A DNA stretch of 64,000 bases, taken from positions 1 through 64,000 of the forward strand of contig JAPKBR010000013.1 in NCBI GenBank assembly GCA_028823345.1. Reading direction: 5' to 3'. Positions 1 to 64,000 of the stretch are shown in pieces. The stretch's first letter is position 1. Every line of letters starts with the position of its first letter. Below the pieces are notes generated by a model, which saw only the letters and a list, made by a program, of their open reading frames with translations, was not told the origin of the DNA and ran no database searches. The position numbers and the translations under genes were made by a program. This DNA comes from Planctomycetota bacterium. GTDB taxonomy: Bacteria > Planctomycetota > UBA1135 > GCA-002686595.

Positions 1-170
1 AGAGAGCCAAGCACCACGCCTCAAAGATGCGGGCAGCTTGAACCTCCTATGAAACGACAACTCCCTCGTTTAGGACACCCGTTCCAGGGTTTCTTTTGAT
101 GGCACCCTCTGGAGCCCCCAGAACCCTCTTTCGGCAGGCAGGTTGATCCCTAGCAACACCTCCCGCCTCC
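1..170. other. No recognisable gene at left edge
   Basis: This stretch lies downstream of the minus-strand hydrolase gene that stops at 171. I see no convincing coding frame, RNA gene or clear terminator in it. It may hold the 3' untranslated region of the minus-strand operon. Confidence 0.5.
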
Positions 171-1082
171 CTAGCCCTGTTCTTCGCGCAGGATCCGACG
201 CGCGTTGTCCATGTCCTGGGCCGCGAGGCGTCCTGCATCATGCCCGCGGTCGGTGTCTGCGGCGGCGAGGGCTGCGGCTTTGACCTTTTGTTCGCTGAGT
301 CCTGTATCTAGAGCGCCGCGCACGGCCCGGCGCATGGCGGCCATGACGGATCGGTCCGCGCTGATGGCAGCGTCGATGGCTGCGCGCCCTAGGTGCATGG
401 GTCCGTGGGAGGGAACCAAGCGCTCGATTGAGTAACGCTCTACCAATTCCGCAAGGTCCACCAGGGCCCCTTCGAACATGCGCGCCTCGTGGCGGCAAAA
501 GGGCACTCCGGGGGAGACCAAGTAATCGGCGCTCAAGAGAGTGGCGAGGGCGGGGATGACCACCACACTGGTGCAGTTGGAGTGGCCGGGTAAAAAGTGC
601 AGGTGCACTTCGAGTTCGCCGCCCAGAACAAATGAGGCTTTGGTTTCGAAGGTCTCATGAACTTTGGGCCAGGGGTAATCCGGGGGTTCGGCAGAGATCC
701 GTTGGCCCAGGGCTTTTCCCGCGGCCAAAATACGGCCTCGGGCTTCGGGCCCTTTTTCGGCGGCGATGCGTGGCATCCAGACGCGCGCGTCCTCGAAAGA
801 TGCGCCTCCGCGAATATGGTCGTGGTGGGCGTGGGTCAAGACCATGTGGCTGATCCGCCGAGGGGCTTGAGGGCTTTCTACCGTGGTGAGGCGCGCGTGC
901 AAGAGGGCTAGCTCTGCCGGGGAAAGCCCCGGGTCGACCACGAGGGCCTCGCTCTCGGCGAAAAGGCCAATGGAGTTATAGTTCCAGGTCGCCGAGCGCA
1001 GCACCACCAAGGGGTCGCTCTTGTTTCCCGCCAGCAGGAAACGGGCAAAGCGCGGGCCGCGTTTAGATTTGCCAGTCGCCAT
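171..1082 (-). CDS. MBL-fold metallo-hydrolase
   Basis: A metallo-beta-lactamase-fold hydrolase of about 303 residues. The Zn-binding signature HAHHDH is at residues 84-89, and later ligands are plausible in LPGHSN, LSADY and VPSHGP. This fits a glyoxalase-II/RNase-Z-like alpha-beta-beta-alpha hydrolase, but the substrate cannot be read from the sequence. I chose the ATG at 1082, which overlaps the upstream gene's end by 20 bases. A TTG at 1106 would add eight residues. It is the last gene of a minus-strand operon with two TPR proteins and an unrecognised protein. No signal peptide is obvious, so it is probably cytoplasmic. The family call is firm and the function is unknown. Confidence 0.85.
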   Translation of the reverse strand: MATGKSKRGPRFARFLLAGNKSDPLVVLRSATWNYNSIGLFAESEALVVDPGLSPAELALLHARLTTVESPQAPRRISHMVLTHAHHDHIRGGASFEDARVWMPRIAAEKGPEARGRILAAGKALGQRISAEPPDYPWPKVHETFETKASFVLGGELEVHLHFLPGHSNCTSVVVIPALATLLSADYLVSPGVPFCRHEARMFEGALVDLAELVERYSIERLVPSHGPMHLGRAAIDAAISADRSVMAAMRRAVRGALDTGLSEQKVKAAALAAADTDRGHDAGRLAAQDMDNARRILREEQG

Positions 1083-2139
1083 CACTGTCCTCGTCTTCTT
1101 CTTCAAAACTCCAGGCGTCGCGCACCGCTTGGGTGACCAGGCGCTTGATTAGCTGGGGATCGAGGGCGCTGGGCTTGAGCGCGCCTTCCCCATGTTCAAG
1201 GAACAGGGCACTTTGATTCGCGCCGAACCATAGCTCGGGAGAGGGAGTGGTGGGGTCTTGATGGCGCCAATGGTGCTCATCCTTGACCGTGCATCCCTCC
1301 AACTGGTTGAGCTCTGCGCAAAGGGCTTTTAGATCGGGTCTTGGGTGGGTCGTGCGCGTCACAAGATCAAACCAGGAAGCGGTAGACACGAGGAAGCGAG
1401 CACGGGTCCCGTCCTTGGAGTGACTGAGCACCAAGATCCTATCGGCAGCCGAAATGGACCAAAGGGCATGGCGGCCAGGGTCGAAGCCCGTGGCCTGTGG
1501 GCGGCTGCTGGCTTGGCCGGGGCCTGCGGTCCAAATGCTGAAATCAAGGTGCGCCAGGTCATCGTGCACGGCGCGCTTCAGGTCTTCTGTGTCGGCCCGC
1601 CAGGCGGCGAGTTCCGGCGCCCAAAGGTGGGTGTCCTTTTCGAGTTGCCCATCAAGCCAAGCGGGGACGCGCTCAAATGCCGCGAGGCTGGCGGTTTGAT
1701 GGCGTTCGCAAAGGCTCATGCCTCCGAAGTCCAAGTCCGAGCGTTCGGAGTTGGCCAGGTTGGTGATCGCCGCATCGAGCATCAGGCTCTCATCGGTGGC
1801 GGCAGAAAAGAAATCACCGGCGGCGGCGGTCAAAAGGAGTTGATCCCGGTGGGCAAGGGCCCATTCGCCCTTCAGGATCGAAAGGGCCGCGAGGCAACCG
1901 TCCGTGTCGTAGTGGTTGTTGACGAGCTCTTGGCATCCATCGCTGAGAAGGTCCCGCTCCTCTTGCGGGAGACTTGAAAAATTCAAGGCGATGCCCGTGG
2001 AGAGGTCATGCTTCAATCCCTCGGGGGTGCGGTTCCCTGGCCAGTGGGAAAGCTCCAACCCAGGTGCGCCACCTGCGCCGTCCATGGTGATCACCCGTTC
2101 GGTGGGTGTCTCGTCAAAAATCCGAAAGGGTAATTGCAT
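1063..2139 (-). CDS. Unrecognised 358-aa protein (possibly DUF6687-like)
   Basis: I do not recognise this protein with certainty. It has no signal peptide or membrane segment. A conserved-looking N-terminal part contains the motif NNHYDTDGC, reminiscent of Asp/His metal sites, followed by HRDQLLLTAAAGDF. This resembles what I recall of the DUF6687 family, but that is memory and not a search. The C-terminus is acidic (EEEDEDSDGD). I chose the ATG at 2139 because the sequence becomes protein-like there, whereas the upstream in-frame extension is Gln/Gly/Arg-rich and overlaps the TPR gene. It starts 44 bases after the TPR gene stop and overlaps the start of the MBL hydrolase, so the genes are probably co-transcribed. 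Confidence 0.7.
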   Translation of the reverse strand: MQLPFRIFDETPTERVITMDGAGGAPGLELSHWPGNRTPEGLKHDLSTGIALNFSSLPQEERDLLSDGCQELVNNHYDTDGCLAALSILKGEWALAHRDQLLLTAAAGDFFSAATDESLMLDAAITNLANSERSDLDFGGMSLCERHQTASLAAFERVPAWLDGQLEKDTHLWAPELAAWRADTEDLKRAVHDDLAHLDFSIWTAGPGQASSRPQATGFDPGRHALWSISAADRILVLSHSKDGTRARFLVSTASWFDLVTRTTHPRPDLKALCAELNQLEGCTVKDEHHWRHQDPTTPSPELWFGANQSALFLEHGEGALKPSALDPQLIKRLVTQAVRDAWSFEEEDEDSDGDWQI

Positions 2140-2183
2140 CGGTCTTGGTGCCCCTGAGACTCGAGTGCGAGCCCCTGACTTGG

Positions 2184-3875
2184 TCACTTGTCCTTGCTTC
2201 GCTTGGCAATCAACCTGCGGATCTTTTTCAGGTTGTCCGCCGAGTCGCGCTTGGCGGTTTCCGTGCGCGTGCGCTCGAAATCCTTGAGTTCGGGATTCTC
2301 GAGGGCCTTGACCGCCAGAACCTGAGACTTGCTGTACCAACGAATGGCCTGCTCAAAGTCGCGTTCCAGGTAATAGTGCAGGATCACTGCAGCGTCGTTG
2401 TAAAGGCCTGCCTGGTCGGGGGCGAGCTCCATGCCCTTCTGGTAAGCCTCAAGCGAGCGCTCGAAGTGTTGTACGGCTCGCGCCTGGTCTTCCTTTTTCT
2501 TGGATCCGCGCCGCAGCACTTCCCCTGAATCCCGGGCGAACAAACCCAGATCGTTCCAGCGTTCCCAATTGGCGGGTTCCACGCCGCAAAGGATCTCGGC
2601 GCAAACCGCCGCTTGGGCCACGCCTTCGGGTCCCTTGGCGTAGCACTTGCCTTGTGTGAAGTAGACAATGCCGATGTGCAACTCCGCGTTGCCGGTGATC
2701 ATGGACACCAAGCTGGCGGGGTTCTTGTCCCACCAGATCTTGAGCGCGTTCGCCGCGCCCACATAGTTCTCGGCGCGGTATCGGGCAAGGGCTTGGTACC
2801 AGTAAGCGTTCTCGTAGGCAGGCCATTTTTGCACGGCTTCCTGCAAGTTCTTGTCTGCTTCTGCGTAGGCGCCGGTTTCGGTTTGGGCGTAGCCGAGCCA
2901 CCAAAGAAGAGTCGCATCGCCCTTGCTCTTGGTACCCCAGCGCTTGACGTATTGGGCCCTGGCGTCCTCCAGGCAAGCGACGAAGAAGGCAATCCCGTTT
3001 TCGCCCCCCGCGAGGGCACCCCAGACCACGCCGAAGTCCACCTTGCTTGGATCGGAACCCATGGCTTCGGCGTACTTTTTGGCCGCTAAGTCCTTGTTCG
3101 GCACCCAGAGGGCCAAGGTGGCTGCTTGCAGGTGGTACTCCGCACGCTGGGAAACCTTGGACTCGTCCTTGGCCAGCAATTCGGCCGCCTTGTCGAAAGC
3201 CGCAAGTCCCTTGTTGGCCGCAGCGATTTTAGCTTTCTCGTCCTCACGACCAGCGGCGTCGGTGGTTTGCCAAACGCAAACCAGGCCGCGCACATAGTGG
3301 GCGTGGTGGGATGTGGCGCGGGCTGCGACGCCGCGCTCGGATGCGCTCATGGCCAAGTCCATTTGGCTTGGTTCGTGTGCCAACCAGGCCGCATGGGCGA
3401 GGGGGGTGAAGGCGTCGTCGAAGAGATCCCCGTCACCGTCGGTGGCCCTCTTCAGATAGTTCGCAGCATCCACGAGGGCTAATTGCACTGTGCTGCTGCC
3501 GCCTGCGGCCATGTTGTCCAGGGCGCGGCGATAGGAACCCATTCCAAAGATGTAGTCCACCGAGGCGCCTTCGGCTCCCGCGCGTTCCAATTGCTCCATC
3601 TGGTTGAAGGCATCGTTGTAGCGGCCCTGGTCCACCCAAGAACGCAGCACCCAGACCCGGGTACGCATGTCCCCTTTGGTCATGGCGTCTGCCTCTTCAA
3701 AAAGTGCTTGAGCTTGTTCCGCCCGGCCTTCGTCGAGTTCCAAGCGACCGGCGGCGATCAAGCGATCCACTTCGTCCGGTTGGCTGCTGACCGAGACGGT
3801 GCAGGGCGCCGTCGGAAGGAAAGCGGGAGGGCAAGCAAGGGTCAAAAGCGTCGCAATCAGGGGGGCAATCATCAT
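2184..3875 (-). CDS. TPR-repeat exported protein (probable lipoprotein)
   Basis: A protein of about 563 residues built of tetratricopeptide-like helical repeats, including motifs such as ERSLEAYQKGMELAPDQ. The N-terminus MMIAPLIATLLTLAC is a hydrophobic export signal with a lipobox-like LTLAC, so periplasmic or membrane-anchored location is likely. I prefer the ATG at 3875; a TTG at 3884 is the alternative. TPR arrays are protein-binding scaffolds and no enzymatic motif is visible. The gene lies 24 bases downstream of a second TPR gene (stop at 3900). The two share a C-terminal pattern of RD, then ELAP, then NDA and YYL, so they are probably tandem paralogues in one operon. Confidence 0.8.
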   Translation of the reverse strand: MMIAPLIATLLTLACPPAFLPTAPCTVSVSSQPDEVDRLIAAGRLELDEGRAEQAQALFEEADAMTKGDMRTRVWVLRSWVDQGRYNDAFNQMEQLERAGAEGASVDYIFGMGSYRRALDNMAAGGSSTVQLALVDAANYLKRATDGDGDLFDDAFTPLAHAAWLAHEPSQMDLAMSASERGVAARATSHHAHYVRGLVCVWQTTDAAGREDEKAKIAAANKGLAAFDKAAELLAKDESKVSQRAEYHLQAATLALWVPNKDLAAKKYAEAMGSDPSKVDFGVVWGALAGGENGIAFFVACLEDARAQYVKRWGTKSKGDATLLWWLGYAQTETGAYAEADKNLQEAVQKWPAYENAYWYQALARYRAENYVGAANALKIWWDKNPASLVSMITGNAELHIGIVYFTQGKCYAKGPEGVAQAAVCAEILCGVEPANWERWNDLGLFARDSGEVLRRGSKKKEDQARAVQHFERSLEAYQKGMELAPDQAGLYNDAAVILHYYLERDFEQAIRWYSKSQVLAVKALENPELKDFERTRTETAKRDSADNLKKIRRLIAKRSKDK

Positions 3876-3899
3876 AAAACTCAATGAGGGAGACGGGAC

Positions 3900-5813
3900 T
3901 CAACGGGCAGGGCTTTGGTGCAGCCATACCATGAACGCGTATTCTTCCGGGGGGAGATCTTCCCCGGCGATCAAACGATCCACCAGGGGCAGCATATCGG
4001 TTTTCAGCCAAGCGCGGCGGGGCGGGCCGATTTCTAGGGCGCGCTCGAAGTAGGGCTTCGAGCCAGCGGGGTCGTCGAGCAGGGTTAGGTGCAGGATGCC
4101 CAGGTTCTGGTAGGCGTCGCCCCAGGCCTCGATGGGGTCGGCCCACTCCTGCTGGGCGCGCTCTTCGGCTGTGAGTTCCCCGAGGGCCAGGTCTCCTGCC
4201 TTGCGCGCTTGCTCCAGCAAGACTCGGGCGACTTCCACGTCCTGGCGTAAGTAATAGGTCATCACGAGCCCCGCGTCGTTGACCATGCGCACGTCCGTGG
4301 GTGCCAACTCTGCGGCGGTTTGATAGGCCTGCCAGGATTGCTCCATGACCAGCAGCGCTTCGGCGAAGATTTCCTTGGACTCTTCTTCGGCTTTGTTCTT
4401 GGCTGCCTCTTGGGCTTTTTGTTCCAGGAGCACCGCCGCGTCCCGGTTGAAGAAGCCCGCGTTGTTGGCGTAGTCTGCGCTGGTGGGGCGGTACTCGTGC
4501 AGGTAGTTCGCCACCCTTGCCGCCGCGCGCATGGCGCTGAGCTCTTCGGGTTTCTGGGCGTGCTTGCCGATCACGAAATCGAGGCCCACGAGACCGCTCG
4601 GGATGCGTTCCCCCGTGGCCACCTCAATGGCCCCTGGGAAAAGATCCTGCATGGAAAGAAATGCTTCTTCCGCAGCGTCCAGGTTTCCCGCGTTGAGTTG
4701 GATGAAGCCCCGGGCAGAGCGACAGGAGGCTTGGTACGCCTGGGATGTGGAAATGGACTCTGGCGCCAACTCGCTGTATCGGTCGAAAAACGCTTCCGCT
4801 TCAAGGAAGGTGTTCGTGTCGCCTGCGCCCGATTCGAATTGCTCTAGGCCTTGCTGGAAAAGGGTGACTGCTTGGTACCACCAGCCGATGGCCGAGTCTG
4901 GGTGATTGGCGCACCACGTGCCATAATGCTCGAGCAGGGCGACGCGCCCGCCAGATGACTCCAAGAGGCTTACCAGTCGCGCGTGCAGGTTCGCGTCCTC
5001 TGGAGCGAATTCCAGGGCGCGCTCGATGGGTGCGATTGCCGCGGCTGCTCCGTTCTGCCATTGTTGCAGATTGGAAAGTTGCACAAAGGCCCATTGGCGG
5101 TGTTCCGGATCCGCGCTGGTGATGAAGAGTTGGTCCTCGGTTTCCGCAAAGAGCGCGTCGCTGGGGGCTTCGCTTTTGCGCGCTGCGAGGTAGGCGTCAA
5201 ATCCGGCCTCTGCCCAAACGCGGCTCAAGGGGGGGGAGAGTTTCGGCACGGGACCTTCGATTTGCGCCAGGGCTTTGCCTGCGTTGCGTGCCAAGGTCAA
5301 GGCCATGTCTGGGTCGAGGGCCAGACGCTTTGCCCGGCTGATGCCCACTAGGCAAGAGATCTCTTGGGCGCCGAGCTTGCCCTCCTTCGCCGCAAGCCCC
5401 GAACGAAAGGCCGACTCAAAGGACTCGGCCGCGTCTTCGTAAAAGAACACCGGTTGCGTGTCTCCCGCAGCCGAGGCCATGGCCACCTGCGCGCGCAAGA
5501 AATGCAAATCCGCCGCGTCGGGATCCAAGGCCAGTGCAGCCTCGATGGGTCGGAAGGCATCTCTCGGTTGGCCCGCGTCGAGGGCCGCTTGCCCCTCTTC
5601 CATGGCGGCGGCCACCAGTAGGGGGATGAGGGCAGCCCGCGCCCCATGCCAATCCTCGGCGTGGAGTTGAGTCTGAACCTGGGCGAGCTGGCGGACCTTG
5701 GGGGAGACCGGAGCGGGATCTTCTTGGCCGGCCAAGACCTCTTGCTGGGCCCCGGTTGAGGCACAAGCGGCCAGAAGGGCCATGAGTAGGGTGATGCGAA
5801 TGGGCTGAAACAT
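3900..5813 (-). CDS. TPR-repeat lipoprotein
   Basis: A lipoprotein of about 637 residues and the first gene of the minus-strand operon. The start ATG at 5813 gives MFQPIRITLLMALLAACAS, a signal peptide with lipobox LLAAC. Upstream in-frame sequence is not protein-like. The body is alpha-helical TPR-type repeats, for example IAPIERALEFAPEDANLHARL and EAALALDPDAADLHFLRA. It shares the pattern of RD, ELAP, NDA and YYL with the following TPR gene. The likely role is a scaffold at the periplasmic face; no catalytic residues are evident. The family is secure, the partner is unknown. Confidence 0.82.
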   Translation of the reverse strand: MFQPIRITLLMALLAACASTGAQQEVLAGQEDPAPVSPKVRQLAQVQTQLHAEDWHGARAALIPLLVAAAMEEGQAALDAGQPRDAFRPIEAALALDPDAADLHFLRAQVAMASAAGDTQPVFFYEDAAESFESAFRSGLAAKEGKLGAQEISCLVGISRAKRLALDPDMALTLARNAGKALAQIEGPVPKLSPPLSRVWAEAGFDAYLAARKSEAPSDALFAETEDQLFITSADPEHRQWAFVQLSNLQQWQNGAAAAIAPIERALEFAPEDANLHARLVSLLESSGGRVALLEHYGTWCANHPDSAIGWWYQAVTLFQQGLEQFESGAGDTNTFLEAEAFFDRYSELAPESISTSQAYQASCRSARGFIQLNAGNLDAAEEAFLSMQDLFPGAIEVATGERIPSGLVGLDFVIGKHAQKPEELSAMRAAARVANYLHEYRPTSADYANNAGFFNRDAAVLLEQKAQEAAKNKAEEESKEIFAEALLVMEQSWQAYQTAAELAPTDVRMVNDAGLVMTYYLRQDVEVARVLLEQARKAGDLALGELTAEERAQQEWADPIEAWGDAYQNLGILHLTLLDDPAGSKPYFERALEIGPPRRAWLKTDMLPLVDRLIAGEDLPPEEYAFMVWLHQSPAR

Positions 5814-6308
5814 GGGGAGAGGCAGGACTTTGGGGGAGGATTCTACCCGGGGAGCAGTGGGGCGTTCTTGGCCAGTTCCCCGGAGCAGCATTCTCCAGAT
5901 CCGCCCTTCAATACACCCACTAGGAGGGCTGGCTGGGGAGGTCACGGGCTCCCAGGGGGGCAAGGCGGGTGCCCAGGGGGTGGGCGGTCCGATCCCTCAC
6001 TTCATCGCTGCACTCTTCTCTTCCCCGCCGCGCCCTTTCCCATTGCCACGCCTGTGCACTTAATTTCCATGGACACCGGCAACCCTTACTTGGCTTGTGG
6101 CTCCGGTTTCGGACCTGCTTCCGGCTGAGCGCTGAGGAGCTCGGGCAGGAGAATCTCGTCCGTGGGGGATGTCTGGGCACAAATCCCTGGACCCATCCGA
6201 GGAAATCCCCCTCTCGGGTCGCTATCGTACGTCCCGGTCAGGACCGGCCAGTGGGGGGGAAGATTCCGCACTCCCGGCCGTCCAGACACCATCACTGCAC
6301 CCACCCCC
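5814..6308. other. Divergent intergenic region
   Basis: About 495 bases separate two divergently transcribed lipoprotein genes (5813 minus and 6309 plus), so promoters for both should lie here. It is GC-rich with no convincing ORF. A GTG-initiated in-frame extension of the plus-strand gene to 6162 is possible but lacks protein character. I could not assign a -35/-10 pair or an operator. Confidence 0.5.
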
Positions 6309-9300
6309 ATGCGCGCGTTCTTCCTCTTTCTCCTGATCTGTGGCCTTCTGCCCCTCTCGGGATGTGACAGCCCGGCCTGTGTCTTTAGTCCCGGCGGCTG
6401 CAATGGCACCGGAGCCGGGGGCTCAGGGGGAGGCCCCGGCGCCGCGGGCTCCCTTCCCGCGGGGAACGTGGCCACTGGTTCTTGGATCCCCGTGAGTGCT
6501 CCGGGAGCGCCGATTCTCTGGCCCGAGTCCGGAGTCTTGCTGCAGCCGGGCTCGATTTTGGCCCTCGAGTTCAGCGGCTCCATGGAGGTCGAATCCCTCA
6601 CGGGCGCCGTTGTCATGATCGATTCGGTGTTTGGCACCCCGGTTCCCCTGTTAGATCCTCCGCCCCTGGTGGCGGATGGACGCATCGCCCTGCTCGTGCC
6701 TTCTCAACCGCTCATCCCGGGCAGTCAGTACACCCTGAGTTGGGCCCTTGGGGCCGAGCCCGCGGATGTGCTTGGTCGGCCGGTAAGCGGCGCGTCGGGA
6801 GCAATTGGAGCCATTGGAATCAGTGGCGAACCTTCTCTGATCCCCAGGGTGGTGTTGGCCTATCCTCACGATGAAGAGGCTGCAGCGGGGGACTTGACCG
6901 AAGTGCTCGTGATCTTCGACCAGCCCATGAGGAGCGGGGACTTTTCCACTTCCTCGTTCGCTGTGAAGGTGGACGGTGCAGAGCCTCCCGCCAATCCGGC
7001 TCCCTTGCCCGTATCGATTCCCGGCGCAGTTCCTGTGCCCGTGACCCAGGCTTGGGTTTGGTCCGCCACGGACCCAGGGGGCACACGCCTTTCTCTTGGT
7101 GTGGAACAACCCGTGACCTTGAGCCTCTCTTCCTCAGGATCCGAGTTGTCCTCGATGTCCGGAGGAATCCTGCTCCCCACCGAATTCACGTTTACCACCG
7201 CCAGCTTGCCGGCGCCTGTGTCAGCGGGCAAACCCTTTGCGCCCACAGCAGCCATTGGCCTGGATGATCTTGCAACCGATGCACCCCTTGTGGAGGCCGA
7301 GTTGTCGCTGGCTGCTTCGGCTTCGGGTAGCGGGCAGAAACTGGGTGTTGTGGCGCGCGGGACTTCCCGAGCCAACGGTGGAGAGATTGCCGTCCTGGGA
7401 CTGTCCAGCGTTGCCGAGGGTGAATTGTTGGCCCATGCCACAGGAACTCAGATGGGGTTCGGCGATGCGTTTGGCCAACCGTTCCTCGCGGACGGGGATG
7501 TGACCCTAGGCGTTTGGAGCATTTCCGGTACCCGCCGCAGTCAGGTGCGTTTGCTCGACGCCGAACCCTTGGTGGGGGGCACTCAGCCCTTGCTGTTGGA
7601 TACGGTCGTTCCGTTTTTCCTAGGCTTTGGCAGCAACGGCAACCAGCAGGGTTTCTTGATCAGCGACCAGGCCGATATGGTGGTGATGGGACGCGCCACC
7701 GAACGCCTTGGGTTTGCCCAGGTGTTTGCTTCGGATGGTTCCGACAACACGGCTCTGGGGGATTTGCCCCCGGTGGTGATTTCAGGAAATGCGGGCCTCT
7801 TCGTGGCGCAACCCGTGCCTGTGGGCGCTTTGGACCCGGATACGTCCCTGACCTTTGATCTCGTCATCGCCGACCGAGCCCTCAATCGGGCGTCGCCGAT
7901 CTTGGGTATCGACTTCGTACAGCGCGGGGTCTTGGCCAAAGGTGCCGGGGCTGCGGGGGCCGGCACCCTGTTGGTGGATGTATTTGACTCACTGACCCTG
8001 GATCCCCTCCCGGACGCGAAGGTGTATGGGTATCAAGACGATGGGGGAGCGTTCAGTTTTCTCGGCAGCAGTGTGACCACCGGTGATGGTCGCGCCAATC
8101 CGCCGGCTCCCGCCTTGGGAACTCTTGCGCTGGTGACCGTCGAGCTCGATGGCTATGACCTCTTCACGGTCCACGGGGCGCCGACCCGGACGCTTCAAGT
8201 GCTTTTGCATCCCACAAATTCGTTGCCCTCCAGCGTTAAAGGTGATGTGACTGCTCCGGTAGTCAGCGGGTTGGACCTTTCTTCAGCGGCGATCGAGACC
8301 GTCGTGGCCGATGGCCGTTTGCCCCTGGAAGGTTCCGCATTGGTGCCCGGGGGTGAAGTCGTGTTGGACCCCGTCCTAGGGCTCTACCGCCAAAATTATG
8401 GGCCCTACTACATGCGCCCTGCCCGGCTTGGCGCACAAGCTGCTTTTGTGGTCAACCCATTGGTGGGTGAGTTATTGCCAACCTTTGGGTCCCAGTTCTT
8501 GCTGGCCACCACTCTTCGCGCGCCGGCCCCGTCACTGCCTGCCGGTGGCACGGGCAGCATCGTGCAACTCGAACTTGAAGGACCCCTGTTCAGCGCAGGG
8601 GCAGAAGGTTCAGCGATCGATTCGGGTGGGATCTCGATTTCGATGCTCAAGCCCTTTGGTACGTTTGGGGATGTGTTCGGACAGCCTGAGATCATGGTGG
8701 AAGCCCGTTCCCCTGGCAGCAACGACCCATGGATCGTGGGACTCGGCAAGGCCTTCACCGATGACCAAGTCAACTGGCGCGTGAAGGCGGCCTGGCCCGG
8801 GGCCTTTGACGTGGTCGAGGACAACGCCACAGATCAACTTGGTTCCATGGTTCAGGCGGGAGCCATTGAACCGGAGCTCTGGGTGCGGGCGGACATGACC
8901 GATACCCTGGGCGCCGAGACCAGCGTGCGTGTGCCGGTCACCCCCGGATTCGCGGGGTTGCCCCTGGTGGAGCCCCCGGGCGTCGTCTTCCCGCCCCCCG
9001 CCACTTCGGGCGTGGGCACTTCATTCAATATCGTCCTGGTGGACGACACCCCGGCGGGGTCCGTGGGCTACTTCCGAGGGGTTCTGACCGATTCCCTGGG
9101 CCGCCGCTGGGAGACCTGGCGCGCGGATCCGGACGGGACCGGCCAGGTCAGTCTGCATATACCCCTGATTGGGGCCCAGGGGGGCATACCCCTCAGCGGA
9201 GTGCTGGAAGTCTATGGAGAACTCTGGTCCGGCAGTGCCCTCGATGGGGGCAGCCTGGTCTGGAGCGAGATCTCGCGGCTTTCCGAGATCTACGCCCGCT

Positions 9301-9329
9301 CGGGTACCCATACCTTCGACACGGAGTAG
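6309..9329 (+). CDS. Large lipoprotein with Ig-like and carboxypeptidase-regulatory-like domains
   Basis: A predicted outer-surface lipoprotein of about 1006 residues. The start ATG at 6309 gives MRAFFLFLLICGLLPLSGC, a signal peptide with lipobox LSGC, followed by a Gly-rich linker. Next come repeated beta-sandwich modules in which a bacterial Ig-like (SbsA/Big_5-type) pattern is visible: IFDQPMRSGDFS. Near the middle, a segment starting LLVDVFDSLTLDPLPDAKV looks like a carboxypeptidase-regulatory/Cna-B-type fold. No enzyme motif is seen. A role in surface structure, adhesion or cargo binding is inferred from architecture only. It precedes a second small lipoprotein gene by 83 bases. Confidence 0.8.
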   Translation: MRAFFLFLLICGLLPLSGCDSPACVFSPGGCNGTGAGGSGGGPGAAGSLPAGNVATGSWIPVSAPGAPILWPESGVLLQPGSILALEFSGSMEVESLTGAVVMIDSVFGTPVPLLDPPPLVADGRIALLVPSQPLIPGSQYTLSWALGAEPADVLGRPVSGASGAIGAIGISGEPSLIPRVVLAYPHDEEAAAGDLTEVLVIFDQPMRSGDFSTSSFAVKVDGAEPPANPAPLPVSIPGAVPVPVTQAWVWSATDPGGTRLSLGVEQPVTLSLSSSGSELSSMSGGILLPTEFTFTTASLPAPVSAGKPFAPTAAIGLDDLATDAPLVEAELSLAASASGSGQKLGVVARGTSRANGGEIAVLGLSSVAEGELLAHATGTQMGFGDAFGQPFLADGDVTLGVWSISGTRRSQVRLLDAEPLVGGTQPLLLDTVVPFFLGFGSNGNQQGFLISDQADMVVMGRATERLGFAQVFASDGSDNTALGDLPPVVISGNAGLFVAQPVPVGALDPDTSLTFDLVIADRALNRASPILGIDFVQRGVLAKGAGAAGAGTLLVDVFDSLTLDPLPDAKVYGYQDDGGAFSFLGSSVTTGDGRANPPAPALGTLALVTVELDGYDLFTVHGAPTRTLQVLLHPTNSLPSSVKGDVTAPVVSGLDLSSAAIETVVADGRLPLEGSALVPGGEVVLDPVLGLYRQNYGPYYMRPARLGAQAAFVVNPLVGELLPTFGSQFLLATTLRAPAPSLPAGGTGSIVQLELEGPLFSAGAEGSAIDSGGISISMLKPFGTFGDVFGQPEIMVEARSPGSNDPWIVGLGKAFTDDQVNWRVKAAWPGAFDVVEDNATDQLGSMVQAGAIEPELWVRADMTDTLGAETSVRVPVTPGFAGLPLVEPPGVVFPPPATSGVGTSFNIVLVDDTPAGSVGYFRGVLTDSLGRRWETWRADPDGTGQVSLHIPLIGAQGGIPLSGVLEVYGELWSGSALDGGSLVWSEISRLSEIYARSGTHTFDTE

Positions 9330-9412
9330 GGGGCTTCGGGTTCCTGAAACAGCTCCTTGTTTGAGCAGGTCCGGTTTCCTAGGCTCGGTCCATCCACCGG
9401 ACCCTGAATACC

Positions 9413-10027
9413 ATGAACGTGCACAGAATTCTCCTCGTTACCGCCCTCGCCGTCCCGGCCCTCGTCATCACCGCCTGCCAGCCGTTGCCCAAGCAGCACG
9501 GTTTGTCGGTGCAGACTCTGCCTGTGGAAGGCCGTTTGGCCACGATCAACCCCAATGACGTGGTGGTTGCGCCGATCGAGCTGGCCGAGGAAGGTCTTGT
9601 GGTCCCCGTACGACTGCTGCGTCAAGCGGCGGTGGGTTCCTTGGTTGCGCGGCGTTATGCGCCCCTTTCCTTGGATTTCATCGATGCTTCGATCCCTGAG
9701 GCCCTGGCCGGCGGAGTGCTAGAAGCCTCCTACCGTCCCGGCAGCATGGGTGAAGACGCGGTCTTGCGCACCATTGTTCATGGCTGGGACACCAGCCTGT
9801 GGAGCCTGCGCAAGGCGCTGACCGTGGATATCGAGTGCATTCTGGCGGCCCCTGGTGGCACGGGTCAAGAATTGTGGCACGTGCGCATGTCCCAGCGCTT
9901 TGACTTCGAAAAGGAGTCCCACACGGCCGCCACGGAGTCTGCCCTGATGGCCCTCGCCACCCGCGCGATCACCGATGAGATCTGCACCAAGTTGCCCCAA
10001 CGGTCCGTGGGGCCAGGCGCCCACTAG
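9413..10027 (+). CDS. Small lipoprotein of unknown function
   Basis: A 204-residue protein starting MNVHRILLVTALAVPALVITAC, a clear lipoprotein signal with lipobox VITAC. The mature part has alternating beta and helical segments (VVVAPIEL, LRQAAVGSLVARRYAP) that recall outer-membrane assembly or ABC-auxiliary lipoproteins such as the DUF799/DUF4136 types. I cannot assign it to a family from the sequence. No transporter genes lie next to it. It sits between the giant lipoprotein and the structured region ahead of rpsO. The reading frame and export signal are solid; the function is unknown. Confidence 0.75.
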   Translation: MNVHRILLVTALAVPALVITACQPLPKQHGLSVQTLPVEGRLATINPNDVVVAPIELAEEGLVVPVRLLRQAAVGSLVARRYAPLSLDFIDASIPEALAGGVLEASYRPGSMGEDAVLRTIVHGWDTSLWSLRKALTVDIECILAAPGGTGQELWHVRMSQRFDFEKESHTAATESALMALATRAITDEICTKLPQRSVGPGAH

Positions 10028-10058
10028 GGCTGCCCAAGCAGGTAAATCCCCCGTCTGA

Positions 10059-10244
10059 GCCCCTCTGGGGCCCAGGGTGCGCCCGAGAGGGCGGGAAGTT
10101 TCTCGAATCAAGGGAGCCTTGGGGGGCCGAGGCTCCTACAATGTTGGCCTAAATTGGAGCTAGTACTCCTTTTTGACGGAGCCTTTGCTCCCCGAGCCGA
10201 CCCGGAGGTCGGTATCACCCCGCTTCGGGGTCTGGCAAGGCCAG
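10059..10244 (+). promoter_or_regulatory. Hairpin-dense putative leader RNA upstream of rpsO
   Basis: Seven short inverted repeats follow one another with little spacing. Positions are 10059-10071 (GCCCC/GGGGC), 10080-10093 (CGCCC/GGGCG around a GAGA tetraloop), 10112-10137 (GGAGCCT/AGGCTCC core), 10178-10191 (GGAGC/GCTCC), 10197-10212 (CCGACC/GGTCGG), 10217-10231 (ACCCCG/CGGGGT) and 10232-10244 (CTGGC/GCCAG). The last three could form a junction closed by CCCC 10190-10193 with GGGG 10251-10254. S15 is known to autoregulate its mRNA through diverse leader structures, so a regulatory leader is plausible. The first hairpins may instead be the 3' end of the upstream gene. GC richness makes chance hairpins possible. 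Confidence 0.45.
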
Positions 10245-10295
10245 AAACCTGGGGCACGGGCGAGTTTCCAGAAACGTCAGAGATAGAATTGAAAT

Positions 10296-10565
10296 ATGGC
10301 CATTGAGTCAAGCCGCAAGGCTGAAGTCATTCGTGACTTCGCATGTAAGGACGGGGACAACGGTTCCGTCGAAGTTCAAGTCGCAGTCCTCACGGAGGAC
10401 ATCACTAGTCTCACCGAGCACCTCAAGATCCACAGAAAGGATTTTGCCTCCCGTCGAGGTTTGGTGAACAAGGTGGGGCGTCGCTCTCGTCTGCTGCGTT
10501 ACCTACGCACCAAGAACGTGGGGCGCTATCGCATTCTGATCGAGCGTCTCGGCCTGCGCCGCTAG
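10296..10565 (+). CDS. rpsO: 30S ribosomal protein S15
   Basis: Ribosomal protein S15, 89 residues, the usual length. It binds the central domain of 16S rRNA early in 30S assembly. The family signature is clear: [21 protein letters not shown], then [11 protein letters not shown] and the basic C-terminus RSRLLRYL...[13 protein letters not shown]. The ATG at 10296 has no strong Shine-Dalgarno sequence, only a weak AGAGA about 20 bases upstream. The unusually folded upstream region could influence translation. The gene precedes pnp, the same order as in E. coli and many bacteria, where the two are co-transcribed. Confidence 0.97.
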
Positions 10566-10678
10566 AGCGCAGGAGCAACGCCGATTGCGTGGAGGACTTC
10601 GGTCACCCCGCGCAACTGGCTGGTCTCGGCGCTCGGACCTTTGAAGCAGGTCGCTCCCACCTGGAGCACTTGCTCGGA

Positions 10679-10733
10679 TCTGCCATCCGGCAGAGAGCGC
10701 AACCCTAGAACCTAACCGACCGCGAAATTGCGG
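10679..10733 (+). promoter_or_regulatory. Two hairpins in the rpsO-pnp spacer
   Basis: The 209-base spacer contains an inverted repeat TCTGCC/GGCAGA at 10679-10694 (loop ATCC) and a second, CCGC/GCGG, at 10720-10733. In E. coli the pnp leader carries hairpins cut by RNase III and used by PNPase for autoregulation. A comparable role here is inference from position only. Neither hairpin is followed by a T-tract, so they are not classical terminators. Confidence 0.35.
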
Positions 10734-10774
10734 GAAGTACTTTATGAAACCCATTACCAAGTAGAGGACGGACG

Positions 10775-13018
10775 ATGAACAATAATTACGTCCAGAAAGA
10801 GGCCATGATCGCTGGAAAGCGACTGGTCCTTGAGACCGGACAGGTTGCGCGACAAGCGCACGGTGCGGTCATCATTACCCTAGGCGACACCAAGGTGTTC
10901 GCCGCTGTCGTGGCTGGCAAGCCCCGTGACGACATCGATTTTTTCCCCCTGACCGTGGACTACCGCGAGAAGACTGAAGCTGCGGGTAAAATCCCCGGCG
11001 GATTCTTTAAGCGTGAAGGACGGCCGACAACCAAAGAAGTCTTGACCATGCGCATGATCGATCGTTCGATCCGGCCCATGTTCACCGACGGCTTCAAGGG
11101 CGAGGTTCAAGTGATGAGCCACGTCCTCCAGTACGATGGGGTCAACAACCCTGATGTGCTGGGCATGATCGCGTCATTCGCCGCGATTCGCGTGGGCGGA
11201 CTGCCCTTCGAAACGACCATGGCGGCAGCCCGCGTGGCTCACATTGATGGTGAGCTCTGCGTTTTCCCCGACGACACCCGTCGTCGCGAGGATAGCCGTT
11301 TGGACCTTGTGGTCGCTGGCCACAACGATGGCGTTTGCATGGTGGAGAGTTCCGCCAAGGAATTGACCGAGGCCGAGATGCTTGACGCACTCGAACTGGG
11401 TCATAACACCATCAATGAAATCATTGAACTGGTGAACAGCTTTGTTGAGGAAGCGGGCAAGCCCGCTATGGACTTCACAGCCCCCGTCAAGGACGAGGAA
11501 ATGTGGTCCACCGCTGCCAACTTTAAGGATCAGTTGCTCACTGCTCTTGCCACAGATGGCAAGGCCGAGCGCAACGCTGCGGTTAAGGCCGTGCGCAATG
11601 AATTCGTGGAAGCCACCCTCGTGGGTGTCTCCGAAGCTGACAACGCAGCCCACACCAAGGCAGCCAAGACGGTTTTCCATGACTTCCAGCGTGATGTGGA
11701 GCGCGACAAGATCCTTTCGGGTCAGCGTTCCGATGGCCGAGCGGCCGACGAGATCCGCGAGATCACGATTGCGCCGGACTTCATTCCCCGTCAGCACGGA
11801 TCGGTGCTCTTCACCCGCGGTGAGACCCAGGCCCTGGTTTCGGCCACCCTGGGCACCCCGGACGATGAGATGATCATTGATGGCGTGGAGAAGGAATACC
11901 GCAAGGCGTTCTACTTGCACTACAACTTCCCTCCCTATTCCGTCGGCGAAACCCGACGTTTCATGGGCCCGGGACGGCGTGAGATTGGTCACGGTATGTT
12001 GGCCGAGCGCGCCTTGCAGAGCATCTTGCCCAGCAAGGAACGTTTCCCTTATACGGTGCGTATCGTCTCGGACATCACCGAGTCGAACGGCTCTTCGTCC
12101 ATGGCTTCGGTCTGTGGCGGCTGCTTGGCAATGATGTGTGCGGGCGTGCCCGTGTCACAGCCGATTGCTGGTATCGCCATGGGGCTAGTCAAGGAAGGTG
12201 ATCGGGAAGCAATCCTGAGCGACATCCTGGGTTCCGAGGATCACAATGGTGACATGGACTTCAAGGTTGCCGGTTCCGGTATGGGCATCACTGCCCTGCA
12301 GATGGACATCAAGGTCAAGGGCGTCACCCGCGACCTGCTGGAGCGTGCTCTTGAGCAAGCCAAGCAGGGCCGTGTGCACATCCTGAAGAAGATGCTTGAG
12401 GCCGTCGCGGGACCCCGCGGTGAAGTCAGCGAATTTGCTCCCCGTAGCATTGCACTCAAGATTCCCGCCGAGAAGATCGGCTTCTTGATTGGCCCTGGTG
12501 GCAAGAACATCAAGGCTTTGCAAGCTGACTACGAGGTCAAGGTCACGATTGTTGACGACGATGGCAACGTGCAGATTTTCGGTGTGGATTCCGCCAAGGT
12601 GAAAGCCTGTCGTGACCAGATCAAGGGTTCGACTCAGAACCCGGAAATCGGCGATCGCTTCACCGGCACGGTGCGCAGCATCCGGGACTTCGGTGCATTC
12701 ATCGAAATCCTGCCTGGCGTCGAAGGTCTCTGTCACGTGTCCGAATTGGACACAGGCTACGTCAGCGAAGTGTCTGATGTGATTTCCATGGGCGACGAAG
12801 TCGAAGTGGAAGTCATCAACGTGGACGATCGTGGAAAGGTCAAGGTCAGTCGCAAGGCTGTCATGATCGCCAACGGCGCGACCCCCGAAGAAGGGGACGG
12901 GCCGAACCATGAAGAGCGCGGCGACCGCCCCAGTGGCGGACGCGGTGATCGCGGTGGACGTGACCGTGAGTCCGTTCCCCGTGGCGGTGGTCGCGGACGC
13001 GGCCAACGTGACGACTGA
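10775..13018 (+). CDS. pnp: Polyribonucleotide nucleotidyltransferase (PNPase)
   Basis: PNPase, 747 residues, the 3'-5' phosphorolytic exoribonuclease of mRNA turnover and a degradosome component. The order is two RNase-PH-type cores with an all-alpha linker between them, then a KH domain (EKIGFLIGPGGKNIKALQ) and an S1 domain (FTGTVRSIRDFGAFIEILPG). The tail after about residue 705 is rich in Gly, Arg and Asp and probably disordered; it may add RNA affinity. The ATG at 10775 has a GAGG Shine-Dalgarno at 10764-10767. It lies after rpsO and ends in front of a strong intrinsic terminator, so the rpsO-pnp transcript appears to end here. Confidence 0.98.
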   Translation: MNNNYVQKEAMIAGKRLVLETGQVARQAHGAVIITLGDTKVFAAVVAGKPRDDIDFFPLTVDYREKTEAAGKIPGGFFKREGRPTTKEVLTMRMIDRSIRPMFTDGFKGEVQVMSHVLQYDGVNNPDVLGMIASFAAIRVGGLPFETTMAAARVAHIDGELCVFPDDTRRREDSRLDLVVAGHNDGVCMVESSAKELTEAEMLDALELGHNTINEIIELVNSFVEEAGKPAMDFTAPVKDEEMWSTAANFKDQLLTALATDGKAERNAAVKAVRNEFVEATLVGVSEADNAAHTKAAKTVFHDFQRDVERDKILSGQRSDGRAADEIREITIAPDFIPRQHGSVLFTRGETQALVSATLGTPDDEMIIDGVEKEYRKAFYLHYNFPPYSVGETRRFMGPGRREIGHGMLAERALQSILPSKERFPYTVRIVSDITESNGSSSMASVCGGCLAMMCAGVPVSQPIAGIAMGLVKEGDREAILSDILGSEDHNGDMDFKVAGSGMGITALQMDIKVKGVTRDLLERALEQAKQGRVHILKKMLEAVAGPRGEVSEFAPRSIALKIPAEKIGFLIGPGGKNIKALQADYEVKVTIVDDDGNVQIFGVDSAKVKACRDQIKGSTQNPEIGDRFTGTVRSIRDFGAFIEILPGVEGLCHVSELDTGYVSEVSDVISMGDEVEVEVINVDDRGKVKVSRKAVMIANGATPEEGDGPNHEERGDRPSGGRGDRGGRDRESVPRGGGRGRGQRDD

Positions 13019-13046
13019 TCTCTTCAAGATCTAGCGAGCAACAAGG

Positions 13047-13087
13047 GGGCCCCCGGCGCATTTCATGCACCGGGGGCCCTCCTTTTT
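13047..13087 (+). terminator. Intrinsic terminator after pnp
   Basis: A perfect 10-bp stem GGGCCCCCGG (13047-13056) pairs with CCGGGGGCCC (13070-13079) across a 13-base loop and is followed by TTTTT at 13083-13087. It lies about 30 bases after the pnp stop. It is the clearest Rho-independent terminator in the window. Confidence 0.9.
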
Positions 13088-13363
13088 GCGGGCAACCCCT
13101 TCGTCAAAGCTGCGTAGGGAGAGCTCGGATTGCCACGCAGGAAGAGCCTTATAGAGCCTCTCGAAGCCCTGGGCAGGTATATCTGCCAATTGCTCCCGCG
13201 GAGACCCTTCCGGTCCTGTGATTCCATTTGGTACAACCTAGGCGCGCTATTTTGCCTTGGACCTTTTATTCCCCTTGGCACGAACACTCCCTGGGGCTCC
13301 GGCATGACTCGGATGGGAGTGCGAGAATGACTGCGCACGGGCTCAACACCGCACCGGACCCGT
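13088..13363. other. Intergenic region between pnp terminator and exported protein
   Basis: About 275 bases without a convincing gene. It contains a short inverted repeat GGCAG/CTGCC around 13170-13190 and AT-richer patches near 13250-13285 that could hold the promoter for the 13364 gene. I could not assign promoter elements with confidence. Confidence 0.4.
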
Positions 13364-13852
13364 ATGAAGCAAAACCAATCAATCCAATCCTCCCGTACCA
13401 CGCGGGTTACCCGCATCTCCTTGGCCCTGGCGGCCTTGCTGGGCATGGGAGCCATAGCGTATGGGTGGTCCATACCCCTGCCGCACGGGAACTCTGCGGA
13501 TACCGGCCTATCGGATGATGGGCGCGGCACCCCCTACAAGGTGGACAAGATCGACAATCTGTGCGGCCTTGCGGAACCCCGTCAACTGTCGAAACCGGCC
13601 AAGGTGGACTATGACGTCTTGCTGGAGGCTACCGATGAGTACCGCGAGATCCGCGACAAGAAGATCGACCTGGAATCTGCCCGGGGTGTTGAGTTGCACA
13701 ACAAGGCTCATAGCCGGATCGTCGCCGCCTGCGAGCGGGCCCGCACCAAACTAGGGCACTGCTCGGTTTGGAAGACCATCTCCCGTCGCAATGGCAAGCC
13801 GATTCCGAATTTGACCAAGTCCATCAAGCTCGATTTAGCCGAGGGGGTCTGA
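13364..13852 (+). CDS. Small membrane-anchored or exported protein, unknown
   Basis: A 162-residue protein with one N-terminal hydrophobic segment, SLALAALLGMGAIAYGW (about residues 19-35), after a basic stretch. This is consistent with a membrane anchor or uncleaved signal. The remainder is charged and mostly helical, with two Cys in the second half. I recognise no family. It ends four bases before the secretin gene and is probably co-transcribed with it, so a role as a pilot or assembly factor for that secretin is possible but only inferred from position. Confidence 0.7.
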   Translation: MKQNQSIQSSRTTRVTRISLALAALLGMGAIAYGWSIPLPHGNSADTGLSDDGRGTPYKVDKIDNLCGLAEPRQLSKPAKVDYDVLLEATDEYREIRDKKIDLESARGVELHNKAHSRIVAACERARTKLGHCSVWKTISRRNGKPIPNLTKSIKLDLAEGV

Positions 13853-13856
13853 GCTC

Positions 13857-15431
13857 TTGATCTCAACGCCCTTCATGGGAAACAGTCGAGGGGGCGTTTC
13901 GTGTTGGTGCGCGGCACTGGTCCTTTTGGGGTTGGTGGCCTGTCGCAGCAATGGGGACGAGGGGCCCGGCCGGGGAAAGCCCATCGACGCGGAACTCTTC
14001 CAACGCATTCTGGCTGAGGGTGGCCTACGCCCGGTGGATGATTTCGACTCTAACCTGATGCCTTCGGCTCGCGAAGTGGAGCGCCGGGAAGGGGAGTTGG
14101 CCCTCAAGGCCTTGCGGGATTCTCAAACGGAGGTCGTAGTTGCGACTCAAGACCCGTCGGCGACGCAAGATCCGTCGGGGACGCAAGACCCGGACGCAGC
14201 CAGCGATGACGTAGATGATCTGACAGATCTGGCGGACCTGATTGCCGCAGGAGACCAGGCCACGGGCGAGCTTCCGATCAACAATTACCTCGAGTTTGGT
14301 TCGCAAATTCAGGTCTACAGGGAGAACGGCTTTGTGATGAAGCCCTACTCCTTTCCTGTCGGGATTGGCGAGAAGGCTCTCAACCTCTTGACCACCTATG
14401 GGGACTTCCCCGTGCACGCTGCGGGAACCAATGGCGATGGACTGCCGGCCCCGGGCACCGAGCAACCCATCGATTCCGTGGTTCTGGACCTGCGTCCGGG
14501 CTGGTCTGTGGAAGCCTGGAGTGATCCCCGCAAGCCGGGCTTGCAAACCCCTACTCCGGTCAAGCTAGGCGACCTTCTGATCGTCATTGCCCAACCTGAA
14601 GTGCTGCTCGAGGTCGAACACTTCATCCGTATCTTCCTGGAACAGGTCACGCAAATCGAAATCGAGGCCAAGATCGTCGAGGTCTCCACGTCCGACCGGT
14701 TTGACTTTGGCATCAAACCCCTTGATGCCAATACTCCGATTTTTGCCCTGCCCAACGCGGGCGGTCTAGTGCGTTCGGTGGACTACTCGTTCGGTAACAC
14801 GGTCAACGGCACGGAAGCTCTCTTCAACGTGGGCGCGGTATTTGATGGGGTTGCTTTCAATGCCCTGCTTGAATTGGTCAGCACCGAGGAGAACGTGCAG
14901 ATTATATCGCGCCCCAAAGTCGTGACCCGCTCCGGCGGCCGGGCCGAGATCGTCAACACCACTCAAATCCCGTTCTTTGATGTGCGCAACATCAACGCCA
15001 ACGGTACCTTCACTACGGGCATCACCTACAAGCCCGTGGGCGTGCAGATGTACGTGGTGCCCTGGGTTGTGGGCAGGGACACGGTGGTCTTGAACATCGA
15101 CATTGAGGTCTCTGCCAAAACCGGCACTGCCGTGGCTTTCACCCAGGGCGGCTCTTCGTCCAGCACCGCCGTGATCACCGTGCCCGAAATCTCCCAACGC
15201 AGAGCCACAACAATTGTGCGTCTGGAACCGGGACAGGCGGTGGTTTTGGGAGGCTTGATCAGCGAGAGGACCCTTGAGCGCGAGAGCAAGATCCCCATTC
15301 TGGGGGACATTCCGATCCTCGGCAATCTGTTCAAGAGCAAGTTCAAGGAGAAGCAGCAGACCAACGTGCTCTTCTACATCCGCCCGCGCGTACTGCAGGG
15401 CGGAGACCTGAACGCCGGGTTCGGGGACTGA
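13857..15431 (+). CDS. Secretin (GspD/PilQ-type outer-membrane channel) lipoprotein
   Basis: A 524-residue secretin-family protein forming an outer-membrane ring for type II secretion or type IV pili. The C-terminal secretin domain is unmistakable: IEIEAKIVEVSTSDRFDFGI, SRPKVVTRSGGRAEI, PGQAVVLGGLISE and the closing KIPILGDIPILGNLFKSK. The N-terminus has a signal with lipobox LGLVAC. The TTG at 13857 has GAGGGGG nine bases upstream; an ATG at 13875 is the alternative and keeps the signal. The N-terminal domains are short compared with GspD (about 650 residues). A TQDPSx repeat lies at residues 97-114. It is followed by a GspK-like gene after 263 bases; no ATPase or inner-membrane platform gene is in the window. 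Confidence 0.92.
   Translation: MISTPFMGNSRGGVSCWCAALVLLGLVACRSNGDEGPGRGKPIDAELFQRILAEGGLRPVDDFDSNLMPSAREVERREGELALKALRDSQTEVVVATQDPSATQDPSGTQDPDAASDDVDDLTDLADLIAAGDQATGELPINNYLEFGSQIQVYRENGFVMKPYSFPVGIGEKALNLLTTYGDFPVHAAGTNGDGLPAPGTEQPIDSVVLDLRPGWSVEAWSDPRKPGLQTPTPVKLGDLLIVIAQPEVLLEVEHFIRIFLEQVTQIEIEAKIVEVSTSDRFDFGIKPLDANTPIFALPNAGGLVRSVDYSFGNTVNGTEALFNVGAVFDGVAFNALLELVSTEENVQIISRPKVVTRSGGRAEIVNTTQIPFFDVRNINANGTFTTGITYKPVGVQMYVVPWVVGRDTVVLNIDIEVSAKTGTAVAFTQGGSSSSTAVITVPEISQRRATTIVRLEPGQAVVLGGLISERTLERESKIPILGDIPILGNLFKSKFKEKQQTNVLFYIRPRVLQGGDLNAGFGD
14145..14198 (+). repeat. In-frame 18-bp tandem repeat in secretin
   Basis: Three imperfect 18-base units encode TQDPSA, TQDPSG and TQDPDA (residues 97-114) in a low-complexity linker before the secretin core. 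In-frame repeats of this kind can change copy number by slippage. Confidence 0.8.
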
Positions 15432-15694
15432 CGAATCGCCAGCGCAGGTTGGCGGAGGGAACTGCTGTGGCTAAAGGGAACGTGGCTCTTCCGAGAAGGT
15501 ACGGATCGCATTTGCCGACTCCATCTGCTTGGTGGATGTGTCTGCCAGGGAGGTCTGCCGTGAATCCCATGGATCTTCCGCGACCTCTCCCAGAGGGGTA
15601 TGGGCCCATGAGACTGTCCGCGACGGGATTCCTGTTGCGTGCTGACTGCGCCTTGACGAAGGACTTTCCGTCCTCCGGGATGCGTCTGGGCTAG

Positions 15695-17110
15695 GTGGCG
15701 ACTACTATGGGAATAAGGCCCCGACCTGGGCGTCTTCCTTTCCTGATGCAGCTGCAACGACCCTCCACCGACCCCCATAAGCGCGGGGCAGCCCTGATGC
15801 TGTCCTTTCTGGTGCTGATCGTGATCCTGATGATCTGTTATCAGATCACGCGCACCACCGGAATCGACCGCATTGAGGCCGAGCGCACCCAGACCCTGAC
15901 GGGTATGGACTACGCGATTAGCTCGGCGTTCCTTCAGGTTGCCGAGGACTTGCTGGCGGATGTGGAAGCCGAAGGGGGCGAAGAGGCCGCTGGTGGCGCG
16001 GCGGTGGACCCGATGGCCGCGGCGGGCGGCGGAATGGGTGGTGCCCCGGGGGGCGATGAGAGCGCTGCATCCTCTGGTGGTACCGGAGCCTCGGACTCGC
16101 AAATGGACGCTTGGGCCATGCCCCAGGTCACCATGATCGGCGAACAAGAAGTGCGCATCACGGTGGTGGACGAGGACCGCAAATTCAATGTGCTCAACAT
16201 GCTGGTGGAGGACGAAGAGGAAGCGAATGAGAATCGCGAAATCGTCGCACGCATCCTGGACAATTGTCGTGAGGGAACTCTGGCTGACATCAACCGCGGG
16301 GATGCGGACTTGATGTCGCGCGTCATGTACGAGCACTTCACCCGGCGTGCGGATTCTCTGTTGCCCCAGCCGACATTGCTGTCCGACGGTGACGACCCTG
16401 AACCGGACCAACCTGCCATGCCCCTTAGCTTGCGCGAGATCGTGGTGCTGGAACCTTTCCAAGAACAGCACTTCATGGATTTCTTTGACGCGGACGGGGA
16501 GCGCGTGCATTCCATTGAACAATTCCTGACCATTTGGACTTCTCCCGCCACCTTCACTGCGCCTGATGCGGTGGGGGGCTATGAGGTCAACATCAACACT
16601 GCGCCCCTAGCGGTGTTGGTGGCCCTGTTTGATTCCCGGGCGGTGGACACGCGCCTCTGGGACGAAATTTTGGCCTACCGCAACGAGCCGGAGGAACTCG
16701 ATCAGGACGAAGAGGAGATCGAGCCCTCCTATGATGAGTTTGGCAACGAGGTGGTGCAGAAGAAGTACTTCGACACCATCGATGAGCTCACGGAGGTCCG
16801 CACATGGGACGCTCTGGAGGCCGAAGACCAGCAGCCGATCCAAGAGCGCTTGATCACCTCTAGCCGTGTGTTCTCGATCTACGCGGTGGCACGTAAGTCC
16901 ACCGCCGCCCGGGAGAATCAGATCTTGGAATTTACGGATCGAAACTCCCGTGAACAGTACGAGCGCAGTTCGACCCACCTTTTGCGTGTGGTGCGCCAGG
17001 TGGTTTGGCGTCAGGAGGCGGATGATGGGGCGGTGATCGTTCCGCTCCTGCCCTGGGAAGTTCTGGGGAGTGCTCCTCTGGACCTGCTCGATTTCCCGGA
17101 CGACCTGTGA
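15695..17110 (+). CDS. GspK-like type II secretion minor pseudopilin
   Basis: A 471-residue protein resembling the type II secretion minor pseudopilin K. Near residues 30-55 a GAALMLSFLVLIVILMICYQ segment is the pseudopilin-type hydrophobic helix. An insert rich in Gly, Ala and acidic residues lies near 90-135. VRITVVDEDRKFNVLNML and YEVNINTAPLAVLVALF are typical of the GspK globular and helix-hairpin-helix parts. The annotated start is GTG 15695; ATG codons at 15707 and 15746 are possible and keep the helix. GspK caps the pseudopilus tip. Its partner in the window is only the secretin. The stop overlaps the GTG start of the next gene (GTGA). Confidence 0.82.
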   Translation: MATTMGIRPRPGRLPFLMQLQRPSTDPHKRGAALMLSFLVLIVILMICYQITRTTGIDRIEAERTQTLTGMDYAISSAFLQVAEDLLADVEAEGGEEAAGGAAVDPMAAAGGGMGGAPGGDESAASSGGTGASDSQMDAWAMPQVTMIGEQEVRITVVDEDRKFNVLNMLVEDEEEANENREIVARILDNCREGTLADINRGDADLMSRVMYEHFTRRADSLLPQPTLLSDGDDPEPDQPAMPLSLREIVVLEPFQEQHFMDFFDADGERVHSIEQFLTIWTSPATFTAPDAVGGYEVNINTAPLAVLVALFDSRAVDTRLWDEILAYRNEPEELDQDEEEIEPSYDEFGNEVVQKKYFDTIDELTEVRTWDALEAEDQQPIQERLITSSRVFSIYAVARKSTAARENQILEFTDRNSREQYERSSTHLLRVVRQVVWRQEADDGAVIVPLLPWEVLGSAPLDLLDFPDDL

Positions 17111-18705
17111 GCCGACGCACGCAAGTCAGGGGGACAGCCGCCCCGGACCCCGTCCGGCGCATGGTTTTTCACCACCTCTTGGCCGCCACGGCGGAGGAAA
17201 TGGGCGAGTCCCTGATGCGGGCCGCATTTTCCCCCAATATTCGCGAGCGCCGGGACTTTTCTTGCGCCCTGTTTGATGCCTCCGGGGAGACCATCGCCCA
17301 GGCCGCACACCTGCCGGTGCACTTGGGTTCTGCTCCCCTGTCCCTGCACGCGGTGATGGAGGACCTGACCCTAGGTCCCGGGGACTTGGCCCTGGTCAAT
17401 GACCCCTTTCGCGGGGGGACGCATCTGCCGGACTTGACCGTGGTGGCGGGGGTCTTTGAGCCGGGCAGTTCGACTCCCCGGTTTTACTGCCTGAACCGCG
17501 CCCATCACGCGGACATGGGGGGCGCGCACCCGGGTTCAATGGCCCCGGCGGCAGACATTCACGGAGAGGGTCTGCGCATCCCCCCGGTGATTTTGGTGCG
17601 AAAAGGAATCGTGGACCCGGGCATCTTGGCGATGTTCTTGGCCAATACCCGCGTGCCCCATGAACGGCATGCGGATCTGCTCGCCCAATGGTCTGCTTGT
17701 CAGGTGGGGGTCAAGCGCATGCAGTCGCTGATGGCCGAATATGGAGCCACGCAACTGGCAGCCCGCGCCTTGGAACTGATTGATTGGACCGAAGAACGCA
17801 CTCGTTTGATGCTGGGAGATTTGCCCAGGGGAACCTGGAGCGTCGAGGACACCCTAGAGCTTGCCGCTGGAGGGCACGCGACCCTGCGCCTGGAGTGGAC
17901 CCTTTCCAAGAACCGCTGCCGGTTTGACTTTCGCTCCAGCGATCCGGCAGTGCTCGATGGCATCAACACGGTGCACGCGGTGGTCCTTTCCGCCGTGCAT
18001 TATTGCGTGAGGCTGTTGCTCCCCGATGGCACGCCCACCAACGGAGGAATCGCTCGCTGCGTCGAGGTCTTGACGCGCTCCGGATCCTTGATCGACGCCA
18101 GCTACCCCTCCCCTGTGGCGGCGGGCAATGTGGAGACGAGTCAGCGTCTGGTGGACTTGGTTCTGGCGGCTTTCCGGTGTGCTCTGCCAGGTGTTTTGCC
18201 CGCGGCCTCCGCAGGCACCATGAGCAACCTGACCCTGGGTGCCCCGGACGGCAGCTGGTCCTACTACGAAACCCTCGCGGGGGGCGCGGGGGGAGGTCCT
18301 GCCGGTTCTGGCGCCCACGCGGTCCACACCCACATGACGAACACGCGGAACACCCCCGTGGAGGTCTTCGAGCGAGCGGTCCCCCTGCGGGTGTTGTCCA
18401 CCACCGTGCGCCGTGATTCGGGTGGGCAGGGCCGGGCTCGCGGGGGCGATGGAATCACCAGGCGCCTGGTGGCTCTTTCTCAGATCAAGGTGGGCTGGAG
18501 CGCCCAGCGCCAGAAGAGCGGTCCCCCCGGGGCGTTCGGGGGCCGATCAGGCGCTCCGGGTGGCGCAGAAGTACGCAGGACTGAGGGTGGCACCACCGAT
18601 TCCCTGCCAGGTCAGACAGCGCTGACGCTGAACCCAGGGGACGAGATTGCGGTGCACACTCCCGGTGGCGCTGGGCACGGCAGACCGCCAACCCAGAAGA
18701 ACTGA
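17107..18705 (+). CDS. Hydantoinase B/oxoprolinase family protein
   Basis: A 532-residue member of the HyuB/oxoprolinase/acetone-carboxylase-alpha family (ATP-dependent opening of hydantoin or oxoproline rings). The family hallmarks are FHHLLAATAEEMGESLMRAA near the start, NDPFRGGTHLPDLTVVAGVF, and RDSGGQGRARGGDG near the end. The length matches stand-alone HyuB subunits. The partner HyuA subunit, which carries the ATPase fold, is not in the window, so the substrate is open. The GTG start at 17107 overlaps the GspK-like stop by four bases, implying translational coupling to a functionally unrelated gene. Confidence 0.9.
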   Translation: MSRRTQVRGTAAPDPVRRMVFHHLLAATAEEMGESLMRAAFSPNIRERRDFSCALFDASGETIAQAAHLPVHLGSAPLSLHAVMEDLTLGPGDLALVNDPFRGGTHLPDLTVVAGVFEPGSSTPRFYCLNRAHHADMGGAHPGSMAPAADIHGEGLRIPPVILVRKGIVDPGILAMFLANTRVPHERHADLLAQWSACQVGVKRMQSLMAEYGATQLAARALELIDWTEERTRLMLGDLPRGTWSVEDTLELAAGGHATLRLEWTLSKNRCRFDFRSSDPAVLDGINTVHAVVLSAVHYCVRLLLPDGTPTNGGIARCVEVLTRSGSLIDASYPSPVAAGNVETSQRLVDLVLAAFRCALPGVLPAASAGTMSNLTLGAPDGSWSYYETLAGGAGGGPAGSGAHAVHTHMTNTRNTPVEVFERAVPLRVLSTTVRRDSGGQGRARGGDGITRRLVALSQIKVGWSAQRQKSGPPGAFGGRSGAPGGAEVRRTEGGTTDSLPGQTALTLNPGDEIAVHTPGGAGHGRPPTQKN

Positions 18706-18797
18706 CAACGGTGCTTGAGAAAGGCCCCCGTCCCGGTGACAATCTCCGCCGCTCCCTTCCCTGTCCCCCCTAATAACAGCCGGTCCCCGTTTTTTCC

Positions 18798-20081
18798 ATG
18801 TCGAGTTTGTGTGTATTTGGTGCCCAATGGGGCGATGAAGGGAAGGGCAAGATTATTGATTCCTTGGCCCATGATGCGGATGTGATCGTGCGCTACCAGG
18901 GTGGTTCCAATGCGGGTCACACGGTGATCGTGGGGGCAGAAAAATACGTGCTGCACCTGATCCCCTCGGGCATTTTGCACAAGGGCAAGGTCAATGTGAT
19001 CGGTTCTGGTGTGGCCATCGACCCCTTGACCTTGCTTGAGGAAATCGCAGGCTTGAGGGAGCGCGGCGTCAGCGTGACCCCTGACAATTTGCGTATCGCT
19101 GCCAACGCTCACGTGATTTTCACCCATCACAAGCGCATCGATGGCTTGGCCGAACGCTGGCGCGGCTCCGGTCGCATCGGCACAACTGGTCGGGGGATCG
19201 GTCCCTGCTATGCGGACAAGGCCGCGCGTACGGGCTTGCGTATCTGCGACCTCTTGGATCCAGATCGTTGCCGCGAGCGTTTGACGTCTGCCTTGGCGGA
19301 GAAGAACGCCCTGATCGAAAAGGTACACGGGGAAGAGCCTCTCTCCCTGGATGATGAACTCGGTCGCTACGCCGCCGTCGGTGATGCCCTGCGTCCCTTC
19401 GTACGGGATACGGGCGCCGAAGTGCGTGACGCCTATGCCGCTGGGCAGCGCGTCTTGTTCGAGGGCGCCCAGGGAATGATGCTGGACCTCGATCACGGCA
19501 CCTATCCATTCGTGACTTCCTCTTCCACCGGCGTGGGTGGAATTTCAAGCGGCGCAGGTTTCTCGCCTCGGCACATCGAGCGGGTCGTGGGGATTGCCAA
19601 GGCCTATTGCACCCGGGTTGGGGAAGGTCCTTTTCCCACGGAGCTCACCGATGAAACCGGGGCACGCATTCAAAAAGTAGGTAACGAATTTGGCGCAACC
19701 ACCGGCCGCCCCCGTCGTGCGGGCTGGTTCGATGCGGTAGCCGTGCGCTATGCCTTTGACCTTTGTGGTGCGGATGGCTGGGTCGCGACCAAGCTCGACA
19801 TTCTGAGCGGTTTTGAAACCCTGCGCGTGGGCGTTTCCTACGAGATTGACGGCGAGACCTTTGATCGTTATCCCGCGCATCTGCCCTCCCTCGATGGAGT
19901 CCAGGTGACCTACAAGGACTTCCCCGGCTGGCAGGAGGACATCGCAGATGTGCGTTCATGGGAGGACTTGCCCGAGAAGGCCCGTGCCTTTGTGGAGGCC
20001 CTTGAGGGCTTAGTGGCCTGTCCCGTGGATTTGATTTCCGTCGGTCCCGATCGCGAGGCCATGCTCACTAGGCCCAAGTGA
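18798..20081 (+). CDS. purA: Adenylosuccinate synthetase
   Basis: PurA, 427 residues, condenses IMP with aspartate using GTP to form adenylosuccinate, the first committed step to AMP. The diagnostic N-terminal GQWGDEGKGK-type loop appears as GAQWGDEGKGK (Asp13 catalytic, residues 8-18). NAGHT and GTTGRGIGPCYADKA follow, then TSSSTGVGGISSGAGFSP. Length is normal for bacteria. The gene stands 92 bases after the hydantoinase-type gene and 39 bases before uppS, probably opening a run of housekeeping genes on the plus strand. Confidence 0.98.
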   Translation: MSSLCVFGAQWGDEGKGKIIDSLAHDADVIVRYQGGSNAGHTVIVGAEKYVLHLIPSGILHKGKVNVIGSGVAIDPLTLLEEIAGLRERGVSVTPDNLRIAANAHVIFTHHKRIDGLAERWRGSGRIGTTGRGIGPCYADKAARTGLRICDLLDPDRCRERLTSALAEKNALIEKVHGEEPLSLDDELGRYAAVGDALRPFVRDTGAEVRDAYAAGQRVLFEGAQGMMLDLDHGTYPFVTSSSTGVGGISSGAGFSPRHIERVVGIAKAYCTRVGEGPFPTELTDETGARIQKVGNEFGATTGRPRRAGWFDAVAVRYAFDLCGADGWVATKLDILSGFETLRVGVSYEIDGETFDRYPAHLPSLDGVQVTYKDFPGWQEDIADVRSWEDLPEKARAFVEALEGLVACPVDLISVGPDREAMLTRPK

Positions 20082-20120
20082 GGATCCGGGCAAACGCATC
20101 AGTGCCGCCCATTCCGTTCC

Positions 20121-20939
20121 ATGCCCCGACCGCCTATCCAACGCCCTGACCTGCCCGGTCCATTTCCCGAGCACATCGCCATCGTCATGGATGGCAACGG
20201 TCGGTGGGCACAGCGCCGTGGTCAGCCCCGGGTCTTTGGGCATCGTGCCGGCGTGCAAACCGTGCGCGCCATCACCACCGCTTGCGCGCGTATGGGCGTT
20301 GGCAGCTTAACCCTGTACGCGTTTTCCGTTGAGAATTGGCAGCGGCCGAATGCCGAGGTGCGCACCTTGATGCGCCTACTGCGCGTGTTCCTGTGGCGCG
20401 AGCGTGCGACCCTCATGGAGAACGGCGTGCGCCTCAAGTGCATTGGCCGTCTGGATGACTTGCCTGATCGGGCCCTGCGGACCCTGCGTCAAACCGAAGA
20501 GTTGACTGCCAACAATGACGGGCTCGTGTTGCGCCTCGCACTGTCCTATGGTTCCCGCTCCGAGATCGCCGATGGCATGGCGGCAGCAGCTCGAGATGTG
20601 GCGGCGGGCAAGCTTGATCCCGATTCCATCGACGAAGAAACCTTGCGTGGCTATCTGTACGACCCCGAGACACCGGACCCCGATCTGATCATCCGCACAG
20701 GAGGCGATCTCCGCCTGTCGAACTTCTTGCTCTGGCAGGCGAGTTACGCGGAGCTCTATGTGACCGACCTTTGTTGGCCGGATTTCGGAGAGGAAGCACT
20801 ACTGGAGTCGTTTCGTGCTTTTGCCCAACGCCAGCGCCGGTTTGGAGGTCTCCCCCCCGAAGGCGGGGAGGCCGAGCAACCCGGCAAGACCCCACCGCCC
20901 GAACAGCCCGTCGTCCAACCCAAGCCCAGCCAAACATGA
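20121..20939 (+). CDS. uppS: Undecaprenyl diphosphate synthase (cis-prenyltransferase)
   Basis: UppS, 272 residues, elongates farnesyl diphosphate with isopentenyl units to the C55 lipid carrier for peptidoglycan and surface polysaccharides. The motif VMDGNGRWAQRRG (Asp24 catalytic) and the C-terminal IIRTGGDLRLSNFLLWQ...WPDF are characteristic; the usual GGE is GGD here, a conservative change. A Pro-rich tail of about 25 residues follows the core. The stop overlaps the cdsA start (ATGA), the widespread uppS-cdsA pairing. Confidence 0.97.
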   Translation: MPRPPIQRPDLPGPFPEHIAIVMDGNGRWAQRRGQPRVFGHRAGVQTVRAITTACARMGVGSLTLYAFSVENWQRPNAEVRTLMRLLRVFLWRERATLMENGVRLKCIGRLDDLPDRALRTLRQTEELTANNDGLVLRLALSYGSRSEIADGMAAAARDVAAGKLDPDSIDEETLRGYLYDPETPDPDLIIRTGGDLRLSNFLLWQASYAELYVTDLCWPDFGEEALLESFRAFAQRQRRFGGLPPEGGEAEQPGKTPPPEQPVVQPKPSQT

Positions 20940-21817
20940 GTCCTCGCGTGGTTAAGATTCTCAAGCGCACCCTGGTGGGGGGCAGCATCGCTGCCGCTCT
21001 CTGGCTTCTTCTCGCCCAAGCTGAAGGGCCCGACGGCATCCGCATCCTGGCCCCGGTCCTTGCGCTCTTCACCCTTGGCGGAGCTTTGGAAGCCGCACGC
21101 ATGGGGCCTAGGCCTCCCGTTTCTCTGCTGCCCATTCTGGCCGGCACCCTGGCTGGCATTGCACTCGTGGTGGGACCGGTCTACTGCCCCGATTGTTTCA
21201 CTTGCGTCCTGGAATTGAATGATGGTTCTGCGCCCAGTGCCTTGATCATGCTGGGGCTTTGCGCGGGCTTGGTGGTGGGGGTAACTGCCCTGGCCTCTTT
21301 GGTCTCCGGTGACTCCAGGGTCGCCGCCCTACGCGCCAATTGCCTGCGCGTTCTTTGGGTCGTGCCGCCTCTACTGGCCCTGGTAGGGATCTTTTCTGAG
21401 CTCGGACGCTCCGGCCTGATTGCTTTGATTGTGCTTTCCAAAATCGGCGATGTGGCGGGCTACTACGTGGGCAGCGCGATCGGCAAACGCCATCCCTTCC
21501 CGCGGCTTTCCCCGGGAAAAACCTGGGCCGGGTGCGTCGGGTCCCTCGTGGCGGGCATCATCGCCAGCGTGCTCTGCATCAACGGCGGCCTGCTGCCGGA
21601 GCCGCACCTGGGGGTCTTGGGTGCAGTCCTGATCGGAGCGATCATCAATCTCGCATCCCAAGCGGGCGATCTGCTTGAGAGCGCATTCAAACGTCACGCG
21701 GGGGTCAAGGATTCGGGGGGCTTGTTTGGGCCCTCCGGTGGCTTCCTTGATCTCGTGGACAGCCTCCTGCTCTCCGCTCCGGCCCTGTTGCTGGTGCAAC
21801 TTGTGCTGCTGCCCTAG
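20936..21817 (+). CDS. cdsA: Phosphatidate cytidylyltransferase (CDP-diglyceride synthase)
   Basis: CdsA, about 293 residues, makes CDP-diacylglycerol from CTP and phosphatidic acid in the inner membrane. Several hydrophobic helices are visible. The C-terminal signature is present as SAFKRHAGVKDSGGLFGPSGG followed by FLDLVDS. Within it, the common GHGG and DR positions read PSGG and DL, a variation from the PROSITE-type pattern, while Lys-Asp and the two later Asp residues are kept. The ATG at 20936 overlaps the uppS stop by four bases; a longer in-frame start inside uppS at 20771 is unlikely. Confidence 0.92.
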   Translation: MSPRVVKILKRTLVGGSIAAALWLLLAQAEGPDGIRILAPVLALFTLGGALEAARMGPRPPVSLLPILAGTLAGIALVVGPVYCPDCFTCVLELNDGSAPSALIMLGLCAGLVVGVTALASLVSGDSRVAALRANCLRVLWVVPPLLALVGIFSELGRSGLIALIVLSKIGDVAGYYVGSAIGKRHPFPRLSPGKTWAGCVGSLVAGIIASVLCINGGLLPEPHLGVLGAVLIGAIINLASQAGDLLESAFKRHAGVKDSGGLFGPSGGFLDLVDSLLLSAPALLLVQLVLLP

Positions 21818-21895
21818 GGCAGAGGGTGTGGAAGTCCGAGGGAGCCGCCACGGTTTCCGGTCTCTTGCACTTGACCAATCCCCCTCCTGTGACCG

Positions 21896-22963
21896 ATGCT
21901 TGCGAGTCACTTGACTGAAATCACCATACCGCTGCGTTCCCATGATGAGGCCATTCTGGTCCTGGGACCTTACGACCGTTTCGCCAAGCTGCTGCGCCAG
22001 GCCCTGGATATCGAGGTTTACGCCCGAGGCGGGAATCTGTGTTTGAAGGGCGGCTCGGTGGATGTGGACCAAGCTAAGAGCCGCATCGAGCATCTACTTG
22101 GCAAGTCCCGCAAGGGGAGGCAATTGGACCTGCGTGAGATCGAGGCGATTTTGGCGGGGGCTGGCGGGGATCAGCGGTCTGGTGGGGCACTGAATGGTGG
22201 GGCACAGCGCGGTGGGAGCGAGGCTCCTTCGGCCAGCGGTCACCGCAATGCATCCTCGGGCGGCCGCCCTTTCCAAACAAGGTCGCGCTCGGTGGTCACG
22301 TTTCGCGAGCGGGCTGTGGAGCCGCGCAACGAAAGTCAACGGCGTTACTGCGAGTTGATGGACGATCTGCCCCTTGTCTTTGGGCTTGGCTCAGCGGGCA
22401 CGGGCAAGACCTATCTTGCGGTTGCCCAAGCGGTTCGCGCCATGCGCCGGGGAGAAGTGCGTCGGCTGGTGATCACCCGGCCCGTGGTGGAAGCAGGAGA
22501 GCACCTGGGTTTCCTGCCAGGGGACCTGCAGCAGAAGCTCAATCCCTACATGCGCCCGATTTATGACGCCTTGTTTGATTTACTCGACCCCGAAACACTG
22601 ATGCAGCTAGAGGAGGCGAACCTGATCGAAGTCGCTCCTCTGGCCTATATGCGCGGGCGCACCCTTTCCAATTCCTTCGTGATTCTGGATGAGGGGCAAA
22701 ACACGACTGTCGGCCAAATGAAGATGTTCCTGACTCGCATGGGCGAGGGCTCTCAAATGGTGGTCACGGGCGATCCCTCTCAAAACGACATCCCCCGCAA
22801 TGTGCGCAGCGGCCTTCCGGATGCTGTGCAGCGTTTGCGTGGCCAGGAGGGCATTGGCGTCTGCGAATTCTCTCCCGACGACGTCGTGCGCCATCCTCTG
22901 GTCAGTCGTATCGTGCGGGCCTACCAGCCCCCCGTCCCCGATTCGGACTCCGCGGGTCATTGA
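21896..22963 (+). CDS. phoH: PhoH-like ATPase (YbeZ family)
   Basis: A 355-residue PhoH-family protein. An N-terminal KH-like segment (LRQALDIEVYARGGNLCLKG) is followed by a variable Gly/Ser/Gln-rich linker (about residues 85-130). The P-loop domain follows with Walker A GSAGTGKT, a TRPVVEAGEHLGFLPGDLQ motif and Walker B FVILDEGQN. PhoH/YbeZ proteins pair with the endoribonuclease YbeY in rRNA maturation and ribosome quality control. ybeY follows after three bases, supporting that role. The separate HD-family phosphohydrolase gene often found between them is absent here. Confidence 0.95.
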   Translation: MLASHLTEITIPLRSHDEAILVLGPYDRFAKLLRQALDIEVYARGGNLCLKGGSVDVDQAKSRIEHLLGKSRKGRQLDLREIEAILAGAGGDQRSGGALNGGAQRGGSEAPSASGHRNASSGGRPFQTRSRSVVTFRERAVEPRNESQRRYCELMDDLPLVFGLGSAGTGKTYLAVAQAVRAMRRGEVRRLVITRPVVEAGEHLGFLPGDLQQKLNPYMRPIYDALFDLLDPETLMQLEEANLIEVAPLAYMRGRTLSNSFVILDEGQNTTVGQMKMFLTRMGEGSQMVVTGDPSQNDIPRNVRSGLPDAVQRLRGQEGIGVCEFSPDDVVRHPLVSRIVRAYQPPVPDSDSAGH

Positions 22964-22966
22964 TCC

Positions 22967-23422
22967 ATGGGCGTCGAGATCACCTGGACTACCAAGGCTC
23001 AGCCCTTGACTGATGCGCAGGTCACGCGCGCCGTCGAGGCTGCCCTTGAGCACGGCGGGCGATCTGGGGCATCGATCGAAGTGGCCTTCGTGGATGACGC
23101 GACCCTGGCGGAATTACACGGGCGCTACTTGGATGACCATTCCTCGACCGACGTCATGAGTTTTGATCTGGGAGACGAGGGGGGCGGCCCAGCTGGAGAG
23201 GTCTATGTGAGCGTGGACCGGGCCGAGGTGGTCGCAGGGCGCCGTGGCCAAAGCTGGGAGCGGGAGTTGACCCTCTATCTGGTCCACGGAGTGCTGCACC
23301 TGTGCGGCTTCGATGACCTAGAGGAAGAGGATCGCCCCGCCATGCGCGGGGCCGAAGCAGCGGTGCTCGAAACCCTCGGATTGCCTCCCGATGGCCTCGA
23401 TCATGGCCTCGGTGGGGACTGA
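22967..23422 (+). CDS. ybeY: Endoribonuclease YbeY (rRNA maturation factor)
   Basis: YbeY, 151 residues, a single-strand endoribonuclease acting in 16S rRNA 3'-end maturation. The metal motif reads HGVLHLCGFDD: the first two His of the usual H-x3-H-x5-H site are present but the third His is Asp. I recall GYDD-type variants in other phyla, and Asp can bind metal, so activity is not excluded. LDDHSSTDVMSFDLG near the middle is also family-typical. The ATG at 22967 sits three bases after the phoH stop, a classic operon. Confidence 0.93.
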   Translation: MGVEITWTTKAQPLTDAQVTRAVEAALEHGGRSGASIEVAFVDDATLAELHGRYLDDHSSTDVMSFDLGDEGGGPAGEVYVSVDRAEVVAGRRGQSWERELTLYLVHGVLHLCGFDDLEEEDRPAMRGAEAAVLETLGLPPDGLDHGLGGD

Positions 23423-23583
23423 TCGGGGGGACCTGAGGCCCGGATTTAGCCCTCTGGGTGAGAAAATTCCCAGTCTTTCTCACGGAGCAGACCGAATTGC
23501 GGAAATGGCCGTCGGTGGGGGGCTAGGACCGGATTTGCGCCAGTGTCGCGAGGCTCTAAGGGCTTCCTAGGGGGCGTAAGAAG

Positions 23584-24522
23584 GTGCCCGATCCGGCGGA
23601 ACCTTGGATTCGGACCTTCAACCGGGTAACCCATAGGTCAGGAGACGTCCTATTCCGGGCAGCCCGGCCCATCCGGGTCGGGGGGAAGTGGGCAAACATT
23701 TTGGACAAGACAGTCGAAGCAGCGAGCGGAAGCGATCCGGTGCCAAGTAAGGCCCCGAGCAAAGCAGTCAGTGCTGACCAAGCACGCGCAGCCTTGTGGG
23801 CGGCCTATGCAAGTGGCCCTTGTGATGACACGCGCAACGCGCTGGTAGAGGCCTATCAGCATTTGGTGGTGGAGATCGTGCGGCGCTTTGGGCGTCGTTT
23901 GCCCCGCAGCGTGGATCCCGGGGATCTGATGACCGCGGGCAATGTGGGCTTGATTTCAGCCGTGGGGGGTTTTGATCCCGAGCGCGGCGTGCGTTTTGAG
24001 TCCTATTGCGAGCTTCGGGTCAAGGGTGCCTTGCTCGACGAGCTGCGCACCCAGGATTGGCTGCCGCGACCCTGGCGCCACCGGGTGGAATTGCGCCGCC
24101 GGACCACCGAGCGCCTGCGCAGCGAGCGAGGCCGCGAGCCGGATGACCAGGAGATCGCCCAGGAGATGGGCCTCACCCAGGCGGATTTCCGAAAGTACTT
24201 TGGTACGAGAGTCCCCACCAATCCCACCGGATCCATGCCCAATGATGACGGCTCGGATGACGCGATGCCCGCGCTGGACGTGGTGCCCGACAAGAGCAGC
24301 GAGGCTCCCGGCGAGCGTATCTCGCGGGAAGAGCTGTTGTCCCTAGTGGCCCAGAAGCTCTCCGAGCAGGAGTACCGCATTGTCTACCTCAAGTATTGGG
24401 AAGAACTGCCCATGCGCGAAATCGGCCAGTTGACGGGACTCTCTGAATCCCGCGTGTGCAAGATTCACTCGCGCTTGATCGAGCGCCTGCGCGAACGCTT
24501 CCGCGTGGATCAGCCCCTCTGA
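23584..24522 (+). CDS. RNA polymerase sigma factor, FliA/WhiG type
   Basis: A sigma-70-family factor of the FliA/WhiG/SigF group. Region 2 contains DLMTAGNVGLISAVGGFDP and VKGALLDELRTQDWLPRPWR, the last highly typical of FliA/WhiG. Region 3 follows with REPDDQEIAQEMGL, and region 4 carries YLKYWEELPMREIGQLTGLSESRVCKIHSRL, the promoter -35 helix-turn-helix. The GTG start at 23584 gives 312 residues. The first 40 or so are unlike the family, so TTG 23701 or GTG 23740 may be the true start (about 260-273 residues). No flagellar gene is in the window, so the regulon could be motility or another developmental programme. Confidence 0.9.
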   Translation: MPDPAEPWIRTFNRVTHRSGDVLFRAARPIRVGGKWANILDKTVEAASGSDPVPSKAPSKAVSADQARAALWAAYASGPCDDTRNALVEAYQHLVVEIVRRFGRRLPRSVDPGDLMTAGNVGLISAVGGFDPERGVRFESYCELRVKGALLDELRTQDWLPRPWRHRVELRRRTTERLRSERGREPDDQEIAQEMGLTQADFRKYFGTRVPTNPTGSMPNDDGSDDAMPALDVVPDKSSEAPGERISREELLSLVAQKLSEQEYRIVYLKYWEELPMREIGQLTGLSESRVCKIHSRLIERLRERFRVDQPL

Positions 24523-24553
24523 GGTATCCATCCCCTGGCTTGGGCCTGACCAG

Positions 24554-24575
24554 TTGAGGTGGCGCGCCACCTCAA
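24554..24575. promoter_or_regulatory. Perfect 22-bp palindrome before GT90 gene
   Basis: Two half-sites TTGAGGTGGCG, inverted and touching at the centre, form a perfect 22-base palindrome. It lies 32 bases after the sigma-factor stop and 92 bases before the GT90 ATG. As RNA it would be a long stem with almost no loop and no T-tract, so it resembles a dimeric-regulator operator more than a terminator. Confidence 0.5.
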
Positions 24576-24666
24576 GGGTACCCCTCGACTAGAAGGCGGA
24601 GGGAGCGCTACTGCCCGGTCGACACCGGGCTTTGAATTCCGGCCCACAGCTTGCTTTAATGGCTTG

Positions 24667-25605
24667 ATGGGCCATCATTCTCTCCACAATCTGCGTTACT
24701 ACGTAGAACGGTTCTCCGAGTGGCCTATTCCCGCCGTGTTGTTCCGGCGGAGGCTGCAGGGCCTCTTGCGCAAGGTAGACGAACACCCCGAGCGGGACCG
24801 GCTCAGGAGCCGTGCCGATTACTACATCCAGTGCGATGAGCCCTTCGAGGTCTGTGGAGGGACCCGCATCGGCAACTTCCAGGATTGGGTCCACAGCTCG
24901 TACTACTTCGACATTCGCCGAGTGCTGCGGTACTTCCCTGCCCACCTCGGGTTCGAGTACCGCTTCGGTGACGAGACAGACCCTCCCGAGCGGCCGACCT
25001 TGACAAAGGCTCGCCTGATCGGTGAGGGGGGGCGCCGCAGCGTCATTCTCAAGCTAAATCAGGTACGCCACTACCGATTCGTCAACGACCGGGTTCCCTA
25101 TGAGGCGAAGGAGGATCGACTCGTATGGCGGGGTAATGTCACCCGGCCCTGGCGAGCCGAGGTGGTGCGCAGGTACCACGCTGATCCCAGCTGCGATGTG
25201 GGCAGAACCAATCACCCTGAGGGTCCGGAGCAGGGCTACAAGCCCCGCCTTAGCATCTCCGAGCAACTTCGCCACAAGTTCATTCTGTGTGTCGAGGGTA
25301 ATGATGTCGCTACCGGCCTGAAGTGGGTCATGTCCTCGAACTCCCTGTGCTTCATGGCGCGCCCGCGCTTCGAAACCTGGTTCCTCGAGGGACGTCTTGA
25401 GCCTGGACGCCACTTCGTAGAGGTCGCGGCCGACCACTCGGACCTGCTCGAGCGGGTAGAGGAGTACCGTGCGCGGCCCGAGGAGGCAATGGAGATTGTC
25501 CGGAACGCGAACGAGCACGTCAGGCAGTTCCGGGACAGGCGCAGTGAAACCCTGGTTTCCTTGCTGGTCCTCGCTCGCTACTTCGAACTCTCCGGGCAGC
25601 TCTAG
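24667..25605 (+). CDS. Glycosyltransferase family 90 (LPS/CAP10-like)
   Basis: A 312-residue protein resembling the lipopolysaccharide-modifying/CAP10 (GT90) glycosyltransferases, which add xylose or glucose to LPS or capsule. Visible family features include LVWRGNVTRPWRAEVVRRY and KFILCVEGNDVATGLKWVMSSNSLCFM, followed by YRARPEEAMEIVRNANEHVRQF. No signal or membrane helix is evident. The ATG at 24667 is preferred over an in-frame GTG at 24559 that would run through the palindrome. It is a single-gene unit, although kdsA, which supplies Kdo for LPS, is 2 kb downstream on the other strand. Confidence 0.82.
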   Translation: MGHHSLHNLRYYVERFSEWPIPAVLFRRRLQGLLRKVDEHPERDRLRSRADYYIQCDEPFEVCGGTRIGNFQDWVHSSYYFDIRRVLRYFPAHLGFEYRFGDETDPPERPTLTKARLIGEGGRRSVILKLNQVRHYRFVNDRVPYEAKEDRLVWRGNVTRPWRAEVVRRYHADPSCDVGRTNHPEGPEQGYKPRLSISEQLRHKFILCVEGNDVATGLKWVMSSNSLCFMARPRFETWFLEGRLEPGRHFVEVAADHSDLLERVEEYRARPEEAMEIVRNANEHVRQFRDRRSETLVSLLVLARYFELSGQL

Positions 25606-25908
25606 CGACCTTTGCAGACACCGACCGATCTCTTGAGCGGCGACCCCACTCCAATCGCACGGGCTCATTCAGGAAAGTCGCTTCGGGGCGCTTTTGACCC
25701 ATGGGAAAGGGCATTTCCGTTTCCGGTCTGGCGATCATCCGCAACGGGGTGCCCCATCACGCAGATGAAATCATCGCATATCGGCAGCGCGGATTGGATC
25801 GACTCCAGGAAGGCGTAGTCCAATTGCAAGCTGCTGGGATGCCTTCAGAATAAGGCCTTCCGCCCCGGGTGACTCCAAGGGCGAGCTTCGGCGTGGTAAG
25901 CTGGCGGC
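25606..25908. other. Intergenic region with a weak terminator-like hairpin
   Basis: 303 bases with no credible gene. At 25674-25695 AAAG-T-CGC can pair with GCG-CTTT (one bulged T) ending in TTTT, a weak candidate terminator for the GT90 gene. The remainder presumably contains the promoter of the phosphatase gene; no elements are clear. Confidence 0.35.
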
Positions 25909-27552
25909 ATGATGATCCTGCCCCTGTTGCTTGCCCTGTCCTCCCCGAGTGTTCTTCAGGAGCAGCAATCAACTCCTCCCCGTCTGGTGGTTTTGATCAG
26001 CATCGACCAGTTGCGAGAGGATCAACTCGATCGTTTGGCACCGAATCTGAATGGCGGCCTGCACAGGTTCCTCGTGGAGGGCCGCCGGTTTGTCGGGGCC
26101 AAGCTGGGTTACTTGACCACGGAAACCGGGCCGGGCCATGTGACCTTGGGCAGCGGCTGCTTACCCGACAATAGCGGCGTAGTTGCGAATCAGTGGCAGC
26201 TTCGGGGCGTGAAGGGGTTGACCTACTGCGTAGGCGGGCCAGCGGGCCTGCTCGGGGTGGATGGGCCCTTCGCGGGGAGTGGCCGGGATGCAACGAACAT
26301 CAAACGGCCGACCCTCGGAGAGATCATGGGCCAGCGCTGGCCCGCTGGAAAGGTGATCGCGATATCGGGCAAGGACCGCGGCGCTATTGGTCTTGGGGGG
26401 CGCACGGCAGACGCTTGCCTTTGGTGGGACAAAGGAGGAAGAGGTTGGGTCAGTAGCACGGCTTTTGGCGAGGCTCTGCCTCCCTGGGCTGCTGCGGCTT
26501 CGAGGGCCTGGGCCCATCAGGCCAATGGTTGGACTTGGAATGTGACCTTTCCCGTGGAGTCAGCACCTCCGGGTACCCGTGGGGACCAGCGAGCTGGTGA
26601 AGGAACCTTGCCAGGTGGAGACGGAACCTTGCCCTGGCCTCTTCCCCAGGTAGAAAATCTCGGAGACCCCGCTGCTCGTGCCAAGCTTGCGGGCCACGTG
26701 TATACGGTGCCCATGCTCGACCACCTAGCCCTAGAGTTGAGCCGAACCGCCTTGCAGCAAGAGGACTTGGGCGTTGATGCTGCGCCGGACCTCCTGTGCC
26801 TGTCTCTTTCGAATTGTGACGGCGTGGGTCATCGCTTTGGTCCCAGGAGTGTCGAGGTCACCGACGTGTTACTGCGTGTAGACCGGGGCTTGGGCGTGCT
26901 ATTTGATCTGCTCGATCGCCGTTTGGGTAGGGACGGTTGGGTGGCTTGTCTTTCCGCCGATCATGGGATTCCAGATTTGCCGGAGCAGCGTTTGGCCGAT
27001 GGGCTCCCCGGGCTGCGGGTGTCAAAGGCCGAACTGGGCAAGCTGCGCGGGAAATTGCGCGACCACCTCAAGGAGACCCTTGGGGCGCCCTGCGAGCTGA
27101 CCGTGAGTGGCCACTCGGTTTGGATGAATGCCGTGGCGGTGCATGAAGCCGGCGGCGATCCTGATCAAGTGCGCAAGCAACTGGCGGAATTGGTTCGCGA
27201 GCTTGCCCCATGGGCGGATCTGGTGTTCACCCGGGAGGAGTTGATCGCAGAGGGAGCCAGCGGGGTCTTGGGTCTTGCCCAGGCTTCCTACCAGGACTCC
27301 ACCGCTCCTGACCTGTTGATTCACTCCTTGCCCGGCACTCTATTGGGCCTGGAAACGGGCACGAGTCATGGCAGTGCCCACGATTATGATCGCAGCGTGC
27401 CGCTGATCTTTTTGGGGAGCCACTTTGCCCCCGGCGCAATCATCCGCGATGCGGGACCCGAAGACGCTGTGCCCACCTTGCTGCGGGCGCTTGGCTGGAC
27501 GCCGAAGGAGGTTTCCGCCCTGGACCTTGACGGCCGGTCACTCTTGGATTGA
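25909..27552 (+). CDS. Exported alkaline phosphatase-superfamily hydrolase (PafA-like)
   Basis: A 547-residue exported member of the alkaline phosphatase superfamily, most like the PafA/nucleotide-pyrophosphatase branch. MMILPLLLALSSPSVL is a signal peptide. The catalytic set appears as LISIDQLREDQL (metal Asp), TETGPGHVTLGSG (Thr nucleophile of the T-x-PGH motif), SNCDGVGHRFGP (Asp and His), LSADHGIPD (Asp-His) and GTSHGSAHDYDRSVPLIF (His). PafA enzymes are phosphomonoesterases that release phosphate from many organic phosphates in the periplasm. The start could be either of two adjacent ATGs. No phosphate-regulon genes or Pho box were recognised. Confidence 0.88.
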   Translation: MMILPLLLALSSPSVLQEQQSTPPRLVVLISIDQLREDQLDRLAPNLNGGLHRFLVEGRRFVGAKLGYLTTETGPGHVTLGSGCLPDNSGVVANQWQLRGVKGLTYCVGGPAGLLGVDGPFAGSGRDATNIKRPTLGEIMGQRWPAGKVIAISGKDRGAIGLGGRTADACLWWDKGGRGWVSSTAFGEALPPWAAAASRAWAHQANGWTWNVTFPVESAPPGTRGDQRAGEGTLPGGDGTLPWPLPQVENLGDPAARAKLAGHVYTVPMLDHLALELSRTALQQEDLGVDAAPDLLCLSLSNCDGVGHRFGPRSVEVTDVLLRVDRGLGVLFDLLDRRLGRDGWVACLSADHGIPDLPEQRLADGLPGLRVSKAELGKLRGKLRDHLKETLGAPCELTVSGHSVWMNAVAVHEAGGDPDQVRKQLAELVRELAPWADLVFTREELIAEGASGVLGLAQASYQDSTAPDLLIHSLPGTLLGLETGTSHGSAHDYDRSVPLIFLGSHFAPGAIIRDAGPEDAVPTLLRALGWTPKEVSALDLDGRSLLD

Positions 27553-27582
27553 GCCTGCGGGCCAAGTGGTCCCATTGCTTCG

Positions 27583-27610
27583 GGCTCAGCTGTGTCGGCT
27601 CAGCTGTGTC
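27583..27610. repeat. 14-bp tandem duplication
   Basis: GGCTCAGCTGTGTC occurs twice head-to-tail without spacer in the short convergent gap between the phosphatase and kdsA. It is probably a replication-slippage scar with no evident function. Confidence 0.85.
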
Positions 27611-27625
27611 GGGGTCCAGATGGAC

Positions 27626-28450
27626 CTAACGCTCCAGGGCTCCGTGCAGATTCAGCAGTTCGTCGATCACTCCGGGGAAGGTGTCGATTTGGAGCATGTT
27701 GGCTCCGTCCGAGGGTGAGCTATCGGGGTCGGGGTGCACCTCAAAGAAAAAGCCATGCACGCTACCCGTGGCCATGGCTGCCCTGGCCAGCACAGGCGCT
27801 AGGGTGCGGTCGCCGCCGGTGGCGTCTCCGCGACTGGCGGGTTCTTGGACCGAGTGGGTGGCATCAAATACCACCAGATGATTGGTGGCTGCCATATGTC
27901 GGAAGCCGGTCATGTCGACCACGAGCCGGCCGTAGCCGAAACTCGTGCCGCGTTCGGTGAGCAGTACGTTTTCGCAGCCCGATTCGGTGAGTTTGGTGGC
28001 CACGTTGCCCATGTCCCAGGGGGCCATGAACTGGCCCTTTTTCACGTTGACCGCGCGGCCGGTCTTGGCGGCGGCGACCAAGAGATCGGTCTGGCGGCAG
28101 AGGAAGGCCGGAATTTGCAGGAGGTCCACCGACTCCGCCACGGTGGCACACTGGGCTGCTTCGTGCACGTCGGTGACCACGGGCATTTGGAACTCATTGC
28201 GCACCGCCGCCAGCCATTCGAGACCCTGTTCGATGCCGATGCCACGGCCTCCCTGGATCGAAGAACGGTTTGCCTTGTCGAAGCTGGCCTTGAAGACGAT
28301 GGTGGTCTCGGTTTCCTTGGCGAGCTCGGCCAAGCGCCCGGCGATCTCAAACGTCAGCTCGCGATTTTCCAGGACGCAGGGGCCAGCGAGGAAAAAGGGG
28401 CGCTCGGTGGTCAGAGTATGCGCGCCAAGTTGGACGGTGGGGTTTTGCAT
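27626..28450 (-). CDS. kdsA: 3-deoxy-8-phosphooctulonate synthase (Kdo-8-P synthase)
   Basis: KdsA, 274 residues, condenses arabinose-5-phosphate with phosphoenolpyruvate to give Kdo-8-phosphate, the precursor of the inner LPS core sugar. Motifs are AGPCVLEN (residues 22-29), FKASFDKANRSS, GLEWLAAVR, VNVKKGQFMAPWDM and FDATHSVQEP. Cys25 stands where metal-dependent enzymes such as the Aquifex one have their metal-ligand Cys and E. coli has Asn, so this should be the metal-dependent class. It is transcribed alone on the minus strand and is good evidence for an LPS-bearing outer membrane. Confidence 0.97.
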   Translation of the reverse strand: MQNPTVQLGAHTLTTERPFFLAGPCVLENRELTFEIAGRLAELAKETETTIVFKASFDKANRSSIQGGRGIGIEQGLEWLAAVRNEFQMPVVTDVHEAAQCATVAESVDLLQIPAFLCRQTDLLVAAAKTGRAVNVKKGQFMAPWDMGNVATKLTESGCENVLLTERGTSFGYGRLVVDMTGFRHMAATNHLVVFDATHSVQEPASRGDATGGDRTLAPVLARAAMATGSVHGFFFEVHPDPDSSPSDGANMLQIDTFPGVIDELLNLHGALER

Positions 28451-28559
28451 GGGGGGCCTTACTGGGGAGGGATGATCCCTTCTCCGGATGTTCGGAAGTC
28501 GACTTCATCAGGATTCTACTCCACTGGTCGGGGCGTTGCTCAAACCCTAAGATGGAGCC

Positions 28560-29531
28560 ATGGAAGGAACATTGATCTTGGGAGGGACAGGTTTCTTGGG
28601 GGCCCATGCGGCCGCCCACTGCTTGGCGGAATCCCGTGCGACGGCGACCTTTGCCAAGCCACTGGGCTCGCCTGTCTGGGCCGTGGGCCGAGATGTGAGC
28701 CAGGTACCGCGCTTTGGCAATCCCAGGGATGGGGTTGAGTTCTTGGCTCGGGACTTGGAGCCGGAGGGGGCAGGCCGGGAGCTTCTGGAGGAGCTGAAAC
28801 CCAAGCGTGTGCTCTTGCTGGCAGCCATCTCTAGGGCCCGCGCCTGCGAAGAGGACCCTAAACTCGCCGAACGCATGAATGTGGACCTGCCCCTGGAGAT
28901 TGCCAATTGGTGCGGGCAGCGGGGGGCACGCCTTCTGCATGTTTCCAGCGATCAGGTTTTTGGTGCCCAGCCTCCTCCTCCGGGCGGCTTCCGCGAAGAA
29001 GATTTACCCGCGCCGGTTACGACCTATGGGGACACCAAAGCCCGGGGCGAGTATGGGGTTTTGGAAAGGGCTCCCGGAGCCCTGGTGGTGCGCTTGCCCC
29101 TGCTCTTTGGGGATTCCGGCGGCCGGGGTTTGGGGGCCAGTGATTCATTGCTCCAAGCGGTGGACCGGGATGAAATGCCGCCGCTTTTTGAGGATGAGTT
29201 TCGGACGCCCCTGGAGGTGTCTCAAACCGCTGCGGCCTTGGTGGAGCTGCTCGACCGTAACGACAAGGGACTGCTCCATCTGGCTGGGCCCGAGCGTTTG
29301 TCGCGTCTTGAGCTCGGGCTGATCATCCTCCGGGTCCATGGTCTGTCGGAGGAAGAGGCGCTAGCCGCTGTGGCCTGCGCTCGGCAAGCGGATGTGGAGG
29401 CCGGGGCAGTCCGGGCCCCGGACACGAGCCTGTCCGGCCGACGCGCGAAGAAACGCCTTGAATCTCCTCTCGATGGACCCCAGAAAGCCCTGGGTCTGGC
29501 CCATGGGGGCTTGCCTGGGGACGCTTTCTAA
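28560..29531 (+). CDS. NAD(P)-dependent epimerase/RmlD-like sugar-nucleotide reductase
   Basis: A 323-residue extended short-chain dehydrogenase/reductase. Residues 5-13 read LILGGTGFL, a G-x2-G-x2-G-type dinucleotide-binding motif. LLHVSSDQVFG and TTYGDTKARGE supply the Ser/Asp and Y-x3-K catalytic elements typical of RmlD (dTDP-4-dehydrorhamnose reductase) and related epimerases. PFLFEDEFRTPLEVSQ-like substrate-side residues and the RLSRLELG region near the C-terminus also fit RmlD. No other rhamnose-pathway genes are nearby, so the substrate is uncertain. It is divergent from kdsA (109 bases apart) and upstream of valS by 90 bases. Confidence 0.85.
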   Translation: MEGTLILGGTGFLGAHAAAHCLAESRATATFAKPLGSPVWAVGRDVSQVPRFGNPRDGVEFLARDLEPEGAGRELLEELKPKRVLLLAAISRARACEEDPKLAERMNVDLPLEIANWCGQRGARLLHVSSDQVFGAQPPPPGGFREEDLPAPVTTYGDTKARGEYGVLERAPGALVVRLPLLFGDSGGRGLGASDSLLQAVDRDEMPPLFEDEFRTPLEVSQTAAALVELLDRNDKGLLHLAGPERLSRLELGLIILRVHGLSEEEALAAVACARQADVEAGAVRAPDTSLSGRRAKKRLESPLDGPQKALGLAHGGLPGDAF

Positions 29532-29621
29532 GGATCCCCACGGTCTGCCACTTGACCCTGCCGTGGGCAACGGTTGAAGTGTTCTCACGTTGGTTCCTCT
29601 TGGTCCGGCGCGCACTTCACC

Positions 29622-32288
29622 ATGGACCTATCCACCCGTTTTGAGCCCAGCGAGATCGAGGTTGACCTCTACGATCGCTGGGAGGCTTCTGGCGCTTTCA
29701 CTCCCCCAAAGGAGGGCACCCCCGACGCAAAGACCTTTACGGTCATGATCCCCCCGCCCAACGTGACGGGGGTCTTGCACATGGGCCACGCCCTCAACGG
29801 CACGATCCAGGATGTGGTGGTGCGGCATCGCCGCAAGCTGGGTTTTGAGACCCTCTGGGTTCCGGGGACGGACCATGCGGGCATCGCCACCCAAGCGGTG
29901 GTGGAAAAGCGACTCTACGCGGAAGAACAAAAGACCCGTAAGGACGTGGGCCGCGAGGATTTCTTGCGCCGCATTTGGGAGTGGAAGGAAACCCACGGCA
30001 ACATGATCTTGCACCAATTCAGGAGCCTCGGTTGTTCCTGCGATTGGACGCGCACGGCTTTCACCATGGACGATGGGCTTTCCCGCGCAGTTCGAACGGC
30101 CTTCCTTGAACTTTGGAACCGTGACCTGATCTATCGTGGGGCGCGTCTGGTCAATTGGGATTGTGTTCTGCAGACCGCAGTTTCCGATGACGAAATCGAG
30201 TATGAATCGCGCAAGGGAAAACTCTGGCACCTGCGCTATCCCTTGACCGGCAGCGATGAATACTTGGTGGTGGCCACCACCCGGCCCGAGACCATGCTGG
30301 GAGACACGGGTGTGGCGGTCCACCCGGACGACGAGCGTTACAAGCATCTGGTGGGCAGCACTCTGCGCTTGCCCCTGATGGACCGTGAGATCCCAATCGT
30401 TGCGGACGAGAGCGTTGATCCGGAGTACGGTAGCGGCGCGGTCAAGATCACTCCGGGGCACGACCCCGCGGACTATGAACGCGGTAAGCGCCACAACTTG
30501 CCGATCATCAACATCCTGGAGAAGGACGGCCGTATCAACGAAAACGGCGGTTCCTTTTGCGGCTTGAAGCGCGAAGAGGCGCGCAAGAGTGTGGTGGCCG
30601 CATTCGAGGAGCTGGGCCTGCTCGAAAAGACCGAGAGCATCACCCACAACATTTCCCTTTCGGATCGCTCCAAGTCGCCGATTGAGCCCCTGGTGAGCGA
30701 ACAGTGGTTCGTCAAGATGCAGCCCATGGCGAAGCCCGCCATCGCTGCCCTTAAAGAGGGCACGCTGGAGTTCCGGCCCGAGCGTTGGGGCAAGGTCTAT
30801 CTGCACTGGCTCGAAAATGTACAGGACTGGTGCATTTCGCGGCAGCTCTGGTGGGGTCATCAGATCCCTGTCTGGTACGACGAGGACGATGTGCCTGCGG
30901 TTTCCGTGGACGACCTCGAGATTGGTTCTGCACACCCGACCACGGGCAAGCCTATCTGTCGCCAAGATCCCGATGTGCTCGACACTTGGGCTTCTTCGTG
31001 GCTTTGGCCGATTGCCACCCTGGGTTGGCCGGACCAAACATCCTCGGACCTGCAACGCTTCTATCCCACTCAGTTCTTGTCCACCGCATCCGAGATCATT
31101 TATCTTTGGGTCGCGCGCATGGTCATGGCTGGTTATGCCTTCATGCCCGAGGACATGGGCCGCGACCGCAGCCCCTTCAAGACTTGCTACATCCATGCCA
31201 CGGTGCTCGACGCCAAGGGCAAGCGCATGAGTAAGTCCGCGGGAAACGGCATTGACCCCTTGGATATGATCAAGCAGTACGGCGCGGACGCCGTGCGTTT
31301 CAGCCTGTTGCTCTTGACCAAAGAGGGCCAGGATGTGCGCCTCTCCCCGGACCGTTTCGACCAGGGAAGTCGTTTTTGCAACAAGGTCTGGAATGCAGCG
31401 CGGTTCGTGATGTTGAACCTGGAAGGGGAACGCACTGAAACAACCGATGCCCTGGAAGATCGCTGGATTCGTTCCGCTTTGGCCCGAGTGCGGGACGAGG
31501 TCTCCACCTGTCTTGAAGAGTACCGCTTCAACGAGGCCGCAGCCGCCCTTTACCGTTTCGTATGGAACGATTTCTGTGACTGGTACCTGGAGTTGGCTAA
31601 GAGTCGCTTGACTGGTGAAGATGGCCCGGGGTCGGCGTCCGTGCGCGGAACCCTGGTACGCGTCTTGACCGACGTCCTGGGTCTCTTGCATCCGTTCACT
31701 CCGTTCCTGTCGGAAAAACTCTTTGGTGCCCTGCACGAGGTTACCGGCGAGGCCCAGCCAGACATGTTGATCAGTACTCCCTGGCCCGATGGGGAGGGAC
31801 TCGAAATCGACGAGGATGCAGAACGCCAACTGACTCTATTGCAAGAGGCTGTGACCGCCGTGCGGCGGGTGCGGTCCTTGACCCAGGTGGGGGAGCGCGT
31901 GCCCCTGGTCGCTCACATCGCGGCCCCTCGGGAGTCTGATCGAAAGATTTTGACAGCCCTCACGGAGCGCATCTGCCCCCTGGCGGGCTTGTCCGAACTG
32001 AAGATAGCCGAAACCGTCGAGCGTCCTCCTGCCAGCGCTGTCAGCGTTGGATCTGGCTTTGAGATGATCGTGCCTTTGACGGAGGACGTGGACTTTGAGA
32101 AGCTCAAGACCGTTCTTGCCGGTCGCCACAAGAAGGTCGAACAGGGTCTGATGTCCATCGACAAGAAGCTTGGCAACGCGGGTTTCTTGCGTGGGGCCGA
32201 CCCCGAGATCATCGAGAACGAAAAGGCCCGACGAGCGGAATTGGAGTTGGAGCGTGACCTCCTGTCCCGCAACTTGGCGGGGATCTAA
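29622..32288 (+). CDS. valS: Valyl-tRNA synthetase
   Basis: ValRS, 888 residues, charges tRNA-Val and edits mischarged threonine. The class I signatures are HMGH within PPPNVTGVLHMGHAL, and RMSKS within GKRMSKSAGNG. The CP1 editing domain contains the VATTRPETMLGDT and GSGAVKITPGHDPADY motifs. A tRNA-binding anticodon domain precedes a C-terminal coiled coil (about the last 65 residues). The ATG at 29622 matches the family N-terminus (MDLSTRFEPSEIE). An upstream in-frame ATG at 29574 would add 16 untypical residues. Length is normal. Confidence 0.98.
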   Translation: MDLSTRFEPSEIEVDLYDRWEASGAFTPPKEGTPDAKTFTVMIPPPNVTGVLHMGHALNGTIQDVVVRHRRKLGFETLWVPGTDHAGIATQAVVEKRLYAEEQKTRKDVGREDFLRRIWEWKETHGNMILHQFRSLGCSCDWTRTAFTMDDGLSRAVRTAFLELWNRDLIYRGARLVNWDCVLQTAVSDDEIEYESRKGKLWHLRYPLTGSDEYLVVATTRPETMLGDTGVAVHPDDERYKHLVGSTLRLPLMDREIPIVADESVDPEYGSGAVKITPGHDPADYERGKRHNLPIINILEKDGRINENGGSFCGLKREEARKSVVAAFEELGLLEKTESITHNISLSDRSKSPIEPLVSEQWFVKMQPMAKPAIAALKEGTLEFRPERWGKVYLHWLENVQDWCISRQLWWGHQIPVWYDEDDVPAVSVDDLEIGSAHPTTGKPICRQDPDVLDTWASSWLWPIATLGWPDQTSSDLQRFYPTQFLSTASEIIYLWVARMVMAGYAFMPEDMGRDRSPFKTCYIHATVLDAKGKRMSKSAGNGIDPLDMIKQYGADAVRFSLLLLTKEGQDVRLSPDRFDQGSRFCNKVWNAARFVMLNLEGERTETTDALEDRWIRSALARVRDEVSTCLEEYRFNEAAAALYRFVWNDFCDWYLELAKSRLTGEDGPGSASVRGTLVRVLTDVLGLLHPFTPFLSEKLFGALHEVTGEAQPDMLISTPWPDGEGLEIDEDAERQLTLLQEAVTAVRRVRSLTQVGERVPLVAHIAAPRESDRKILTALTERICPLAGLSELKIAETVERPPASAVSVGSGFEMIVPLTEDVDFEKLKTVLAGRHKKVEQGLMSIDKKLGNAGFLRGADPEIIENEKARRAELELERDLLSRNLAGI

Positions 32289-32881
32289 ACCCGGCGTCTC
32301 ATAGCAGCGGGTAAACCGAGTGGTCAGGATCTAGGCCTGGCCTGCAGGCTAGGGGGGTGGGAGTGGTCCGAAGCCCTAGGCACCGACTCGGATATGCCAG
32401 CAGGAGTCGACCGTTCTCGTGATGTTCTGCTTGCCTTGCCTGAGGGGTTTCGGCGATCAAGGAATGGGCAGGTGGATTTTTGGAATAGCACGATTCCTTG
32501 GCCCGAGGCTTCCAATGTGATCTGTAAATAGGAGATTTCAGGCTCGTCCATCAGCTAAGGCTCTCAGGCTCGGACTGTTGAAAGTGAAATGTTCACTTCT
32601 CAGCTGGCCCCGGCCTGAGGCAAGTCTCCACATTGAAGGATCAGAGATTGCTGGCCGTGCTATTGTCTAGACGCTGCGAGCGGTCGGGGTGAAGGTGGGG
32701 TAGGCTAATTGCGTGCCTCAGAATGAGGTATGTTGGATTCGGTGTTCTGGGGCGCCCTTTGCTCTTTTTTGGTAATGGGTGGCCTGTTCCAATGGTTTTG
32801 ATTGCGTTTTTGGGCGCTTTCAGTTCCACTCGTTTTTGTCTGATCACGGCCGGTCTCTACCCTATTGCCCATAAATCTCTC
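32289..32881. other. 593-base intergenic region, AT-richer, with inverted repeats
   Basis: This is the longest gap in the window. No credible gene is present; an in-frame extension of the next gene to 32723 is not protein-like. A bulged inverted repeat at 32330-32351 (CTAGGCCTG/CAGGCTAG) could be the valS terminator stem but has no T-tract. AAGTGAA/TTCACTT lies at 32582-32598 and CCTCA/TGAGG at 32716-32728. The composition is more AT-rich than the housekeeping region, and the boundary of the unusual region falls here. Confidence 0.5.
32582..32598. promoter_or_regulatory. Inverted repeat AAGTGAA-N3-TTCACTT
   Basis: A perfect 7-bp inverted repeat with a 3-base spacer, about 280 bases before the exported-protein gene at 32882. 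The geometry (17 bases, AT-rich half-sites) suits a dimeric regulator. There is no T-tract, so it is not an obvious terminator. No matching regulator is encoded nearby. Confidence 0.35.
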
Positions 32882-34978
32882 ATGAAAATTCTACAGACTT
32901 TGGCGGTACTCTTCATCTCGGCCTCGGCTCATGCCCAGGGCGACGACTGCGCTAATGGAGTTCCGGTGAGTGGAACGGGCTCTTGGAGCTTTGACACAAG
33001 CCTTGCAACCGTTAGTGGTTTTTCTGGTGGTGCGATTTGCAGTGATCTAAGTTCGCAGGATATGGGGCCGGACCAGTTTTTTGAGTGGACCGCCAATGCT
33101 GCTGGAACATGGCAAATAGATACTTGCGGGTCCTCATTTGACACAAAGCTCAGCGCGCACCTCGGTTCTGGCTGTGGGGCAACCTGTGAGGAGCACAACG
33201 ATGATGGGTTCTGTGGATCCTTCAATAGTGAGCTAGTTCTCGCGGGCGTCAACGCCGGAGACACCTTCTTGATTCAAGTCGGTGGCTGGAACGGTGCAGC
33301 GGGACCTGGGACCTTGAACAGCTTAAATTTAGCTCCGGTAGGCGCTGGGGACGACTGTTCGAGCGCAGGCGTGATCGGCGGGTACGGAAGTTGGGCCTTC
33401 GATACGTCCAGTGCCAGCGCAAGCGGATTCAACGGTTCTTCAGGGTGTGCGGATACCGGATCCATCGATCTTGGACTTGACCTTTTCTATCAGTACACCG
33501 CTGCGGTATCCGGCGACTTTGAGGTCAGCCTGGGCAATTCGGATCCTAACTACGACACCAAGCTTAGCGTGCATGCTGGCTCCGGATGTGCCGCGACCTG
33601 TTTGGCTTTCAATGATGACTATTACGGGCTACACAGCTCAGTGGTGATTGTCGGTGCAATTGCCGGTGAGACGTTCCTCTTTCAAATTGGCGGTTGGAGC
33701 GGATCCTTCGGGGCTGGCACTTTGGAGGTCCTCGCTTACACCGACCCGTGCGCATCGTTCAGCGATGATTATCTGGAGGAGAACGACACCCCGGGAGCCG
33801 CTGCCCCCCTGGGCCCAGGCACTCACAGCGATCTCAATGTGCACATCAATGACTCTGACTTCTATTCCTTCACGCTCCAGCCCGGTGACATCCTAGATGT
33901 GGCCATCACCGCATTCAGCGATGACCTTGACCTGAGCGAGTACGACGGCGCTGGCAACTGGGTTGCTGATTGGGATACCGATAGCCTGACCCACTCCAAT
34001 GTGACAGGTGCGGTGGAAACATGGATCGTAGAGGTTCGCGACGACCCTGCATTTGGGGCCGATTGCAGTGCCTACGACCTGATAGTGGGGGTGGTTCAGA
34101 ACCCCTGCCTTTCTACCGCTGACGACTCTTTTGAGGACAACGACACTTGCGCCACCGCAGTGCCTATCACGGACGGGCTATACTTGGGCTTAATGGTGTT
34201 TGAGGGTGTCGATCTGGACATGTTTAGCCTGACGGTGCCCGCCGGAGCCACGCTTCACGTGACCGCTTACAATCCCGGAGGTTGCGCCGCCGCTGATGTG
34301 GACATGTTCCTTTATGATGTGGCCGCCGGCTTTTGTCAGGATGACCCCGCAGTTGACGCGGCTAACACCGGAGAGCTGGCCAGCGCATGGACCTGCCTCG
34401 ACTACGAGTTCCTAAGCTGGACGAATACCACCGGTTTGGGTGTCGACTGTCTCCTGCGCGTGAGCGTTTGGCCCCAGGCACCGCTGAATGGCTGCCAAGG
34501 TTACGACTTGACCATTTCGGGCATCGGCGGTGGACCCGACCTGTTCTGTGAGCCAGCAGAGGTAAATTCCGCAGGGACTGCGGTCAGCCTAGGGACATCG
34601 AGTTTCTCGGGCCCACTAGCCTTCCATCTGGATGCACTGGGAGGACCCGTGAATCAGTTCGGGTACTTCCTCGTGTCTGCTGCCAAGATGGATCCCGGTG
34701 TCAGTGTGAGTGACGGCAAGTTCTGCCTGACCGCACCCCTTGGGCGCTACGGGCCTAATGCGGGCGCGAGCCTGAACTCACTCGGAAGGTTCGACGGGGC
34801 TGGAATCTTCCAGAACCTGGCGGGCACTTCGGCATCTGGTTCCGGGTTTGACGTCCCCTCTACTCTTCCCGCGCCCCCCGGGGGGATGATCTTGGCGGGA
34901 TCCACCTGGCACTTCCAGCTTTGGTATCGCGACGGGGTCAGATCGAATTTCTCAAACGGGATCTCCGTGTTCTTCTGA
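32882..34978 (+). CDS. Modular exported beta-protein with two paired repeats and PPC-like domains
   Basis: A 698-residue exported protein. MKILQTLAVLFISASAHAQ is a signal peptide cleaved after AHA. Two homologous units of about 130 residues follow: each starts GDDC and contains GSW-FDTS, FDTKLS/YDTKLS, a Cys-rich turn and a VGGW-G/IGGWSG end. Next come two units beginning DDYLEENDT and DDSFEDNDT, the hallmark of bacterial pre-peptidase C-terminal (PPC-like) beta-domains. The last 140 residues form a domain ending GSTWHFQLWYRD, which I recognise from planctomycete exported proteins. No catalytic motif is visible, so surface binding is inferred. Base composition is AT-richer than the housekeeping genes. 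Confidence 0.82.
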   Translation: MKILQTLAVLFISASAHAQGDDCANGVPVSGTGSWSFDTSLATVSGFSGGAICSDLSSQDMGPDQFFEWTANAAGTWQIDTCGSSFDTKLSAHLGSGCGATCEEHNDDGFCGSFNSELVLAGVNAGDTFLIQVGGWNGAAGPGTLNSLNLAPVGAGDDCSSAGVIGGYGSWAFDTSSASASGFNGSSGCADTGSIDLGLDLFYQYTAAVSGDFEVSLGNSDPNYDTKLSVHAGSGCAATCLAFNDDYYGLHSSVVIVGAIAGETFLFQIGGWSGSFGAGTLEVLAYTDPCASFSDDYLEENDTPGAAAPLGPGTHSDLNVHINDSDFYSFTLQPGDILDVAITAFSDDLDLSEYDGAGNWVADWDTDSLTHSNVTGAVETWIVEVRDDPAFGADCSAYDLIVGVVQNPCLSTADDSFEDNDTCATAVPITDGLYLGLMVFEGVDLDMFSLTVPAGATLHVTAYNPGGCAAADVDMFLYDVAAGFCQDDPAVDAANTGELASAWTCLDYEFLSWTNTTGLGVDCLLRVSVWPQAPLNGCQGYDLTISGIGGGPDLFCEPAEVNSAGTAVSLGTSSFSGPLAFHLDALGGPVNQFGYFLVSAAKMDPGVSVSDGKFCLTAPLGRYGPNAGASLNSLGRFDGAGIFQNLAGTSASGSGFDVPSTLPAPPGGMILAGSTWHFQLWYRDGVRSNFSNGISVFF

Positions 34979-35085
34979 GAAAACGCTCTCCCCAACTGAT
35001 TCTCCATTAGGGCCCTATGAGCCCTGGGCAACGAACCCACCGATTGAACTCACAAAGCTATTCCGACCCAGCCTTTCTATCAACA

Positions 35086-37266
35086 ATGAAACACTCGCCT
35101 TATCGCCCACTGCTCTTGATTCCGATTCTGGTGGGCCTGAGCCCCACTCTCGCGGCTCAGTCCATAGACCCCAATCACCCCGGGATACTCGGTCCGGTCC
35201 TCTCTGAAATAGAGGGATCTCCGGTGCGTATTCCCCATACCGACCAAGCCACTGGAAGCCAGCAGAATAATCTGGTTGGACCGGTGGTGTCCAATGATGC
35301 AAATGGGGAGCTAAGCCTCCTCGGTCATCCTATTACGGAAGTGCGCAGCCCGAATGCTGCGATGCGTGATGCCTTGCGTGAATTGTCGATCGCTGCCGGT
35401 AACGGAGATCAGCCTGGGATGCAGGCCGCTGCCTCGGAGCTCGAGAGTATTTTGCTTGGGACCACCGAGGGCCGTATCTACGACGGCTTCCCAATGTTGA
35501 ACTACAACCAGAGTATCGCTGCCCCTGGGCAGGTGCCCGGCGAATACAAGATGAAGATCCTGACTGACACAGGCCTAACTGAGCCCGGGCTCGGGGGAGG
35601 ATTCGGAACTCCTCGCAAGATCTGGGAAATGGATGTGAACTACCTGTGGTACGACGGCCAATTTGACAGCGATACGTTCTTGTTCAAAGTGCCCATTGGT
35701 GCGCATCCCATGGACACGATGCGAATCAACTACAAGATTTACTCCTTGGTTTATGAGGAGTTTTCGCCCACCACGGTCATGCTGGATTTCCGTTACACCG
35801 GTGGGGTCAACATGCCCTTCAAGGGCTTTGATTCGGTGTGGCAAGCGATCGACAGGGACTCCGTTACGGAGCTCACCGTTGCACACCCCCCGGTCGGGAT
35901 GACCCGTGGCGTGTACAACTGGGGTTGGACGGTTCACCCTCCACGGATTCAATTTCTGCAGCCGGTTTACGAGATGGTGAATGGTCACACTGGAGCGCTG
36001 CAACTCGAGCCCCAGGGCTTCAGCTTTGCGGAACGCAACCGGACTCTCTCAATTGAGGGAATCGGCACGGCGGCTCCCGAGAAGAAAATGTACCAGGTGG
36101 TGCAAGCGGTTCTCTTAGGTGCGGGTGCCGGTGACATCCATGCGATGCTCAACGAAGAGGACTCGGGGCCTAGGGGCACTTGGCAGCAATGGTGCCATCT
36201 TGCGAAGTACCAGCGTCAGCTTCCTCCTGAGGCTAGAGATATCTTGACTTCAGAAGGCATTGGGGCCGGTACATTCGGACCCTATGACTTTGTCACGGTG
36301 TACCTGAACAATGAAATGTACGGAGCCGGGCCCGAGGGGGAATTTATCGAGGGCTGGAATCAGGGCGATCGCAAGAACGTCAAGGTGATCAACTTGGACA
36401 GGCACAGCCATTACTACCGGGTCGTCGATTTTGGTCCCAAGTTGCATGACGATATCGTGAACGGCTTCTCTGCGGGTTCGGAGAGCTTTGAAATCATGAA
36501 TTTCAAGCCCGCCTATGGGGCTCCGAAAGTTGCGGAAATGCAATGGCGTGCCGGCTGGGGTTTTAGGCCCCACTTGGATGTTGTTCAGCAACCCGACGTG
36601 TTCCCACGCCTGGGTGACCAACGGAAACTAACAGCCTTCAGCGACGGAGCCGGCCGCCGCCGGATGGGGTACAAGTTCGCAGATGTTGCGGGCGGTGAAT
36701 TCCGCTTCAACCCGCCCGGTTTCATTATCGGTTCGGTTGCGAATCCGAGTGCTTTTGGATTGAAGGAGGCTGACGGCAGTCCCGGCCTTGCGATTGGCCA
36801 GCTGACCGAGGGCTACGGGATAGCCAAGATGTGCTCTCACCGGAATCACCCCTTGGGTGGATTCTGCGGGCGTGATTTGGCTCCTTACAACCCCTGGGGT
36901 TTTTACAACCGCGACACGGATGGGGACGGCGTCAATGATGAACTTTGGTTCCCTCCCTTCCTGCGGAACCCCAACCCGCGAGAAGGGGGAGACATTATTC
37001 CTCCCACTCGGGCGTGGAAACCTTTCCTATGGATCAATCCCAACAATGGAACCCTTTTCATTGATCCCGCGAATCCCGATGCCGGTTATTGGGCGGATCT
37101 GACCTATTCCCATGGGCGGCCCATTCCGTCCGAGACTTCGGTGGACGTGATCATTGAGATGCCTAGGGCCGGGGGGCAACTGTTCTACCAGTTCGATGAC
37201 CTGTTCCATGACAATTCGATTTTCTCTCCTCACCCCACCTTTGCGGAGCCCGTTCAGGGCGGCTGA
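35086..37266 (+). CDS. Unrecognised 726-aa exported protein next to multicopper oxidase
   Basis: I do not recognise this family. The protein has a signal peptide (MKHSPYRPLLLIPILVG...TLAAQ, cleaved near residue 25) and no further membrane segments. It is unusually rich in Trp, Tyr, His and Met, with DRHSHYYRVVDFG and MCSHRNHPLGGFC as candidate metal or cofactor sites. D610-TDGDGVND-618 is a thrombospondin-3/EF-hand-like calcium loop. The ATG at 35086 is chosen for the signal peptide; an upstream ATG at 35017 would bury it. It precedes the multicopper oxidase by 59 bases on the same strand and is very likely co-transcribed with it and the SCO-cytochrome gene. Partner or scaffold of that oxidase is my inference. 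Confidence 0.85.
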   Translation: MKHSPYRPLLLIPILVGLSPTLAAQSIDPNHPGILGPVLSEIEGSPVRIPHTDQATGSQQNNLVGPVVSNDANGELSLLGHPITEVRSPNAAMRDALRELSIAAGNGDQPGMQAAASELESILLGTTEGRIYDGFPMLNYNQSIAAPGQVPGEYKMKILTDTGLTEPGLGGGFGTPRKIWEMDVNYLWYDGQFDSDTFLFKVPIGAHPMDTMRINYKIYSLVYEEFSPTTVMLDFRYTGGVNMPFKGFDSVWQAIDRDSVTELTVAHPPVGMTRGVYNWGWTVHPPRIQFLQPVYEMVNGHTGALQLEPQGFSFAERNRTLSIEGIGTAAPEKKMYQVVQAVLLGAGAGDIHAMLNEEDSGPRGTWQQWCHLAKYQRQLPPEARDILTSEGIGAGTFGPYDFVTVYLNNEMYGAGPEGEFIEGWNQGDRKNVKVINLDRHSHYYRVVDFGPKLHDDIVNGFSAGSESFEIMNFKPAYGAPKVAEMQWRAGWGFRPHLDVVQQPDVFPRLGDQRKLTAFSDGAGRRRMGYKFADVAGGEFRFNPPGFIIGSVANPSAFGLKEADGSPGLAIGQLTEGYGIAKMCSHRNHPLGGFCGRDLAPYNPWGFYNRDTDGDGVNDELWFPPFLRNPNPREGGDIIPPTRAWKPFLWINPNNGTLFIDPANPDAGYWADLTYSHGRPIPSETSVDVIIEMPRAGGQLFYQFDDLFHDNSIFSPHPTFAEPVQGG

Positions 37267-37325
37267 GCCGGACATATGCCGATCTCCTTCACCAAACTCC
37301 ATTCCACCTATACCTCCCCTTCACT

Positions 37326-40256
37326 ATGAAACGTTCTCCGAGTTCAAACAACGTGCCTACGCGAGCCTTGCAAGTTGGGTTTCTTTGTATTGCAGGTGTT
37401 TGTTTTGCAGTTCCTCTGTTGGGCTACTTTGGCCCCGGAGTCGGTGACCCGTCAGCCTGGACGGACTTGGTCATTGGTAGCGACCCTCACGACGGTCCTG
37501 AGGACATGATCGAGGGGACCTATGAAGGGGGCATCACCGGCACCCACGATGATACGACTGAGAATAATTCTCAAGATGGCAGGAACAGCATGCGGGGAGC
37601 TTGGAACATCCCCACTGGTGGTGTTCCCAGCCCTCTCTATGGGGCGGTTAGTTTTTCCCAGCAAATGTTTCGTTTCGAGGAGTTTGGCCCAGCGCCCATT
37701 GACTCAGCCCACCCCCCGGGGCTGAGCTTCCCTGCTCCGCCAACGAGTCAAGGTACACCCGATGGTGCCGCCCTGGACGCGTTCTTAGATCAGGGGCTGT
37801 ACCCGGCACCTACCGTTGCAGCCAACACCACGGACCAGAATCCCTGGAAGCCGGAAATTGAGGCATACCTGGGATACCCCTTGCCCGAGTCTCCCGCAGA
37901 GGGGCGTCCGCCCGGGGAAGGTTGGGCGCACCAGCGTTGGGACGAGTTCCGACCGCAGGTGGCCTTCAACACCGCACAAGCTGGCGCCAGAACCAATAAT
38001 GGCATGCGGGACCACCGTCAATTGCACGGCTACCATACGGGCGAATTCGGTCCCGGGGGGCTGTATCACAACACTGCCGGTATTCCTGCAACAAGTGGTA
38101 CGACTGCTGGCATTGACATTCGATTCCACCCGGCCATGCCGATTCAGCACCCGCATACCCTTTGGACTTGGGACGGCACCTTTCCTCCCAAGCTGCTGAA
38201 TGCGCGTTATGGAGAGTCGCTCATCATGCGGCATTACAATGCGCTGCCCATTGATATTGCAGCCAATCGCGGATTCGGTGCGCACACTATCTCGACTCAC
38301 GAGCACAACGGGCACAACCCGGCGGAGAGTGACGGTTACTTCAACGCGTTCTTCTTCCCCGGCCAGTTCTATGACTACCGCTGGCCGATGCTCCTCGCGG
38401 GTCACGACTCAATCAACACTGATGCGACTGATCCGAGAGCAGGGAGGCCTGACGGGAGTGGTGGAATCATCAATGTTCCCGGTGACTACCGTGAGACCAT
38501 GAGCACCCACTGGTTCCATGATCACATGCAGGACTTCACCGCGCAAAATGTCTATAAGGGCAACGTGGCGATGATGAACTATTACTCATCGATCGACCGA
38601 GGAAACGAAGTTGTCAATGACGGCATCAACCTGCGCCTCCCCAGCGGAGACAAGCTCGATTGGGGCAACCGCGACTATGATGTCAACCTGGTGATGGCCG
38701 ACAAGGCCTGGGACGACCAAGGCCAGCTTTGGTACAACCCGTTCCAGAACGACGGCATGTTGGGCGATCACCTGCTGACCAACTGGCTCTACCATCCCTA
38801 CCTTGATGTGCGTGCGCGCCGTTATCGGTTCAGGATCTTGAACGGCAGCGTTGCGCGTTACTATAAGTTTGCTCTGGTGAAAAAGGTTGACGGTAAGAGT
38901 GGAGCTATGCAAGGCCCCTATGGTTCCGGTGTCTCCTATGACCGCGTTCCTTTTCACCTGATTGCGAACGACGGCAACATCATGGGCCATGCGATCCCCA
39001 TGGACGGGACATCTGGCCTGCTTGCGGCCGAGCTCCCCGTGATAGGCATTGCCGAGCGCTTTGACATTGTCGTTGATTTTAGTCAGTTCGCTGAAGGAGA
39101 GACCCTCTACTTCGTCAACCTGCTGGAGCACTTCGGAGGTCGCGCTCCTGAGAGCCCGATTCCCTTGGAGAGCATCCTGAGCGAAGACTACAAGGGCGTT
39201 GCCACGGATGTGGATGGCGATAGCATTGCGGACCGCTACGATGGGGGGGATCCCGCAGTGGGGCGCTTCCTTGAGTTTCGAGTCAAGGCCATGCTGCCTG
39301 GGGTACAGGATAACTCAATCGACCTCGCCGACTATGAGCCTGGCGGGCTGATGTTGGCGCGGCAACCCACTTTCACCGCGGCCGAACTAGCGAATGCCCG
39401 CCGCAGGGAATTCCAGTTTGGGCGTACCCAAAGCACAGACGGAACCCCTTGGGTGGTGCGGACCCTCGACGGAGATTTCAATGCGGATGCGCGCCGGATC
39501 ACGGCCGCACCCAATGCAAGTGACGTGGAGATCTGGACTATCCGCAATGATACGGGCGGCTGGAGCCACCCAGTTCATGTTCACTTCGAGGAAGGAACCA
39601 TCCTGAGTCGAGGGGGGCAAACGCCTCCCCTGTGGGAACGCTTTGGGCGTAAGGATGTATACCGTGTCGGTCCCGATGAGCACGCGGGGCAAACGGTTGA
39701 GTTTGCGATTCGCTTTCGCGAATTCAATGGTAGCTACATGGAGCACTGCCACAACACGACCCACGAAGACACGGCCATGCTTCTCCGTTGGGACATTGAG
39801 TTCCCCGGTCAAGTCAAGTTGATGCCTTCTCCCTTGCCCACATGGGCCGGCGTGAAGTATGTGGACTCTTTCTCAACGGCGCATTCCCGATCCGGCGATA
39901 GCGTGGGGGCAGGGATGGATCCCCCCCCGTCTGCCGGAGGGCGCGGTGCAAGCACTGCGGTCCTTGCGGGTAATCAGCCGCCCCGGGCCATGCCGGATTC
40001 TGGTCAAGTGGCTGGGGGACGGGGTGTGATCTTGAATCTCCTGACGAACGACAGTGACCCAGACGGCGACCTGGACCTCGGTGGGATCACCATCATCGGT
40101 GACCCCAATGCTGGCATCGTTGAAGTTCTGGGCGCGGGGCGCGTGCGCTACACCACCAGAACGACTGTGGCTGGGTTGGATTCGTTCTCCTATACGGTTT
40201 CTGATCAAGCGGGGAATGTGTCGAACCACGCCACCGTTAGTATCCAGATCCAATGA
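37326..40256 (+). CDS. Large exported multicopper oxidase with C-terminal cadherin/Ig-like domain
   Basis: A 976-residue multicopper oxidase. The four copper-binding blocks are complete: HEHNGH at 325-330, HWFHDH at 395-400, HPVHVH at 748-753, and HCHNTTHEDTAM at 807-818. These give the trinuclear centre and a type-1 site with Cys808, His813 and axial Met818. A signal or anchor segment (QVGFLCIAGVCFAVPLLGY) is near the N-terminus. Residues after about 885 (NLLTNDSDPDGD...FSYTVSDQAGN) form a cadherin/VCBS-like module. At this size it is nearer MofA-like putative Mn oxidases than 500-residue laccases. It oxidises an unknown substrate and reduces O2. The stop overlaps the next start (ATGA). Confidence 0.92.
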   Translation: MKRSPSSNNVPTRALQVGFLCIAGVCFAVPLLGYFGPGVGDPSAWTDLVIGSDPHDGPEDMIEGTYEGGITGTHDDTTENNSQDGRNSMRGAWNIPTGGVPSPLYGAVSFSQQMFRFEEFGPAPIDSAHPPGLSFPAPPTSQGTPDGAALDAFLDQGLYPAPTVAANTTDQNPWKPEIEAYLGYPLPESPAEGRPPGEGWAHQRWDEFRPQVAFNTAQAGARTNNGMRDHRQLHGYHTGEFGPGGLYHNTAGIPATSGTTAGIDIRFHPAMPIQHPHTLWTWDGTFPPKLLNARYGESLIMRHYNALPIDIAANRGFGAHTISTHEHNGHNPAESDGYFNAFFFPGQFYDYRWPMLLAGHDSINTDATDPRAGRPDGSGGIINVPGDYRETMSTHWFHDHMQDFTAQNVYKGNVAMMNYYSSIDRGNEVVNDGINLRLPSGDKLDWGNRDYDVNLVMADKAWDDQGQLWYNPFQNDGMLGDHLLTNWLYHPYLDVRARRYRFRILNGSVARYYKFALVKKVDGKSGAMQGPYGSGVSYDRVPFHLIANDGNIMGHAIPMDGTSGLLAAELPVIGIAERFDIVVDFSQFAEGETLYFVNLLEHFGGRAPESPIPLESILSEDYKGVATDVDGDSIADRYDGGDPAVGRFLEFRVKAMLPGVQDNSIDLADYEPGGLMLARQPTFTAAELANARRREFQFGRTQSTDGTPWVVRTLDGDFNADARRITAAPNASDVEIWTIRNDTGGWSHPVHVHFEEGTILSRGGQTPPLWERFGRKDVYRVGPDEHAGQTVEFAIRFREFNGSYMEHCHNTTHEDTAMLLRWDIEFPGQVKLMPSPLPTWAGVKYVDSFSTAHSRSGDSVGAGMDPPPSAGGRGASTAVLAGNQPPRAMPDSGQVAGGRGVILNLLTNDSDPDGDLDLGGITIIGDPNAGIVEVLGAGRVRYTTRTTVAGLDSFSYTVSDQAGNVSNHATVSIQIQ

Positions 40257-41434
40257 CGATGAAACGAATCATTGCAATAGCCGCTGCTCTAGCCCTCCTC
40301 CCTGGGATTGGGATCTCCCAGGGATCCACTCCTCAGGCCGAGGCAGCACTGTCGAGTCCCTGGGGCTCCACGTATTTCCCCAATGTGGAACTGACGAACC
40401 ACAGGGGTGAAAAGGTTCGGTTCTTTGATGACCTGATCAAGGGCAAGAAGGTGATGATCAACTTCATCTACACCACTTGTGCGGACACATGCCCCCTTGA
40501 GACCGCGCGCCTTTCTGAAGTCGCGGAAATCCTGGGTGACCGTATCGGTGATGATATTTTCTTCTACTCGATCACCATCGACCCCGACCGTGACACGCCC
40601 GAGGTTTTGGCGGATTACCGTGAGCGATTTGGTGTTGGCGAGGGGTGGGATTTTCTGACCGGAAAAGATGAGGACCTTCTTCTTCTGCGAAAGAAACTCG
40701 GCCTCTATGTGTCCGAGGAGGACAAGCTCAATACCGATCATAATGTGAACCTGCTCATCGGCAATCAGACCACAGGGCAGTGGATGAGGCGTACGCCCTT
40801 CGACAACCCCTACGCCCTTGCAGGGCAAATTGGTAGTCGGCTCGGGGACTACCGAGAGGCGCGGGTTGGCGCGGGAGACTATGAAGATGCTCCGACCACT
40901 TTGCCCGAACTGAGTACAGCCGAGAAGCTGTTCTCGACCCGATGCGCTGTGTGTCATCGCATTGGGGTGGGGGATGGAAGAGTTCGGTTGGGTCCCAATC
41001 TTCTGGATGTGACACACCGTCGGGACAAGGAATGGCTCCGTCGTTGGCTGCTGGAACCTGACGTCGTATTGAACGAGGGTGATCCGATCGCGATTCAACT
41101 GCGCAAGGAATACAACGATGTTCCTATGCCCAACCTTGGCTTGATGAAATCTGAGGCAAGCATGCTTGTGGATTTCCTTGAGGTCGAAGGACGGCGGGTG
41201 GCCAAGGTCGAGGGTAACGCCATTCTGAGCGAGCTCCGGCATAAGCCGGTCATGGAGTGTTGCCAGAAAGATGAGCTGGGAACGTTGAAGGACGAACCCG
41301 AGCAGTCTGCCCAAGCGGGCGATTCGAGGGAGACAGGCCCCACCGGTTTGGGCCCGAGGACCCTGCCCTCACTCCTGATGGGGGGCTTCTTCACAGTGCT
41401 GGCGATGCTCATTGGGCGCAAGAAGCGGGTCTAA
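40253..41434 (+). CDS. SCO1/SenC-cytochrome c fusion with C-terminal membrane anchor
   Basis: A 393-residue fusion. A signal peptide (about 1-22) is followed by a SCO1/SenC thioredoxin-fold domain with C76-x3-C80 (TTCADTCP) and copper-ligand His163 (TDHNVNLL). A class I cytochrome c domain follows with heme site C231AVCH235 and probable axial Met292 (VPMPNLG). A second Cys pair (MECCQ) and a C-terminal hydrophobic helix ending in RKKRV close the protein. SCO proteins deliver copper or reduce Cys thiols of copper sites. Fused to a cytochrome and overlapping the oxidase stop by four bases, it probably matures the oxidase and/or carries its electrons. The role is inferred, the domains are clear. 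Confidence 0.93.
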   Translation: MTMKRIIAIAAALALLPGIGISQGSTPQAEAALSSPWGSTYFPNVELTNHRGEKVRFFDDLIKGKKVMINFIYTTCADTCPLETARLSEVAEILGDRIGDDIFFYSITIDPDRDTPEVLADYRERFGVGEGWDFLTGKDEDLLLLRKKLGLYVSEEDKLNTDHNVNLLIGNQTTGQWMRRTPFDNPYALAGQIGSRLGDYREARVGAGDYEDAPTTLPELSTAEKLFSTRCAVCHRIGVGDGRVRLGPNLLDVTHRRDKEWLRRWLLEPDVVLNEGDPIAIQLRKEYNDVPMPNLGLMKSEASMLVDFLEVEGRRVAKVEGNAILSELRHKPVMECCQKDELGTLKDEPEQSAQAGDSRETGPTGLGPRTLPSLLMGGFFTVLAMLIGRKKRV

Positions 41435-41450
41435 CCCCTCCGCGCGGTCC

Positions 41451-42758
41451 CTAGTCCGCCAGCATCCCCAGCAAGCGGTCTAGCACCCTTCTCCCCGCGA
41501 CGCGTAGGCCGTTGTGCTCTAGCTCGTCGGTTTCCCAAACCTGAAGGTGGGGGATCTGCTGGGCGGTTTCGAGGGACAGGTCCCGCGGGACGTACATGTC
41601 GTCGGTGTAGACCGCGGCGGCGGCAGGGACTTGGTTTTGAGCGAGAGCTTTTGGATCGTAGAGCTGGGGCCAGTCGGTCTTGGCAGCCAGGAGTTGGGCA
41701 GCATCCTTGATCGGTCGCAGGGCGCCGATTTCCTCGAACATGAAGGGATGGATCATTTCACCGTTCAGGTAGCGCAAGGGGCCGGGGCCCTCGGGGAAGC
41801 CCGGGAAGTTCTGGGCCACCGTTTGGGCGGCCCAATTGCTGGGGGCTTGTTGGGTGTAACAGGCCTCGTGCAGCACGGTGAAGAGCGGGTGGTGGTCGTG
41901 CAGGATCGCGCGCTCGTAGGCCCGCAAGAAAGCCCTGTCGGCGGGACCATCAGGGGACGCGGCGGCGGTCTCCAGCAGGTAGTGCAGGGCTTCGAATCCG
42001 TCGCCCATGCCGAGCCCCAGGCCAACCATGGAAAACCGTTTGGGCGTCAGACGGTCTCCGTCGGTCAGGCGAATGTCTTGCTCTTCCAATTGGGCATAGA
42101 GCTTGGTTAGGCATTCGGCGTCCTTGGGATAGCGCTTGAACCATTTGTCGTGCTTGCCGAGGCAAATCGGATAGGTGCGCGTGTAGACATCTTCGGCGGT
42201 GGCGGTCAGGCCGGGGATGCCGCCGGTGAAGAGGACTGCCGAGAGGCCTTCGGGCGCGCTTGAGAGGTAGCGCATGTTGCAGAACCCGCCGTAGCTTTGG
42301 CCCAGAGAAGTCCATGATGCGCCACCCGTGAAGTGCGGGCGCATGATTTCCAGGTCGCGCACGATGGAGTCCGAGCGGAAGTTGGCGAGGTAAGCGGCTT
42401 GCTCGACTGCACTGCCCATGCGCGCCACGCGCTCTGCTTGGATGGGGGTGCTGAGCCCCGTACCCCGCTCATCGGGAAGGAGTACATGGAACTGCTCGAG
42501 GGCACGTCCTAGCCAACCGCTGGTGTCCATGGGCCGCGGGGCCTCATAGCCTGGGCCTCCCTGTAAGAAAATCAACCAAGGTCGATCTTCCTCTTGGGCG
42601 CCAACGGCACGCACCTCACGGGCGAAGACTTCGATCTTTGGGCCGGCTGGATCGGCGTGATCCAGGGGAGCCTCGAACCGGTGGCCGCGGGTGACGATGC
42701 CGGCGAATTCAGCGTTCGGGTCGCTGCGTAGGGGGGCGAGTGGGGAGGGGATAGGCAC
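41451..42758 (-). CDS. Prolyl aminopeptidase-like alpha/beta hydrolase (S33 family)
   Basis: A 435-residue alpha/beta hydrolase of peptidase family S33. The oxyanion motif GGPGYEAP is followed by DERGTGLSTP and the nucleophile elbow GQSYGG (Ser). Catalytic Asp and His are plausible in YTDDMYVP and LEHNGLR. Proline iminopeptidases remove N-terminal proline from peptides. No signal peptide is visible, so cytoplasmic action is likely. The GTG at 42758 is the best start; no ATG is near. It converges on the SCO-cytochrome gene with only 16 bases between the stops. Family secure, peptide specificity inferred. Confidence 0.9.
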   Translation of the reverse strand: MPIPSPLAPLRSDPNAEFAGIVTRGHRFEAPLDHADPAGPKIEVFAREVRAVGAQEEDRPWLIFLQGGPGYEAPRPMDTSGWLGRALEQFHVLLPDERGTGLSTPIQAERVARMGSAVEQAAYLANFRSDSIVRDLEIMRPHFTGGASWTSLGQSYGGFCNMRYLSSAPEGLSAVLFTGGIPGLTATAEDVYTRTYPICLGKHDKWFKRYPKDAECLTKLYAQLEEQDIRLTDGDRLTPKRFSMVGLGLGMGDGFEALHYLLETAAASPDGPADRAFLRAYERAILHDHHPLFTVLHEACYTQQAPSNWAAQTVAQNFPGFPEGPGPLRYLNGEMIHPFMFEEIGALRPIKDAAQLLAAKTDWPQLYDPKALAQNQVPAAAAVYTDDMYVPRDLSLETAQQIPHLQVWETDELEHNGLRVAGRRVLDRLLGMLAD

Positions 42759-42794
42759 GGGAGAAGTGTACTCCCCCCGGCCAGCCCCTTGGGC

Positions 42795-44537
42795 TCACTT
42801 CATCCCGCGCCAGGTCCGGCGCAGGGTGGCGGGCTGGGCCTGGAAGAGAACTTTGATGGTCACCACCTTACCGCGCAGGCGGTGGGGGATCTCTGCGGTC
42901 AACAGCAGGCGCTCCTCATCCCGGACAGCGGGCTTGCCATCCTCGTCCTTGTACTTGATCTTGACCTGGGCGATGGACCAACTGCTGCCCTTGGGCTTGC
43001 CCTGTTCGGGTTCATCTCTGATTGGGAGGGAAGCGGCTAGCTCTCCTGTTTTGGCCTCAAAGAAAAGCAGGTTGTTGCTGCTCGGATCGATCTTGGCCAT
43101 CCACGTGGGGATGCCGCTTTCGTCGAGGGTTTCGTCCTCTTCGAGAAGCTCCTCTTCTCCGTCTTCGGTGGCTGTACGGGGTTTGACGGGTTCACCCTTG
43201 GCGCGATAGGAGACGATGTAGGTCCCCGGGGGAAGGGCTGGGTTGACCAACTCTTCAGTGGTGCTGAGGAAGCCCAACATGGCCGGACCCTGCTGGACAG
43301 TGGCCTTGTTCCAGGTGCCAGCGTTGGCTTCTTCGATGCGTTCGACGGGCACAAACGCGATATGTTCGTATCCGTTGATCACCCGGTACGCGTCGGGCAC
43401 CGCGTATTCTTGGTAGTGCTTTTGGCGCTTGCCTTTGGTGGCTGCAGCCTTGTCGTAGGCGCTGGTCTTCGAATTCCAGGATTCAAGAATGACCGCCAAG
43501 TTGCTGTCGGTCTTGGAGCCCTCGGTGCGGGCGGGGCTGCTGCGGATCTTGTTGCGGTAGACGCGCTCGGCCAGATCGAATCCGGGCTTCACGGTGCCCA
43601 CGGCTCGGAAACCGAGCCCGGTGGTGCGTTGGAAACGGGCGGTGTTCCGGCGTGTGGTGCAGCGCGCTGCGATAGCGGGGTTCTGGTAAGAACCGCCGAA
43701 TGCCACACGATCGTCGCCATTCCACTGGGGTTTGGGCTCGAGTTTCTTCTTGCTGGAACCCTTGTACTTGCCGGGCTTGAAACCGGGATAGGGAAGATAG
43801 GGGGAGCTGGTCCATTCCCAGGCGTTGCCCGCCAGGTCATAGACCCCTTCCTTGGACTTGCCTTCGGGGAAAATGCCCACCGGCAGCACCGCGTTGTCTT
43901 GGCGGAATTCGGAGGTGTTGGCATAGGTTCCCTCGACCCATTCCTGGCCCCAGGGGTAAAAATCCTTGCCAGAGCCACGCACTGCTCGCTGCAACTCTTC
44001 TTCGCTGGGCAGGCGCATGCCCAACCATTCGCAATAGCCCTTGGCGTCCGTGTGGTTGACGAACATCACCGGACGTAAGAGGTCATCGGGGGCAATGGCG
44101 TATTCGGCCCCTTCCCAATTCCTGTCCCACCAGCGCTCCGGATCCCAGGCCATTCCCTTGTTGGCGCGGTCGGAAAGGAAGGCTAGGCGCGCTGCATCCA
44201 CTGGTGCCTTGCCCCAGTGCTGGGGCGGCCGGACTCCGGTGGCTTGAACGTATTCGAGGTATTGCTCGTTCGTGACCTCGGTGATCATCAAGTAGTAGCT
44301 CTTGACGTTGACTGTGTGACCGGGGGTCTCGGAATCTAGAGACCGTACAAAGCGCTCCCCGTCTGCTCCGGAGCTGACCAGTTCTTGGATGACCTTGCGG
44401 TCGTTGCCGACTTCAGTGCGCCCACCCTTGATGGTGACCATGCCCGGAGGGGCGTCCTGGGCACTCGGGCTGACGGGTGCGAGGGCCCCGGGGGAAAGGG
44501 GCAGCAGAAGAGTCAGGATAGGGGTAGCAAGAATCAT
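42795..44537 (-). CDS. Exported SUMF1/FGE-like domain protein
   Basis: A 580-residue exported protein. MILATPILTLLLPLSPGALA is a signal peptide from ATG 44537. Residues about 30-300 form a formylglycine-generating-enzyme/SUMF1-type C-lectin fold: MVTIKGGRTEVGN, EVTNEQYLEYVQATG, LGMRLPSEEELQRAVRGSG and VYDLAGNAWEWTSSPY. The end of that domain reads ARCTTRRNTARF where true FGEs have a Cys pair (YC-x-RYRC). Only one Cys is kept, so formylglycine-generating activity is doubtful. The C-terminal about 280 residues form an unrecognised beta-rich region. Such SUMF1-like exported proteins are abundant in planctomycetes; a binding or scaffold role is possible. Confidence 0.85.
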   Translation of the reverse strand: MILATPILTLLLPLSPGALAPVSPSAQDAPPGMVTIKGGRTEVGNDRKVIQELVSSGADGERFVRSLDSETPGHTVNVKSYYLMITEVTNEQYLEYVQATGVRPPQHWGKAPVDAARLAFLSDRANKGMAWDPERWWDRNWEGAEYAIAPDDLLRPVMFVNHTDAKGYCEWLGMRLPSEEELQRAVRGSGKDFYPWGQEWVEGTYANTSEFRQDNAVLPVGIFPEGKSKEGVYDLAGNAWEWTSSPYLPYPGFKPGKYKGSSKKKLEPKPQWNGDDRVAFGGSYQNPAIAARCTTRRNTARFQRTTGLGFRAVGTVKPGFDLAERVYRNKIRSSPARTEGSKTDSNLAVILESWNSKTSAYDKAAATKGKRQKHYQEYAVPDAYRVINGYEHIAFVPVERIEEANAGTWNKATVQQGPAMLGFLSTTEELVNPALPPGTYIVSYRAKGEPVKPRTATEDGEEELLEEDETLDESGIPTWMAKIDPSSNNLLFFEAKTGELAASLPIRDEPEQGKPKGSSWSIAQVKIKYKDEDGKPAVRDEERLLLTAEIPHRLRGKVVTIKVLFQAQPATLRRTWRGMK

Positions 44538-44768
44538 GATGGTTGGTTCCGGGGCGCGGCCTGGGATCGGGGGGCTAGGGCTCTGCGGAGCGGTGTCTAG
44601 TCCCTCTGGGGGCCGCGGTTGCACGGGTTTAGGCGACAAAGAATAGGGTCGTGGGCGGGGTGCGCAAGTCCCTGGCGGGGGGAAGGGGTGAGATTTTTGC
44701 CAAGGCTCGGGAAAAACCCCTCCAAGGGGCCCTGGAGTCCCCACGGGATTCAGCCAGGAAGACCCCCC

Positions 44769-45818
44769 TCAGCCCTTCTCGGGGTAGATCCCCGCATTCT
44801 CTAGGTCCTTTTTAGGGGCATTGAGCCACTCTGGACCATTCTTCTCCAGGAGGCGTAGGAACACGTCGAGGGTTTCCGGCTCGAAGGCCCGGCCGGACTG
44901 GGACTCGAAGAAGTCGATGGTCTTTTCCAGGTCCCAAGGGGCTTTGTAAGAGCGCCGTGAGGTCAGGCTGTCGAAGACCTCCACCAAGCACAGAATGCGC
45001 CCCGCAGGACTGACCGCGCTGCCCTTCAGGCGGCGTGGATAGCCCGTGCCATCCCAGCGCTCGTGGTGCTCTGCGATGTAAGTGCAGGCTTCGACTAGGT
45101 GTGCGTTTGAGCCGAGTTTGTTCGCGCCCACTTCCGGGTGGCGCTGGACTGCGCGGTATTCCTGGGCGGTCAGGGGGCCTTTCTTGGTCAAGAAGTTCAG
45201 GTCCTCCAGATAGATCTTGCCGTAGTCGTGGGCGATAGCGGCCAATTCCAAACGTTCGATGGTCTGTCGATCGATACCCAGTTGCTCGGCGATTTGACGG
45301 CAATAGGAGCGCGTGCGCTCCCCGTGACCAGCGGTGTAGGGGTCGACCCTTTCGATGGTGTGGGCCACCATGTCCGAGAGGATGTTGACCAAGTCCTTGA
45401 AACTCACGTCTTCCCGGTGGATCTGCTGTTCCTTGAGGGCACGATGCAGGACCGTGGCCAGCATGTTCGGATCCACGGGTTTTTGCAGGTAATCTCGGGC
45501 GCCCATCTTCATGGCGGCCACAGCACCATCCACGGCGGGCTGGCCGGTCATCAGGATCACGATCGAGCGGGGGGATGTGTCTCGGCAGGCAGCGAGGACC
45601 GCGGCACCTTCGTCCCGGCCGTCAAAAAACACATCGGTGACCACCGCGTCAAAGGGGCGATCCCGGGCGGCGGCCTGCTCGATCAAGCGCGAAGCGCGCC
45701 CGGCGTCCAATTCCTGGGTGGTCTCAAAACCCTGACTCTTCAGGACGATGCTGAGAATCTCGAGGGTTGACCTCTCATCATCCACCAGGAGTACGGTGGG
45801 GCGTCGGTGTCCAATCAT
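44769..45818 (-). CDS. Response regulator with HD-GYP domain (RpfG-like)
   Basis: A 349-residue two-domain regulator. Residues 1-125 are a CheY-like receiver (VLLVDDE, phosphoacceptor Asp in VVTDVFFDG, MTG and Lys in LQKPVDP). Residues 150-340 are an HD-GYP domain with AIAHDYGKI (HD) and HHERWDGTGYPRRLKG (GYP). HD-GYP proteins hydrolyse cyclic di-GMP, so this likely lowers c-di-GMP when phosphorylated. No histidine kinase is adjacent. It is divergent from the RluA-family gene with only 67 bases between them. Family and fold are very clear. Confidence 0.94.
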   Translation of the reverse strand: MIGHRRPTVLLVDDERSTLEILSIVLKSQGFETTQELDAGRASRLIEQAAARDRPFDAVVTDVFFDGRDEGAAVLAACRDTSPRSIVILMTGQPAVDGAVAAMKMGARDYLQKPVDPNMLATVLHRALKEQQIHREDVSFKDLVNILSDMVAHTIERVDPYTAGHGERTRSYCRQIAEQLGIDRQTIERLELAAIAHDYGKIYLEDLNFLTKKGPLTAQEYRAVQRHPEVGANKLGSNAHLVEACTYIAEHHERWDGTGYPRRLKGSAVSPAGRILCLVEVFDSLTSRRSYKAPWDLEKTIDFFESQSGRAFEPETLDVFLRLLEKNGPEWLNAPKKDLENAGIYPEKG

Positions 45819-45885
45819 TTGATGTTTCTGACCTCTTTCCGGTTCTCTTTCCGACTCTCTTATAGCATCCCCCCCCGAGTAATGG

Positions 45886-46848
45886 ATGATGGAACCTATG
45901 CGTATCCCAGTGACACCCGACCAAGTAGGCGCCCGCCTCGACCTATTCCTGACTGAGCGAGTGCCCCAATGGTCCCGCAGTCGCCTTCAAGCCCTGATCA
46001 AGGCGGGTGGCGTACGACTGGATGAGGAAGTGGTGCAGCGGCCAGGCACGAGACTTTTTGCGGATCAAGTGGTTCATTTTGAGCTTCCCGAACTCGCGCC
46101 GCCCACCGACCCTGAGGGGGGGGCCATCATTGAGTTGCCCGTGCTCTACTCCGATGAGCATATCGCTCTGGTGAACAAGCCTGCCGGCCTATTGAGTCAC
46201 GCGAACGACCGCAGCCAGCGTGAGACCGTGGTGACCATGGCTGAGGATGTCTTGGGGCCCTTGGCGCCTACGGAGGACCCCCGTCGACGGGGGGTGGTTC
46301 ACCGCTTGGATCGCATGACCAGTGGCGTGATGATCATTGCGCGTACGCCGCAAGCGATGGAGGGTATGCAGGCGCGCTTTGCTGACCGCGAAGTGCAGAA
46401 GACTTATCTTGCGTTGGTGCATCATCATCCGCGCTTCAAGAGTGAGATGGTCGATGCACCGATCGAGGTGGACCCCAAGCACCATCAAAAAAGGCGTGTG
46501 GCCACCGAAGGAATGGGGCGACCTGCCAGCACCTTGACCGAGACCCTTGAGCTCTTCCACGGGCACGCCCTCGTCGCCGCCTATCCCCATACCGGACGCA
46601 CGCACCAGGTGCGCGTGCATTTGACCCACATTGGCCATCCCATCGTGGGAGATCCCCAATACACCCAACGGGGTGCAATTTCCCAACCAATCCCCAAGGA
46701 AGCACCCCTCCCCAGGCGACAGTGCCTGCACGCATCCAAGATCTGCTTCGAGCACCCCGTGACCGGCGAAGCAATCATCGGCGAAGCACCCATAGCCGAT
46801 GACTTTGCCACCCTTCTGGATTGGATGCGCGTGAACATGGCCCCTTGA
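45886..46848 (+). CDS. RluA-family pseudouridine synthase
   Basis: A 320-residue pseudouridine synthase of the RluA/RluD family, which isomerises uridines in 23S rRNA or tRNA. An S4 RNA-binding domain (ARLDLFLTERVPQWSRSRLQ) occupies the first 60 residues. The catalytic motif GVVHRLDRMTSGVMII contains the essential Asp, followed by KTYLALV and HPHTGRTHQVRVH-type closing residues (YPHTGRTHQVRVHL). Tandem ATGs at 45886 and 45889, or 45898, may start it. The exact target (RluA, C or D) is not determinable here. Confidence 0.94.
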   Translation: MMEPMRIPVTPDQVGARLDLFLTERVPQWSRSRLQALIKAGGVRLDEEVVQRPGTRLFADQVVHFELPELAPPTDPEGGAIIELPVLYSDEHIALVNKPAGLLSHANDRSQRETVVTMAEDVLGPLAPTEDPRRRGVVHRLDRMTSGVMIIARTPQAMEGMQARFADREVQKTYLALVHHHPRFKSEMVDAPIEVDPKHHQKRRVATEGMGRPASTLTETLELFHGHALVAAYPHTGRTHQVRVHLTHIGHPIVGDPQYTQRGAISQPIPKEAPLPRRQCLHASKICFEHPVTGEAIIGEAPIADDFATLLDWMRVNMAP

Positions 46849-46907
46849 CGCCGAAGCTGCTGGAAATGTGGCTGGCACCACATCACTGGCTTCGCTAAAG
46901 TTCGTTC

Positions 46908-48167
46908 ATGACGCAGGCAGACCCCAGTAACAATCGACCCGCCTGGGCGCGGGTGCACTTGTGGCAGATCCAGTGGGTTCGTGATTTATCGATTGGGGTT
47001 GGGATCTTGGCGCTCTTGATGCTTGGGCACCAATTGAGTTTGGTCACGGTGCCTTTGTTCTTGGCTCTGGGCTTGGCCTACTTGCTCGAACCATTGGTTC
47101 GTGGCATGGAGAAGCGGCTGAAGCTCAAGCGGCACAGTGCCACCGCCCTGCTGTTGATGGGAGTGGTCTTTGGTGGCGTGCTGCCGGTCACCGTGGCCGG
47201 GGTCTTTGCCACCATGCAGAGCGCGCGCGTGGCCCAGTCGGTTTATGTGGGGTCCAGTGCGGTGGTTGCTTCGGTCCGCTCGCCGGAGGACGAGGCCCTG
47301 GCAGGAGCAGTGCCTCCCGCCTGGCACGGGGTACGGGACACGGTGTTGGAGATCGCTGAAGCGGCGCGCATTGAAAGGGAGGATCCCGGTTCCGCCGAGG
47401 GTTTGGCGGGGAAACTGGGAGATGGTCTGTACCGAATCGTGGACGGGGTTCTGGAATTCGTCAGCACCCACTCGGGACGCCTGGCCAGCAGCGCCCTCAA
47501 AACCGGAGGCAGCGCCGCACGCTTGGCCGTGTCCACGGTGAGTTGGCTCGGGCAGGGTGCCTTCATGGGCTTCTTGTGTCTGTTCTTCTTGTACTTTGCA
47601 GTTGCCCGTCAAAGAGACTTTTCACGCTTCGTGCGCGAGATGGTGCCCGAAAAAGATCGCGGCCGCGCAGGAGCCATCTTTCATCGCATGGACAATGCGG
47701 TCAGCGGGTTCATCCGCGGGCGAATCACCATCGCTTTGTTCTTAGCTTTGTTTTACATCTTGGGGTTCGCGCTGATCGGCGTGCCCGCACCCATCCTGCT
47801 GGGGTGCTTGATCAGCCTCCTGGCTCTGATCCCCTACGCAACTCTCGCCGCCCTGCCCCTGGTGATGATCTTGATGGCCCTCGAAGGGGCACCGGGACTG
47901 CAAGGGGAATGGTGGTGGATTCTGGCTGCACCCACGGTCTGGTATCAGTTGGGCCAAACCCTTGATGACTACATCTTGACCCCGCGCATTCAGGGCAAGA
48001 CCACCGACCTCTCCACCCCTCAAATCCTGTTCGCATCCATCGCTGGTGGATTGCTCGGAGGGTTCTATGGGCTTTTGATCGCGATCCCGGCCGCCGCCTG
48101 CATCCGTATCCTTGTGGACGAATTGGTCCGGCCGCGGTTCGTTGACTGGGTCAAGGGCCGAAGCTAA
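46908..48167 (+). CDS. AI-2E family transporter (PerM/TqsA-like permease)
   Basis: A 419-residue multipass inner-membrane protein of the AI-2E/PerM family. The first helix pairs are visible in VRDLSIGVGILALLMLG and ATALLLMGVVFGGVLPVTVAG. A long soluble loop (about residues 105-190) follows, then the C-terminal helix cluster IGVPAPILLGCLISLLALIPYATL, broken by the conserved Pro-Tyr. The family exports autoinducer-2 in E. coli (TqsA), but related members act as ion antiporters, so the substrate is not known. It follows the RluA gene and ends 25 bases from a convergent gene. Confidence 0.9.
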   Translation: MTQADPSNNRPAWARVHLWQIQWVRDLSIGVGILALLMLGHQLSLVTVPLFLALGLAYLLEPLVRGMEKRLKLKRHSATALLLMGVVFGGVLPVTVAGVFATMQSARVAQSVYVGSSAVVASVRSPEDEALAGAVPPAWHGVRDTVLEIAEAARIEREDPGSAEGLAGKLGDGLYRIVDGVLEFVSTHSGRLASSALKTGGSAARLAVSTVSWLGQGAFMGFLCLFFLYFAVARQRDFSRFVREMVPEKDRGRAGAIFHRMDNAVSGFIRGRITIALFLALFYILGFALIGVPAPILLGCLISLLALIPYATLAALPLVMILMALEGAPGLQGEWWWILAAPTVWYQLGQTLDDYILTPRIQGKTTDLSTPQILFASIAGGLLGGFYGLLIAIPAAACIRILVDELVRPRFVDWVKGRS

Positions 48168-48192
48168 ATCAGGGAGTGCCGTGCCGCGAGGT

Positions 48193-51100
48193 TCAGCGCA
48201 GTTTGATCGTGACGCGCTTCTCGCCGTTGCCGCGGATAGCGACGGTCTTGGCCTTAGTACGCCCGTTGGCGGTGACGCTGACACGGTAGCGGCCGTCGGC
48301 CAGGGGACCCATGCGGTGTTCCGTGGGGGAGAAGTTGCCCTCCATGTAGATGCTCTGGATGTCCTGCATGCCGACAGCTGAGGAAACCAGACGACCGTCA
48401 CTGTCAGTGACCGTCAGGGTTCCCCGCAGCCCGTCCCCATTGCCGTCTAGGATCCGCACCCAGAGGATCGTTCCCGGGCCCGCGGACAAGTTGACTTCGG
48501 TGACTTTGCTGGAGTCGGCGGTGAAAGAAGCACTTTCAGTTGAGGCGAGATTTGCCGTCCTTGCAAAGGCCGTGTAGTTCCCAGGGGCGAGGCCTGTGTA
48601 AACCAGGACTCCCTGGGCGTCGGTGATTTGCATGCTGAAGGGTTCGAGCATGCGCCCTTGGTCATCGCGCAAGAACACGGTAGCGCCGCCCACGGGACTG
48701 CCGCTCGCGTCGAGCACAATGATCTTGGCGCTGCAGGGCTCGGAGAGAATCAGATTGATGCCGTCCGTGCCCCGGCCTTCATTTACTTGAATACCGCCTA
48801 AGGTCACTCGACCCAAACCACTACCGCCGCTGGCGCTGAAGGGAGAGTTGCCCCCAGCGGAGAGGCGATAGGTACCGGGGCGCAGGCCTAGCAGCTCGAA
48901 GGAGCCGTCCTCTTTGCTGGAGACCTCCGAGTACTGGCCTCCGAACATGCTGTCTGTACGGGTGCCCCCATCCAGGGTCAATGTGATGCGCTGAAGTCCA
49001 GCCGCCCGGCCATCGGCGCGCTCAATCCTGCCCGAAATACGTCCCAGGGGTAGTTTGAAGTCCATTTTCAGGTCGGCCACATCGCTGGGGATGTCCCGGG
49101 AATACTCGATGGTGGCCTGCTGGCCCATGGCGCCGGGGACCTTTTGTACGTTGACCACATAGGTGCCGCCACCGTTGAGCTCCAGCTCATAAGTCCCGTC
49201 AGCGCTCACCGAGGTCACTTCCAAACGCTCATAAAGGCGTTCCCCTTCCGGATAAAAACTCAAGAGGGCGCCCTCATAGGGCTCGCCCGCCAGGGTCACA
49301 CGGCCATGGACTAAAACCGGATTGTCCTTGGGCTTGCCCAGTTCGACGTACGTTTCTTGCCCTTCGACGATGGTGGCTTGACCCATTTCCATGTTCTTCA
49401 TCAACCCCCCGAGGTCCACCCCGCCTTCTTCGTTGGTTTCACCAAAGCCACCGCCGGAGATGTTCATGGCCACCACCTGCCATGAGCCTGGGGCGAGTGC
49501 TTCCATACGGAATGTTCCGTCCGCTCCGGAGAACGTCGTGCGGTTGGACATTTCGGGCATCTTGTTGACACTGATCAAGCGCCCGCTGGCAGGTTCGCCA
49601 TCCGCATCCATGACGAGGCCTGTCAAGGTGCCTCCTTCGCTGAGGACTAAGTCCACCCCTTCCAAAACCTCACCCGCCACGCCGTTGATTTCGCGGGGAT
49701 TGCCCGGGCCAAAACCAGCCTTGTTGGCCACTAGGCTCACCGGGCCCGATAGGGTTTCGTACACAAACAGGCCCTCTTCGTCGGTGGTTGCTGCTTGATT
49801 GAGGGGCGAGGCGGAGATCGCCTTTTGCCAATCGGGACCGGTCGTGGCCAAGTCCACCTTTGCGCCCTCCTGCGGTTCCCCTGAGGTGTCCAGCACCCGT
49901 CCGTGCACTTCGACCGTTCCCTCTAGTTGCACAAGGAGCTCTTCGTCAGGAGCCTGGGGCAAATGGAAGGTTAGGGGCGTGCGCAAGACCGCGCCATCGC
50001 CCTTGGCCAACAATTCCCATGGGCCGCTGACCATATCTGGGATGATGAAAGTGGGGTCCTCCTGTTGGATGCTGGCGCTTTCTTCATGGGAGTAAAGGGT
50101 CAAAAGATCCCCGGTGAGGACTCGGCGCACGATGATTTTGGTTTCGGTTGGAAGCGGGGCGCCATCCAGGCGCTCGATGCGGCCGCGCAGGGCGAGGGGG
50201 GCCTGCAAACGCAGTTCGACCCCTTCCGCCCCGGGGCGCACCGCATCCTGTCGAGCAGAGTGCCCCAATCCGCCGGCCTGCTCATGGTCCTCTTCTACCG
50301 TGGCGCTCAAGCTGAAAGGCCCGGCTCCCAGACCTGTCAGGGTGAAGCTGCCGTCTTCGGCGCTGGTGGTGGCGGCGGTCGTGCCGCGTGCTGCGGCAAA
50401 GGCGCCCGGACCGGCCATGAAGGCCCGGTCAAAGTTCGCGTCGATGGGGATCCCCTGGGCGGGCTTTCCGTCGGCCCAGGCAACCATGCCGCTGACCGAG
50501 TTCCCCTCTTCCAGGACCAGTTCGATGTCGGCAATCGTTTCGCCAGAGACCGTCTTGATGCTGAGCTTTTGGCTTTCAAGATGCGCGTCCGAGTTCGCCG
50601 AGACCTTGATGGATCCTGGCATGACCCCTTCTAGGCGGAAGGACCCGTCGGGTTCGCAAGTCACCGAGCGCAAGAGCGTGTCGTCGAGTCCCATGAAGCG
50701 ACCGGGCAGCCAGGCGCTGACTTCGGCTTCCAGTGTGATCTGGCCTTCGCTGGTTTTTACGGTTCCACGCAGAACAGCGCCCTCTTCCAGAAGTATTTCT
50801 AGGGTGTCGCTGGTGCCCACCGGAGGAGTCTCAAGGGCCACGACCCCTGCGGACAAGGAACCCTCATGGGGAATTGCACTCAGGCTAAGGCTCAAACCTG
50901 CGGGGACGGCGCGCATTTCCACGAGGCCCTCCTCGTCCGTATCCTCTTTCAATCCATAACCTTGATACCCAGGGGTCAAGGCGTCGGGCTCGCCCCCGTC
51001 CAGGGAGGGGCGCGCTTGCAGGCTCGTGCCCCCGAGGGGGCTCTTGTCCGTGGCGCTGAGGACCAGCACGCGCACGAAGCCGAAGAGGTTGGGCTCCACG

Positions 51101-51630
51101 GTGACAGCTTCGCCCCAGGTGGGAAGTTCTTGGGACTTAGGCAACGCTAGGTAGCGCCCGTCGACGCTGATGAAGAGGTCCTTGCCCTCGGGCAAATCAT
51201 CCGTGGGAATTTCAAAGGTGCCGTCGCTCTTGACCTCGGCCCTGGCCACCACCGAGTTCTCGATGGTCGCCTGCCCGGGGCCTGCGACCCCTGCCCTGAA
51301 TTGGCGGGCACCAAGCGAACGGGTCAAGATCACCACTTCGAGGGTGTCGTCCGCGGGGGTGTTCGGCGGCGAGATCAATTGGCCGCTCCACCGTGCGATT
51401 GCCTCGCTGCGAGTGGGTTGGTCCGGTGCGTTGTCCCCAGCGAGTTCACTGGGCTCATCCGGGGAATCCTGTTCTAGCTCCGCCTCTTGGGCATCCGCGC
51501 TGCTCCCTTGGGTCGCCTCTGGGGAAGGCTGCTCCCCGGATTCGGGTTCCTGGCTCAACTGTTGGGCAACTACCAGGATCAGGAGTGCGAAAACGACGGT
51601 CAGGATCAGCTTGGGTCGGCGGGGGATCAC
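48193..51630 (-). CDS. Large membrane-anchored protein with repeated carboxypeptidase-regulatory-like domains
   Basis: A 1145-residue protein with an N-terminal transmembrane anchor ([18 protein letters not shown]) and an acidic Pro/Glu-rich spacer. About ten beta-sandwich units follow. Their boundaries are marked by repeats such as [45 protein letters not shown] and [14 protein letters not shown], the classic carboxypeptidase-regulatory-like (transthyretin-like) signature. Each unit carries [11 protein letters not shown]-type endings. It probably displays or spaces surface structures; no catalytic motif is seen. The GTG at 51630 is the likely start. It is divergent from the mutase gene (130 bases). 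Confidence 0.88.
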
Positions 51631-51760
51631 GGAGTGGGGGGGGCTGGCGTTGAAGGGGACGATGAGGCAACAGTTATGCGCCTATTTTCCCAATCCCTTC
51701 ACCCCTGATTCGGAATTTTTCGGTTCAAGGGCCATGAACTCTCCCTAATCTGGCTGTTCC

Positions 51761-53410
51761 ATGGCCGACACTCCCTCATCCCAGTCCTCCCGCGAGGAGT
51801 GGCTCCAGAATACCCACGCCCCCGCGGCGGCTCGGCGCCCCGAGCGCTCTTCTGCATTTGAGACCCCTTCGGAGATTCCCCTCGATCCAATCTACGGGGA
51901 TGCTCCGGACGGCGGATGGCCTGGGGAATATCCCTTCACGCGCGGGGTGCAGCCCACCATGTACCGCGGCCGGTTCTGGACCATGCGCCAGTACGCGGGT
52001 TTTTCCAGCGCCCGGGCCACCAACGAACGTTTCAAGTTGTTGCTCAAGCAGGGCCAAACTGGTCTCTCCACAGCTTTCGATTTGCCCACCCAGCTGGGCT
52101 TTGATTCGGACGATCCATTGGCGGCGGCCGAAGTGGGCAAGGTTGGTGTACCGATCAATTCGATCTTGGATTTGCGCCGGTTGTTTCAAGACATCCCCTT
52201 GGATCAGGTCTCTGTCTCCATGACGATCAATGCCACCGCGGCCTATGTATTGGCCGGTGTGGTGGCACTTGCTAAGGAGAACAACATCGATCCGGCCAAG
52301 CTGCGTGGAACGGTGCAGAACGATATCCTGAAGGAATACGCCGCCCGGGGAAACTACCGTTATCCCGCGCAGCCTTCCATGCGCTTAGTCACCGATCTCA
52401 TGGCTTGGTGCAAGCAGCATGTGCCCCTCTGGAACACAATTAGCATCAGCGGTTATCACATCCGAGAGGCGGGATCTACGGCGGTTCAGGAACTGGGCTT
52501 TACCCTGGCGAATGGGCGCGCCTATGTGCGCGCCGCGGTGGAAGCTGGTTTGCAAGTGGACGAGTTTGCCCCGCGGCTCTCGTTCTTCTTCAACGCCCAC
52601 AACAACCTGTTCGAAGAGGTCGCTAAATTCCGCGCCGCCCGGCGCATGTGGGCGCGCATCATGCGCGAAGAGTTCAAGGCCAAGGATCCCCGCTCCTGGA
52701 CCCTGCGCTTCCACACTCAAACCGCGGGTTCCATGCTGACGAGCCAACAGCCCGAGAACAATGTGGTGCGCGTGACGGTACAGGCCCTCGCTGCAGTGCT
52801 CGGTGGCACCCAATCCCTGCACACCAACAGCCGCGACGAAGCCCTCGGTTTGCCCAGCGCGGACAGCGCACAATTGGCCCTGCGCACCCAACAGATTTTG
52901 GCCAACGAATCCGGCGTGGCAGATGTGATCGATCCCCTGGGGGGCAGTCCCCTCATCGAATCCTTGACCGACGAGCTCGAATCCCGCGCCCTGGACTTGA
53001 TGGCCCAAGTGGAAGCCAAGGGTGGCCCCGTGGCCGCCGTGGAAGATGGTTTTGTCCAGCGCGAAATCCTCTCTTCGGCCCTGGCTTGGCAAAAGTCCGT
53101 GGAGTCCAAAGAGCGCACGGTGGTCGGCGTCAATGCCTTCACCGTAGATGAAGAACCGCCAGAGATCTTCCGCCCCGATCCCGGCGAACGGGCCGCGGTC
53201 TTCGCATCCCTCGACCGGGTGCGCGCGGAAAGGGATCCCGCCCAGGTCGAGGTTGCCCTGCGCGTACTTGAGGAAACCGCCCGGGGCACCGGCAACCTGA
53301 TGGACCCGATTCTCGCCGCAGTGGAAGCTCGGGTTACCCTGGGCGAGGTCAGCGGGACTCTGGAAAAGGTCTTTGGGCGCTTCCAACCGCCCGACATGTT
53401 GTGTTCTTGA
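51761..53410 (+). CDS. Methylmalonyl-CoA mutase large (catalytic) subunit without B12 domain
   Basis: A 549-residue acyl-CoA mutase alpha/large subunit that isomerises methylmalonyl-CoA and succinyl-CoA using adenosylcobalamin. Family motifs are [63 protein letters not shown] and [16 protein letters not shown]. The RQY tyrosine and the PSMR arginine, equivalents of Tyr89 and Arg207 in the Propionibacterium enzyme, are retained and favour methylmalonyl- over isobutyryl-CoA. The protein ends at [14 protein letters not shown], just before the B12-binding domain, so it must use a separate small subunit, which is not in the window. The ATG at 51761 is unambiguous. Confidence 0.94.
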
Positions 53411-53442
53411 AGGGTCCGTCCTTCAGGCGCCGCAATTTCACT

Positions 53443-55383
53443 TCACTTGGTGTAGCCCATCGCATCGAGGGCTTCGCGAGTGGAGCTGCCACCGCCCAGG
53501 AGAGCGGGCTGACGGGTGAGGCCGTGGGCTAGCCAGCGAGCGATACTGTCTTGGAGGTCGGCGGCCCGTTGTTGAGCCTTGGATTCGGGCGCGAGGGGGA
53601 TGGGGTGCTGGGCTTGTGGGTCTTTTTCCAGGTCAAAGTACCAGCGTACCTCGGGGAGTGGATCGCGGCCCGTGCGAGGAGCGTCCGCGGGAGGGGCCCA
53701 GATGAGCAGATCTTTGTGGGTGCGCACCGCGTGCATGTCGCGGTTGGGGGAAAAGCCTCCGTTGGGATCGCGCACGATGCCGAGGCTGGTGGTGGAAAAA
53801 AGTGGGCGCGAGGCAGCGGCCTCGAGGGCGATCGGATCGAGCAGATCGGTGCCCTCAATCGGGCTGGCGGGGTCGATCCAGCGGGTGAGCAGGGTGTCGA
53901 ACAGGTGGCGGTTTTCGGCGCGCTCGGTGATGACCTTTCCCTTGGGCACTCCCGGGCCGGCCATGATCAGGGGCACGGCCATCAGTTCCCGGTGTAGTTG
54001 GTTCCCGTGGTAGAGCATGCCGTGGTCCAGGAACTCTTCACCGTGATCGCTGGTGAGCACAAAAAGGGTACGGTCACTCAAGCCAAGCTGAGCGATGTGA
54101 TCGATGATTGCTCCCACGGCGGCATCGGACTCGGTCACGGTGGCTTCGTAGACCAAGCGAGCCTTTTGGGTTAGGGCCTTGATTGGGGCGGGGTCTGTTT
54201 CTTTGCCGCTCAAGCGTTGACCAAACAGGCGGCGTAACTCGGCCCCGTCCTTGGGCCCTTGGAAGTCGCCATCGGTTAGGTGTTGGAAGGCTTCGCTCGG
54301 TTCGTATTGGTGGGGATCGGTCAGGTGCACGTAGGCGAAGAATCGGTAGTCCGCCACGGAGTCGATCCAATCCACCGCATCCCCGGCTAAGACTTCCCCA
54401 TGGGCCCAGTCGTAGGTCTTGAAGCTCTCAAACCCCTGGTCAAAGTCCTTATCCGGGTGCACCAGGGGATTGGCTGAGAAGGCTCCGGTGGTCCAACCCG
54501 CCTTTTGTAGATGCTCCGGCAAGGTCTCGAAATCCTGGGCCAGGTAGCAGGCTTCGTAACTCAACAAGCCATGTTCGGCGGGGCTCAAACCAGTCAACAG
54601 GGACGCGGTTGAGGGCCAGGTCCAAGGGGAGGAGGCCCAGCCATTGTTGAATCGGGTGCCCGCCGAGGCGAGGGCGTCGATCCGGGGTGAAATGGGTTTT
54701 TCGAAGCCGTAACAACCCAGGTGATCGCTGCGCAGGGTGTCGATCACAAGAAACACAATGTTGGGTTGCTCGATGGTCGCTTGGGTGCGCGGGCGCTTTC
54801 GGCTGCGCACGACTTCGAGCAGGGCGAAGGCCGCGTGTACGGGTCCCTCACCCCTGATCCGTTCTGTGCTTAAGGTCAGGGTTTCGTATCCGGCCAAGGG
54901 GATCAAGGGTGCCCGAGTCCAGGATCGTTCTCCACGACTCACCTCTGGACCATAGGCCAAGGTTGACTCGAACAAGACTTCTTCCCCGGCGCGCACTTGG
55001 AAACGAATCGTGCCCTCCGTTGGCCCCTGATAATCCTCCCGATCAAAACCCACTGCTAAACGCAGGGACGCATCCTTGTGATCCGCTTGAACCGCTAACT
55101 CCAGGGAGGCATGGGGCCCCATGTCCAAACAAGGCAAGGGACTCGAGTCCAGTTGGCGCCGTTTGGAAGGGGCAAGAGTCGTGGGTTCAATTGCCCTTTG
55201 CCCCTCTTGGGTCAAAGGGCCCCGACCCACATCCTGGCTGACCCAGGAAAGCAGGACCTCTTCCATGATCATCTGCTCTGGGGATTCGGGGGGCTTGTTC
55301 CCTTGACCGCAACTGGCCAGGAGGCCGGCCACCAAGGCGCAGGCGAGAGCGGATCGATTCCTACAATCGGTACCAGCGCTCAC
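53443..55383 (-). CDS. Sulfatase-like lipoprotein with Thr nucleophile (not FGly)
   Basis: An exported lipoprotein of about 646 residues in the alkaline phosphatase/sulfatase superfamily. GTG 55383 overlaps the upstream stop (GTGA) and gives a signal with lipobox LLASC. A beta-sandwich-like region precedes the hydrolase domain from about residue 205: VIDTLRSDHLGCYG (metal Asp), SSPWTWPSTASLLTG, LTSDHGEEFLDHG (Asp-His). The signature C/S-x-P-x-R is T255-W-P-S-T259, so neither the formylglycine Cys/Ser nor the Arg is present. Thr nucleophiles are used by phosphoethanolamine transferases and alkaline phosphatase relatives, so a phospho-hydrolase or transferase is more likely than a sulfatase. 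It is the last gene of a glycan operon. Confidence 0.88.
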   Translation of the reverse strand: MSAGTDCRNRSALACALVAGLLASCGQGNKPPESPEQMIMEEVLLSWVSQDVGRGPLTQEGQRAIEPTTLAPSKRRQLDSSPLPCLDMGPHASLELAVQADHKDASLRLAVGFDREDYQGPTEGTIRFQVRAGEEVLFESTLAYGPEVSRGERSWTRAPLIPLAGYETLTLSTERIRGEGPVHAAFALLEVVRSRKRPRTQATIEQPNIVFLVIDTLRSDHLGCYGFEKPISPRIDALASAGTRFNNGWASSPWTWPSTASLLTGLSPAEHGLLSYEACYLAQDFETLPEHLQKAGWTTGAFSANPLVHPDKDFDQGFESFKTYDWAHGEVLAGDAVDWIDSVADYRFFAYVHLTDPHQYEPSEAFQHLTDGDFQGPKDGAELRRLFGQRLSGKETDPAPIKALTQKARLVYEATVTESDAAVGAIIDHIAQLGLSDRTLFVLTSDHGEEFLDHGMLYHGNQLHRELMAVPLIMAGPGVPKGKVITERAENRHLFDTLLTRWIDPASPIEGTDLLDPIALEAAASRPLFSTTSLGIVRDPNGGFSPNRDMHAVRTHKDLLIWAPPADAPRTGRDPLPEVRWYFDLEKDPQAQHPIPLAPESKAQQRAADLQDSIARWLAHGLTRQPALLGGGSSTREALDAMGYTK

Positions 55384-57173
55384 TGGAAGAAAGCCTCCCA
55401 GTCCCTGAACTGGTCCAGGATTTGGGGTTTTGCCACCACGATGCGTGCAGGATGCCAAGTGGTGTACCACTCCCAATTTACGTCCAGGGGTCCAAAGATA
55501 TGGGCCGTGCTTCCGGGTAGGTTGGAACCCAAGAGTTCCAGATTGCCCCCGCGCGCCACATGGGCCGGACGGAAAGCAATCAGGTCGGTGGTGATGTTGG
55601 AATCCGTAAGGCAGTGGGACGGGAGTTCGCCCAGGTAAGTCCTGAGTTCGCCGGCTAATTCGGGGGTCAAGAGGATCGGTTCTTCGTTGCTGTTGATCCA
55701 CTCCGCAAAGCTTGCGATGGGGGCAACCGGGGTTTCAATGCTGCGTGCGCTGGCCTCCTGGCGCATTCCCCCCGGGATGGCGAGGAGCGCGGCAAAGCAA
55801 AGGGGCAAGGCCTTTGGGTAGCGCGCCCAGCGTCCCAGCCAAACGGCACCCTGGGCGGCGAAGAGCACGCCAAAGGGCAAAAACAAGAGCATGTTGCGGG
55901 CAAAGAAAACCCGCTGACCGCTGAAGATCAGGGCCAAAAGGAAAGGGACCGTGACCAGCAGGGCTAACTCTCTTGGCTTGCGTCTTGCCCAGACGACCAT
56001 GCCGCAAAATACCAGCAACGAGAACATGGCCGCCAATGATGCATGGCCCGAGCCTAAGACGCGTCCTAAGTAGTTCATGATCAGGCCCAGGTGGGAGATG
56101 CCCGATTGCACCGTGTAGCCGTAAGCCCCGAGGCCATAGTGTTCGACTTCCCACAAAACATCGCGCAGGAACAACTGGGGCTCAACCAAACAGCCCGGAG
56201 TGATGGCGATGAAGGTTGCGGTCATGCTCAAGAGCAGGACGGGGATCTCATCGGCCGAGTGGGACTTGCGCCGGTTCCACGCACTTACGAGCAAGGGCAA
56301 GAGTAAGATTCCACCGGTGTACTTGGTGCTAATCGCCGCGCCTAGAGCGATGGCCGCGGGCACCAAACTGCCTCCGGTGCGCCGGGCGCGGAGCAAGAGC
56401 CACAGGTAGAGGGACGCGAATTGCACCAGCACAGGGTCCGGTGCAATCCAGCGCGCGTGGTAGGCAAACTCCCATGATGTGCCCATGGCCAAGGCCGCCC
56501 AAAGCCCCCCTAGGGTTCCTAGGGTCTCGCGCCCAGCGAGGAAAATCCACAGCAATGCCAGGGTGGCCAGGCCCAGAAATATCTTTCTTTGACGTTGAAT
56601 GAAACGCGCTGATCCGACCCGTTCCTTAAGGCCCTCGGTAGGAATGTTGAGGCCCTTGATCTCTTCGCCCACTCGCCGTTCATGGCGGATTTGCATCTGG
56701 CTCCAGGGAATACTGGTTAGCTCTGGGGCCAATGCCGCGACCGACAGCATGAAGGTCATGGAGGGGTAGTTGTACCAGCCAGGTAGCAGGCGTCCATCGT
56801 CAAGTGCGTGCTCCAGGTTCTGCTGGTGCAGTGGGTCGTCCCAGTACTTGCCGAAATTGAGCCCCCGGGAACCGGTCCAGGCGAACCAGCACATAATCAG
56901 CAGCACCAACCAGCCCCAGTGTCGGTTCAGATTAGCGGGTGGTCCGATGGGGGAGTCGATCTCCGGGACTGACGCCGAGGCGTCGGGCTGGGTAGGCTCC
57001 AATGGGCCTTCGGCGGAGGGGGCCTTTGGAGGATTCAGGGGAGGGTTCATGAGAAGTGTTTCGGGAGGAGATTCGTTCTCCATCGGATTCTTTTGGGTTG
57101 GCTTCCCGTGGCCCGGATTGTCCTTGTGACGCCCGTCTGGCTCCGGCAGATCGATCGGTTCGCTTCCACTCAT
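55380..57173 (-). CDS. GT-C membrane glycosyltransferase (GT39/ArnT-like)
   Basis: A 597-residue protein with about ten transmembrane helices and an acidic Pro-rich cytoplasmic N-tail of about 85 residues. The first loop after helix 1 contains FGKYWDDPLHQQ, matching the catalytic Asp pair region of GT-C enzymes (PMT/ArnT), which use polyprenyl-phosphate sugars and add them to surface acceptors. A later acidic/aromatic-rich region (FARNMLLFLPFGVLF) resembles the family C-terminus. Its gene starts 12 bases after the NTP-transferase/GT2 fusion stops and overlaps the sulfatase-like start, so the three form one operon. Donor and acceptor are unknown. Confidence 0.86.
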   Translation of the reverse strand: MSGSEPIDLPEPDGRHKDNPGHGKPTQKNPMENESPPETLLMNPPLNPPKAPSAEGPLEPTQPDASASVPEIDSPIGPPANLNRHWGWLVLLIMCWFAWTGSRGLNFGKYWDDPLHQQNLEHALDDGRLLPGWYNYPSMTFMLSVAALAPELTSIPWSQMQIRHERRVGEEIKGLNIPTEGLKERVGSARFIQRQRKIFLGLATLALLWIFLAGRETLGTLGGLWAALAMGTSWEFAYHARWIAPDPVLVQFASLYLWLLLRARRTGGSLVPAAIALGAAISTKYTGGILLLPLLVSAWNRRKSHSADEIPVLLLSMTATFIAITPGCLVEPQLFLRDVLWEVEHYGLGAYGYTVQSGISHLGLIMNYLGRVLGSGHASLAAMFSLLVFCGMVVWARRKPRELALLVTVPFLLALIFSGQRVFFARNMLLFLPFGVLFAAQGAVWLGRWARYPKALPLCFAALLAIPGGMRQEASARSIETPVAPIASFAEWINSNEEPILLTPELAGELRTYLGELPSHCLTDSNITTDLIAFRPAHVARGGNLELLGSNLPGSTAHIFGPLDVNWEWYTTWHPARIVVAKPQILDQFRDWEAFFQ

Positions 57174-57185
57174 GATGTAATCAGC

Positions 57186-58619
57186 CTAGCCGCCAAAGCG
57201 CTTAGCGAGGATCAAACGCAGCATACGTAGGGCGGTCTTGGAAACGTGAAAAAACCCAGCGGAGTGTTTGGATTCTCCGCCTACACGGGCGTGGTAGCTG
57301 ATCGGAATCTCGATCACCCGCAGGCGCGCGCGCAGGGCCTCGATCATCATTTCGGGGCTGAATTCCGGGCCCGTGTGGGTTGCCTGGGTGCGGATCTTGG
57401 TCCAAGTGGTTTTCCAAAGGGCGCGGTAGGTGCAGCCCACATCTGTGAAACGTGGCTCTTGGCCCCACCACAGGACTTCGATCAGCTTGCCCACTACAAT
57501 GTTGCCCAGGCGCAGGATCCCGCCCATGTTGGAGCCTTGTTCGATCATCTCGCGAGTGGTGCGAGTGCCCATCACCATGTCTGCGTCTTTCAAGAATTCC
57601 AGGAATTTGCCGACGTCCTTGGAGCGAAAGGAGTGATCCGCTTCGGTGATGATCAGGATGTCGCCACGGGCGTGATCGAGGCCCCATTGGATCGTGTCCC
57701 CATAACCTGTCTGGGTAACGGTTTCTACCCTGGCGCCCGCTTCCCGGGCTAGTTCCGCCGTGCGATCGGTGGAGGAATTATCCACCACTAACACTTCGTC
57801 CACATGCCCCACGAAGTCGCGCACCACGTGGGCAATCGAATCTTCCTCGTTGTAGGCCGGAATCACCAGGCTAGTGGTAAAGCTCGCGAACTGCTTGGTG
57901 CGGGCCAGGTGGTTGGCGGTGTGGTGGTCTTCGAGGGTGTTCACATTGAGGTAGTCTCCGCCGAGCTCGAAGGGCAGCACCGTCAGCCCTTCCCGCGCTG
58001 CTTCACGGATCACGTCGGTCAATTCCACCCGCCCGCTGCGAGGGTTTGGGGCCGTGCTTCGAATGCGCTCAAACAAACTTGGCTGAAAGGCATAGGTGCC
58101 GCAGCCAAGTAAATCCCCGCTGGGGTGCTCTGGCTTTTCCTCCAAATCTACGATGCGTCCATCGTCAATCGTCAGGCAGTAGTTCTTTGTGATGCGTCGT
58201 GCATCCGGAGTGCGGTGCACTGCACACCAAGCGAACCAGTCGGTGTCTGTTGGCCGCAGCTTTGAATGTCCCGAGTTGAGGTAAAGCTCGTCCCCCAAAA
58301 CCGTCACAAAAGGCCGATCCAAAAAAGGTTCCGCCAGCAAAATGCCCCGGGCCAACCCGATCTTTGGGTCCTCGCAACGCACATAGGTGAGCTGGACCCC
58401 AAGGCGCTCTCCATTTCCCAGGTGCTCTTCAATCATCGAGCCGAGATGCCCGGTGATGATGACGATTTGTTTGATCCCAAAATCGTCCCGCAGAATCTCC
58501 ACGTTGCGCTCGATAATCGGCGTGCCCGCGATCTCCAGCATCACCTTGGGCATCCAGGTGGTCGCCGGATAGGCGCGCACGCCCTCGCCGGCGGCGGGGA
58601 TTAGGCCAAGTTCGAACAT
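57186..58619 (-). CDS. Fusion: sugar nucleotidyltransferase plus GT2 polyprenyl-phosphate glycosyltransferase
   Basis: A 477-residue two-domain protein. Residues 1-240 are a sugar-1-phosphate nucleotidyltransferase with the signature IPAAGEGVRAYPATTWMPK followed by MLEIAGTPIIERN and a CAVHRTPDARR substrate region. Residues 248-477 are a GT2 glycosyltransferase of the dolichol-phosphate-mannose-synthase type: LVIPAYNEEDSI, VLVVDNSSTDRTAELA, the metal-site region EADHSF and GCTYRALWKT. The combination implies one polypeptide makes the NDP-sugar and transfers it to polyprenyl phosphate. It is the first gene of the minus-strand glycan operon; a divergent methylmalonyl-CoA gene starts 239 bases away. 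Sugar identity is unknown. Confidence 0.93.
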   Translation of the reverse strand: MFELGLIPAAGEGVRAYPATTWMPKVMLEIAGTPIIERNVEILRDDFGIKQIVIITGHLGSMIEEHLGNGERLGVQLTYVRCEDPKIGLARGILLAEPFLDRPFVTVLGDELYLNSGHSKLRPTDTDWFAWCAVHRTPDARRITKNYCLTIDDGRIVDLEEKPEHPSGDLLGCGTYAFQPSLFERIRSTAPNPRSGRVELTDVIREAAREGLTVLPFELGGDYLNVNTLEDHHTANHLARTKQFASFTTSLVIPAYNEEDSIAHVVRDFVGHVDEVLVVDNSSTDRTAELAREAGARVETVTQTGYGDTIQWGLDHARGDILIITEADHSFRSKDVGKFLEFLKDADMVMGTRTTREMIEQGSNMGGILRLGNIVVGKLIEVLWWGQEPRFTDVGCTYRALWKTTWTKIRTQATHTGPEFSPEMMIEALRARLRVIEIPISYHARVGGESKHSAGFFHVSKTALRMLRLILAKRFGG

Positions 58620-58858
58620 TCTTTATTTGGGGGAGGGTGGGGTCGTGCCCCAGCATAACGACTTGGACTATGCGATTGCAGCTAGCGTGTGGGCTAGGGG
58701 GCTGGCTTGCTTCAACTGGCCAGCAGTTGCGTTTTCCGTCGGTGGGTGACTCCGGAGAGACTTGCGCGGCCGGCCAGCGATTCAATCCATCTCCCCCCAC
58801 GCCCCCAAGGGCCCATCCGAGGCTAGAATGCGCGCTCTTCTGACCCGAGAAGAGCCCC

Positions 58859-59293
58859 TTGGAAATCCCCCAATCACTCAAAGGTGTGGTTTGCGCCCTG
58901 CACCACCTGGCCATCGTGGTCCCTGACCTGGGGGCCGCGCGGGGTTTGTATGAGGGCGTACTGGGCTTGGCTGCGGGCCAGGTGGAGTACGTGGCGGACC
59001 AGAAGGTCAATGTGCTGGTGCTGATGGCGGGGGGACAACGCATCGAATTGGTGGAACCGGTGGGGGAAGACTCGCCGGTGGCCAAGTTCATCGAACGCAA
59101 GGGGGGTGGGCTGCACCACTTGGCTTGGCGGGTGACGGACCTGGATCAGGCGCTCGGGATATTGAAGGGGCGCGGGGTGCGCCTGATTGATCAGGAGCCA
59201 CGCCAGGGAGCCCACCACACGCGCATCGCATTTGTGCATCCAAAAGCCACAGGCGGCGTGTTGATGGAGCTCGTCGAGGACCCCGCCTCCTGA
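58859..59293 (+). CDS. mce: Methylmalonyl-CoA epimerase
   Basis: A 144-residue methylmalonyl-CoA epimerase (VOC/glyoxalase-fold), which interconverts the S and R forms between propionyl-CoA carboxylase and mutase. The metal ligands are visible: ALHHLAIVV near residue 14 (His), [20 protein letters not shown] (Glu), [11 protein letters not shown] (His) and LMELVE (Glu). The start is TTG 58859 (LEIPQSLKG); an alternative GTG at 58886 would still include the first His. The gene is 49 bases upstream of the carboxyltransferase gene, giving an mce-pccB-biotin carboxylase-BCCP operon. Confidence 0.94.
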
Positions 59294-59342
59294 CTCGCTG
59301 CCTCGTAGATCATTCACTGTAAAACTGAAACGAACTGATTCC

Positions 59343-60893
59343 ATGTCTGAAGAAACGAAAACTGAGCGACTCTTCTCTATGCGAGCCAAAGCCCAAGCGG
59401 GTGGTGGCCAAAAACGCATCGATGCCCAGCACGAGAAGGGCAAGCTCACCGCTCGCGAGCGGATTGACTTTCTTGTGGATGAAGGATCGTTCGTGGAACT
59501 CGACCGCTTTGTGACCCACCGCTGCACAGACTTTGGCATGGGAGACCAGAAGATCCTTGGGGATGGAGTCGTCACCGGGCACGCATTGATTAAGGGTCGG
59601 CCGGTGTACTTGTTCTCTCAGGACTTCACGGTTTTTGGGGGCAGCTTGTCGGAAACCCATGCTGAGAAAATCTGCAAGATCATGGACTTGGCCACTAAGA
59701 ACGGCGTGCCCGTGATCGCCCTCAAGGACTCAGGAGGCGCGCGTATCCAGGAGGGTGTTTCCAGTCTGGGTGGCTATGCGGAGATTTTCTGGCGGAACAC
59801 CCAAGCTTCGGGGGTCGTGCCCCAGATCTCGGCCATCATGGGGCCGTGCGCAGGAGGTGCTGTTTACAGTCCGGCCCTGACAGATTTTGTGTTCATGGTG
59901 GAAGGTACCTCCTATATGCACATCACGGGACCCGAAGTGGTCAAGACCGTGACCCACGAGGTTGTGACCTCGGAAGAATTGGGCGGCGCGGCAGTGCACG
60001 CGGAAAAATCGGGGGTTTCGCACTTCACCGCCGCTGATGACAAGAGTTGCCTGAACTCGATTCGGGAGCTGCTTTCCTATCTTCCCCTGAATAACGCAGA
60101 GGGGGCGCCCATGGGGTCCTGCGAGGATCCCGCCGACCGTTGCGATGAAGAGTTGGACACGCTTGTGCCCACCGATCCGCAAAAGCCCTACGACATGCAC
60201 CGCATCATCGAGCGTGTGGTGGATGTGGATTCCTTCATGGAGGTCCACGCGGAATATGCGCGCAACATTCTGGTGGGCTTTGCCCGGCTTGGAGGGCGCG
60301 TGGTGGGCATCGTCGCCAACCAGCCGGCAGTGCTGGCTGGTTGCCTCGACATCGCATCGAGCGAAAAAGGTGCGCGCTTCATCCGTTTCTGTGACGCATT
60401 CAACATTCCGATCGTGACTTTTGAAGACGTTCCTGGGTTCTTGCCGGGGACCGACCAGGAATACGCGGGCATCATCCGTCACGGGGCCAAGTTGCTCTAT
60501 GCCTATTGCGAGGCTACGGTGCCCAAGCTGACCGTGATCACCCGTAAGGCCTATGGTGGTGCCTATGACGTGATGGGTTCCAAGCACGTGCGCGCGGATT
60601 TGAATGTGGCCTGGCCCGGTGCGCAAATCGCCGTGATGGGGGCTGCGGGAGCCGCCAACATCATCCATCGGCGTGAGATCGGCGCCTCCGACAAACCCGA
60701 AGAGGTGCTGGCGGAAAAAGCGGCGGAGTACGAAGAGACCTTCAACAATCCCTACCGCGCCGCCGCCCGGGGGTTCATCGATGATGTGATCGAGGCGCGC
60801 ATGACACGACCCTATCTGATCCGCGCCCTCGGTATCCTTGCTAGCAAGCATGAGCCTGGACCCGTCCGTAAGCACGGGAACATTCCGCTCTGA
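59343..60893 (+). CDS. pccB: Propionyl-CoA carboxylase carboxyltransferase (beta) subunit
   Basis: A 516-residue acyl-CoA carboxylase beta subunit transferring CO2 from biotin to acyl-CoA. Signatures include [60 protein letters not shown] and [15 protein letters not shown]. The [13 protein letters not shown] segment carries Asp at the position that in actinobacterial PccB correlates with propionyl-CoA preference, which agrees with the neighbouring epimerase. The ATG at 59343 gives the normal N-terminus ([18 protein letters not shown]). The next gene, biotin carboxylase, begins 26 bases later. Propionyl specificity is therefore probable but not proven. Confidence 0.96.
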
Positions 60894-60919
60894 TCACCAC
60901 CTCGCAAGAATCAATCCAC

Positions 60920-62446
60920 ATGTTCCAACGCATCCTGATAGCCAACCGCGGCGAGATCGCCCTGCGCGTGATCCGCACCGCCCGAGAAATGGGCATCGAG
61001 TGTGTGGCCGTTCACTCAGCCGACGACACAAAGGCCCTGCATGTGCGCATGGCCCATCGGGCCATTTGCCTTCCGGGGTCGACTCTCGCAGAAAACTATC
61101 TTTGCCCGGAGGCCCTCTTGGAGGCGGCTCGAGTCAGCGGGGCCGAGGCCATTCATCCTGGGTATGGGTTCTTGTCCGAGAACGCGGACTTCGCACGGGC
61201 TGTTGTCGAGGCAGGGCTGGTTTGGATTGGCCCGCCCCCCGAAGCCATCGCTGTGATGGGAGACAAAATCGAGAGCCGGCGGGCCATGGGTGTGGCCAAG
61301 GTGGCTTGTGTCCCTGGAATGACTGATCCCGTGGCCGACCTGGCCGAGGCCCTGTCAGCAGCGGAAGGCATCGGCTACCCGATCGCGATCAAGGCGGCGG
61401 CTGGAGGTGGTGGCAAGGGGATTCGCATCGTGCGTGAGCCGGGGGACTTGGAGTCCGCGTTTAGGGCCGCATCTGGCGAGGCTCTTTCCGCTTTTGGTGA
61501 CGGGCGTTTGTACCTCGAACGCTACTTGGACCAGCCACGGCACGTGGAGATTCAGGTGCTCTTTGATCAGCACGGCAATGGCGTTCACCTGTTCGATCGT
61601 GAGTGTTCGATTCAGCGCCGGCATCAAAAGTTGCTGGAAGAGGCCCCCAGTCCAGCGGTGGACGCTGCCACCCGAGAGGCCATGGGCGCCGTGGCTCTCC
61701 AGGCTGCAGCCCATGTGAATTATCAGGGCGCAGGCACCGTGGAGTTTCTCTGGGCGAAAGGTGAGTTTTTCTTCCTGGAAATGAACACCCGCATTCAGGT
61801 GGAACACCCCATCACAGAAATGATCACCGGGGTGGATCTCGTGCGTCAGCAGTTGCTCGTGGCGGCGGGGGAAAAGCTGGAATTCAGCCAGTCCGACCTG
61901 TCCGTGACCGGCCATTCGATTGAGGTGCGGATCAATGCCGAGGATGCCTTGATGAACTTTCAGCCATGCACCGGAGTGCTGCAGAACCTGCGCGCTCCCG
62001 GTGGTCCCGGGGTGCGATTGGACACGGGTATGTACCGGGGTATGGAAGTGGGCCCAATGTACGATCCCATGTTGGGCAAGCTGGTGGTTTGGGCCGCGGA
62101 TCGGCCCCAAGCTATCGAACGCATGATTCGCGCGATTCAAGAGATGAATGTGGGAGGAGTCAGCACTTCCCTACCCGCGGCTTTGCAGGTCCTCGAGCAC
62201 GAGCGTTTCCGTTCTGGCGACTATGACACTCACTTCTTGGAGGGCCTGACCATCAAGCCTCCCAGCAAGTGGTTGCACTTGGTGGCGGCCGCTGCAGCGA
62301 TTCACCGCCATGATCTGGCGCGCCGAAAAGCCCTCGCTGGCCCGAGCGCTGAGCGCGCTGGTTGGGTGGCCCGTGGACGCAATCAAAATGCGGATCGCGG
62401 CATTCAGGCCAGCCGTTCCACGGGAAACTTTGGAGGCCAAGCATGA
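60920..62446 (+). CDS. accC: Acyl-CoA carboxylase biotin carboxylase subunit
   Basis: A 508-residue biotin carboxylase (ATP-grasp) that carboxylates biotin with bicarbonate and ATP. FQRILIANRGEIALRVIRTA starts the protein, the ATP loop is AAAGGGGKGIRIVR and the catalytic segment FFLEMNTRIQVEHPITE is complete. It is about 60 residues longer than E. coli AccC; the tail (after KWLHLVAAAAAIHRHD) resembles the linker of propionyl-CoA carboxylase alpha chains whose BCCP part has become a separate gene. The stop overlaps the carrier-protein ATG (ATGA), so the two are made together. It may also serve other carboxylases. Confidence 0.95.
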   Translation: MFQRILIANRGEIALRVIRTAREMGIECVAVHSADDTKALHVRMAHRAICLPGSTLAENYLCPEALLEAARVSGAEAIHPGYGFLSENADFARAVVEAGLVWIGPPPEAIAVMGDKIESRRAMGVAKVACVPGMTDPVADLAEALSAAEGIGYPIAIKAAAGGGGKGIRIVREPGDLESAFRAASGEALSAFGDGRLYLERYLDQPRHVEIQVLFDQHGNGVHLFDRECSIQRRHQKLLEEAPSPAVDAATREAMGAVALQAAAHVNYQGAGTVEFLWAKGEFFFLEMNTRIQVEHPITEMITGVDLVRQQLLVAAGEKLEFSQSDLSVTGHSIEVRINAEDALMNFQPCTGVLQNLRAPGGPGVRLDTGMYRGMEVGPMYDPMLGKLVVWAADRPQAIERMIRAIQEMNVGGVSTSLPAALQVLEHERFRSGDYDTHFLEGLTIKPPSKWLHLVAAAAAIHRHDLARRKALAGPSAERAGWVARGRNQNADRGIQASRSTGNFGGQA

Positions 62447-62943
62447 AGTACTTTATTGCATGCGGTGACCAAGAGGTCGAGGTCGATATCAACGAAGAGG
62501 GGGGCCAGCGCTTCGTGCGCGTGAATGGCGAGCCCTTCGAATTGTCCTATACGGAAATCGATGCTCTCGGACAAGTTGCCGTGCAACGGCATGGGGAAAC
62601 CTATGCCCTGTCCATGGAAGGCAACACAGAGAAAGTGCGCGTGACCTTGGCGGGGCATGTGTATGGCCTGGCCTTGGAAGACGAACGTGAGCGTGCCGCT
62701 CATGTGGCGGAAAAGGGACGAGGTAAGGGCAAGGGTCCCCTGCGAGCGGTGATGCCCGGCTTTGTGGCTGAGTTGCTCGTGGCCGAGGGAGATCCGGTCG
62801 AGGAGGGCACGCCCCTCTTGCTGCTGGAAGCGATGAAGATGCAAAATGAGATCACCGCGCCGTGCTCAGGAATCGTGAAGACCATCGCCGTGGCCGCCGG
62901 AGAGGCGGTCCAGGCTGGGGACGTGCTGCTGACCATCCAGTAG
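62443..62943 (+). CDS. Biotin carboxyl carrier protein of the acyl-CoA carboxylase
   Basis: A 166-residue biotinyl carrier. Its C-terminal half is a standard biotinyl domain: RAVMPGFVAELLVAEGDPVEEG, then LEAMKMQNEITAPCSG with biotinylated Lys132. The N-terminal part is unlike AccB and instead resembles the BT-type region of propionyl-CoA carboxylase alpha chains. With the preceding biotin carboxylase it reconstitutes a split PCC alpha chain. The ATG at 62443 overlaps the preceding stop. It ends 37 bases before a DUF1028-like gene. Confidence 0.94.
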   Translation: MKYFIACGDQEVEVDINEEGGQRFVRVNGEPFELSYTEIDALGQVAVQRHGETYALSMEGNTEKVRVTLAGHVYGLALEDERERAAHVAEKGRGKGKGPLRAVMPGFVAELLVAEGDPVEEGTPLLLLEAMKMQNEITAPCSGIVKTIAVAAGEAVQAGDVLLTIQ

Positions 62944-62980
62944 GACAACAGCAAGTGGAATATGGCGGTATGCTTGGGGC

Positions 62981-64000
62981 ATGCAATTCAATCTTCCGCG
63001 CCCTCTCATTTTGGGACTGATGGTCCTTGTGGGGCTGAGTCCTCCCGCCCTTGCCACCTGGAGCATCGTGGTTTTGAACCACCTGACCGGTGAAGTCTGC
63101 GTGGCCACGGCCACTTGCATTCCAAACATCGACATCCGCAAGTACGTGCCGGTGATTCGCGTGGGTAAAGGAGCAGGCGCAGCACAGAGCATGGTCGACG
63201 GCAGCGCTGGGAACCGTAACCTCATGTGGTCGGCCTTTGCATTGAATGCGCCCCCTGATCGGATTCTCGAACGATTGACCAGCGTGGGCAGCAGCCCCGC
63301 AGAGCGGCAGTATGGGATCGTGAGTTTCACGGGCGATGCGCGCACTTACAGCGGCCTGCACAACGGGAGCTATGCCACTGGTGTTACGGGGCAAGTGGGG
63401 GATCTTTCCTACGCGATCCAGGGCAATGTGCTGGTGGGTGCCCTGCCGGTTTTGGAAGCCGAACTCGCTCTGTTGAATGCACCGGGAGATCTTTCCCAAC
63501 GGGTGATGGCAGCTATGCAGGCCGCACGATTTGCAGGGGGCGACGGGCGTTGCTCCTGCAACTCCACTGCTCCCACCAGCTGCGGTGCGCCGCCCCCGTC
63601 CTTCACTCACAGTGCCTACTCTGCCACCATTGTGATTGCACGCATGGGCGACATCGATGGGGTTTGTACGGCGAGTGCGGGCTGTGCCAACGGGACCTAC
63701 TATTTGCGCCGGAATTTCGCCGGGAGCAGCAGTACTGTGGACGCGGTGGAGGGCTTGCAAGCGAACTACGACATCTGGCGCGGGGTGAATATGGGCCGAC
63801 CCGATGGGCTCACTTCGGTGGTGCAGGTGCCGGATCAGGAACTGCCCGCAAACGGCTTATCCAGTACCAATGTGGTGGTGCGCTTGGTGGATCTAGAGGG
63901 CGTGCCCCTGACCACGGGTGGCGCGAGTGTGACCATTGAAACACGACACTCGGGAACGGACCCCGCCTTGCCTGGCGCGGTCACCGATCACGGGGACGGT
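62981..64000 (+). CDS. DUF1028-like exported protein, truncated at window edge
   Basis: An open frame runs from ATG 62981 to the end of the window (340 codons, no stop), so the protein is partial. MQFNLPRPLILGLMVLVGLSPPALA is a signal peptide. The next 220 residues match the DUF1028 pattern: TWSIVVLNHLTGEVCVATAT, PAERQYGIVSFTGD, SYAIQGNVLVGALPVLEAELAL. The family is an Ntn-hydrolase-like fold of unknown function. A Cys-rich stretch (CSCNSTAPTSCG) and a further beta-rich module follow. It is downstream of the carboxylase operon but has its own export signal, so a metabolic link is doubtful. Confidence 0.88.
   Translation, partial: MQFNLPRPLILGLMVLVGLSPPALATWSIVVLNHLTGEVCVATATCIPNIDIRKYVPVIRVGKGAGAAQSMVDGSAGNRNLMWSAFALNAPPDRILERLTSVGSSPAERQYGIVSFTGDARTYSGLHNGSYATGVTGQVGDLSYAIQGNVLVGALPVLEAELALLNAPGDLSQRVMAAMQAARFAGGDGRCSCNSTAPTSCGAPPPSFTHSAYSATIVIARMGDIDGVCTASAGCANGTYYLRRNFAGSSSTVDAVEGLQANYDIWRGVNMGRPDGLTSVVQVPDQELPANGLSSTNVVVRLVDLEGVPLTTGGASVTIETRHSGTDPALPGAVTDHGDG

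Follow-up and report, generated by a model that had tools for sequence, protein, structure and literature searches.

A Planctomycetota locus that is probably a version of the Pseudomonas McoA operon, with a probable copper-loading partner fused to a cytochrome

That Pseudomonas requires cytochrome c assembly for Mn oxidation is a long-standing finding, and in P. putida the mcoA operon is placed under control of MnxS1/S2/R and sigma-54. The original double knockout behind the assignment of mnxG and mcoA as Mn oxidase genes in Pseudomonas putida GB-1 was reportedly that of Geszvain et al. in 2013. The GB-1 oxidases are encoded by these two multicopper oxidase (MCO) genes (PMC11409713), with McoA described as the lesser of the pair (PMC11930936). 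The mcoA operon consists of mcoA, SCO1/SenC, a diguanylate cyclase/phosphodiesterase, a phosphonate-binding protein, and a phage integrase (PMC11409713, Table 4), the partner gene being annotated there merely as SCO1/SenC, and the mnxG operon also has SCO1 genes together with a separate cytochrome c-domain protein (PMC11409713). In Mn-oxidizing Pseudomonas, transposon insertions in a TlpA-like thioredoxin gene reduce Mn oxidation, and ccmA, ccmE, and ccmF are implicated in the process (PMC11409713); a title cited in the same paper has TlpA reducing the SCO protein ScoI. SCO and PCu(A)C proteins cooperate in copper delivery, and PCu(A)C is mainly a donor to SCO in R. sphaeroides (PMC9145763).

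The locus described here lies in a 64,000-nucleotide stretch of Planctomycetota DNA (the window), which is the start of its contig in a 3.5-Mb genome assembly. Three plus-strand open reading frames (Table 1) are spaced by 59 and -4 bases, the latter a 4-base overlap of the MCO and SCO-cytochrome c genes; the first, gene A, begins at 35017 or 35086. A hydrophobicity scan finds export signals at the N termini of all three products. The sequence-only reading had described this arrangement, the export signals, the four copper blocks of the oxidase, and the SCO and cytochrome c sites of the last gene, and each of these observations is borne out. That reading overlooked the Big_9 domain on the MCO and both the CC motif and the C-terminal hydrophobic segment on its partner. 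The MCO and SCO-cytochrome pair is flanked by gene A and by genes for a PPC-domain protein and an alpha/beta hydrolase (Pfam). Scans for sigma-54 and sigma-70 promoters returned matches at chance level, with 79 sigma-54-like sites against 78 expected.

Table 1. Genes and sites of the locus, by position in the window
Feature	Position	Strand	Support
Gene A, exported Planctomycetota protein, outside the conserved unit	35086..37266	+	Distribution; weak hint of a cupredoxin-like fold
MCO, probably McoA-type, 976 aa, N-terminal export signal	37326..40256	+	52% identity to P. putida MCO; Cu-oxidase_2 E=3.4e-11
MCO copper block 1, HEHNGH, residues 325-330	38298..38315	+	H325, H327 invariant 91/91
MCO copper block 2, HWFHDH, residues 395-400	38508..38525	+	H398, H400 invariant 91/91
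MCO copper block 3, HPVHVH, residues 748-753	39567..39584	+	H748, H751, H753 invariant 91/91
MCO copper block 4, HCHNTTHEDTAM, residues 807-818, type 1 copper with axial Met	39744..39779	+	H807, C808, H809, H813, M818 invariant 91/91
MCO C-terminal Big_9 (bacterial Ig-like) domain, residues 883-973	39972..40244	+	Pfam E=1.8e-14
SCO1-cytochrome c fusion, 393 aa, N-terminal signal peptide	40253..41434	+	SCO1-SenC E=4.6e-21; Cytochrom_C E=0.0012
SCO copper site CxxxC (C76, C80)	40478..40495	+	Invariant 73/73
SCO third ligand H163	40739-40741	+	Invariant 73/73
c-heme site CAVCH, residues 231-235 (C231, C234, H235)	40943..40957	+	Invariant 73/73
Axial-type Met292 of heme site	41126-41128	+	Invariant 73/73
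CCxK motif (C336, C337, K339), candidate Cu(I) site	41258..41269	+	29/29 Planctomycetota partners (by phylum assignment, see text), 0/44 others
C-terminal hydrophobic segment then RKKR, probable membrane anchor	41360..41416	+	Hydrophobicity scan; most Planctomycetota partners

The closest described relative of the pair points to an oxidase of the McoA type. Across 962 alignment columns the window MCO is 52% identical to an MCO of P. putida KH-21-134 (966 bits), and the partner proteins of the two loci are 50% identical (E=2e-107). The KH-21-134 genes run in the order MCO (with Big_9), SCO-cytochrome c, GGDEF/EAL, Phosphonate-bd, and Phage_integrase; these five match the GB-1 order, and the KH-21-134 operon is therefore strongly identified as mcoA type. 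The window MCO has a single match in KH-21-134, and no MnxG-like protein was detected in that strain by similarity. We apply the McoA name provisionally, from operon order and identity to KH-21-134 and not from alignment with PputGB1_2665 of GB-1. The window MCO is a probable McoA-type Mn(II) oxidase, and Mn(II), listed by the sequence-only reading among several candidate substrates, is kept as a leading one by homology; an identity of ~52% leaves room for a changed substrate.

By its sequence, the window MCO is an exported protein with complete type 1 and type 2/3 copper sites: all 12 of 12 ligands are present, and they are invariant in 91/91 aligned MCOs. The Big_9 domain is also found on the MCO of the P. 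putida relative, and the number of such repeats differs among relatives. In a quick tree, midpoint rooted and without an outgroup, the window MCO falls inside a 14-member Planctomycetota group separate from all others (SH-aLRT 99).

What relatives conserve is a pair of genes, the MCO and the SCO-cytochrome fusion, and not all three, because gene A is missing beside the MCO in 78 named relative loci, among the matches listed, and occurs without this MCO elsewhere. The SCO-cytochrome gene is the next same-strand neighbor in 56 of the 64 scorable MCO copies in other genomes (those with at least 3.2 kb of sequence downstream), among the matches listed; five of the others are followed by another MCO and three by neither, with no partner within reach. 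The sequence-only reading had taken all three genes as one operon and suggested checking their adjacency in other genomes; the oxidase and the fusion do stay together, gene A is not kept, and the operon does not survive as a conserved three-gene unit. That reading would have yielded to an oxidase of a characterized family combined with a gene order conserved nowhere else; we find the family, McoA, and also a conserved order for the pair. Relatives detected with the MCO profile, mostly from metagenome assemblies, span at least six phyla (Planctomycetota, Pseudomonadota, Acidobacteriota, Thermodesulfobacteriota, Myxococcota, and Verrucomicrobiota) and are also present in Geobacter-like and Geopsychrobacter genomes. 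Among 392 Planctomycetota genomes, the MCO (E<1e-60) and the full-length SCO-cytochrome protein (E<1e-100) occur in an identical set of 20, which represent 8 genera in 2 families and so do not count as 20 independent events. Tandem MCO copies occur in sister species, three each in G001 and G004.

The partner protein has a constant core and a variable tail. Its Cytochrom_C match is slightly below the Pfam cut-off, but the CxxCH and the axial-type Met are nonetheless invariant, and every SCO partner examined (73/73) has an intact c-heme site. There are exactly six cysteines in the window partner, two in the SCO site, two in the heme site, and two in the CCxK motif. Behind the cytochrome domain, the tail varies by lineage among the 73 partners. 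PCu(A)C is present as a third domain in 15 of them, from four phyla (seven detected by Pfam, E 1.8e-36 to 3.5e-19, and the other eight with a profile made from five of those seven). Planctomycetota partners have CCxK, then a linker, and usually a hydrophobic C terminus; the CCxK count of 29/29 includes close relatives and hinges on phylum assignment, as six of the 29 have no Planctomycetota label or are labeled otherwise, although at least four of these six (L051, L054, L060, and L070) fall in genomes placed in Planctomycetota by genome search. The tail is rich in His in some Geobacter-like and gammaproteobacterial partners and ends in -CH in those of Holophagaceae, and the Pseudomonas partners among the 73 have no appended copper-binding part. 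What is new here is the constant c-heme on an SCO partner, together with a third part that looks copper binding in several lineages (PCu(A)C, CCxK, or a His-rich tail). The CC pair of the CCxK tail may bind Cu(I). Because other lineages append further copper-binding parts to it, the partner looks less like a plain electron carrier than like a module for copper loading. The self-maturing extracytoplasmic oxidase with its own electron carrier, as first proposed, thus retains its co-encoded SCO-cytochrome partner, and the carrier role gives way to probable copper loading with a heme.

Our preferred reading, to which we assign a probability of about two in three, is a McoA-type Mn(II)-oxidase module in which the SCO-cytochrome c protein loads the copper of the MCO. 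The MCO would oxidize Mn(II) outside the cytoplasm and pass the electrons to O2, in the manner of the homologous McoA of P. putida. The SCO-cytochrome c protein, with its C terminus as a probable membrane anchor, would carry copper at the SCO CxxxC/His site and load it into the MCO, and the CCxK tail in Planctomycetota may be a Cu(I) donor site in place of the PCu(A)C domain or His-rich tail found elsewhere. The c-heme could supply or remove electrons and so keep the SCO thiols or the copper in the redox state that transfer requires. The homology, ligand conservation, adjacency, co-occurrence, and appended chaperone domains are observed; the Mn(II) substrate, the loading by the partner, and the redox role of the heme are what we infer. 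A partner that is both an SCO protein and a c-type cytochrome would fit the TlpA and ccm phenotypes of Pseudomonas together; this link was not found stated in the literature searched, most subscription papers being outside the search, and we do not claim that it is unpublished. Several points run counter to this reading. McoA is the lesser of the GB-1 oxidases, and sigma-54-like sites do not exceed chance. SCO proteins need not load MCOs, because Rhodobacter capsulatus CutO is reported to do without SenC or PCu(A)C (PMC8456105). The Pseudomonas partners have no appended copper part, and three MCO loci have no partner in reach.

A broader proposal, which is tentative and to which we give somewhat less than even odds, is that the partner serves metal-oxidizing MCOs as their dedicated, heme-coupled copper inserter. 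It would combine an SCO carrier, redox control by the c-heme, and often a copper donor part (PCu(A)C, CCxK, or a His-rich tail), and its heme would be a reason for the ccm need in Pseudomonas Mn oxidation. The mnxG operon has its own SCO1 and cytochrome c-domain genes, so McoA cannot by itself account for the ccm phenotype of GB-1, and the idea of a copper inserter may extend to MnxG.

Many MCOs are promiscuous, and the window MCO has a distant likeness to bilirubin oxidase, CotA, CueO, and PhsA, as might be expected if its substrate were Cu(I) or Fe(II) in detoxification, or phenolic or bilirubin-type organics. However, solved MCOs, these four included, score at most 91 bits against the 966 bits of the McoA-type relative, and the NCBIfam cut-offs are missed by hundreds of bits (78.8 versus 525 for CueO and 80.3 versus 950 for PhsA), which makes another substrate rather unlikely. 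A different view of the cytochrome has the MCO oxidizing metals outside the cell and its electrons passing through the cytochrome c domain to the respiratory chain, in lithotrophic Mn(II)/Fe(II) oxidation or, in metal reducers, in the opposite direction, a scheme suggested for OmpB/MofA clusters. The invariant c-heme site adjoining an exported MCO is consistent with this, as are the relatives in Geobacter-like and Geopsychrobacter genomes, and gene clusters of MCO, cytochrome, and SCO have been put forward as candidate extracellular electron transfer genes (PMC5566968). MCOs reduce O2 themselves, however, making an outside acceptor unnecessary, and the heme shares one chain with a copper chaperone, which gains more copper-binding parts in other lineages; we regard such an electron path as distinctly unlikely.

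It is more improbable still that the three genes form one functional operon with gene A as an essential subunit. Gene A does lie 59 bases upstream on the same strand, and its placement within the genus is not random: in G001 and G002 it is ~18 to 20 kb from the MCO/SCO-cytochrome site, across the ribosomal protein operon. In the window genome, gene A and the MCO genes are both gone from this older site, where a short remnant of the SCO-cytochrome gene is left. Against an essential role, none of the 78 named relative loci among the matches listed has gene A next to the MCO, and G044 and G205 carry it without this MCO. Of 154 genomes in the order, 20 show it, several by partial matches only. Searches of Pfam, NCBIfam, and PDB sequences gave no match for gene A, and two structure models were made, the first at pLDDT 34 and the second, partial, at pLDDT 61. 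The top Foldseek hits of the second model come almost entirely from multicopper oxidases and other cupredoxin proteins, and two viral multicopper oxidases are in the top ten from a viral library, but the TM-scores are 0.08 to 0.26 with rmsd of 11 to 21. Comparison of the gene A and MCO profiles gave a DxDxDG loop and nothing else, and gene A has neither conserved His pairs nor a conserved Cu-ligand pattern. These matches amount to a hint only of a cupredoxin-like fold, and gene A is possibly an accessory limited to this genus.

The almost empty corresponding site in the sister genome G002 had suggested that the block from 32289 to 41450 was a recent insertion in the window genome. Approximately 190 bases of the SCO-cytochrome 3' end persist at the G002 site, and insertion was rejected on that ground; G002 most likely lost the block by deletion.

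Marine and fresh waters commonly contain Planctomycetota, and a McoA-type oxidase and its dedicated partner would bring these lineages among the candidate Mn oxidizers through a specific gene pair that can be tested. The invariant c-heme and the exchange of copper-binding-like appendages suggest how these MCOs receive copper. One partner protein would tie together two separate Pseudomonas observations, the ccm genes and the TlpA-like thioredoxin in Mn oxidation, and a heme-bearing copper loader, if true, could explain the ccm requirement in a testable manner.

Among known systems, the locus is probably the Planctomycetota version of the mcoA operon, here with a probable copper-loading partner fused to a cytochrome. 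In both, an MCO with Big_9 is directly followed by an SCO1-cytochrome c gene, the likeness to GB-1 being drawn through the P. putida operon of the same order. The window differs in having no downstream GGDEF/EAL, phosphonate-binding, and integrase genes, in the CCxK tail and C-terminal anchor of the partner, and in gene A upstream; sister species further differ by their tandem MCO copies. The MofA/MofB/MofC cluster of Leptothrix and that of OmpB in Geobacter sulfurreducens also group an exported MCO with cytochrome c and SCO genes, a comparison by gene content and not by sequence, but there the cytochrome and SCO are separate genes whereas in the window they are fused. The sequence-only reading had cited MofA; the operon evidence points to McoA as the relative rather than MofA, and the genes on both sides of the window MCO include no MofB-type peptidyl-prolyl isomerase. 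Sideroxydans has tandem MCO arrays with SCO and cytochrome genes (PMC5566968).

CutO of R. capsulatus likewise has a co-encoded copper-binding maturation protein, CutF, but CutF is small and carries a CxxxC motif and a proline-rich end, unlike the SCO-cytochrome fusion, and CutO is described as independent of SenC and PCu(A)C (PMC8456105). CueO, CotA, and bilirubin oxidase share the MCO superfamily and copper motifs with the window MCO but differ in size and architecture. The relay of SCO and PCu(A)C that serves the CuA site of cytochrome oxidase uses the same chaperone families, which partners in several phyla fuse with a c-heme in one chain; the target of that relay is cytochrome oxidase, whereas that of the window partner would be the adjacent MCO.

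In a sister genome of the same genus (G002), the proteins encoded by the genes flanking the block that carries the multicopper oxidase (MCO) are 99% identical to those of the window, but the flanking genes themselves are separated by only ∼190 bases, and this spacer is what remains there of the SCO-cytochrome gene, a piece of its 3′ end. In the window genome the arrangement is the opposite, in that the block is present and a relic sits at the dnaE site. It looks as though two copies have been reciprocally lost in the sister species. We note that the G+C content is 0.56 to 0.59 within window positions 32001-42000, versus about 0.60 to 0.63 on both flanks.

The PPC-domain protein is absent from G002 along with the block. 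A Foldseek search with a partial model of gene A, an exported protein, gave hits chiefly to multicopper oxidases and other cupredoxin proteins, although conserved copper ligands are absent from gene A; it is possible, judging from this model, that gene A is a copper-free cupredoxin scaffold.

Coordinates of the block and associated features
Feature	Location	Position	Description
Block	Window	32289-41450	
PPC-domain protein	Window	32723-34978	Two PPC (pre-peptidase C-terminal) stretches; immediately upstream of gene A
Gene A	Window	35086-37266 (+)	
Relic	G002:C47 (L198)	4632-4820	
Pseudomonas fusion	L121	11115-12158	SCO1/SenC gene

The mcoA-linked SCO1/SenC gene of Pseudomonas codes for an SCO-cytochrome c fusion, at L121 and other Pseudomonas loci, and Pseudomonas putida strain 31303 (G296, locus L122) has three McoA-type MCO genes at three sites. 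Triple fusions of SCO, cytochrome c, and PCu(A)C lie downstream of McoA-type MCO genes at loci L055, L058, L073, L077, L082, L090, and L102, and are found in Pseudomonadota, Myxococcota, Verrucomicrobiota, and Acidobacteriota.
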